NCBI GenBank assembly: GCA_947626515.1
Contig: CANQSL010000010.1
Span: forward strand, 1 to 35,561
Direction: 5' to 3'
Length of the DNA: 35,561 bases
From: an uncultured Bacilli bacterium
Lineage (GTDB): Bacteria > Bacillota_I > Bacilli_A > RF39 > UBA660
Positions 1 to 35,561 of this stretch are shown one piece after another; positions within the stretch are counted from its first letter, which is position 1, and every line of letters begins with the position of its first letter. Under the pieces are notes generated by a model that worked only from the letters and a program-made list of their open reading frames with translations, searched no databases and was not told the DNA's origin. Made by a program: the position numbers and the translations under genes.

Positions 1-5
1 TTAGA

Positions 6-692
6 ATGGAATATAAAGAATTTGCAAAATATTATGATAAATTTTATAAAAATAAAAAATATGATAAAGAAGTTGAATTTTTATTATACTTTATTAATAA
101 AAGAGATAAAATTATCGATATAGGTTGTGGAACTGGTAGGCACGCTTCACTATTGCAACAGTACGAATATGAAGTTGATGGACTTGATTTTAATAAAGAA
201 ATGTTGGATATAGCTAAAACACGATTAAATTCTGAACTTTATTTACAAAATGTACTAGATTTAAATATTAAAAAAAAATATAATGTTATAATATCTATGT
301 TTGCCGTATTAAATCATTTAAAAGATACGCAAGAACTAGAAAAAAGCCTTAAAAATTTAAAAAATATTTTAACAGATGATGGAAGAATAATAATAGATTT
401 ACATAATCCCCAAAATTCAGGAACTAAATCAGATACTTTTGATAATATGACTAGAATTATGGAATGGAATTACAATAAAGATAAAAAAATTGAGAAAAGT
501 AAAATAGTTTTTGAAATAGGTGGTAAAAAATATATTGATTATCACACATTTAGGATTTTTTCAATAGAGGAAGTAAAACAATGTTGTATAAATGTTGGTC
601 TTGTTGTAAAAAAAGTATATGAAAATTATGATATTAATAAGTCTGGAACATCTACATCTAAAAATTTGCAGTTTTTAATATCTAAAAGTTAA
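6..692 (+). CDS. Class I SAM-dependent methyltransferase
   Basis: Motif I 'IIDIGCGTGRHASLL', followed by 'VDGLDFNKEMLDIAK' and 'NVIISMFAVLNHL'. Confidence 0.85.
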   Translation: MEYKEFAKYYDKFYKNKKYDKEVEFLLYFINKRDKIIDIGCGTGRHASLLQQYEYEVDGLDFNKEMLDIAKTRLNSELYLQNVLDLNIKKKYNVIISMFAVLNHLKDTQELEKSLKNLKNILTDDGRIIIDLHNPQNSGTKSDTFDNMTRIMEWNYNKDKKIEKSKIVFEIGGKKYIDYHTFRIFSIEEVKQCCINVGLVVKKVYENYDINKSGTSTSKNLQFLISKS

Positions 693-703
693 TTTTTTTA
701 AGT

Positions 704-732
704 TTGTTACTTTTCTTTTTTTATTGTATAAT
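704..732 (+). promoter_or_regulatory. Putative sigma-A-type promoter: -35 TTGTTA (704-709), 17-nt spacer, -10 TATAAT (727-732)
   Basis: Consensus-like hexamers directly upstream of an SD (GGGGTG) and an ATG at 752. Confidence 0.55.
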
Positions 733-751
733 ATATTTATCGGGGTGTTAT

Positions 752-1303
752 ATGATTATATTTTTAGGTATTATTTTAGAACTTATTACTATTATTGGTA
801 GTTTATTAATTGGAGTTAATGGTGTAATTAATTCTGTTATAGAAATTGCAAAAAGAGGGTATAAAATTGACAAAAAAGCTCTAGATGAAGTACAAAATAA
901 AATATCTTTAGAAAAAAATCATAAAAATAACCTAGCTAAGAGCATATTGGATACGATTTTATTTTTGCTTCCTGGTATTAATTTAATAAATGCTAGTATA
1001 AGAAGTATTGTATTAAAAAAAACTACTATAAACGATTCAGAAATAAGAGAAATTTTTATTCCAATGTCAGAAACAGAAAAAGAACAATATGCACAATTGG
1101 AAAATAGATTTGAAAAATTAGCTTATACTATTCTATGTAATATTGAAGAAACTAATGAAGAAGTTGTTGAACAATCACAGGTTATTGAATCGACTAAAGA
1201 TATCGAAGAAGAGTTGCCAGAACCAAAAAATATTTCTTTAAATCCTGATGAAATTATTTTACAAGAACAACAAGGACCGAAGTTAATAAAAAAAATGCAT
1301 TAA
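752..1303 (+). CDS. Hypothetical protein with N-terminal hydrophobic segments
   Basis: ORF 704-1303. The start is moved to ATG 752 because the ORF-track start (TTG 704) lies in the apparent promoter and ATG 752 has an SD. Confidence 0.6.
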   Translation: MIIFLGIILELITIIGSLLIGVNGVINSVIEIAKRGYKIDKKALDEVQNKISLEKNHKNNLAKSILDTILFLLPGINLINASIRSIVLKKTTINDSEIREIFIPMSETEKEQYAQLENRFEKLAYTILCNIEETNEEVVEQSQVIESTKDIEEELPEPKNISLNPDEIILQEQQGPKLIKKMH

Positions 1304-1312
1304 TTAAAAGAA

Positions 1313-1350
1313 AAAAGAGTCTCACTTCTTTCTTAGAAATGAGGCTTTTA
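1313..1350 (+). terminator. Putative Rho-independent terminator
   Basis: GTCTCA...TGAGGC stem, with inner TTTCT/AGAAA, followed by TTTTA. Confidence 0.55.
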
Positions 1351-1372
1351 TATAATTAAAGGAGGTGTCATT

Positions 1373-2287
1373 TTGTATTTAAAATATTATTTAAATCAAT
1401 TAAATTATTCAAATATTCCAACGTTTTTACTTAAATATTTAAAGACGCCATCTTTGTTGCGTCTTAAAAAAATTGGCTATTTTTGTGGTATGGATTATGC
1501 ATCTAAGGATATTTATAATTTTAGAGAATATATAAGTAGATATGATCATTCTTTGACAGTTTGTTTAATAATTTATAATTTAACTAAAGATAAAAAAATG
1601 GCTTTAGCTGGTCTTTTTCACGATATTAGTACTCCTTGTTTTTCACATGTCATAGATTATATGAACAGTGATTATGAAAGACAAGAGAGTACTGAAGAAT
1701 TTACTGAATGCTGTTTAAAAAGAGATAAATATTTAATTGAATGTTTAAAAGAAGATAATATTAATATTGATGATATAATTAATTTTAAACAATATTCTAT
1801 TGTAGATAATGAACGTCCTAAAGTTTGCGCCGATAGAATTGATGGTGTTATTATGACCGGAATTGGGTGGACTAAAAATATTAGTAAAAAAGATATAAAA
1901 GAAATAGTTGATGATCTGGCCATATTTAAAAATGAGGAAAATGAAGAAGAAATTGGTTTTAAAACTTTAAATATAGCTAAAAAAGTTTTAAAAGTTAGTG
2001 AGAGTATTGATTTATATTGTCATTCTAATGAAGATAATTATATGATGCAATTGCTTGCTAATATAACTAAGTTAGCAATTTCTAATAAAGTTATTTCCTA
2101 TGAAGATTTATATTTTTATAATGAAGAGAAATTATTTAATTTACTAAAAAATGAAAATAATTACGAATTAAAACGATTAATAAATCAGTTTGAAACTCAA
2201 AAGATTGAAGACATTCCTGAAATAGAGTTACCTAAAGTAAAGGCAAGAAATTTAAAACCATTGGTTAATGGAATAAGATTAAAGTAA
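1373..2287 (+). CDS. HD-domain superfamily phosphohydrolase-like protein
   Basis: 'YDHSLTVCLIIYNL...ALAGLFHDISTPCFSHVIDY' and 'CADRIDGVI' fit an H...HD...D arrangement. TTG start with SD AAAGGAGG. Confidence 0.8.
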   Translation: MYLKYYLNQLNYSNIPTFLLKYLKTPSLLRLKKIGYFCGMDYASKDIYNFREYISRYDHSLTVCLIIYNLTKDKKMALAGLFHDISTPCFSHVIDYMNSDYERQESTEEFTECCLKRDKYLIECLKEDNINIDDIINFKQYSIVDNERPKVCADRIDGVIMTGIGWTKNISKKDIKEIVDDLAIFKNEENEEEIGFKTLNIAKKVLKVSESIDLYCHSNEDNYMMQLLANITKLAISNKVISYEDLYFYNEEKLFNLLKNENNYELKRLINQFETQKIEDIPEIELPKVKARNLKPLVNGIRLK

Positions 2288-2293
2288 GCAAAA

Positions 2294-2330
2294 AATAATA
2301 GATTGTAAAATTCTAATCTATTATTTTTTT
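2294..2330 (+). terminator. Rho-independent terminator
   Basis: Perfect 11-bp stem AATAATAGATT/AATCTATTATT followed by a T-run. Confidence 0.8.
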
Positions 2331-2650
2331 GATAGTATATATAGTTTACTTTCATTTATTGGAACAAATAAATTTATTTTTGTGTATTCTTCAGCAAATA
2401 TTTCAAACATAGCATCACTCAAAATGTTATCGAGTATAGTTTTTAAACTTCTAGCACCACTTTTTAATTCAATTGCTTTATTTGCGACATAATCTATAAA
2501 ATCATCATTATATGAAAATTCAACATTCATGTTTTATAAGTATTTAGTGGACTAAAATTTGAATATAATAATATTTTTTTTATATCTTCTTTGGATAATG
2601 GATTCATTGGGATTAATTTAGAAAATCTATCTAGTAAAAATCAAATTACA
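2321..2650 (-). pseudogene. Remnant of a ClpX-like AAA+ protein, C-terminal part, frameshifted and truncated
   Basis: - strand: 'LLDRFSKLIPMNPLSKEDIKKILLYSNFSPLNTYK' in one frame, then a stop/frameshift, then 'NVEFSYNDDFIDYVANKAIELKSGARSLKTILDNILSDAMFEIF'. The second part resembles the ClpX 'KTGARGLRSIIE..LLDVMYE' region. Confidence 0.65.
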
Positions 2651-2664
2651 TATTGTCAAAAACT

Positions 2665-2692
2665 TTGTTTTTTTAAGGTTTTGTTATATAAT
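2665..2692 (+). promoter_or_regulatory. Putative promoter for the murT-like operon (-35 TTGTTT 2665-2670, 16-nt spacer, -10 TATAAT 2687-2692)
   Basis: Consensus-like hexamers about 75 nt upstream of the operon; SD AAGGAG before ATG 2769. Confidence 0.45.
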
Positions 2693-2768
2693 AAAAAAGA
2701 AGAATAAATTTGTTAAAGATATCATAATAGTTTATCTTTTAAAATTAATACTTATAAGGAGAGCTAAG

Positions 2769-4133
2769 ATGAAAAAGTTATGGTTTTTAATAGTACTTTG
2801 GAGTACTAAATTTGGTTTAGTTTTATGTAAGATTTTTAAAAAAAATGGAACAATGATTGCTGGTAAAGTAGCTTTGAAATTTCAAAGTGATTTTATTAAA
2901 TATTTTAAAGGTATCAATTATGATAAAGTAATATTTATAACTGGTACTAATGGAAAATCAACAACAAATAATATAATTGTTCATACATTAAAAACTGCTG
3001 GTAAGAAAGTAACTACTAATTTAGAAGGAGCTAATCTTATTACTGGTGTTGCAACTGCTTTAATTAAAGATTCTACACTTACTGGTAAAATAAATAGTGA
3101 ATTTTTTGTATTTGAAACAGATGAGAGATATTTAAAGAGAATATATGAAGCTATACCTGCTAAAAATATATGTATAACTAATATTCAAAAAGATCAAGTT
3201 CAAAGAAATGGAGAACCTGATTATATTTATAAAAAAATTAAAGAAGTAATAAATAAAGATGTAAGAATATTTGTAAATAATGAAGAAGCTAGAGCTAAAT
3301 CATTTGAAAAATTTACTGATAATGTTATTTATTATAGTGTTGCTAGAAATGATAAGTCATATGAAAAAACTAGTTTTTATGATGTAACTATGCCTTGTCC
3401 AGTTTGTAATAGCAAAATACATTTTAATTATTACAATATAGATAATGTTGGAGATTTTAAATGTAGTAGATGTGGTTTTAAAAGTGAAAAGAAACCAAAT
3501 TATAAAATATCTAAAATAGATTATAAGAATAATGAATTTATATGTAATAATGAAAAATATTCATATGTATATAGTCAACCATTTTTTATGTATAATTATG
3601 CACTTGCTATAGCAGTATGTAAAGAGTTTAATATAAAATATAGTGATATAAAAGAAGCTTTTAAAACTTTTAAAAATATTGCAGGAAGATTAGAAACTAT
3701 AAAATATAAAACTAAAGAAATAAAGTATATTAGAATGAAACAGGAAAATCCAGAAACATTACAATCTGCTTTTGATTATATTGCAAAAGATAAAAGTAAA
3801 AAGATATTTATGTTGGGATTAGAACAATTAGAAGATTTTAAACCATATTATACTAATACGTTTTATTCTTTTGATTGTAATCTAGATTCATTAATTGATT
3901 CTAATATAGAAAAATATATATGTTTTTCTAAAGCAGTAAGCTATGATACTGCAAATAGATTAATATATGCTGGAGTGCCTAAGGAAAAGATAGTAATACT
4001 TCCAACTGATAGCAATGAAGCTATATTTGAAGAGTTAGATAAAATAGATATAGATAATATTTATTTGATAACTTGGTTACATAAATATGAAGAGTTAATA
4101 AGGGATGTAGCTAATTTAAAAGAGGGTGAATAA
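2769..4133 (+). CDS. MurT-like Mur ligase-family protein (lipid II isoglutaminyl synthase ligase-subunit family)
   Basis: P-loop 'ITGTNGKSTTNNII', Mur ligase 'ICITNIQKDQVQRNGEPDYIY', Zn-ribbon 'CPVC...CSRC', C-terminal DUF1727-like region 'SYDTANRLIYAGVPKEKIVILP'. Confidence 0.88.
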   Translation: MKKLWFLIVLWSTKFGLVLCKIFKKNGTMIAGKVALKFQSDFIKYFKGINYDKVIFITGTNGKSTTNNIIVHTLKTAGKKVTTNLEGANLITGVATALIKDSTLTGKINSEFFVFETDERYLKRIYEAIPAKNICITNIQKDQVQRNGEPDYIYKKIKEVINKDVRIFVNNEEARAKSFEKFTDNVIYYSVARNDKSYEKTSFYDVTMPCPVCNSKIHFNYYNIDNVGDFKCSRCGFKSEKKPNYKISKIDYKNNEFICNNEKYSYVYSQPFFMYNYALAIAVCKEFNIKYSDIKEAFKTFKNIAGRLETIKYKTKEIKYIRMKQENPETLQSAFDYIAKDKSKKIFMLGLEQLEDFKPYYTNTFYSFDCNLDSLIDSNIEKYICFSKAVSYDTANRLIYAGVPKEKIVILPTDSNEAIFEELDKIDIDNIYLITWLHKYEELIRDVANLKEGE

Positions 4134-4871
4134 ATGGAAAAATTAAATATAACTTGGTGTTATCCAGACATATTAAGTTTACATGGCGATCGTGGTAATA
4201 TTATGGCTTTAAAAAAAGTAGCGGAAATGTTAAATATAGAAGTTGAAATAAATAGAATAGATAATTATGATGATCTAATAGATTTTAAAAAAACTGATAT
4301 ATTACTTTTTAATCCAGGAGAATTAAAGACGGTTCCTAATATAATAGAAGCATTAAAAAAACAAATTGATGATTTAAAAGAATATGTTAATAAAAATAAA
4401 GTATTGATTGTAATTGGAACAACTGGGGCTGCTTTTGGAAAAGAGATAGTTAAATTAGATAGTACTAAAATAGAGGGATTAGGATTATTAGATATGGTTA
4501 CTTATGAAAGAGAGAATATTTTAGGCGATGATTTAATTATAAAATTAAAAGATAATGATATTGAGTTAAATGGTAGTCAAATTCAAGTAATAGATACTAA
4601 ATTAGATTCTAATATAGAATTAGCTAAAGTAGAATATGGTTATGGAAATAATGGATATGAAAATAAATTAGAGGGTGCTAAAAATAATAATTTAATATTT
4701 ACTAATATGTTAGGACCTCTTTTTGTAAAAAATCCTTGGTATGCTGAATTATTAATTAAAAAAGCTATGGAAAATAAAAAAGTTAATATTAAAGAAAAGA
4801 TATCTAAAGAGAGTTTTGAGATAGAATATAAATCTTTAGAAGCAATAAAAAAATATAACGAAGAAAAGTAG
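4134..4871 (+). CDS. GatD-like class I glutamine amidotransferase fold protein, apparently without catalytic Cys/His
   Basis: GatD-like 'DILSLHGDRGNIMALKK', 'IEGLGLLDM', 'VEYGYGNNGYENKLEGA', 'LGPLFVKNPWYAELLI'. Starts immediately after the MurT-like stop codon. Confidence 0.85.
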   Translation: MEKLNITWCYPDILSLHGDRGNIMALKKVAEMLNIEVEINRIDNYDDLIDFKKTDILLFNPGELKTVPNIIEALKKQIDDLKEYVNKNKVLIVIGTTGAAFGKEIVKLDSTKIEGLGLLDMVTYERENILGDDLIIKLKDNDIELNGSQIQVIDTKLDSNIELAKVEYGYGNNGYENKLEGAKNNNLIFTNMLGPLFVKNPWYAELLIKKAMENKKVNIKEKISKESFEIEYKSLEAIKKYNEEK

Positions 4872-4878
4872 GTGTATT

Positions 4879-5940
4879 ATGTATCCTGTTGTAGAAATAA
4901 ATATAAATAATATATTAGATAATATAAGTAAAGTTAATTTATTATGTAAAAATAATAATATAAAGCTTTCATTAGTAACTAAGTTATTATCTGATAATGT
5001 ATCTTTAGTTGAAAAAATAGTTAGTACTGGTATAAGTTGTATATGTGATTCTAGAATGGAAAATTTAAAATCATATAAAGATATAGATATTGAAAAGTGG
5101 CTTATTAGATTACCAATGATAAGTGAAATTGAAGATGTAGTTAAATATACTAATGCAAGTTTAAATACAGAAATCTCTACTATAATAGCTTTAAATGAAG
5201 AATCTAAAAAACAAAATAAGATTCATAATATTATTTTGATGTATGAATTAGGTGATTTAAGAGAAGGATGTAGTAAAGAAGAATTAGATTATATAATAGA
5301 AGAAACAAAAAAATTAAGTAATATAAATATTTATGGTATTGGTGTTAATTTAAGTTGTTATGGTGAAATAGTTCCAAATAGTAAAAATATGGATGAATTT
5401 TCTCAATTAGTATCATATTTAGAAAATAAGCATGATATTAAATTTGAGATAGTTTCTGGAGGTAATTCTAGTTCTTATAATTTATTAAAAGAAGAAAAAT
5501 TACCTAAAGTTATAAATAATTTAAGATTTGGTGAGTCTATTTTTTTAGCTAATGTACCATGTTTTGAAAAAAATATAGAGGAATTATATAAAGATAATTT
5601 TATACTAAAAGCAGAAATAATAGAATTAAAAGAAAAACCATCTATTCCTTGGGGAGAAAGAGGAGTATGTAATTCTTTTTCTGAAAGTGGTGTATTTATA
5701 GATAGAGGAATTAGGAAAAGAGCAATAATTGCTTTAGGAAAACAAGATGTTAGATTAGATGGATTAAATCCATTTGACAAAGATATAATTATATTGGGAG
5801 GAAGTAGTGATCACATTATTTTAGATGTTACAGATAGTAAAAATAATTATAAGGTAGGAGACATAATAGAGTTTCATTTAAATTATGCTGCTATTTTAAA
5901 TTTGATGACATCGAAATATGTTAATAGAAAGTTGATATGA
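4879..5940 (+). CDS. PLP-dependent amino acid racemase, ornithine racemase (Orr)-like
   Basis: Alanine racemase N-domain fold with PLP Lys in 'LSLVTK'; 'MYELGDLREG', 'VSGGNSSSY', 'LRFGES', 'DRGIRKRAIIALGKQDV', 'GGSSDHIILDVTDSKNNYKVGDIIEF' match the ornithine racemase-type family. Confidence 0.85.
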   Translation: MYPVVEININNILDNISKVNLLCKNNNIKLSLVTKLLSDNVSLVEKIVSTGISCICDSRMENLKSYKDIDIEKWLIRLPMISEIEDVVKYTNASLNTEISTIIALNEESKKQNKIHNIILMYELGDLREGCSKEELDYIIEETKKLSNINIYGIGVNLSCYGEIVPNSKNMDEFSQLVSYLENKHDIKFEIVSGGNSSSYNLLKEEKLPKVINNLRFGESIFLANVPCFEKNIEELYKDNFILKAEIIELKEKPSIPWGERGVCNSFSESGVFIDRGIRKRAIIALGKQDVRLDGLNPFDKDIIILGGSSDHIILDVTDSKNNYKVGDIIEFHLNYAAILNLMTSKYVNRKLI

Positions 5941-6812
5941 AAAAAATAGATATAATTCAAGCTAGAAGTGATTTGGGAGTGCATGTTGATGGAGCTGATA
6001 TAGGGCCGATAAATATATGTAAAAACTTAGATAGGGGAAAAATAAATGATATATATGTAGTTAATAAAAATTGTGATACTAAAGAGAAAGATAAAAATAA
6101 TTTAAAAAAGAACTTAAGTACTGTTAATTTATTTAATAAAGAATTATATGAAAAAGTAAGTAATATTTTAAAACAGGATAATATACCTCTAACTTTAGGA
6201 GGAGATCATTCTATAGTAATAGCGAGTGCTTTAGCATCTATAAAAAAATATAAGAAATTAGGTATTATATGGGTAGATGCTCACGGAGATTTTAATACAT
6301 TTAAGACTACATTAACTGGAAATATTCATGGACTTCCTTTAGCTGTTATAACTGGATATGAAAAAATGTTATTATCAGAATTTCATGAAGGAAATTATTA
6401 TCCATATGAAAATACAGTAATAATTGGTGCAAGAGATTTAGATGATCTAGAGATAAAAAATTTAAAAGATGCTAATATAACTGTATTTACAACAGAAGAT
6501 ATAAAAAAATATGGAGCGGCTAATATTACAAAAAAAGCAATAAATATCGCTAGTAAAGATACTTTAGGAATACATATAAGTTATGATATAGATGTAATAG
6601 ATCCTATTATTGCACCAGGAGTATCTATTCCTGCAAAGAATGGAATTAATATAGATGAAGCTTATGAAATATTAAATACATTATTAGAAGTTGACAATGT
6701 AAAATCAATAGATGTTGTAGAATATAATCCAATAAAAGATATAGATAATAAAACTTATAAAATAACTTATAATATAGTTAATAAAATAATAGATAAAATA
6801 AATAAAATGTAA
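5937..6812 (+). CDS. Arginase (ureohydrolase family)
   Basis: 'LGGDHSI', 'WVDAHGDFNT', 'TGNIHGLPLAV', 'SYDIDVIDPIIAPGVSIP', 'VVEYNPIKD': Mn-ligand motifs intact. ATGA overlap with the racemase gene. Confidence 0.88.
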   Translation: MKKIDIIQARSDLGVHVDGADIGPINICKNLDRGKINDIYVVNKNCDTKEKDKNNLKKNLSTVNLFNKELYEKVSNILKQDNIPLTLGGDHSIVIASALASIKKYKKLGIIWVDAHGDFNTFKTTLTGNIHGLPLAVITGYEKMLLSEFHEGNYYPYENTVIIGARDLDDLEIKNLKDANITVFTTEDIKKYGAANITKKAINIASKDTLGIHISYDIDVIDPIIAPGVSIPAKNGINIDEAYEILNTLLEVDNVKSIDVVEYNPIKDIDNKTYKITYNIVNKIIDKINKM

Positions 6813-6870
6813 AGCTATTGACAAATTACGTCCATAGTTTTTAAATTTCTACAAATTTTACAAAAAAAAC

Positions 6871-6898
6871 TTTTCAAAATTAAATTTTATGTTATAAT
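6871..6898 (+). promoter_or_regulatory. Putative promoter (-35 TTTTCA, 16-nt spacer, -10 TATAAT) for the surface-protein gene
   Basis: TATAAT at 6893-6898 in the 146-nt intergenic region. Confidence 0.4.
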
Positions 6899-6958
6899 TT
6901 AGTATAGGTAGGGTATAACTAGAATAGAAGTTATGCTTTCACTAGAAAGAAGGATTTT

Positions 6959-8665
6959 ATGAAGAACATAATAAACAAAGTTGGGGTAATTGGTTTAATA
7001 ATAGCAATGTTAGTTCCTTTTGTAGAAGTTCCTGTTGTAAATGCCTTAGAAGATGGTTGTACTAGACATCTACAATCTTATTTCTTCTTAGATTTCTTTT
7101 CTACAGCACAAGCTTATGATAGTGATAGAAAAGTATATGATAGTACTACAGGGAAAACTTATTATACCGATGGATATACAACATATACTAACTTCCCATT
7201 TGTCTTTGATACAGCAACAGATGGAGAAAAGGTAACAGTTGAATCAATTGATTTTTATAATTTATCTGATAAAACTGATAGTAAATATGATGATGATAAA
7301 TATCCAGATGATTTATTAAATTATTGGGATAGATATAACAGGTTAGTTGTTTCACAAAATGAATCAAGTGGTTCAATTAAGAGATCAGCAAAATATTGTA
7401 ATACTAAAACAGGAAGAGGATGCTCAGAATACAATTTAAAAGGTGGAGCATTAGTAAGTACGCCAGCTAAACGTGAAGAAGATTATTATGATACTATAAC
7501 TGATTTGATACACGGCGTATGGGCAAGACAAAGTGCAACTGGTACTATGGAAATAATGGATTGGGAAAAAACTGATCCAAAAGATGGAGTTGAGTATTCA
7601 TATCAATATGCCTTTAGTAAAGATGCAGTAGATGAAATGAAGGCATCAATCGGTACTGCAAAATTTGAAGGTGGAAGCGATAGAGATGGCTATAAATTTA
7701 GCGATGGAAATGAAGATTTGAGTGCTGACTATTTAAATGATATATTAAGTGATGTTGAAGGTGCACTTGACGATAATAGATTATGGGAAGATGAAGGAGA
7801 ATACTTCTTACCATTAAGTATCACTAGAAAAATTGACAAGGCTGAAGTTTTTGATCAAGCATACTATTATATAGTATTAGGTCAAAATGCTTATTACTTC
7901 AGTACTTCAAAAGACAAATTAGAAAATAGCTTTAAAGCGTATAGTGATGCAGTAAATTACGGATTAGCAGAAGTAGATCTTGATACTTTAACAAAAGCTG
8001 CATCTGGAACTAGTAGTGGTGTCGACGAAAAAATAAAAAAAGAAGAAGATTCAGATATAGTTTCTATTAAATTTAAAGAAAATGGTCAAGAAGACAATGA
8101 TGAAACAGTTTATTTAATAAGTGTAAATGCAGACAAAATTGACGTTAATGAAACAGTTGAAGGTGAGTCTCAATTAGAAGTAAGACCATTTGAAAGTGAT
8201 GGTAAAACATATTATGCATTCCAATATTATTGGCCATTTGTATTCAATGTTGAATATACAGTATGTCCTACAAATGTATCTTCAGATGATCCTACAACTG
8301 AAGTATGGACTTTAAAATATGATGGAAACGTTGATGATAATTCAGTTTCTGGATTACCTAGTTCACAAACAGAACCAGTAGGAACAAAGATTACTGTTTC
8401 TAAAACTAAACCAAAAAGAAGTGGATATACATTCAAGGGATGGTGTGAAGATCCTAAAGGAAAGAAATGTTATGAAGCTGGAGATAAAATAAGTGATGAC
8501 GGTCCTGGAGTTAAATATTTATATGCTAACTGGGGAGAAGAAGGAACTAAAGATAATCCTCCAACTGGTGTAATATCTTATGTTATTGGATTTGCTGGTA
8601 TTGGGTTAATTGCTGGTGGAATTTATATAATAACAAAGAAAAAGAATTTCTTTAAACAAATTTAA
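6959..8665 (+). CDS. Secreted cell-wall-anchored protein with InlB B-repeat-like domain and NPPTG sortase-type signal
   Basis: N-terminal signal peptide; 'KYDGNVDDN...GYTFKGWCEDPKGKKCYEAGDKIS...LYANW' repeat; C-terminal 'NPPTG-VISYVIGFAGIGLIAGGIYII-TKKKNFFK'. Confidence 0.8.
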   Translation: MKNIINKVGVIGLIIAMLVPFVEVPVVNALEDGCTRHLQSYFFLDFFSTAQAYDSDRKVYDSTTGKTYYTDGYTTYTNFPFVFDTATDGEKVTVESIDFYNLSDKTDSKYDDDKYPDDLLNYWDRYNRLVVSQNESSGSIKRSAKYCNTKTGRGCSEYNLKGGALVSTPAKREEDYYDTITDLIHGVWARQSATGTMEIMDWEKTDPKDGVEYSYQYAFSKDAVDEMKASIGTAKFEGGSDRDGYKFSDGNEDLSADYLNDILSDVEGALDDNRLWEDEGEYFLPLSITRKIDKAEVFDQAYYYIVLGQNAYYFSTSKDKLENSFKAYSDAVNYGLAEVDLDTLTKAASGTSSGVDEKIKKEEDSDIVSIKFKENGQEDNDETVYLISVNADKIDVNETVEGESQLEVRPFESDGKTYYAFQYYWPFVFNVEYTVCPTNVSSDDPTTEVWTLKYDGNVDDNSVSGLPSSQTEPVGTKITVSKTKPKRSGYTFKGWCEDPKGKKCYEAGDKISDDGPGVKYLYANWGEEGTKDNPPTGVISYVIGFAGIGLIAGGIYIITKKKNFFKQI

Positions 8666-8675
8666 TTAAAAAATT

Positions 8676-8700
8676 AAGTCTATTGTATAGACTTTTTTTT
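8676..8700 (+). terminator. Rho-independent terminator
   Basis: AAGTCTAT-TGT-ATAGACTT stem followed by TTTTTTT. Confidence 0.8.
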
Positions 8701-8743
8701 TATATAGTATTATAATTATATTAAGATACGGAAGGTAGTAAAT

Positions 8744-9100
8744 ATGAAGAAGAATAAAATTATATTGAAACATTGTCCAAATTTTTATAATATTAAGAAT
8801 TATGAAGTAGATGAAGGAGATTATATCTCTTTAAAGTTAATTAATATATATGAAGATTATATTTTTAGTATTGATGAAAATAATGCTGAAAGTTTAAAGA
8901 AAATAGAAGAATTAGATAGTATTTTAAATAAGTATATTGAAGATTATACTTTTAGAAAAGAAATTAAGGGTGGATTACTTAAAATAAGAGTAAAAAAGGA
9001 TGCTAATATATTAGAAAGTATTGTAAATGGTATAATTGCTCTTTTTGATAAATATGAGGAATATTATACAAGAAATATATATTTTGCTAGATGGGTGTAA
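8744..9100 (+). CDS. Hypothetical protein
   Basis: ORF with upstream SD (GGAAGG), 3-nt gap to the next gene. Confidence 0.65.
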   Translation: MKKNKIILKHCPNFYNIKNYEVDEGDYISLKLINIYEDYIFSIDENNAESLKKIEELDSILNKYIEDYTFRKEIKGGLLKIRVKKDANILESIVNGIIALFDKYEEYYTRNIYFARWV

Positions 9101-9103
9101 TTT

Positions 9104-9973
9104 ATGGATGATTTTTATTATGAAGAGAGTAATACAAAACACGTATTGATAAAATGTTTAATTATATTATTTATAATAGGTTTTTGTATTGGCTTTTTTT
9201 TATATCATAAAAATTCTAATACTATTAAATTAAAAAATATAACTATTGAGTTGGGTGATGAATTATCTAAGGATGTTAGTGATTATCTTTTGACTGGTGT
9301 TAAGAATTCTAATAGATATAAGTTAATTTTAAATGATGTAGATGTTAATTCTATTGGAACATATAATTATAAGGTTAAATATAATAAGAGTTCTAAGACT
9401 GGTAAAATTACTATAAAAGATACTAAAAAACCAGTAGTTACTACTGATAATATTACTATTGGTGTAAATGAGGATTTTGATTTATCTATACTAGTTAATA
9501 AATGTGAGGATTATTCGTTGCCTTGTAGTGTAAATTTAAAAGATCAAAATGATATGGAAAAGTTAAAAACTCCTGGAGAGTATAATATAAAGCTTATTAT
9601 TAGCGATGCTGCTGGGAATAGTGTAGAGTCTGAAAGTAAGATTACTGTTAGTGAAAATGCTTCTTTAGTTAGTGAAAAAACAAAAGATTTAACATATTAT
9701 ACAAATAGTGATAATGATAATAAGTTGGGTCATACATTATTTGTTAAATTTGATAAGGCTTTGTATGAAGATACTGAAGATTTTGAAAGTATTTATACTG
9801 ATTTAACATTGGAGGATTTTTCTAAGTATACTGATAAGTCAATATATACTACTAAGTTAATTAATGCTTATAATAAATATGGTTATGTTATAGGCATTCA
9901 GGTACTTGTGACATATGAAGATGGAACAACTGAGCTTTTAGAAAGAAATGTGGTAGATAATGAAGAAGAGTAG
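9104..9973 (+). CDS. Single-pass membrane protein with Ig-like (DUF5011-like) repeats
   Basis: N-terminal TM 'CLIILFIIGFCIGFFLY', then 'DVNSIGTYNYKVKY' and 'PGEYNIKLIISDAAGNS' bacterial Ig-like signatures. Confidence 0.7.
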   Translation: MDDFYYEESNTKHVLIKCLIILFIIGFCIGFFLYHKNSNTIKLKNITIELGDELSKDVSDYLLTGVKNSNRYKLILNDVDVNSIGTYNYKVKYNKSSKTGKITIKDTKKPVVTTDNITIGVNEDFDLSILVNKCEDYSLPCSVNLKDQNDMEKLKTPGEYNIKLIISDAAGNSVESESKITVSENASLVSEKTKDLTYYTNSDNDNKLGHTLFVKFDKALYEDTEDFESIYTDLTLEDFSKYTDKSIYTTKLINAYNKYGYVIGIQVLVTYEDGTTELLERNVVDNEEE

Positions 9974-11411
9974 CAAAAAAAGAGGAACTAATCGTAAATT
10001 TTTTAATATTTTATCTATCTTATTAATTTTAACTGCTTTATTATCTATTGGTTTAATAATTTATTTTGATATACTTCCAATTGAATATTTATCTATTTTT
10101 ATAGTTGTAACTATTTTAATAGTATTGGCTTTATTTAAATTATTAAATAATAAAAAGTTAAAGATATGGGTAAAAAGTATTTTTTCTTTTATATCTATTA
10201 TATTTGTAATAATATTTTTAATGATTAGTTTATATTCATTTGGAACCTTCTCTTTCTTTTCTAATATATTAGATAGAGGTATAAGAAGTGATAATTATTC
10301 ACTATATGTTTTGAAAGATAGTGGATATAAAGATGTTAAGGATTTAAATGATTTAATAATATCTGTAACTAATAAAGATGAAGAAGGTATGAGCAAAGCT
10401 ATAGATAAGTTATCTACAAAGATCGAATTTAATATGGCTGAAACTGATACATTGACTGAATCGTTAGATTCTTTATTATCTAAAGAAGTTGATGCAATAT
10501 TTGCTTTAGATTCTAATATGGATATATTATTGGAAGATAATGAAAAATATAAAGATTTGGAGAAAATTTATACTGTAACTATTACGACTAAAGTAAAGAC
10601 ATTAGATAGTGATAAAGATGTTTCAAAAGATAATTTTATAATATATATAAGTGGAATAGATATTACTGGAAAAGTAGCTTCTAAAGCCAGAAGTGATGTT
10701 AATATTTTAGTAGCGGTTAATCCAAAAGACAAGAAGATATTAATGGTAAATACTCCGAGAGACTTTTATATAGAATTGCCAACTAAGAAAGCTAAAGATA
10801 AGCTTACTCATGCTGGAGTTTATGGAATTGAGGAATCTATTGGAGCTTTGGAACAGTTATATGATATAAATATAGATTATTATTCTAGGGTTAATTTTAC
10901 GACATTTGTTAATATCGTAGAAAGTTTAAATGGTATAACAGTTGATGTTCCTTTAAGTTTTTGTGAACAAACTTCTGCAAGATCTTCAGCTAGAGTATGT
11001 TTACAAAAGGGAGTGCAAACTTTAAATGGTGAACAAGCTTTAGCTTTAGCTAGAACAAGACATACTCTTCAAAATGGTGATAGGGATAGAATTAAAAATC
11101 AATTATTGGTTTTAAATGGTATAATGGATAAAGCTATGAGTCCAAGTATTATAGTTAATTATAATAAATTATTGAGTAGTATGTCTAATTATATGCTTAC
11201 TAATATTGATCAAAAGAGTATAACTAAATTGATAAAAAAACAAATAAAATCTAATACTGAATGGGAAGTTAAGACATTTACAACAGAAGGTAAAGATCAA
11301 TTTAATACAACATATTCAACTGGAAGCTATAGAGTATATGTAATGGATCCAGATATGGAAAGCGTAAATCAAGCAAAAATATTATTTAAAGAAATTTTTA
11401 ATAAGCAATAA
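9960..11411 (+). CDS. LytR-CpsA-Psr (LCP) family protein
   Basis: N-terminal TMs; 'SDVNILVAVNPKDKKILMVNTPRDFYIELP', 'KLTHAGVYG', 'ALALARTRHTLQNGDRDRIKNQLLVL'. Confidence 0.92.
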   Translation: MKKSSKKRGTNRKFFNILSILLILTALLSIGLIIYFDILPIEYLSIFIVVTILIVLALFKLLNNKKLKIWVKSIFSFISIIFVIIFLMISLYSFGTFSFFSNILDRGIRSDNYSLYVLKDSGYKDVKDLNDLIISVTNKDEEGMSKAIDKLSTKIEFNMAETDTLTESLDSLLSKEVDAIFALDSNMDILLEDNEKYKDLEKIYTVTITTKVKTLDSDKDVSKDNFIIYISGIDITGKVASKARSDVNILVAVNPKDKKILMVNTPRDFYIELPTKKAKDKLTHAGVYGIEESIGALEQLYDINIDYYSRVNFTTFVNIVESLNGITVDVPLSFCEQTSARSSARVCLQKGVQTLNGEQALALARTRHTLQNGDRDRIKNQLLVLNGIMDKAMSPSIIVNYNKLLSSMSNYMLTNIDQKSITKLIKKQIKSNTEWEVKTFTTEGKDQFNTTYSTGSYRVYVMDPDMESVNQAKILFKEIFNKQ

Positions 11412-11430
11412 TTTAATTGCTTATTTTTAA
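11401..11430 (+). terminator. Rho-independent terminator overlapping the LCP gene stop
   Basis: ATAAGCAAT/ATTGCTTAT stem followed by TTTT. Confidence 0.65.
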
Positions 11431-12045
11431 TTGACTAATATAAATAAATGTGATTTAATAAAATTTATAAGAAAAGGAAAATACAATATGGAAAAAGAAC
11501 TTTATGATATGTCTAAAGATGAATTATTGAATAGAATAAATGCTTTGGAAGCTGAACTAACATATGAAGAGATAAAAAAAGGTAATAATGGTGTAATTTT
11601 AGCAAATTTAGTTTTGGTTTTAATTGCAATTATATTAGGAGGAAGTTTATATCCTAATTTATTTACTCCGTTTCTTATAATGGGAGGTTTAACTGCAAGT
11701 TTTTGTTTAAATTTTGTTTTAAGATTAATTGAATCAAATAAAATTTGTAAAAATAAAATTAAAGAAAAAGATGAAGCTACTAATCAATTAGAAAATATAA
11801 TTACTTTAGATTATGAAAAAAAGAGTCATGAAATAGAACAGGATATAAGCAACGTTATGTCTAATGAAGCTTATTATGAGAATAAACAAAAGTTATTAAA
11901 TATTTTAAAAGAATATAGGAATACTTTAGAAAATTATAATATAACAAAAAATTTAAAATATTTAGATAATGAAATAAATAGTCAAGATTTTGATATGGAA
12001 ACTATTAAGTATGTTTTAAATAAACAAAAGATTAAAAAACCGTAA
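11431..12045 (+). CDS. Hypothetical membrane protein (likely start nearer ATG 11488)
   Basis: TM segments 'GVILANLVLVLIAIILGGSLY' and 'FLIMGGLTASFCLNFVLRLI'; SD AAAAGGAAAA before 'MEKELYDMSKDELLNRI'. Confidence 0.6.
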   Translation: MTNINKCDLIKFIRKGKYNMEKELYDMSKDELLNRINALEAELTYEEIKKGNNGVILANLVLVLIAIILGGSLYPNLFTPFLIMGGLTASFCLNFVLRLIESNKICKNKIKEKDEATNQLENIITLDYEKKSHEIEQDISNVMSNEAYYENKQKLLNILKEYRNTLENYNITKNLKYLDNEINSQDFDMETIKYVLNKQKIKKP

Positions 12046-12070
12046 GAGATTATATTTACGGTATTTATTT
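12039..12070 (+). terminator. Putative Rho-independent terminator
   Basis: ACCGTAA/TTACGGT stem followed by a T-rich stretch. Confidence 0.6.
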
Positions 12071-12140
12071 TAAATATTATTATAAAAAATAAGAAAGGAG
12101 TAATTTGTAATATTATAAAAATATATTGCAAAAATGATTT

Positions 12141-13022
12141 ATGAAAGATAATGAAATTTTAGCAGATTTGTCTTTATATAAGTTATTTTATTTAGTATGT
12201 CAAAATGGTAGCTTTTCTAAAACAGCATCTATATTAAATTTAACACAGCCAAGTGTAAGTTACAATATTAAAAAATTAGAAATTGAATTAGGCGTTACTT
12301 TATTTGAGCGTGGAAATACTTTAATAATGACACCAGAAGCAGAACAATTATTACCATATGTGGAAGAAGCTTTAAATAGTATAAAAATAGGTGAAAAAAA
12401 GTTAAATGATTTAATTAGCTTAAGAAGAGGTCAAATATCAATTGGTATTCCGTCACATATTGGAGTTTTTTTATTAACTGATATAATTAAAAAATTTAAT
12501 AATAAGTATCCTAATATTAAAATTAAAGTTATATGCAAATCGACAAAGGAATTATTTAGACTTCTAAATTTGAATGAAATAGATATTATAGTTGATTGTT
12601 CTCCACTCGAAGAGACAAATCGAGAATTAGTTATAAAAAAAATAACAAAAGAAAAATGTGCACTAGCATGTAATATTAATAATAAGGAACTCCTAAATAA
12701 AGTAATTAATTTAAAAGATATATCTAATTATCCTTTGATTGTTCCATTAAGAACTTCTAGCAGTACCAAAATGCTTATTTCAGTATTTGAAAAAGAAAAG
12801 GTTTTATTTGATCCAACTTTTGAAATAGCAACAAGTGATATGATAGCTGAAATGGTTGATCAAAGGATTGGTATAGGATTTTTATTCGAAAAAACTATAG
12901 AAAAATATCCAAATTTAAAAAAGATAAATATTACTTGTGATTTTCCAGAATTTGATATCTTTTTATTATACAAAAACTTTTTAATGACACCAGCTGTGCA
13001 AGAATTTATTAGATTTTTTTAA
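12141..13022 (+). CDS. LysR-family transcriptional regulator
   Basis: N-terminal wHTH 'LYKLFYLVCQNGSFSKTASILNLTQPSVSYNIKKLEIELGVTLFERGN' and a periplasmic-binding-like effector domain. Confidence 0.93.
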   Translation: MKDNEILADLSLYKLFYLVCQNGSFSKTASILNLTQPSVSYNIKKLEIELGVTLFERGNTLIMTPEAEQLLPYVEEALNSIKIGEKKLNDLISLRRGQISIGIPSHIGVFLLTDIIKKFNNKYPNIKIKVICKSTKELFRLLNLNEIDIIVDCSPLEETNRELVIKKITKEKCALACNINNKELLNKVINLKDISNYPLIVPLRTSSSTKMLISVFEKEKVLFDPTFEIATSDMIAEMVDQRIGIGFLFEKTIEKYPNLKKINITCDFPEFDIFLLYKNFLMTPAVQEFIRFF

Positions 13023-13062
13023 AAATATACTATAAAAGAATTTTATAGGCAGTATAAAAAGC

Positions 13063-13103
13063 ATATAATTGATTTATATCATAAATCGTTATATACTTTT
13101 TTT
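13063..13103 (+). terminator. Terminator-like hairpin between LysR gene and radical SAM gene (terminator or attenuator)
   Basis: ATATAA-TT-GATTTAT-ATC-ATAAATC-G-TTATAT hairpin, then ACTTTTTTT ending next to the SD of the radical SAM gene. Confidence 0.6.
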
Positions 13104-13115
13104 GAGGTGAAAAAA

Positions 13116-14189
13116 GTGAAATTTAATATAGGATGGGGAATTACAAATTGCTGTAATATGAATTGTAAATTTTGTTATAGTAAGGAAACTAGACAATTAA
13201 CAAAAGAAATTACTATAAATGATTGGATTAAATTCATAGATGAAAATTATGAAAAAATTGATTCAATTAATTATGGAACTGGAGAAAATGTAATAGATGA
13301 TGATTTTTTTGAATTTATAGAATATGTTAGACACAATTATCCAAAAATTACTCAATCTTTAACAACTAATGGATATTTATACGAAAAAGTAAGTTTAAAT
13401 AAGAGATTTTATAATATTTATAAAGAATGTATTGATGAAGTAGATGTATCTTTAGATTTTTCTGCTCCTGAAAAACATAATTATTTTAGAGGCCAAAATA
13501 AAGCGTATAATTGGGCTATAAATACTTTAGGAATGTTAAAAAAAGATAATAAAAAAGCTACAATAGTTTTTGTTGGAATTGAAGATACTATGTCAAAAGA
13601 AAATATAGATGGGTTATTTAAAATTGCAAAAGCTTACAATGCTTTGCTAAGATTAAATATATATAGACCAGTAAGTCAAGATATGACAATAAATGAGAGA
13701 TTTATTTTAAGTTATAAAACTTTAATAGAAACTTTAGAATATATTAATAATAAATATGAAGTTATTTCTATAAATGATATATTGCTAGGTAACATGTATG
13801 CTAAAGATTCTAATATTGAGGAAAATACTGGTATAAATAGCATAAGAATATTAGCCGATGGTAGTATTTGTCCCTCAACTTACTTGATAAGTGAAAATTA
13901 TAGAAATAAGTTTAATATTAAACAAAAAAATGTTTTATCCACGATAAAATTTGATGATTTTATTGAAGCACCCATACCTAAGGAATGTGAAAAGTGTGAA
14001 ATAAAAAATTCTTGTAGAGGAGGAGTATTTGATAGACGTTTATTATGGTATAACACTCTCTTAAAAAGAGATCCTTATTGTCCTTATGAAAATAATGATA
14101 TTTTAAATAAGGAACAAATTAAAATTTTAAAAAAAGATAGAATTTCAGTACATGATGGTTATTTGCCTACAATATTTTTTAAAAGCTAG
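13116..14189 (+). CDS. Radical SAM protein with SPASM/twitch-type C-terminus
   Basis: 'CCNMNCKFCYSKE' contains CxxxCxxC; C-terminal 'CPSTYL...CEKCEIKNSCRGGVFDRR...DPYC'. GTG 13116 preferred over 13107 because GAGGTG then serves as SD. Confidence 0.88.
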   Translation: MKFNIGWGITNCCNMNCKFCYSKETRQLTKEITINDWIKFIDENYEKIDSINYGTGENVIDDDFFEFIEYVRHNYPKITQSLTTNGYLYEKVSLNKRFYNIYKECIDEVDVSLDFSAPEKHNYFRGQNKAYNWAINTLGMLKKDNKKATIVFVGIEDTMSKENIDGLFKIAKAYNALLRLNIYRPVSQDMTINERFILSYKTLIETLEYINNKYEVISINDILLGNMYAKDSNIEENTGINSIRILADGSICPSTYLISENYRNKFNIKQKNVLSTIKFDDFIEAPIPKECEKCEIKNSCRGGVFDRRLLWYNTLLKRDPYCPYENNDILNKEQIKILKKDRISVHDGYLPTIFFKS

Positions 14190-14198
14190 GGAGGAATT

Positions 14199-15038
14199 AT
14201 GTTAGAAGATTTTAAACCAGAAATTGTAATTATTTTAAGAAGTGATGAAATAATAAAAAAATTTAAGTTAAAACGAGTTACGATAAATACTTCTTTTGGA
14301 CCAGTACATAGATGCTATATAGGATATGTATATAACGTTCCTATATTAATTATTTATGGACGCTTTAATGGTGAAAAGGTTCCTTCTAATCAAATAAATT
14401 ATCAACAAACAATTGAAGTTGTTAAAATAGTTGGAGCAAATAAGCTTATAGGTACATTTGTAGTAGGTGGAATTAATCCAAAAATGCCACAGGGAAGTGT
14501 TTATATATTAGGTGATTTAATTGGCATAGGAAATTATGATATAAAATGGAATCAAACTGTTCCATTTCACAATGCTGAAATGTATGAACCATTTTGCTCA
14601 AATTTATCAAATCAATTATTAGAAGCATCAAAAAAAATGCCATTTCTTGTTAAAGATAAGGCAATATATGTTTGTTTTCATGGATATCCAAGAATAGAAA
14701 CAAAATCTGAACTAGAATTTTATAATAAAATGGGATGGGATATTGTTGGTCAAACTTGTGATCCAGAAGCTACTTTAGCTAGATTAAATCAAATTTGTTA
14801 TGCTGGTGTAGCTGTTCAGATTGATGACCCTAGTGGAAGATTAAATTATATTGAAAATTTAAAACAAAATAAAGAAACTGTTACTTATGTAGAGGATATA
14901 AAATCTTGTAGAGAAAGAACCACAAAAATTATACTACAATTTTTAAAAAATTATAGAAAATATGATTGTGACGTTTGTAATAAAATGATAAGAAAAAATA
15001 AAAATTTTAGAGAGTTTCCAGATTATTTTTATGAATAA
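14199..15038 (+). CDS. Purine nucleoside phosphorylase / MTA phosphorylase-family protein
   Basis: 'YGRFNGEKVPSNQINYQQTIEVVKIVGANKLIGTFVVGGI', 'YEPFCSNLSNQL', 'HGYPRIETKSELEFYNKMGWDIVGQTCDPEATLARLNQICYAGVAV' resemble the MTAP fold and motif order. Confidence 0.8.
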   Translation: MLEDFKPEIVIILRSDEIIKKFKLKRVTINTSFGPVHRCYIGYVYNVPILIIYGRFNGEKVPSNQINYQQTIEVVKIVGANKLIGTFVVGGINPKMPQGSVYILGDLIGIGNYDIKWNQTVPFHNAEMYEPFCSNLSNQLLEASKKMPFLVKDKAIYVCFHGYPRIETKSELEFYNKMGWDIVGQTCDPEATLARLNQICYAGVAVQIDDPSGRLNYIENLKQNKETVTYVEDIKSCRERTTKIILQFLKNYRKYDCDVCNKMIRKNKNFREFPDYFYE

Positions 15039-15050
15039 AGGAGTGATAAT

Positions 15051-15497
15051 ATGAAAGTATTTTTAGCTATGCCTTATTCTCAATTATGTGATTCAAATTA
15101 TAGAGTAAAAGAAAAATATAAAAATTTTTTTGAAAAATTAACATTAAGTTTAAAAGAAATTAATTGTGATTATTTTTTAGCTCACGAAAGAGAAAAATGG
15201 GGAAAGGCTTTTACTTCAAATATAGAAAGTACTAAAATTGATTATGAAACTATTAAAAATGTAGATTTGGTATGCGCTTTACCAGGAGTTCCCGTTTCAG
15301 GAGGGGTACACGTTGAAATAGGATGGGCTTCTGCAAATAAAAAGAGTATGAAAATATTTTTAAAAAAAGGATATAAATATTCACCAATGGTAACTGGTAT
15401 ACATTGTATTACCAACGCAGATTATATTTATTATAATGAAGATTATAGCGATGAATTGATAGAATTAATTTTAAAAGAAATAAAAAATTATAAATAG
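15051..15497 (+). CDS. Nucleoside 2-deoxyribosyltransferase-like protein
   Basis: 'VFLAMPYSQ' N-terminus, 'VDLVCALPGVPVSGGVHVEIGWASANKKSMKIFL' with the conserved Glu region of the family. Confidence 0.75.
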   Translation: MKVFLAMPYSQLCDSNYRVKEKYKNFFEKLTLSLKEINCDYFLAHEREKWGKAFTSNIESTKIDYETIKNVDLVCALPGVPVSGGVHVEIGWASANKKSMKIFLKKGYKYSPMVTGIHCITNADYIYYNEDYSDELIELILKEIKNYK

Positions 15498-15506
15498 GAG
15501 AAAAAA

Positions 15507-16466
15507 ATGTTATATGAGATAGAATTAAAAATAAAAGATTATGCTACATTAAAAGTATTTACAAATTATAAAATTATAAAAGATAATTTAATTAGTGAAA
15601 ATACCGTTATTAAAAGAACAATACCTATAACAAAAATAACATGTAATTTGATAGATAAAAAAAATATTATTTATAAGGATTCCATAATAATATTTAACAG
15701 TAATAAAAAAACAATGTTTTATGATAAAGAAAATAATGTGTCTGTTTTAAATGCTAAAGAAAATGAAATTAGATTTATGGATTTAGTATATATATCGTTA
15801 GCAATGTTTTCAAAATTATTAACAAAACAGAATAAATATTTATTACATAGCTCAGCTTTACTAAATCCATCTAATAAAGCAATAGCATTAGTTGGAGATG
15901 CAAACGCAGGTAAAACAAGTTTAGGATACGAATTGATATCAAATTATAATTATAAATTGATATCTAATGATCATTCTATAATTGGAATTGAGGATAATAA
16001 AGTAAAAATTTTCGGTGGCACTAAAGATATACAAATGAGATTAGGAGCTTGTGAATTATATTTTCCAGAGTTATATAAAAAAATAGAAGAACACCCAGAA
16101 GATAAGTGGAACAAAAAAATTATAATTAATGAAAAAATAAATCAAGATTGTATTTTATCTAACGATAAAGATATATCTGAAATGTCAAATATATATAGTA
16201 TAGTAACAGGAAATTTTAGTGAAAGTTTTTTAAAGAGAAAAGATAAAATAGATGAAGAGCTGTTTTTATATGAAAGTCTGTCAAAAATAATTAAAGGGAC
16301 TTATAATTATATTACTGGATTTGAATATCCAATGCCTTCTATGGAAACGGAGGAAATTTTAAATAATTTATTTAAGTTATGTAAAACTATATCTGATCAA
16401 TGTAAAGTTTATGAAGCAAAAGGCTCTATTAAATGCTTAGCAAAGGTGTTGAGTAAACAATGCTAA
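15507..16466 (+). CDS. HPr kinase-like P-loop ATPase
   Basis: 'LLHSSALL...AIALVGDANAGKTSLGYELI...YKLISNDHSIIGIED' Walker A and HPrK-like motif order. Confidence 0.7.
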   Translation: MLYEIELKIKDYATLKVFTNYKIIKDNLISENTVIKRTIPITKITCNLIDKKNIIYKDSIIIFNSNKKTMFYDKENNVSVLNAKENEIRFMDLVYISLAMFSKLLTKQNKYLLHSSALLNPSNKAIALVGDANAGKTSLGYELISNYNYKLISNDHSIIGIEDNKVKIFGGTKDIQMRLGACELYFPELYKKIEEHPEDKWNKKIIINEKINQDCILSNDKDISEMSNIYSIVTGNFSESFLKRKDKIDEELFLYESLSKIIKGTYNYITGFEYPMPSMETEEILNNLFKLCKTISDQCKVYEAKGSIKCLAKVLSKQC

Positions 16467-18025
16467 AGAAAAAAATAATTTTAACTACTTTATCTCCAAA
16501 AAGTCATAGAACTTCAGAAGAAAATTTGGGAATTGAATATTTAAAATCTTCTTTATTAAAAGAACACTTTGAAGTAGAAATAATTGATGCTTGGCTTAAT
16601 GAATATGATGTAGAAACAGTTTATGAAAAAATAATCAAAGAAAAAGATAATATTTTATTTATAGGAATATCATCTTATATGTCTAATACAAAACCAACTG
16701 TTGAATTAATAAACAAGCTTAAAGAAACCGATTCTAATATTATTATTGCTTGTGGGGGATTTGGTCCTACTTTTTATCCAATAGATTATTTAAAAGCTGG
16801 TGCTGATTACATATTAAGAGGTGAAGGTGAAAAATCTATATGTGAGTTGGCTAAGTGTATAAATGAAAGTCAAACACCATACGAAGTTAAAAATATAGGA
16901 TATATAGATAAAGAAAATAAAGTAAAACTTAATGATATGGAATGTTTAAATAATGATTTAGATTCATTACCTTTTCCAAGTAGAGATACTATGAGTGTAG
17001 TATTAAATAAAAAATCGACAGTTAATATGATAACTTCTAGAGGATGTTCTGGAAATTGTGAATTTTGTTCTGTTATATCTTTCTTTCGTTTAAGTGATGG
17101 AAAGATATGGAGGACAAGAAGCATAAAAAATATAGTTGATGAAATAGAAATTCTTTATAAGCAAGGTGTAAAATATATAAAAATGGTCGATGACTCTTTT
17201 ATTGATGGAATAAGAGATGAAAAATGGTGTGAAGAATTTGCTGATGAAATAGAAAGAAGAAACATAAAAGTTAAATTGAGAGGACAAATTCGTGCTGATA
17301 AGGTGAATGATTCTATATTATTTAATTTAAAAAGAGCTGGATTTTTTTCATTTGCTTGTGGGATAGAAAATGGTTCACAAACAGCATTGACAAGAATGAA
17401 CAAAAAAGCCACGTTGGCAGATAATAAAAAAGCTTTGGATTTATTTAAAAAATATGGATATATAATACAAATGGGATATATATTATTTGATAAAGAAACA
17501 ACTTATGAAGAATTAGTAGAAAATTATAATTTTATGGTGGAATATGATTTTGCAATAACAAAAGGGATTTTTTCAGAAATGTTTTCAGCAGAAGGAACTA
17601 GTTTAAATAAAAAGTTAAGAGAAGAAAATTCATTGCAAGAAGGAGATTTTATCACTAATAATAATAAATATAAAATAGATGATGAAGTTGTTAATAAAAT
17701 TTATTTGTGTTTAAAAAAGTGGCATAAGAGCCATAGCAAAATTTATGATATGACGATTGATCCGTTGACTGCTCCAAAAGCAATATCAAAAGAAGCAATG
17801 AAAGAATTTTATGATTATGCTATGGAATTAAAAAGAGAAGATTTGATTTTATTTAAAAAAATATTGATGCTAGCTAAAGATAAATCCTTAATAAATCTTG
17901 ATCAATTTATAAATGAATATATTTTAAATAAAAAGGGTTATTATGAAATGATAGAGGAAAAAGTAAAAAAATTATATAAAAAAAACGAACTTTTTTATAA
18001 TGCTCAGACAAACCCATTTATTTAA
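16460..18025 (+). CDS. B12-binding-type radical SAM protein
   Basis: N-terminal Rossmann-like domain 'LFIGISSYMSNTKPTVELI...IIACGGFGPTFYPIDYLKAGADYILRGEGE'; 'TSRGCSGNCEFCSV' CxxxCxxC; 'CGIENGSQTALTRMNK'. 7-nt overlap with the preceding gene. Confidence 0.88.
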   Translation: MLKKKIILTTLSPKSHRTSEENLGIEYLKSSLLKEHFEVEIIDAWLNEYDVETVYEKIIKEKDNILFIGISSYMSNTKPTVELINKLKETDSNIIIACGGFGPTFYPIDYLKAGADYILRGEGEKSICELAKCINESQTPYEVKNIGYIDKENKVKLNDMECLNNDLDSLPFPSRDTMSVVLNKKSTVNMITSRGCSGNCEFCSVISFFRLSDGKIWRTRSIKNIVDEIEILYKQGVKYIKMVDDSFIDGIRDEKWCEEFADEIERRNIKVKLRGQIRADKVNDSILFNLKRAGFFSFACGIENGSQTALTRMNKKATLADNKKALDLFKKYGYIIQMGYILFDKETTYEELVENYNFMVEYDFAITKGIFSEMFSAEGTSLNKKLREENSLQEGDFITNNNKYKIDDEVVNKIYLCLKKWHKSHSKIYDMTIDPLTAPKAISKEAMKEFYDYAMELKREDLILFKKILMLAKDKSLINLDQFINEYILNKKGYYEMIEEKVKKLYKKNELFYNAQTNPFI

Positions 18026-18078
18026 TTAAAAAGTAATGTTATAATGATAAAGAAAGTTTTAAAAAGGAGAAAAATGAT

Positions 18079-18423
18079 ATGAAGAAAACAAATCCTAAAG
18101 ATTATTTAGGCAAAGAGGTTTTGGTTGAAATTGATAGACAGTTAGGTTCAAGACATCCAAAACATAATTTTATGTATATGTTAAATTATGGTTATATTCC
18201 TGGAACAGTAAGCGGCGATGGAGAAGAATTGGATGCATATTTATTGGGAGAATTTGAACCTGTTACAAAAAGTAGTGGAAAAGTAATTGCTATAATACAT
18301 AGAACAAATGATGATGATGATAAATTAATTGTTGCTAAGGAAGGTAAAGAATATTCTGACGATGCTATAAGAGCATTGACAGAATTTCAAGAAAGATTTT
18401 TTGAATCAGTTATTATTAGATAA
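18079..18423 (+). CDS. Inorganic pyrophosphatase-like protein
   Basis: 'VEIDRQLGSRHPKHNFMYMLNYGYIPGTVSGDGEELDAYLLG' resembles the family I PPase core. Confidence 0.75.
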   Translation: MKKTNPKDYLGKEVLVEIDRQLGSRHPKHNFMYMLNYGYIPGTVSGDGEELDAYLLGEFEPVTKSSGKVIAIIHRTNDDDDKLIVAKEGKEYSDDAIRALTEFQERFFESVIIR

Positions 18424-18456
18424 TTTATCTAAAAAGAAGTTATTAGGGGGAGAAAA

Positions 18457-20631
18457 ATGGAAAAGCAAGAATTAGAAAAAGAAAGAGAAAAATTAGCTAA
18501 AACATTAAAAATAATAGAAGAAATATTATTGAATGAACGTAGTGATTTAAATGAGTTGTATGATGAGCATATTGGAAATAGAGAGGATTTGTGGAGGATT
18601 GCTGAATCTAAAAAGATACATATTAAAAATTTAGAAGCTTCTTTATATAATCCTTATTTTGCTAGAATAGATTTTATTCCAGATGATGCTGAAGAAATTA
18701 GTTCTATTTATATTGGTAAAAATGGCATTATGAAAGATGATAAGGTTGTAGTAACGGATTGGAGAGCCCCAATTAGTTCTTTATATTATGATGCTGAAGT
18801 AGGAAATTGTAGCTATGAAGCTCCAGAAGGAATTATTAATGGTAATATGTCATTAAAAAGACAATATGAAATAGAAAAAGGAAAATTAAATGAATATTTT
18901 GATGTTGATTTAGTTTCAAATGATGCTTTACTTCAAAAATATCTTAATGGTAATAATGATGCAAGATTAAAAAGTATAGTATCAACTATACAAAAAGAAC
19001 AAAATGACGTAATAAGAAAAAGTATGGCTGATAATTTAATTATCCAAGGGGTTGCTGGAAGTGGAAAAACTACTGTTGCTTTACACAGAATAGCATACTT
19101 AGTATATAATTATATTAAATCTATAAAACAAAATCAATATTTGATTATAGGACCAAATCCAGTATTTATTAAATACATTAAATCTGTTTTGCCAGAGCTT
19201 GATGTATCGAATGTAGAGCAATTAACTTTTGAAGAATTTGCTAAAAGATATATAAATCAAGCTATAGAGATAAATTCAGCAGAAAAGAAAGTCAATCTTA
19301 GTATTTCAAGAAAACTAGTTAATAATGTAGATAAATTTAAATCGTCATTAAAATATAAAAATATGATTGAAAAATTTCTAAATATATATTTAGAAAGTAT
19401 CTTTTCATCAGATTTAAAAATAGATGATTTTGTTGTATTAAAAAGACAAGAAATAAAAAATGTATATGAAATGACTAACAAAAATTATAATAACGATTTT
19501 AAGTCTAGGATAGAGATTACAATTGCAAGATTATGTTCAATAATTGAAGATAAAAAAGATGAATTAATATCTAAATTTATAGATTATAATTTTGAAATAG
19601 TAAAAAATATATCTAATGAAAATAAGGATGAAATTCGTTCTAAAATACAAAAGAACAGAACTGAATTAGATAAGAATTGTAAAAATCTATTAAAAAAATA
19701 TTTTTCTAAGGCTTTTATTGAACCTACTAAATTATATAAACTTTTTATATCTTCAATAAATGATTATAATATTTATAATTATGATAAAATAGATATATTA
19801 AAAAAAGAAACTCTTGATAATATTAGAAAAAATAAATATGAATTTGAAGATTTATCTGCATTGATGTATATAAAATCTATAATTTCACCAAATAAAGATT
19901 ATTTAAATATAAGACATGTAGTTTTAGATGAAGCACAAGATTTTGGAGAATTTAATTTCTTTATTTTAAAAAAAGTATTATCTTCTTCAACATTTAGTAT
20001 TTTTGGAGATTTAGCTCAGTCTATATATGATTATAGAAGTGTAGACAATTGGGAAAAAGTAAATGAAATTATGTTTAACAATACTGGTAAAATTATGAGT
20101 TTTAATAAAAGTTATCGTACTACTAGAGAAATAATGAGTGTGGCAGATGAAGTTGCAAATAGTATTGGACTTGCTAGTTCTGAGATGGTTATTAGAAAAG
20201 GCAAACCAGTTAACTTTACTCATATAGAAGAAGATAATATCCCAAAATATATTATAGAAAAAATAAAAGAATTTAAAGATAAAGGATATAAGTCAATAGC
20301 AATAATAAGTAAAACTAATCTATTATCATCATATATTAATGATGATTTAAATGATAATGGATTAATTATTCCAAATGTTACAATTAATGATGATATGAGT
20401 GAAGATAAGTTTAATATATGTACAATTTCAAATCAACTAGCTAAAGGGTTAGAATTTGATGCGGTTATTATTAACAATGCAAATGAAAAAATATATTCTT
20501 CAAATTCTCAATTAGATATGAAATTATTGTATGTAGCTATAACTAGAGCTTTGCATGAGTTAGATATAGTATATTCTGATAAATTGACTAATACTTTAGA
20601 AAAACATTTGAAAAAAGATAGAAATATTTAA
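18457..20631 (+). CDS. HelD-like UvrD/Rep-family DNA helicase (RNAP-recycling type)
   Basis: 'ELNELYDEHIGNREDLWRI' coiled N-term, 'DWRAPISSLYYDAEVG', Walker A 'GVAGSGKTTVALHRIAYLVYN', 'VLDEAQDF', 'SYRTTREIM', 'LLYVAITRALHEL'. Confidence 0.88.
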   Translation: MEKQELEKEREKLAKTLKIIEEILLNERSDLNELYDEHIGNREDLWRIAESKKIHIKNLEASLYNPYFARIDFIPDDAEEISSIYIGKNGIMKDDKVVVTDWRAPISSLYYDAEVGNCSYEAPEGIINGNMSLKRQYEIEKGKLNEYFDVDLVSNDALLQKYLNGNNDARLKSIVSTIQKEQNDVIRKSMADNLIIQGVAGSGKTTVALHRIAYLVYNYIKSIKQNQYLIIGPNPVFIKYIKSVLPELDVSNVEQLTFEEFAKRYINQAIEINSAEKKVNLSISRKLVNNVDKFKSSLKYKNMIEKFLNIYLESIFSSDLKIDDFVVLKRQEIKNVYEMTNKNYNNDFKSRIEITIARLCSIIEDKKDELISKFIDYNFEIVKNISNENKDEIRSKIQKNRTELDKNCKNLLKKYFSKAFIEPTKLYKLFISSINDYNIYNYDKIDILKKETLDNIRKNKYEFEDLSALMYIKSIISPNKDYLNIRHVVLDEAQDFGEFNFFILKKVLSSSTFSIFGDLAQSIYDYRSVDNWEKVNEIMFNNTGKIMSFNKSYRTTREIMSVADEVANSIGLASSEMVIRKGKPVNFTHIEEDNIPKYIIEKIKEFKDKGYKSIAIISKTNLLSSYINDDLNDNGLIIPNVTINDDMSEDKFNICTISNQLAKGLEFDAVIINNANEKIYSSNSQLDMKLLYVAITRALHELDIVYSDKLTNTLEKHLKKDRNI

Positions 20632-20639
20632 GTTGTAAG

Positions 20640-20675
20640 ATAAAAGTGTACAAAAAAGTGTATGCTTTTATTTTT
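20640..20675 (+). terminator. Rho-independent terminator downstream of the HelD-like gene
   Basis: 13-bp stem ATAAAAGTGTACA/TGTATGCTTTTAT (two G-T pairs), 6-nt loop, T-run. Confidence 0.85.
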
Positions 20676-20837
20676 GATATAATTTTAATAATGAGATGAA
20701 AAACTTGCAACTAATAGTAAGATAGAAGTATTAAAAAAGAAATGTTATCGATCTTGATATAAATAATTATAACACAGATCAAGAATTTATAGTTGACATG
20801 TATTAGATAATAACTTTAGACTGGCGTATATACTAAA

Positions 20838-20868
20838 ATAAAAAAACAGTTGAGAATAGAACTCAACT
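20838..20868 (-). terminator. Rho-independent terminator for the - strand AAA/CYTH gene
   Basis: AGTTGAG/CTCAACT stem; on the - strand it is followed by TTTTTTTATTTT. Confidence 0.75.
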
Positions 20869-20939
20869 AGGTTTTAAATAATTACTTTTTAGTGTCGTCT
20901 TCTATTGACTACTTAAAAAATATCAGTTTTTTAAAAGTA

Positions 20940-22097
20940 TTATTTTTTTAATACTTTTTTTGGGACACTATCAAAACTTAAATTCATAGCTAGCGAATGA
21001 TTTTTATAATTATTATCATCAGTAACTTCTTTTATTACTTCGATTGTAGGTGGTAGCATTAATTCATCTTCTAAATTATCTAATTCTATTTCTAATATTG
21101 CATAGTCTTTGCTAAATGGATATTCATCTAATTCAAAATATTGATTATTATAGACAAAACAATATCTTGTCTTTTTAATTGAATGTAAATTTGGATCTAT
21201 GCTAAGACTATGAGCAAGATATTCTTCATTAGAAATGACTCTTTCATATTCTATTCTTTCTTTTGGATCTTTACCTGTAATTTTTTCTGTATAGAAGAAT
21301 ATGAATCCATCTTCATTAGTTCCTCTTAATCTTATTCTTTTTTCTATATTTTCATTATCGCTTAATAAATAGTTTTGTATAATATAATTCTTGCTAATAA
21401 ATCCTAATTTGTTTAATTCTTCTTTAGTAGGTCTTTTTATTAAAAATTTTCTTTCTATTTCTTTTGGTGAAGGTTCTCCTAATAAATTGAAAACCTCTTT
21501 TGTTGCTTTTTTAATTTTTGTTTGATAATCTGTACTATTGTCAAATACTCTTAAATGTGGATGGCCTATCCAAGCTTCAAGAGTAATTTTGTCTTTTTCT
21601 CTAGCTTCTTTAGGGCTTTCTCTTCTTGCGGCATTATTTCCAACATCTGAGCTATTTGGATTATTCCATACATAGTATTTTTCAGCACCATTTGCAGCAG
21701 TTACTAAATGTAATACTGCATCATATCTAGATAAGACATCTGCAAATGTTAAATTACGTTTTTTTAACATTTTAACAAATTTATCTTTATCTATATAAGC
21801 TAATTGATCGATAAAGCCTCTATCACATAATATTACACTTTTATCCTTTTTTTCTGGATATAATTCTAAAAATTTATCTAATACAGCTTCATTATATAAT
21901 TGTGTATCTAAAACTAGTTCTTGAAAATCCTCTAATTTTATATTTTGATTACAACGTATTCCTGAGTTATATAGCTCAGTTGCAGCTTCATTGCAAATAA
22001 GAACTGTATATCCTCTAGAAGTAAGTTCATCATATAATTTAGACATTATATAAGTCTTTCCTCCACCAGGACCTCCTGTTACACATACTTTTAACAT
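20940..22097 (-). CDS. AAA/NadR-like P-loop ATPase fused to CYTH (triphosphate tunnel) domain
   Basis: 'VCVTGGPGGGKTYIMSKL', 'ILCDRGFIDQLAYI', then CYTH 'EIERKFLIKRP...EKRIRLRG...ERIEYERVIS...DEYPFSKDYAILEIELDN'. Confidence 0.85.
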   Translation of the reverse strand: MLKVCVTGGPGGGKTYIMSKLYDELTSRGYTVLICNEAATELYNSGIRCNQNIKLEDFQELVLDTQLYNEAVLDKFLELYPEKKDKSVILCDRGFIDQLAYIDKDKFVKMLKKRNLTFADVLSRYDAVLHLVTAANGAEKYYVWNNPNSSDVGNNAARRESPKEAREKDKITLEAWIGHPHLRVFDNSTDYQTKIKKATKEVFNLLGEPSPKEIERKFLIKRPTKEELNKLGFISKNYIIQNYLLSDNENIEKRIRLRGTNEDGFIFFYTEKITGKDPKERIEYERVISNEEYLAHSLSIDPNLHSIKKTRYCFVYNNQYFELDEYPFSKDYAILEIELDNLEDELMLPPTIEVIKEVTDDNNYKNHSLAMNLSFDSVPKKVLKK

Positions 22098-22203
22098 ACC
22101 ATACCTCCTATATTCAAAATACCATAAATTTTGATTTATTTAAAGATAGTATTTTTATAAGTTTTTTGTTAAAATATATAATGTATAACACTTTGGAGGA
22201 AAT

Positions 22204-24612
22204 ATGAAAATTATTGCGATTGATGGTCCTAGTGGTGTAGGTAAAGGTGCTATAGCTAATTTGTTAGCAGAAAAGCTCAATTTTGAAAGACTTGATACAG
22301 GAGCTGTTTATAGATGCGTTACTTTACTTTGTATTGAAAATAATATAACTTTAAAAGAAGAAGATAAGATAATACATATAGCTAATAATTTAAATTTAGA
22401 AATAAAAGATAATGAGTTTTTTTTGAATAATAGAAATGTTTCTAAAAGAATAAGGGCTAAAGATGTAAGTGATATGGTGACTGAAGTTTCATCTATAGTA
22501 GAAGTAAGAAATATATTATCGTCAATTTTTAGAAATTTTGTAAAAGATAAAAATATAGTTGTTGATGGTAGAGATACAACAACTGCTTTATTTAAAGATG
22601 CCTATTTAAAATTTTATTTAGATGCTAATATGGATACAAGAGTTAAAAGAAGATATAATCAATCAATTGCTAATAATATAGATATTACATTTGATGAAGT
22701 AATTGACAATATTGGTAAGAGAGATTATAATGATACACATAAAAAAGTTGGTAAATTAATTAAATCAGATGATTCTATATATATAGATACATCGTATTTA
22801 AGTGAAGAACAAGTAATAAAAGAAATGTTAAAATTTATAGGAAGTGATAACGTGAATTTAAAAGATTTATACATAAAATATTTTGAAGATTTGGGACATA
22901 GACAAATACCGTCTGCACCAGTTGTGCCCGAAAATGATCCTTCTGTATTATTTAATACTGCTGGTATGCAACCTTTGATTCCTTATTTAATGGGAGAAGT
23001 TCATCCTTATGGAACAAGATTAGTAGATTATCAAAAATGTATTAGAACGAATGATTTAGATAATATAGGAGATACTTATCATCATACTTTTTTTGAAATG
23101 CTTGGTAATTGGAGTTTAGGAGATTATTTTAAAGAAGAGAGTATTACCTATAGTTTTAATTTTTTAACAAAAGTTTTAAATATTCCAGTTGAAAGATTAG
23201 CGGTAAGTGTATTTAAAGGAAATGAAAAGATAGAAAAAGATATAGAAACAAAAAAAATATGGCTTAGTTTAGGTATAAGTGAAAATAGAATACAAGAATT
23301 ATCTGATAATTTTTGGATAGCTGGAGATACTGGACCATGTGGACCCGATACTGAAATATTCTATTTTAGAAGTAATGATGAAATTCCAGAAAACTTTGAT
23401 TCAGAAGATGAAAGATGGGTTGAAATATGGAATAATGTATTTATGCAATATAATAAAGATAAAGATGGTAATTATAATGAACTTCCTAAAAAGAATGTCG
23501 ATACTGGAATGGGTGTTGAAAGAGTTGTTTCAATTTTAGAAGGAGTAGATGATAATTATTTATCTTCTATATGGAAAAGTACTATTTTTTTAATAGAAAA
23601 TATATCTAATAAAAAATATGTAGGCAATGAAGTAAGTATGAGAATTATTGCTGATCATATTAGAACTTCAGTATTTATTATTGCAGATCCGTCTGGAATT
23701 AAACCAAGCAATACAGATCAAGGATATATATTAAGAAGACTTATTAGACGTGCAATAAGACATGCAAAAAATTTAGATATAGATATATCTTCTAATTGGG
23801 AAGAGCAAATTGCTTTAAATATTATTGAAGAATATAAAAAATATTATAATGAATTAGAAGAAAATAAAGATATTGTTATAGAAGTTTTAAAAAATGAAAA
23901 AATAAAATTCAATAGAACTTTGGAAAAGGGTTTAAAAGAATTTGTCAATATAGTTAATAGATTAGAAAGCAATAAATTAGAAAAAGATGATGCATTTAGA
24001 TTATATGATACTTATGGATTTCCTATAGAATTAACAGTAGAATTATCTAAAGAGAGAAACATTGAAGTAGATGTAGAAGGATTTAAAGAAAAATTTAAGG
24101 CACATCAAGAATTATCTAGGGCAAATTCTCAGGCTAAATTTAAAGGTGGTCTTGCTTCAACTGGAGAGATTGAAACTAAATATCATACTGCAACACATCT
24201 TTTAAATGCAGCTTTAAAGAAAGTCATTAATAAAGATGTTCATCAAAAGGGAAGCAATATTACAAGTGAAAGAATGCGTTTTGATTTTTCGTGCGATCAT
24301 AAATTAACGGATGAAGAAAAAAAACAAACAGAAGAATTAGTAAATAAGTGGATAGATGAAGATTTAGTTGTAACAAAGGAAGAGATGGCTAAAGAAGAAG
24401 CTTTAAAAAGTGGTGCAGAATGTATGTTTATAGAAAAATATCCTGATATTGTTACCGTATATAGTATAGGAGATGTTTCAAAAGAACTTTGTGGAGGACC
24501 ACATGTTAAGAGTACAAAATGTTTAGGTCATTTTAAAATTATTAAAGAAGAAGCATCATCAAGTGGAGTAAGAAGAATAAAAGCTATTTTAGAATTTGAC
24601 AAAACAGCTTAA
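22204..24612 (+). CDS. Fusion protein: cytidylate kinase (approx. aa 1-216) + alanyl-tRNA synthetase lacking the C-terminal C-Ala domain (approx. aa 217-802)
   Basis: Cmk 'IAIDGPSGVGKGAIANLLAEKLNFERLDTGAVYR', 'VVDGRDTTTALF', 'RDYNDTHK'; AlaRS 'LFNTAGMQPLIPYLMG', 'YHHTFFEMLGNWSLGDYFK', 'IADHIRTSVFIIADG-like', editing 'HTATHLLNAAL' and 'CGGPHV'. One uninterrupted frame. Confidence 0.93.
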   Translation: MKIIAIDGPSGVGKGAIANLLAEKLNFERLDTGAVYRCVTLLCIENNITLKEEDKIIHIANNLNLEIKDNEFFLNNRNVSKRIRAKDVSDMVTEVSSIVEVRNILSSIFRNFVKDKNIVVDGRDTTTALFKDAYLKFYLDANMDTRVKRRYNQSIANNIDITFDEVIDNIGKRDYNDTHKKVGKLIKSDDSIYIDTSYLSEEQVIKEMLKFIGSDNVNLKDLYIKYFEDLGHRQIPSAPVVPENDPSVLFNTAGMQPLIPYLMGEVHPYGTRLVDYQKCIRTNDLDNIGDTYHHTFFEMLGNWSLGDYFKEESITYSFNFLTKVLNIPVERLAVSVFKGNEKIEKDIETKKIWLSLGISENRIQELSDNFWIAGDTGPCGPDTEIFYFRSNDEIPENFDSEDERWVEIWNNVFMQYNKDKDGNYNELPKKNVDTGMGVERVVSILEGVDDNYLSSIWKSTIFLIENISNKKYVGNEVSMRIIADHIRTSVFIIADPSGIKPSNTDQGYILRRLIRRAIRHAKNLDIDISSNWEEQIALNIIEEYKKYYNELEENKDIVIEVLKNEKIKFNRTLEKGLKEFVNIVNRLESNKLEKDDAFRLYDTYGFPIELTVELSKERNIEVDVEGFKEKFKAHQELSRANSQAKFKGGLASTGEIETKYHTATHLLNAALKKVINKDVHQKGSNITSERMRFDFSCDHKLTDEEKKQTEELVNKWIDEDLVVTKEEMAKEEALKSGAECMFIEKYPDIVTVYSIGDVSKELCGGPHVKSTKCLGHFKIIKEEASSSGVRRIKAILEFDKTA

Positions 24613-24625
24613 AATATGCTATACT
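24596..24625 (+). promoter_or_regulatory. Strong putative promoter: TTGACA (24596-24601), 18-nt spacer, TATACT (24620-24625)
   Basis: Perfect -35 consensus inside the 3' end of the cmk-alaS gene and near-consensus -10. Confidence 0.6.
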
Positions 24626-24668
24626 ATCACCCGTTATAGAAAAAAAGGGGTTTATAAAAAGTGATTTA

Positions 24669-24697
24669 ATACTCATTTCTATATGAGTATTTTTTTA
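24669..24697 (+). terminator. Rho-independent terminator/attenuator
   Basis: ATACTCAT-TTCTAT-ATGAGTAT stem followed by TTTTTTT. Confidence 0.8.
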
Positions 24698-24719
24698 TTA
24701 AAGAATATTAGGGGGATTT

Positions 24720-25403
24720 ATGTTAGAAGAATTTAAAGATTGTTTGCTTAAATTAAATTTAGATAAAGATAAAATTAATATTTTACTTGCAGATTTAAGT
24801 AATGTTTTAAAGGATAAAGTATTTAATTTAAATGAGTTATCAACTTATTTATTAAGGGCATCTTTGGGAATTAATAAAATTTCTACATATACTGAGTTAT
24901 CAAAAGAACTAAATATAAAAGAAGAATATCTTAAATCAATTGTAAAAAGTTCTTTATATAAACTAATTAGAGTTTTGTCAAAAAAAGAAAAAAAATATAT
25001 AACGATTTTTGATATTGATGAATCTAAAATAGATTTAAAAAATAAATCTATTGAAATATTAGTTATTTCTGATGAATTGTATTATAAATTAGTAGGTGAT
25101 GGATTTGTTACTGTAAATGATATTGTAAGTTGTAATAAATCTTATTTTAAAAGATATGGTAGTGAATATAAAGAATTATTTTCTCATGTTTATAGCTATA
25201 ATCTTAAATTTATAGATGATATAGATATAAATAAATCTTTTATTTTAAATATGGATATAGATACTTTAGGATTAAGTGATTATGTAATAGCAAAGTTAAA
25301 AAATAATGGTATTTGTACAGTTAGAGATCTTATTTTAGATAAAGAAAATAGAGAAAATGAAGAAGTTAAATATTGTTTAAATAAACTAAATTTAAAATTA
25401 TAG
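24720..25403 (+). CDS. Hypothetical protein with C-terminal helix-hairpin-helix/alpha-CTD-like motif
   Basis: ORF with SD (GGGGG); 'DIDTLGLSDYVIAKLKNNGICTVRDLIL' resembles an RNAP alpha-CTD HhH segment. Confidence 0.55.
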   Translation: MLEEFKDCLLKLNLDKDKINILLADLSNVLKDKVFNLNELSTYLLRASLGINKISTYTELSKELNIKEEYLKSIVKSSLYKLIRVLSKKEKKYITIFDIDESKIDLKNKSIEILVISDELYYKLVGDGFVTVNDIVSCNKSYFKRYGSEYKELFSHVYSYNLKFIDDIDINKSFILNMDIDTLGLSDYVIAKLKNNGICTVRDLILDKENRENEEVKYCLNKLNLKL

Positions 25404-25411
25404 GGGGAAAT

Positions 25412-26017
25412 ATGGAAAATAATATTCATAATGATTATATAGATGAATTAATAGAAGAAAGTCGTTTAGATTTATGGGATGATATAACATATGAAATGTT
25501 AAAAAAAGTTTTTAATAATATTGTTGCTGGATCTTTAATCTTGAGTCTAATTACATCTTCATATATATTTGGATTAAAAAATAATTTAGATGCTCAAAAG
25601 CTAGATAAATTAAATACTATAAGTACACTTTTAAATGAAATAGAAGATTTAAAAGAAAAAAAATTAAATTTAGAAATTTTAGAAACATATGATTTAAAAT
25701 CTTTATCTGTTATAAAATTGAATAATATCGAAAAAGAACATTATTGTATTGTTGAGAGAATTGATTCTAATTTATATAGAGAAATAAATAATTGTTTTTA
25801 TGTAACTTTAGATATGAGAGTTAAGAAAGAACATCCAGAATATATATATATTAATTATCATGATATGGAACCAATATATTACTATTTTAATGATGATGAA
25901 ATAAATTATTTACAAAATAAAAATGGTAAAATAACTAATCAGGAGTTAAATATTTTAGTAGATAGAATAAATAATTTATATAAAAATGGATATCAAGAAT
26001 TAGAAATGACTTTATAA
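25412..26017 (+). CDS. Hypothetical single-pass membrane protein
   Basis: SD GGGGGAAA; TM 'IVAGSLILSLITSSYIFGL' followed by an extracytoplasmic domain. Confidence 0.6.
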   Translation: MENNIHNDYIDELIEESRLDLWDDITYEMLKKVFNNIVAGSLILSLITSSYIFGLKNNLDAQKLDKLNTISTLLNEIEDLKEKKLNLEILETYDLKSLSVIKLNNIEKEHYCIVERIDSNLYREINNCFYVTLDMRVKKEHPEYIYINYHDMEPIYYYFNDDEINYLQNKNGKITNQELNILVDRINNLYKNGYQELEMTL

Positions 26018-26029
26018 TCATTTCTTTTT
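26002..26029 (+). terminator. Rho-independent terminator
   Basis: AGAAATGA/TCATTTCT stem followed by TTTT. Confidence 0.7.
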
Positions 26030-26070
26030 GTTTTTTATAATTTATGATACAATTTAGTTGGTGTTATTTT

Positions 26071-27090
26071 ATGAATAATATTTATAATTATAAAATGAGT
26101 GATTTAGAAAATTATCTTTTAAATATTGGAGAAAAAAAATATAAAGCTAAACAAATATATGATTGGTTATATATGAAAAAAGTTAAATCTTTTGATTCTA
26201 TGACTAATTTAAAAAAAGATTTAATAGCAAAATTAAAAGAAGATTTTAATTTTGATTATATTAGTATAAAGAAAAAACAAAAGAGTTCATTAACTAATAA
26301 ATATTTATTTTCACTTAAAGATGGCAATTTAATAGAAGCAGTATTAATGAGACATGACTATGGAATAAGTGTATGTGTTTCTAGTCAAGTTGGATGTAAT
26401 ATGGGATGTAAATTTTGTGAAAGTGGTAGATTAAAAAAAGTAAGAGATTTAGAAAGCTACGAAATTGTTGAACAAATATTGTTGATTGAAGAAGATATAA
26501 AGAAAAGAGTATCTTCAGTAGTTATTATGGGAATAGGTGAGCCTTTCGATAATTATGACAATATAATGAATTTTATTAGAATAATTAATGATCCTTTTGG
26601 AATTAATATTGGAGCACGTCATATAACAGTTTCAACTTGTGGTTTAATACCTAAAATTGATAAATTTAGTGAAGAAAATTTGCAGGTAAATCTCGCTATA
26701 AGTTTACATGCACCAAATAATAATATTAGAAATAATATTATGAATGTAAATAAAGCGTATAGTGTTGATGAATTAATTGAATGTTTAAAGCGATATATTG
26801 CAAAAACTAATAGACGAGTGACTATAGAATATGTTATGCTTAATAGTGTAAATGATAGTTATGATAATGCTATAGAACTTGCTAGATTAATAAAAGGTAT
26901 GAATGTATACGTAAACTTGATACCATATAATGAAACAAGTCATATAGAGTTTAAAAAGAGCAGTAAAGATACAATTATGAAATTTTATGATATTTTAAAA
27001 AAGAATGGAATTAACGTAACTATTAGGAAAGAATTTGGCGGTTCTATAGATGCAGCATGTGGACAACTAAGAGCTAAAGAGGTGGAATAA
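26071..27090 (+). CDS. rlmN: Dual-specificity 23S rRNA/tRNA adenosine-C2 methyltransferase RlmN (ORF-track start 26044)
   Basis: 'SSQVGCNMGCKFCESG', 'GIGEPFDNYDN', 'STCGLIPKI', 'AISLHAPNN', 'GGSIDAACGQLR'. Confidence 0.93.
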   Translation: MNNIYNYKMSDLENYLLNIGEKKYKAKQIYDWLYMKKVKSFDSMTNLKKDLIAKLKEDFNFDYISIKKKQKSSLTNKYLFSLKDGNLIEAVLMRHDYGISVCVSSQVGCNMGCKFCESGRLKKVRDLESYEIVEQILLIEEDIKKRVSSVVIMGIGEPFDNYDNIMNFIRIINDPFGINIGARHITVSTCGLIPKIDKFSEENLQVNLAISLHAPNNNIRNNIMNVNKAYSVDELIECLKRYIAKTNRRVTIEYVMLNSVNDSYDNAIELARLIKGMNVYVNLIPYNETSHIEFKKSSKDTIMKFYDILKKNGINVTIRKEFGGSIDAACGQLRAKEVE

Positions 27091-27824
27091 TGAAATCATT
27101 TTATATTACTGATTCAGGTAGAGTAAGAAGTCATAATGAAGATTCTGTAACTATTGTAAAAAATCAAACAGGAGAACATTTGATGATAGTTGCTGATGGA
27201 ATGGGCGGACATCGTGCTGGTGAAGTGGCATCAAGTATGGTTGTAACTCATTTGGGGACAAGATTTTCTAATCTATCAACTATTGGTACTAAATTTGATG
27301 CTGTAAATTGGTTAAATGAAAATATAAATACAATTAATACTAATATTATAAAATATACGGAAGAAAATCCTGAAGCGACTGGAATGGGAACAACAGTTGT
27401 TTTGGCGTTGTTAACAAATGAATTTTTGATTTTTGGAAATATTGGAGATTCTACTGGGTATGTTTTTAAAAATCAAAAATTGCATCAGATAACTAAACCT
27501 CATACATTAGTAAATTTACTTGTTGAGGCAGGAGAATTGTCAGAAGAAGAAGCTAAAAATCATCCAAAGAAAAATGTTTTAATGAAAGCTTTGGGAACAG
27601 AATCAAAACAAGTATTAGATATATTTGACGTTGATCCGGATGTAGATGCAATTATGTTATGCAGTGATGGATTAACTAATATGTTAACAAAAGAACAAGT
27701 AGAAAAAGTTTTATTAGAAAATATTGATATTGAAGAAAAGTTAATTAAAATTATAAAGAAATGTAATGCCAGAGGTGGAACAGATAATGTTTCAATAGCA
27801 TACCTTCTTAAGGATGGTGAATAA
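27090..27824 (+). CDS. prpC: PP2C-family Ser/Thr phosphatase
   Basis: 'DSGRVRSHNEDSV', 'VADGMGGHRAGEVAS', 'GNIGDSTGYV', 'LCSDGLTNML', 'GGTDNVSIA'. Confidence 0.93.
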   Translation: MKSFYITDSGRVRSHNEDSVTIVKNQTGEHLMIVADGMGGHRAGEVASSMVVTHLGTRFSNLSTIGTKFDAVNWLNENINTINTNIIKYTEENPEATGMGTTVVLALLTNEFLIFGNIGDSTGYVFKNQKLHQITKPHTLVNLLVEAGELSEEEAKNHPKKNVLMKALGTESKQVLDIFDVDPDVDAIMLCSDGLTNMLTKEQVEKVLLENIDIEEKLIKIIKKCNARGGTDNVSIAYLLKDGE

Positions 27825-27826
27825 AT

Positions 27827-29590
27827 ATGATTATGAAGGGGCAAAAAATTAATGATCGATATCAGATTATTAAAACTATTGGTGAAGGTGGAATGGCTAA
27901 TGTTTATTTAGCTTATGATACTATTTTAGATAGAAATGTTGCCGTTAAAGTACTTAGAGGAGATTTAGCTACTGATGAAAAATTTGTAAGGCGTTTTCAA
28001 AGAGAAGCTTTATCTGCTAGTAGTTTAAATCATCCTAATATAGTTGAAGTATATGATGTAGGAGAAGATAATGGGCTTTACTATATTGTAATGGAATATA
28101 TTGAAGGAAAACATTTAAAACAACTTCTAAAAAAACGTGGAGCTTTAACTGTTAGAGAAGTAGTAGATATTATGTTGCAACTTACAGATGGTATTTCTGC
28201 TGCTCATGATTCTTATATTATTCACAGGGATATAAAACCTCAAAATATAATGATTTTGGAAAATGGTTTAATAAAGATAACTGATTTTGGTATTGCAATG
28301 GCTTTGAATGCAACACAACTCACTCAGACTAATTCAGTTATGGGTAGTGTTCATTATTTACCGCCAGAACAAGCCAGTGGAAAACAAGCTACTATACAAA
28401 GCGACGTATATTCAATGGGCGTATTAATGTATGAACTTTTAGTTGGACAAGTTCCATTTAAAGGTGATAATGCTGTAGAGATAGCTTTAAAACATATAAA
28501 AGATGAAATTCCTTCTGTTAGAAGTATTAATTCAAACATACCACAATCTGTAGCTAATATAGTTAAAAAGAGTACTGCAAAAAATCTAAAGAATAGATAT
28601 GCAGATGCCAGAGAAATGAATGAAGATTTAAAAACTTGCTTAGAAGAAGCTAGATTAGATGAAGATGAATATGTGTTCAGTTATCCAGAAAATGATACTG
28701 AAGATAAAAAAACTAAAAAACTAGTTAGTGAACTTGAAAATAGTATTGATAATGAAACTATTGAAGAAAAAAGAGATAAAACAGAAAAAATAGAAAAACA
28801 GGAAGTAATAAGTAAGCAAATAACAGAGGAAGATATGAAAAAACACGAAAATAAAATTTTATTAGTTTTAGCCATAGTATTTACAACTCTAGTTGTAACT
28901 ATAACTGCAATTGTATTTTTAATTCCAAAATTGACAGAAACACCAGATGTTTCTATACCTGATGTAAGTGATTTGACTGTTATAGAAGCAGAGAAAAAAC
29001 TAGAAGATTTAGGATTAAGTGTTGTATCTGAAACAAAAGAAGTAACTAGCGATACTATTGAGGAAGGAAAAGTTGTTAAAACTAGTCCTCAATCAGGAAG
29101 AACTGTTAAAAAAGGTTCAAATATAACTTTATATGTTTCTATGGGTGAAGGTGGATATGTATTAGAAGACTTGAAAGGTAAAAATTATATTGAACAAAAA
29201 GCAATACTAGAAAGAGTTTACAACTTATATGTAGAAATAGTGGAAGATGAAATAGAAGATATTACTAAAGTCGAAAAGGATACTATTCTTTCAACAGAGC
29301 CTGAAGTTGGTACTTTATTAAAAGAGGGAGACACAGTAAAATTACATATTCCAGATACTAGTATTTTATATCCGGATTTTACAAGTGGTAATTATAGTCT
29401 AAAAGATATAGAAGATTTTGCTACAAAATATGGTATCAATTTTGAGCCTGAATATGTAGAAACAAGTGATTATGCTCCAGGAACTATATATGATCAAAGT
29501 AAAGAACCTGGTTCACCAGTAATAAGTGGTACATCTCTACAAATATATATTGCTAGTGAACCAATTGAAGAGCAAACAGAAGCTGAGTAA
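27827..29590 (+). CDS. prkC: Ser/Thr protein kinase with TM and PASTA domains
   Basis: 'IGEGGMANVYLAYD', 'VAVKVLRG', 'IIHRDIKPQNIMI', 'ITDFGIA'; TM 'ILLVLAIVFTTLVVTITAIVFLIP'; PASTA repeats. Confidence 0.95.
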   Translation: MIMKGQKINDRYQIIKTIGEGGMANVYLAYDTILDRNVAVKVLRGDLATDEKFVRRFQREALSASSLNHPNIVEVYDVGEDNGLYYIVMEYIEGKHLKQLLKKRGALTVREVVDIMLQLTDGISAAHDSYIIHRDIKPQNIMILENGLIKITDFGIAMALNATQLTQTNSVMGSVHYLPPEQASGKQATIQSDVYSMGVLMYELLVGQVPFKGDNAVEIALKHIKDEIPSVRSINSNIPQSVANIVKKSTAKNLKNRYADAREMNEDLKTCLEEARLDEDEYVFSYPENDTEDKKTKKLVSELENSIDNETIEEKRDKTEKIEKQEVISKQITEEDMKKHENKILLVLAIVFTTLVVTITAIVFLIPKLTETPDVSIPDVSDLTVIEAEKKLEDLGLSVVSETKEVTSDTIEEGKVVKTSPQSGRTVKKGSNITLYVSMGEGGYVLEDLKGKNYIEQKAILERVYNLYVEIVEDEIEDITKVEKDTILSTEPEVGTLLKEGDTVKLHIPDTSILYPDFTSGNYSLKDIEDFATKYGINFEPEYVETSDYAPGTIYDQSKEPGSPVISGTSLQIYIASEPIEEQTEAE

Positions 29591-29595
29591 ATTTA

Positions 29596-30422
29596 TGCAA
29601 GGTAGAATAATAAAAATAATTAGCAATTTATATACTGTAAAATCAAATAATAATATTTATAATTGCCATGCTAGGGGTAAGTTTAGAAATGACTCGCTTA
29701 CTCCTTTAGTTGGTGATTTAGTAAATTTTGATGAGAAAAATAATTATATATTAGAAATACTTCCAAGGAAAAACTCGTTAGATAGACCAATGATATCTAA
29801 TGTTGATAGTGCACTTATTATTACAAGTGTAAAAAAACCAGACTTATCATTAAATTTATTAGATAAAGAAATAGTTTTATGTTTACAAAATAATATAGAA
29901 CCGATAATAATATTTACTAAATTAGATTTATTAAAAAAGAATGAAATAAAAGATATAAAATCTATTATTAAATATTATAAAAAAATAGGTATTAAAGTAT
30001 CTACAAATAAAAATATGTTGGCAATAAATAAGTTAATAAAAAATAAAACTTTAGTTTTAACTGGACAAACTGGAGCTGGAAAGAGCAGTTTGTTAAATAA
30101 ATTGGATAAAAATTTAAACTTGGAAACTAATGAAATTAGCGAAGCTTTAGGAAGAGGGAAACATACTACTAGACATGTGGAGTTATTTAATTATAAAAGT
30201 TCTTTAATAGCTGATACTCCTGGTTTTTCCTCTTTAGAAATTAAAGGATTAGAGAAAGAAAAACTTAAAGATTTATTTTTAGAATTTAATGGAGTAACTT
30301 GTAAGTATAAAGATTGCAGTCATACTAATGAATCAGAGTGTATAGTAAAAAAGCTTGTAGAAGATGGAAAGATCTTGAAAAGTAGATATGAAAATTATAT
30401 AAGAATAATGAGGGAATTATGA
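29596..30422 (+). CDS. rsgA: Ribosome small subunit-dependent GTPase A (ORF-track start 29526)
   Basis: 'LTGQTGAGKSSLLNKL', 'GRGKHTTRHVEL', 'IADTPGFSSLE', Zn motif 'CKYKDCSHTNESECIVKK'. Start MQGRIIKI at 29596. Confidence 0.93.
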
Positions 30423-31063
30423 AATTATCTGTATCGTATTTTAAAAGTGATTACAGCTTGCCTATAACTTTAGAGAAAATTGGAAAAACAGATGCTGAAT
30501 ATATTCATTGTGACATATCTGATGGTATATTTATAGATAGAGTTACAGATGAATATAGTTATGTAAGTGAGTTTTTAAAAAATACTAATAAAGCTTTAGA
30601 TATACATTTTATGGTAGATAATCCTATAAAGTATATAATTGACTATAGCAAATTGAAACCAGAAATTATATCGATACATTATGAAATAAAGCATTCAATA
30701 GATGATTTATTGGATTTAATACATTCTTATAATATTAAAGCTGGAATAGTGATAAATCCAGAAACTCCTGTAAAAGATATTCATAGATATTTAGATAAAG
30801 TTGACAATGTTTTAATTATGAGTGTAAAGCCTGGATTAGGTGGGCAAAAATTTATGATGAGCGTACTTGAGAAAATTGATGAATTATATAAATTTAGAAA
30901 AGATAATAATTTAAATTATACTATAAGTATAGATGGTGGAGTTAATGACGAAGTAATTAAGTATTTATCCAAAGTAGATATTATAATAAGTGGATCATTT
31001 ATTTGTTGTAGTAAAGATTATCAACAAAAAATAAATATATTGAGAAATAATTTTACGAAATAA
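30419..31063 (+). CDS. rpe: Ribulose-phosphate 3-epimerase
   Basis: '[13 protein letters not shown]', 'DIHFMVDNP', '[15 protein letters not shown]', 'ISIDGGVND', 'ISGSFI'. Confidence 0.9.
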
Positions 31064-31068
31064 TGTAA

Positions 31069-31098
31069 AATCAACAATTTATTTGTTGATTTTTTTTA
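31069..31098 (+). terminator. Rho-independent terminator
   Basis: AATCAACAA/TTGTTGATT stem followed by T-run. Confidence 0.8.
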
Positions 31099-31145
31099 AT
31101 TTTTATTGTAATTTAAAACAACTTAGTGTATTATTTAATTATAGA

Positions 31146-31170
31146 GTGGCACGAAGTGGTAGAAAGTGGG
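31146..31170 (+). promoter_or_regulatory. Putative MraZ operator: three GTGG repeats phased at exactly 10 bp
   Basis: GTGGCACGAA|GTGGTAGAAA|GTGGG directly upstream of mraZ. Confidence 0.7.
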
Positions 31171-31178
31171 GGATATCT

Positions 31179-31619
31179 ATGTTAATGGGTGAGTATCATC
31201 ATAATTTAGACGAAAAGAATAGACTTATTATTCCTAGTAAGTTTAGATTTGATATAGGTGAAAAATTTGTAATTACTCGTGGATTAGAAAAATGCCTATT
31301 TATATATTCTCTTCAAGAATGGGAAATGATATCCAATAAATTAAAAACTCTACCATTTACTAAGAAAGATAGTCGTGCATTTACTAGGTTTTTCTTATCT
31401 GGTGCCTCTATATGTGAACTTGATAAATCTGGCAGAGTTAATATTCCAAATATTTTGGTAGAATATGCTAATTTAGAAAAAGAATGTGTAATAATTGGCG
31501 CTAATGATCGCTTAGAAATTTGGAATAATGATCTATGGAATAATTTTATTGACGAAAATGAAAGTGAATTTGCCAATATTGCCGAAAATCTTTTTGAAGG
31601 TGATAATTATGCATTATAG
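31179..31619 (+). CDS. mraZ: Transcriptional regulator MraZ (ORF-track start 31083 is too long)
   Basis: '[21 protein letters not shown]', '[18 protein letters not shown]', '[17 protein letters not shown]'. SD-like GTGGGGG at 31166-31172. Confidence 0.92.
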
Positions 31620-32529
31620 TGTAATGCTTAAAGAATGCATTGATTATCTTAATATTAAAAATGATGGTATTTATGTAGATGGTACTATTGGTTTAGCTGG
31701 ACATTCAAGTGAAATTTTAAAAAGAATACCTAATGGATATTTATATGGTTTTGATCAAGATGAGTTTGCAGTAAATAAAAGCAATGAAGTTTTAAATAAA
31801 GTAAGTAATAACTTTAAAGTTTTTAGAGAAAACTTTTCTAATATGAAAGAAACGTTAAATAAAGAAGGTATTGATAAAGTAGATGGAATTCTTTTGGATT
31901 TAGGAGTTTCTAGTCCTCAAATAGATGATGAGAAACGTGGTTTTAGTTTTATGAAAGATTCTATTCTCGATATGAGAATGGATAAGAGAAATACTACTAC
32001 AGCTAAAGATATTGTAAATACATATACTTTAGATGAGTTATCTAATATATTTTATAAATATGGTGAAGAAAAATTATCTAAAGTAATAGCGAAAAAAATA
32101 ATTGAAAAGAGAAAATCTAAAGAAATAAATACTACTTTAGAATTAGTTAATATTATTAAAGAAAGTGTTGGAATGAAATATTTTTCTAAAAATCATCCTG
32201 AAAGACAAATATTTCAAGCCATAAGAATAGAAGTAAACAAAGAATTAGATGTATTAGAACAAGTTCTTCCAGATGCAATTAATTTATTAAAACCTAATGG
32301 AAGATTAGTTGTTATTACATTTCATTCTTTAGAAGATAGAATAGTAAAAAATATATTTAAAAAATATAGTGAAGTCAACGAAGTAGTGAAAGGATTACCC
32401 AATATTCCCGATGAATATAAACCTAAAATAAAGTTAGTAAATAATAAGGTAATAAGAGCTAACGATGAAGAAATAAAAAATAATAGCAGGAGTAAAAGTG
32501 CAAAATTAAGAATAATAGAGAGGTTATAA
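31609..32529 (+). CDS. rsmH: 16S rRNA (cytosine(1402)-N(4))-methyltransferase RsmH (ORF-track start 31528)
   Basis: '[33 protein letters not shown]', '[12 protein letters not shown]', '[16 protein letters not shown]', '[14 protein letters not shown]'. Confidence 0.94.
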
Positions 32530-32533
32530 TATT

Positions 32534-32824
32534 ATGAAAAAAAGTAGAAAAGGATATAGAATTTTAAAAGGAGAAAAAGTATTTTTTACACTTATAATAT
32601 TTGTTTTAGTATTATCTCCTATATTAGTTGTATCATCAAAATCTATTTTATCTAAAAGTAATATAGAGGTTGAAAAAATAAAGAAAAAAATAGAAAAACA
32701 AGAAAATATAAATGAAAGTTTGGAAATGCAAGTTAATGAACTTGCAAGCTTGTCTAATATACAAGATATAGCTAAAGAATATGGTTTATCGTATGTTAAT
32801 GACAATATTATTTTAATAAAGTAG
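32534..32824 (+). CDS. FtsL-like cell division protein
   Basis: Position between rsmH and the PBP; single TM plus coiled-coil; 'IQDIAKEYGLSYV'. Confidence 0.7.
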   Translation: MKKSRKGYRILKGEKVFFTLIIFVLVLSPILVVSSKSILSKSNIEVEKIKKKIEKQENINESLEMQVNELASLSNIQDIAKEYGLSYVNDNIILIK

Positions 32825-32836
32825 GAGGGTATTATT

Positions 32837-34927
32837 ATGAACAATGCAATAAAATTAAACAAAATTCTTATTATATGCATTGTTCTTTTGTTTGGTTTAA
32901 TAATTGGAAAACTTATATATGTTTCTGCAAGTACTAATATAGATGGAATAAATATTAAAGAATTTGCAGCTTCGCGTACAACAGAAAAGAGAATTCTATA
33001 TGCTTCTCGTGGAAGTATTTATGATAGTTCAGGAGAGGTTTTATCCGAAAATGTTAATTCATATACAGTGATAGCATATTTATCTGAATCTAGAACTCAA
33101 GATAAAAATGATCCACAACATGTTGTAGATATTGAAAATACTGTAAAGAAATTATCTCCTGTATTGGGTATGGATGAAAAAAGATTAAGAGAACTTTTAA
33201 GTAGAGAGGCATACCAAGTAGAATTAGGCCCTGAGGGAAGAGGAATTAGTGAACTAGAAAAAGAAAAGATTGAAAAATTAAATTTGCCAGGTATAGATTT
33301 TATAAAAGATAGCAAAAGATATTATCCATATGGAAGTTTTGCATCTTATATAGTTGGATATGCTAAGAAAAATGAGGATGGCAACATAGTTGGAGAAATG
33401 GGAATAGAATCTTACTATGATAAAGAATTAAGTGGAAAAGATGGATATATTGAATATCAAAAAGATGCATATGGCTACCAAATATCTGGTACTGATATTA
33501 GGGAGACTAAAGCAGTAAGTGGACATAATATATATTTAACAATAGATTCAAATATACAGATGTATTTAGAAAATGCTGTCAATGAGTTAGTTAGCAACAA
33601 CAAAACTGAATGGGTAACGGTAACAATAGCTGATGCCAATACGGGAGCAATTGTTGGAGCTGCTTCTAGTCCAACATTTGATCCAAATAAATTAGATATT
33701 AAAAATTATAATAACCCTTTAGTTTCATATGTCTATGAACCAGGTAGTACTATGAAAATATTTAGTTTTATGTCTAGTATAGAAGAAGGAAAATATAATG
33801 GTGACGAAACTTATGCATCTGGTAATATAAAAGTTGACGATTATTATATTTATGATTGGAATAAAGGAGGTTGGGGACTTATTCCTTTCGATATAGGTTT
33901 TGGTCGTTCTTCAAATGTAGCAGCTACTATTTTGGCGCAAAGAGTTGGTAAAGAAAAATTAAAAGAATATTATAATAAATTAGGATTTGGAAAAAATACT
34001 GGAATTGAATTATATGGAGAATTACCTGGAAAAGTTAGTTTTTTCTATGAAACTGAACTTGCAAGTGTATCATATGGGCAAGGTATGACAGTTACTCCAA
34101 TACAAATGGTACAAGCACTTACTTCTATTACTAATAAAGGTACAGTTTTAAAACCTTATATTGTAGATAAAATTACAGACGAAAATGGAGAAGTTGTCTA
34201 TGAAGGTAAAAGAACAGAACTTAATAAAGTGTTTAAAGAAAGTACAACAGAAAAAATAAAAGAGTTAATGGACAATACTGTAAACGGTGAAGATTTATCT
34301 GCAACTGGCAAGATATATGCAACTAATTTAGTAAGGTTAATTGGTAAGACCGGTACAGCTCAATACATTGAAAATGGTAAGTACGTAGAAGGTGGAAATA
34401 GAAATATTAGATCATTTGCAGGAATATTTCCAAGGGATAATCCAGAATATATAATTTATATTGCAGTTAAAGATTTAGATGCTGGTTCTACTGAAATAGC
34501 AAAATTAGTTAAATCTGTTGTTGAATCTATTTCTAAATATAAAAATTTAAACGAAAGAGAAAGTAATCTAGATAAAACTAAATATGTTACACTTGACTCT
34601 TATTTAAATAAAGACGTTAAAGAAATATCTAAAAAGATATCTAAATTAGGATTAACTCCAGTAGTAATAGGAAGTGGAGAAAAAGTTGTAGAACAATATC
34701 CTAAAAAAGAGAATACTATAATAATAGGTTCTAAAGTGTTTTTAAAAACAAATAAAAATGATAAAATAATGTTAGATATTACTGGTTGGAATCAAGATGA
34801 AGTAATGACTTTATTTAATATGATGGATGTAGATTATTCTATAAAAGGAACAGGAAAAGTCAAATCTTTCAATATAAAAGTAGGCAAAAAAATAAATAAA
34901 CAATTAATAATTAATTTAGAAAGTTAG
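32837..34927 (+). CDS. Class B penicillin-binding protein (FtsI/PBP2x/SpoVD-like) with C-terminal PASTA-like region
   Basis: 'RGSIYDSSGEVLSENV', 'YEPGSTMKIFS' (SxxK), 'GRSSNVA' (SxN), 'IGKTGTAQY' (KTG). Confidence 0.93.
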   Translation: MNNAIKLNKILIICIVLLFGLIIGKLIYVSASTNIDGINIKEFAASRTTEKRILYASRGSIYDSSGEVLSENVNSYTVIAYLSESRTQDKNDPQHVVDIENTVKKLSPVLGMDEKRLRELLSREAYQVELGPEGRGISELEKEKIEKLNLPGIDFIKDSKRYYPYGSFASYIVGYAKKNEDGNIVGEMGIESYYDKELSGKDGYIEYQKDAYGYQISGTDIRETKAVSGHNIYLTIDSNIQMYLENAVNELVSNNKTEWVTVTIADANTGAIVGAASSPTFDPNKLDIKNYNNPLVSYVYEPGSTMKIFSFMSSIEEGKYNGDETYASGNIKVDDYYIYDWNKGGWGLIPFDIGFGRSSNVAATILAQRVGKEKLKEYYNKLGFGKNTGIELYGELPGKVSFFYETELASVSYGQGMTVTPIQMVQALTSITNKGTVLKPYIVDKITDENGEVVYEGKRTELNKVFKESTTEKIKELMDNTVNGEDLSATGKIYATNLVRLIGKTGTAQYIENGKYVEGGNRNIRSFAGIFPRDNPEYIIYIAVKDLDAGSTEIAKLVKSVVESISKYKNLNERESNLDKTKYVTLDSYLNKDVKEISKKISKLGLTPVVIGSGEKVVEQYPKKENTIIIGSKVFLKTNKNDKIMLDITGWNQDEVMTLFNMMDVDYSIKGTGKVKSFNIKVGKKINKQLIINLES

Positions 34928-34934
34928 GTGTAAT

Positions 34935-35483
34935 ATGGTAAAGAAAAATAAAAAAACAAAAATAAAAGAAAAGATAAAAGATATAATTAATTCATATAAA
35001 ACTATAATATATATATCTTTTATGATTAATATAATATTGTTGATATTATTATATAATACAATGACATCTAATCAGATTTATACATTTAGTGGAGAAGATG
35101 ATTATTTAAAAATTAAAGATGGACTAATAATACTTAATAATGATATTAATTTATTAAATGGAAACAATATAGAATATATATATAATACTGATTATGATAT
35201 TAAAACATATAAAATTGGATATTATGTTATGGATGGCTCTAAATTAGTAGAAATATTTTCATCATCATTAGAACCTGAAACGGAAATAAAATTAAGTGAA
35301 TTAGTAAATAAATTTACAACTCTTAATTTATCTGAAAAAGATTCTTCTAAAGTATTCTTTACTAAATATAAAAAGAAATTAATTGAAAAAGGTTTATATT
35401 TAGTTATGGAAGCTAAAACGAAAGATGGAAAAGAAATAGTTAGCAAAGTAAATTTAAATGTATCTAAAATTTCTAAGCATTGA
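34935..35483 (+). CDS. Hypothetical single-pass membrane protein
   Basis: SD (TTAGGTG) upstream; TM 'TIIYISFMINIILLILLY' followed by an extracytoplasmic domain. Confidence 0.6.
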   Translation: MVKKNKKTKIKEKIKDIINSYKTIIYISFMINIILLILLYNTMTSNQIYTFSGEDDYLKIKDGLIILNNDINLLNGNNIEYIYNTDYDIKTYKIGYYVMDGSKLVEIFSSSLEPETEIKLSELVNKFTTLNLSEKDSSKVFFTKYKKKLIEKGLYLVMEAKTKDGKEIVSKVNLNVSKISKH

Positions 35484-35561
35484 TTTAAGTATTGTTTTTA
35501 TAAAAAAATTATGATATAGTTTTAATAGTAAAGGATTTAATTATTATATGGAAAATTATAT

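Follow-up and report, generated by a model that had tools for sequence, protein, structure and literature searches.

A MurT-GatD subfamily without glutaminase residues, found in an operon with an ornithine-racemase-type gene and an arginase gene in an uncultured Bacilli bacterium

A tight operon of four genes

The window analyzed here is a stretch of 35,561 nucleotides from the genome of an uncultured, gut-dwelling Bacilli bacterium. It carries a tight operon at positions 2769-6812, formed by a murT-like gene, a gatD-like gene, orr and an arginase gene, all on the plus strand. The murT-like gene (2769..4133) encodes a 454 aa Mur ligase with a zinc ribbon, and the gatD-like gene (4134..4871) a 245 aa protein with the GatD fold and no glutaminase residues. 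We call class i the MurT-GatD subfamily to which the pair belongs, and in which GatD has lost the catalytic Cys and His. The product of orr (4879..5940, 353 aa) is an ornithine-racemase-type PLP enzyme, and that of the last gene (5937..6812, 291 aa) an arginase with the metal motifs GGDHS, DAHGDFN and SYDIDVIDP. The TAA codon of the murT-like gene abuts the ATG of the gatD-like gene (4133/4134), a 7-nt gap separates the latter from orr, and orr and the arginase gene overlap in ATGA. The four coupled genes described in the initial annotation are therefore exact in coordinates and junctions, and their identities are backed by Pfam and NCBIfam matches for all four products.

The murT-like product matches MurT_C (2.6e-14) and Mur_ligase_M (4e-9) in Pfam. 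The gatD-like product matches GATase_3 just below the cut-off (2e-5) and NCBIfam GatD at 7e-25. The orr product matches the Orr model NF040742, known from Clostridia ornithine racemases, over its full length (8.8e-133, 443 bits for a cut-off of 480), and the arginase matches PF00491 (2e-56) and TIGR01229 (206 bits for a cut-off of 228). Because the last two proteins score under the NCBIfam cut-offs, their exact substrates are not certain. MurT and GatD also fall short of their NCBIfam equivalog cut-offs (165 of 800 and 88 of 450 bits), which is a weak test since the canonical-looking pair of locus L054 fails likewise.

No riboswitch or other RNA was found in the window with Rfam, and promoter-like matches in the window occur at chance level only. 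Just upstream of the operon, on the minus strand (2340-2660), broken frames resemble on reading the end of ClpX. Elsewhere in the window, a cluster at 13107-18025 contains a phosphorylase-superfamily gene and two radical SAM genes, of which one has a B12 domain; two further genes of the cluster read as HprK-like and, for the small one, as nucleoside-transferase-like. A single 802-aa frame at 22204-24612 reads as a fusion of cytidylate kinase with a part resembling alanyl-tRNA synthetase.

A Mur ligase with rebuilt loops and a pseudo-glutaminase partner

The window MurT combines a Mur ligase middle domain, MurT_C and an intact P-loop (TGTNGKST, 2940..2963, residues 58-65), and lacks the UDP-binding N-terminal domain. 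Its homology to MurT spans the full length, and MurT is the first match of its predicted structure (TM 0.5-0.72). Two loops are class-specific. The first, KQENPETL (3738..3761, residues 324-331), takes the place of the canonical K--NPAG loop and is longer by two inserted residues; KQENPET is invariant across 46 aligned class-i members. The second, PYYTNTFYSFDC (3843..3878, residues 359-370), stands in place of the DNAADGRDTSWIYD region, where S. aureus MurT has its catalytic Asp349; the window protein has EDFKPYYTNTFYSFD instead. The Asp349 of the DNAADGRD motif is absent from the window MurT, where EDFKPYYTNTFY is found and a single Asp aligns only across a gap. In S. aureus this residue completes the catalytic triad, and the D349N variant is inactive in vitro (PMC6113224). 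Among the 46 sequences 49 MurT columns are invariant, including the P-loop, E116, D118, E119, the zinc cysteines and KQENPET. As judged from these alignments, class-i MurT is a ligase that keeps its predicted ATP site and in which two loops are rebuilt.

Alignment of the window GatD with solved GatD proteins places Gly95 (codon 4416..4418) at the position of the catalytic Cys94, and Leu193 (codon 4710..4712) at that of the catalytic His189 (S. aureus numbering). The degeneration of GatD noted in the initial annotation is thus borne out, and it extends to the whole class: in a MAFFT alignment the Cys94 equivalent is found in 0 of 81 readable class-i GatD proteins (Gly 68, Ala 7, Ser 5, Asp 1) and that of His189 in 0 of 80 (Leu 75, Val 4, Gln 1). 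In the S. aureus protein, glutamine-dependent amidation is lost with C94G, and there is no glutaminase activity once Cys94 or His189 is changed to alanine (PMC6085368). The gatD gene is under purifying selection, with dN/dS of 0.05-0.2 in close pairs. The predicted structure of the window GatD (pLDDT 96) has GatD as its best match, with TM 0.86-0.89 to 6gs2/6h5e. Class-i GatD is a pseudo-glutaminase whose fold is retained under selection, and not one decayed copy.

The pair resembles the MurT/GatD isoglutaminyl synthase of S. aureus and S. pneumoniae in gene arrangement, folds, P-loop, zinc ribbon and truncated N-terminus. It differs by the missing GatD Cys and His, the replaced MurT Asp motif and the two-residue loop insertion, and its operon adds a racemase and an arginase.

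Distribution of the subfamily and of its neighbours

Searching GTDB species genomes with the MurT of the window as query yielded 80 loci, with gatD behind murT in nearly all of them. In the MurT tree, class i is a single clade (100%) and its branch is long. Class-i MurT/GatD is a coherent and widely shared subfamily, of which we found no description in the literature searched. Tandem class-i murT-gatD pairs from different tree branches are present in Mogibacterium and relatives (L138, L139, L142, L143).

In 20 of the 80 loci orr follows gatD directly; with the window this makes 21 operons, spanning Bacillota, Coriobacteriaceae and Propionibacteriaceae; the adjacency is not unique to this genome. 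The 21 operon Orr proteins form a single clade (100/100), and the 22 other Orr proteins compared fall outside it; the clade is separate from the high-scoring Orr of the order that contains the Mogibacterium locus, although all belong to the same family. MurT and Orr distances are correlated (Mantel r 0.91, compared with 0.90 for GatD and MurT; 0/5000 permutations as high), but the clade outweighs this correlation, since related species inflate such values. Recurring adjacency, a single operon Orr clade and co-divergence with MurT uphold the link to an ornithine-type racemase that had been claimed from the window. The operon racemase belongs with the MurT/GatD pair. No relative of it was found by sequence in the PDB. 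Co-occurrence of Orr and class-i MurT at the genome level was not retained as evidence. Of the 197 genomes in the order of the Mogibacterium locus, 161 have Orr, including all nine with class-i MurT but also most of those without, which makes the comparison uninformative.

One strongly supported subclade of 12 members, with the motif FYF[FWY]DC, has no adjacent Orr (L039, L080, L083, L088, L091, L103, L110, L112, L119, L121, L145 and L149). No strong Orr match was found in the seven genomes of this FYF subclade that were searched (L080, L083, L088, L091, L103, L110, L119), nor in genome G105, a member of the window host's family. Two FYF loci (L039, L080) carry an alanine-racemase-type gene and a flippase-like gene just upstream.

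The arginase gene lies directly downstream of orr in six operons, the window included. Besides the window, L071, L072, L073, L075 and L076, each from a different genome, have the full murT-gatD-orr-arginase order, and with the 20 murT-gatD-orr loci this shows that the arrangement is not accidental; in L081 the arginase gene is upstream and divergent. Support in the arginase tree (87/91) is too weak to show that this gene moved with the other three.

The operon is located on contig C10 of a 1.37-Mb genome that is 95.6% complete, in a family of small genomes. Orr is found in one of 145 genomes of this family, and among its other sampled members a close murT-gatD (58%) is present in G105 alone (nearest sequence L080). 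On this distribution, the host probably acquired the operon horizontally. Base composition does not mark the operon as foreign (22.9% GC versus 24.8%), so that any transfer would be old or from a similar genome. A second murT-gatD pair, sought in the host as a canonical one, is indeed present (G000:C3 ~23315-25251; L003 8316-10252), but it is not canonical: its GatD lacks both Cys and His, and its MurT lacks the P-loop (GTSNKNE). Other members of the host family with a MurT relative mostly have a different Cys-less pair, class ii, with TGNS or TGNA and IGP/LGP in GatD and TGSSGKGS in MurT. The congener G086 (L051) retains TGSSGKGS in its class-ii MurT copy, and presumably the host could do without its old class-ii pair, now decayed, once it had the new operon. 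Within the family, L040-L053, L055, L057 and L058 carry this second kind of Cys-less GatD, with MurT mostly K-x-E-N, and the kind was apparently inherited vertically. Common to the Cys-less kinds are two residues inserted into the canonical KNPAG loop.

A candidate route to aminoacylated D-glutamate

The best single explanation, for which we see slightly better than even chances on this sequence evidence, is that the operon serves to attach D-ornithine rather than ammonia, in an ATP-dependent reaction, to the alpha-carboxyl of D-Glu in a lipid-linked precursor. From their families, arginase would convert arginine to L-ornithine and the Orr-type racemase would produce D-ornithine from it; the adjacency of the two genes points to ornithine as the amine, in the D form made by Orr. 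Like MurT, the ligase would activate the D-Glu alpha-carboxyl of the lipid-linked stem peptide with ATP, and an amino group of D-ornithine would attack the acyl phosphate in place of ammonia, with GatD as a non-catalytic partner shaping or closing the amine site. The product would be D-Glu bearing D-ornithine on its alpha-carboxyl, as a branch that stays free or becomes a cross-bridge. Such a Mur ligase can take an amino acid, since S. aureus MurT can stand in for MurE in vitro and add L-Lys to a D-Glu carboxyl (PMC3266927). In Negativicutes (Selenomonas, Veillonella), putrescine or cadaverine is placed on the alpha-carboxyl of D-Glu (PMC10628300). This lipid-linked polyamination resembles the proposed reaction in its non-ammonia amine; it differs in that the amine is not an amino acid, and no identified ligase for it was found in the literature searched.

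The initial annotation had proposed a ligase coupling D-ornithine. The non-ammonia amine is supported, whereas D-ornithine itself is not established. As the FYF subclade is without Orr, D-ornithine cannot be the amine throughout the subfamily, and class-i ligases must use another as well. We put forward more tentatively, at a little under even chances, a broader proposal: the whole subfamily, with its pseudo-glutaminase GatD, would have switched nucleophile from ammonia to amino acids and would provide the missing genetic basis for aminoacylation of the D-Glu alpha-carboxyl (bridging in some lineages), the amino acid being D-ornithine in the clades with Orr operons.

MurE bears on both the fate of the branch and the first alternative. 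The MurE proteins of the window host and of seven clade-A relatives (L071-L073, L075, L076, L079, L124) carry DNPR, an mDap-type motif, and that of L081 carries TDPR. In clade A murE is located elsewhere, whereas in several clade-B loci a murE-like gene lies beside murT (L082, L108, L113, L118, L127, L129, L136), with ASPR in place of DNPR, or ACPK in L113; this ligase possibly introduces another amino acid at position 3. The position of murE in clade B ties the set to stem-peptide synthesis. It also supports a different reading, in which D-ornithine (or L-ornithine) is supplied to MurE for position 3 instead of mDap, while MurT-GatD has a separate role on residue 2. Neither DapB nor DapF was found in the 95.6% complete host genome, which would fit, as would the MurE of Thermotoga maritima, which adds D-Lys (PMC3829189), and the match of the T. 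maritima genome, used as a control, to the Orr model. We nevertheless hold this reading to be unlikely, as clade-A murE is elsewhere and encodes DNPR, and Orr co-diverges with MurT from a position directly behind gatD.

By definition, the bridge of a group-B wall begins at the D-Glu alpha-carboxyl; to our knowledge, mDap does not occupy position 3 in the classical walls of this group, and we know of no wall chemistry for the host or for clade-A organisms. Paramicrobacterium has a group-B wall, of type B2, with D-ornithine (PMC10757982). The wall proposed here would share the D-ornithine, but the MurE motif in the host and in clade A is of the mDap type. The group-B cross-bridge that had been claimed is thus not established, DNPR being of mDap type even though DapB and DapF were not found. 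D-ornithine as a decoration fits equally well, and the cross-bridge is one possible outcome. The host has one FemAB-type transferase.

It is also improbable that the pair is an ammonia-dependent isoglutaminyl synthase, with a purely structural GatD, that uses the free ammonium abundant in the gut while Orr and arginase serve elsewhere. Free ammonia still serves S. aureus MurT with GatD C94G in vitro, leaving ammonia-dependent lipid II amidation unaffected (PMC3266927), which speaks for such an enzyme and counts against the D-ornithine reading. However, the MurT Asp motif has been rebuilt too, with invariant new residues, a dedicated Orr clade is co-inherited, and arginase yields urea and not ammonia. 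Less probable still is another amine (D-Lys, putrescine or another diamine), with Orr acting as a broad basic-amino-acid racemase. The Orr score under the model cut-off, the FYF clade without Orr, two of whose members have the upstream alanine-racemase-type gene, and the polyaminated D-Glu of Negativicutes would agree with it; against it, six operons pair Orr with arginase, which points to ornithine, and the operon has no decarboxylase. Ligation of an amino acid to an acceptor outside peptidoglycan is very improbable, given the full-length MurT homology and the murE-like gene beside murT in clade B.

Walls with amino acids or diamines on the D-Glu alpha-carboxyl have been known for decades. 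We found in the searchable literature no gene that attaches them, and the operon, for which attachment of D-ornithine is our preferred reading, is a concrete candidate for this step. Two carriers, Mogibacterium kristiansenii WCA-MUC-591-APC-4B and Collinsella sp. AK_207A, are recorded as strains. Annotation of a gene pair as MurT/GatD does not imply D-isoglutamine, which bears on the prediction of wall structure and on work with MurT/GatD inhibitors.

Follow-up and report, generated by a model that had tools for sequence, protein, structure and literature searches.

What does a GatD protein do after both catalytic residues of its glutaminase have been replaced? The question is raised by a stretch of DNA of 35,561 nucleotides (the window), in which a first-pass annotation had described a GatD-like protein with glycine at codon 95 in place of the nucleophile cysteine and leucine at codon 193 in place of the catalytic histidine. 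From this it had proposed that the subunit cannot release ammonia from glutamine and was repurposed, rather than decayed, as a scaffold or amine-binding partner. The neighbouring ornithine racemase and arginase genes and a link to peptidoglycan type had been overlooked.

The gene lies in a tight operon of four genes on the + strand of the window, where it is preceded by a MurT gene and followed by genes for an ornithine racemase-like protein (Orr) and an arginase-family protein. We refer to the two ligase subunits of this type as variant MurT and variant GatD. The genes and their relevant sites are as follows.

2769..4133, + strand: variant MurT, 454 residues, a Mur-ligase-type ATP-dependent amide ligase (Pfam MurT_C 53.6 bits, Mur_ligase_M 37.1 bits; PDB MurT 7q8e, 2e-45; 38–68% identity to clade members)
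2943..2963, + strand: ATP P-loop GTNGKST of variant MurT, residues 59–65, intact in alignments
3396..3473, + strand: Cys4 zinc ribbon of variant MurT (C210, C213, C232, C235), intact; C210, C213 and C232 are invariant and C235 nearly so
3738..3764, + strand: loop KQENPETLQ of variant MurT, residues 324–332, in place of K-NPxGxN of ammonia-using MurT, with a two-residue insertion
3843..3866, + strand: loop PYYTNTFY of variant MurT, residues 359–366, in place of DGRDTSW, with Asn at the Asp349 position
4134..4871, + strand: variant GatD, 245 residues, a glutaminase-dead GatD by homology and AlphaFold model
4314..4322, + strand: PGE of variant GatD, residues 61–63, in place of the canonical GGG; Gly62 in 44/46 and Glu63 in 45/46 of the clade
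4416..4418, + strand: codon of Gly95, aligned with catalytic Cys94; 46/46 clade members have Gly
4710..4712, + strand: codon of Leu193, aligned with catalytic His189; Leu in 45/45 clade members with data
4879..5940, + strand: Orr, an ornithine racemase-like PLP protein, 353 residues (NCBIfam NF040742 442.7 bits, E 9e-133; invariant Lys35)
5937..6812, + strand: arginase-family ureohydrolase, L-arginine to L-ornithine (Pfam Arginase 191.8 bits; TIGR01229 206.2 bits, cut-off 227.6)

The MurT stop codon is directly followed by the GatD start, 7 bases separate GatD from Orr, and the end of Orr overlaps the beginning of the arginase gene. A mis-binned contig was rejected, as syntenic stretches in the right half of the window share 55–84% identity with a genus mate, much as other genes of this genome do. 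There is a small residual chance of an assembly join within the contig; the GC content of the operon is host-like.

When aligned to Staphylococcus aureus GatD over residues 3–235 (phmmer 6e-21), the window protein has Gly95 at the position of Cys94 and Leu193 at that of His189, both as annotated, and the fold motifs quoted around them are present. The mutational literature bears directly on these sites. In S. aureus, lipid II is no longer amidated when GatD carries C94G or C94S, the residual glutaminase is suppressed by C94A or H189A, and activity drops severely with D349N of MurT, Asp349 being the third residue of the proposed relay (PMC6113224, PMC6085368). The window pair carries all three changes, namely Cys to Gly and His to Leu in GatD and Asp349 to Asn in MurT, so the earlier prediction that variant GatD would be unable to release ammonia from glutamine is supported by mutants at the equivalent sites of both subunits. 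An alternative catalytic pair that could rescue the activity was sought in window GatD and none is present, because its sole Cys and His are C9 and H17, and C9 is Cys in only 4 of the 46 clade members. Curated GatD models place the protein below their cut-offs (NF052463, 88.2 bits versus 450; NF045636, 78.9 versus 400), as does Pfam GATase_3 (24.8 versus 27).

Loss of the glutaminase is family-wide and not the mark of a lone decayed gene. The residue counts above come from 46 variant GatD sequences, 45 of which have data at the His site. In a MurT tree of 125 rows, built with a quick method, the variant MurT proteins form one side of a branch with 45 rows, an SH-aLRT of 100 and a stem of 0.99 changes per site. 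The dN/dS ratios of variant GatD, approximate since dS is high in several pairs, are mostly 0.06–0.13 among closer pairs and 0.20 between the window and a related locus from sheep rumen (L100), far below 1. The AlphaFold model has a pLDDT of 95.5, its top nine PDB matches in Foldseek are all GatD (TMq 0.80–0.89), and it superposes on 5n9m, 6gs2 and 6h5e with TM 0.87–0.89. Simple decay is rejected by the dN/dS ratios and the invariant replacement residues, and together with the intact GatD fold this purifying selection upholds the idea of a repurposed subunit.

The partner subunit is kept in some parts and rewritten in others. Domain search and alignments find the P-loop, the Mg-binding Glu, the Cys4 zinc ribbon and the MurT_C domain of variant MurT, and because the first three are kept, the protein should still activate a carboxyl group with ATP. 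On the other hand, it scores only 165.1 bits with the curated MurT model (cut-off 800), and two loops are rewritten across the clade. In the first loop, K-NPxGxN becomes KQENP(E/D)TLQ with two extra residues; in the second, DGRDTSW becomes xYxNTFY in most members. Asp349, which completes the glutaminase relay, is replaced by the Asn within YYTNTFY of the window, and this replacement is conserved in the clade. We assign the first loop to the amino-acid-binding region of Mur ligases from our own comparison with MurD and MurE. The counterpart of the second is the DNADD region, which is treated alongside the lysine-binding motif of MurE in PMC6113224. Both are where changes would be expected if the incoming nucleophile were an amino acid, not ammonia. 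Of the two roles suggested earlier for the dead subunit, the scaffold fits and amine binding is conjectural; the co-changed sites that would bind the incoming amino acid lie in MurT and not clearly in GatD.

Which amino acid would come in is suggested by the rest of the operon. Relatives of the operon were found by scanning contigs with the Orr alignment; a single-protein scan of the genome contigs with variant GatD gave no matches. A Clostridia MAG from sheep rumen (L100) has MurT-GatD-Orr of the variant type and an arginase, with identities to the window of 68% for MurT, 52% for GatD, 62% for Orr and 58% for arginase. A roe-deer Clostridia MAG (L112) has MurT-GatD-Orr, and the third clostridial contig, from a dairy-cow MAG (L101), has GatD-Orr alone at its end. 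Arginase is therefore found in two of the four operon loci, the window and L100. The remaining Orr loci in the same scan had no MurT or GatD nearby, and by our reading most other Bacilli Orr loci adjoin a protein resembling those of ornithine-fermentation operons.

The window Orr itself falls just short of the NF040742 cut-off of 480 bits. Its conserved Lys35 and overall fold motifs are present, and its GRETAYG motif reads ANVPCFE. In the two loci without arginase, Orr (L101:486-1520 and L112:6001-7029) lacks an internal segment of about 11 residues in the GERGVNAFGE region, and these two proteins are possibly altered in substrate or activity. Anaerofustis, which carries a window-type pair, has an Orr of 540.6 bits that passes the cut-off and adjoins arginine deiminase and ornithine carbamoyltransferase (OTC).

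In the GTDB family of the window, a GatD homologue is found in 24 of 58 genomes, and Cys and His are lost in nearly all of those, but these native dead pairs form a clade separate from the window clade, with motifs of their own: TGNS.ELFG and TYLLGP in GatD, DNVSRRY and KNENN in MurT. Like the window pair, they have lost Cys and His with the MurT P-loop usually intact (L003-L025, L035-L037, L042, L046, L055-L059 and L068, among which L008 and L015 are live); unlike it, they keep Asp349, and no linked racemase was seen at their loci. The window genome has a second pair of this native kind on contig C3 (L028:8316-10252), in which GatD is dead and MurT lacks the P-loop (GTSNKNEIA), so a canonical backup GatD in the same genome was rejected. 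The dN/dS of this MurT is 0.48–0.68 against genus mates that keep the P-loop, a sign of relaxed selection; in four genus mates the native pair is the sole pair and its P-loop is intact. The missing P-loop and relaxed selection of the native MurT suggest that the native pair has been replaced, most simply through acquisition of the window pair.

Other combinations of pairs were seen along the way. The genome of L112 has a second GatD (L184) in a half-dead state, with Cys lost (AIGTGYQ), His kept (YSHG) and canonical MurT motifs. The small genome G576 carries three MurT-GatD pairs (L188, L197 and L202) from three clades, all glutaminase-dead.

The association of the pair with Orr was examined in the order of Anaerofustis stercorihominis, in which 67 genomes were searched. 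Orr occurs in 41 of the 43 genomes with a window-type pair and in 4 of the 24 without (Fisher p 3.6e-11, which overstates independence because the genomes are related), and in none of the seven with live GatD only. The exceptions are G628, G638, G600, G631, G578 and G579; the window-type pair occurs without Orr in G638 and in G628, where a live pair is present as well, and four genomes have Orr without the pair. In G628 the live and the window-type dead pair are at L291 and L205. Separate occurrences outside this order (the window, L100, L112 and L101) add support, because the genes are adjacent there.

Within the order, E. limosum ATCC 8486 and A. woodii DSM 1030 have exactly one MurT-GatD pair each, and it is of the window type. 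In both, the pair is near glmM and glmS and Orr is not adjacent to it; in a related genome, a window-type pair is near a Mur ligase.

This distribution points to wall chemistry. Under the Schleifer-Kandler scheme, type-B walls carry the bridge amino acid in amide linkage on the α-carboxyl of D-Glu, which in type-A organisms, S. aureus among them, is the carboxyl amidated by MurT-GatD. Bridges of D-Lys/D-Orn are presumably present in E. limosum (formerly Butyribacterium rettgeri), and A. woodii has what we take to be type-B murein. A review lists Eubacterium, at genus level, as type B2α (PMC11382707); the E. limosum wall contains Ala, Glu, Lys, Orn and Ser (PMC4791908), and D-Orn is reported in the B2β walls of an actinobacterium (PMC5945732). 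Since the sole MurT-GatD of E. limosum and A. woodii is the window-type pair, with Eubacterium walls of B2 type at genus level, this pair is a strong candidate for attaching the D-amino-acid bridge of type B walls. A literature search found no paper that links MurT-GatD to type-B walls or names the enzyme attaching the type-B bridge to D-Glu, with prior work possible in the subscription literature, most of which lay outside the search.

From the losses, conservation, operon, Orr co-occurrence and distribution observed in the sequences, we infer a reaction, its acceptor and its D-amino acid. Variant MurT probably ligates D-ornithine (or D-lysine) to the D-Glu α-carboxyl, with variant GatD as a non-catalytic subunit. 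Arginase would convert L-arginine to L-ornithine, and Orr would convert this to D-ornithine, supplied from the same operon. MurT would activate the α-carboxyl of D-Glu, position 2 of the stem, with ATP as an acyl phosphate, bind the amino acid with its rewritten C-terminal loops, and join a free D-diamino acid, here most likely D-ornithine, instead of glutamine-derived ammonia. The pseudoenzyme GatD would be kept as a structural or interface subunit, perhaps positioning the C-terminal domain of MurT, and the product would be the first bond of the type-B (B2) interpeptide bridge. The main weak points are the unlinked Orr in E. limosum and A. woodii, the differences among Orr subfamilies and the exceptions to co-occurrence.

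Could the pair instead amidate D-Glu as before, but from free ammonium, with the glutaminase thus dispensable and Orr and arginase acting in the metabolism of ammonia, urea or ornithine? Ammonium can be plentiful in anaerobic gut habitats, and the ATP site and overall fold of MurT are kept. We consider this unlikely, however, as it does not account for why the amino-acid-pocket loops are rewritten and conserved, why the operon has a racemase or why Orr co-occurs with the pair; moreover, in type-B walls the α-carboxyl of D-Glu carries the bridge, and amidation there would block it. It is likewise improbable that the product lies outside peptidoglycan, a soluble D-ornithine amide or a polymer, made by joining D-Orn to a non-wall carboxyl. 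Mur-like ligases such as cyanophycin synthetase and CapB do act outside murein, and in the window the operon adjoins no wall gene, but E. limosum and A. woodii have no other MurT-GatD than this pair, which is next to or near glmM/glmS, it is found near a Mur ligase in a related genome, and Eubacterium walls are type B.

The ligase might also work as proposed on an amino acid other than D-ornithine, such as D-lysine, another D-amino acid or glycine, with the substrate of the Orr-like protein shifted. The sub-threshold score of the window Orr, its altered GRETAYG motif and the missing segment in L101 and L112 would fit, as would the presence of both Lys and Orn in the E. limosum wall; the adjacent arginase in the window and L100, and arginine deiminase/OTC beside the full-scoring Anaerofustis Orr, speak for ornithine and leave this reading a low probability. 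Far less credible still is that Orr and arginase serve D-ornithine catabolism next to a decaying amidotransferase brought there by chance. The fermentation-type neighbours of most other Bacilli Orr genes are in its favour, whereas the gene order conserved in four loci and dN/dS far below 1 are against it. An ornithine aminomutase domain was searched for in the window genome with no match, although the positive control gave no match either.

The pair can be set beside its closest known systems. With the lipid II isoglutaminyl synthase MurT-GatD of S. aureus and S. pneumoniae, it shares the two-gene arrangement, the MurT domains with zinc ribbon and P-loop, the GatD fold and presumably the acceptor carboxyl; it differs in the replaced Cys, His and Asp349, in PGE for GGG, in the rewritten amino-acid-pocket loops, in having a racemase and arginase in the operon, and in scoring far below the NCBIfam cut-offs. 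The proposed ATP-dependent ligation of a free amino acid resembles that of MurE and other amino-acid-adding Mur ligases, whose amino-acid-binding region matches the changed loops, but variant MurT clusters with the MurT proteins, whose C-terminal domain and zinc ribbon it shares, and its partner is a variant GatD. The window Orr shares the PLP fold and Lys35 with clostridial ornithine racemase, whereas its score, its GRETAYG replacement and its place in a wall-enzyme operon instead of the usual neighbourhood are different. Type B2 peptidoglycan, found in Eubacterium and Microbacteriaceae, is a structure and not a gene family; the link is that its chemistry needs a D-diamino acid on the D-Glu α-carboxyl, and our literature search found no ligase for that step.

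Type-B walls have been known for half a century from amino-acid chemistry, and a MurT-GatD variant with a proposed new reaction offers a concrete gene pair for them in genetically tractable acetogens. If the proposal is true, wall type would become predictable from the genomes of uncultured gut bacteria, and the pair would be a clear case of a glutamine amidotransferase that loses its glutaminase while the partner changes the amine donor. As a tentative extension, in which we have less confidence than in the proposal itself, dead MurT-GatD pairs in general, of the window clade and of other dead clades in uncultured Bacilli and Clostridia, may be the missing ligases for the first bridge amino acid on the D-Glu α-carboxyl, with the A/B division written in the GatD active site. 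A GatD with Cys and His would then indicate isoglutamine and type A, and one that has lost them, type B.

Several other genes of the window are unusual. Directly after the operon, 6959-8665 encodes a surface protein with a Listeria-Bacteroides repeat, PPTG and a C-terminal membrane segment, possibly wall-anchored. A single ORF at 22204-24612 fuses cytidylate kinase to alanyl-tRNA synthetase (Pfam); a genus mate matches only 589 of its 802 residues, and the fusion may be local. At 20940-22097 an AAA_28 kinase-like domain is fused with a CYTH domain. Finally, a cluster at 13107-18025, which might serve peptide modification, contains a radical SAM protein (SPASM-type maturase-like), an MTAP-like phosphorylase, a P-loop protein with no Pfam match and a B12-binding radical SAM protein.
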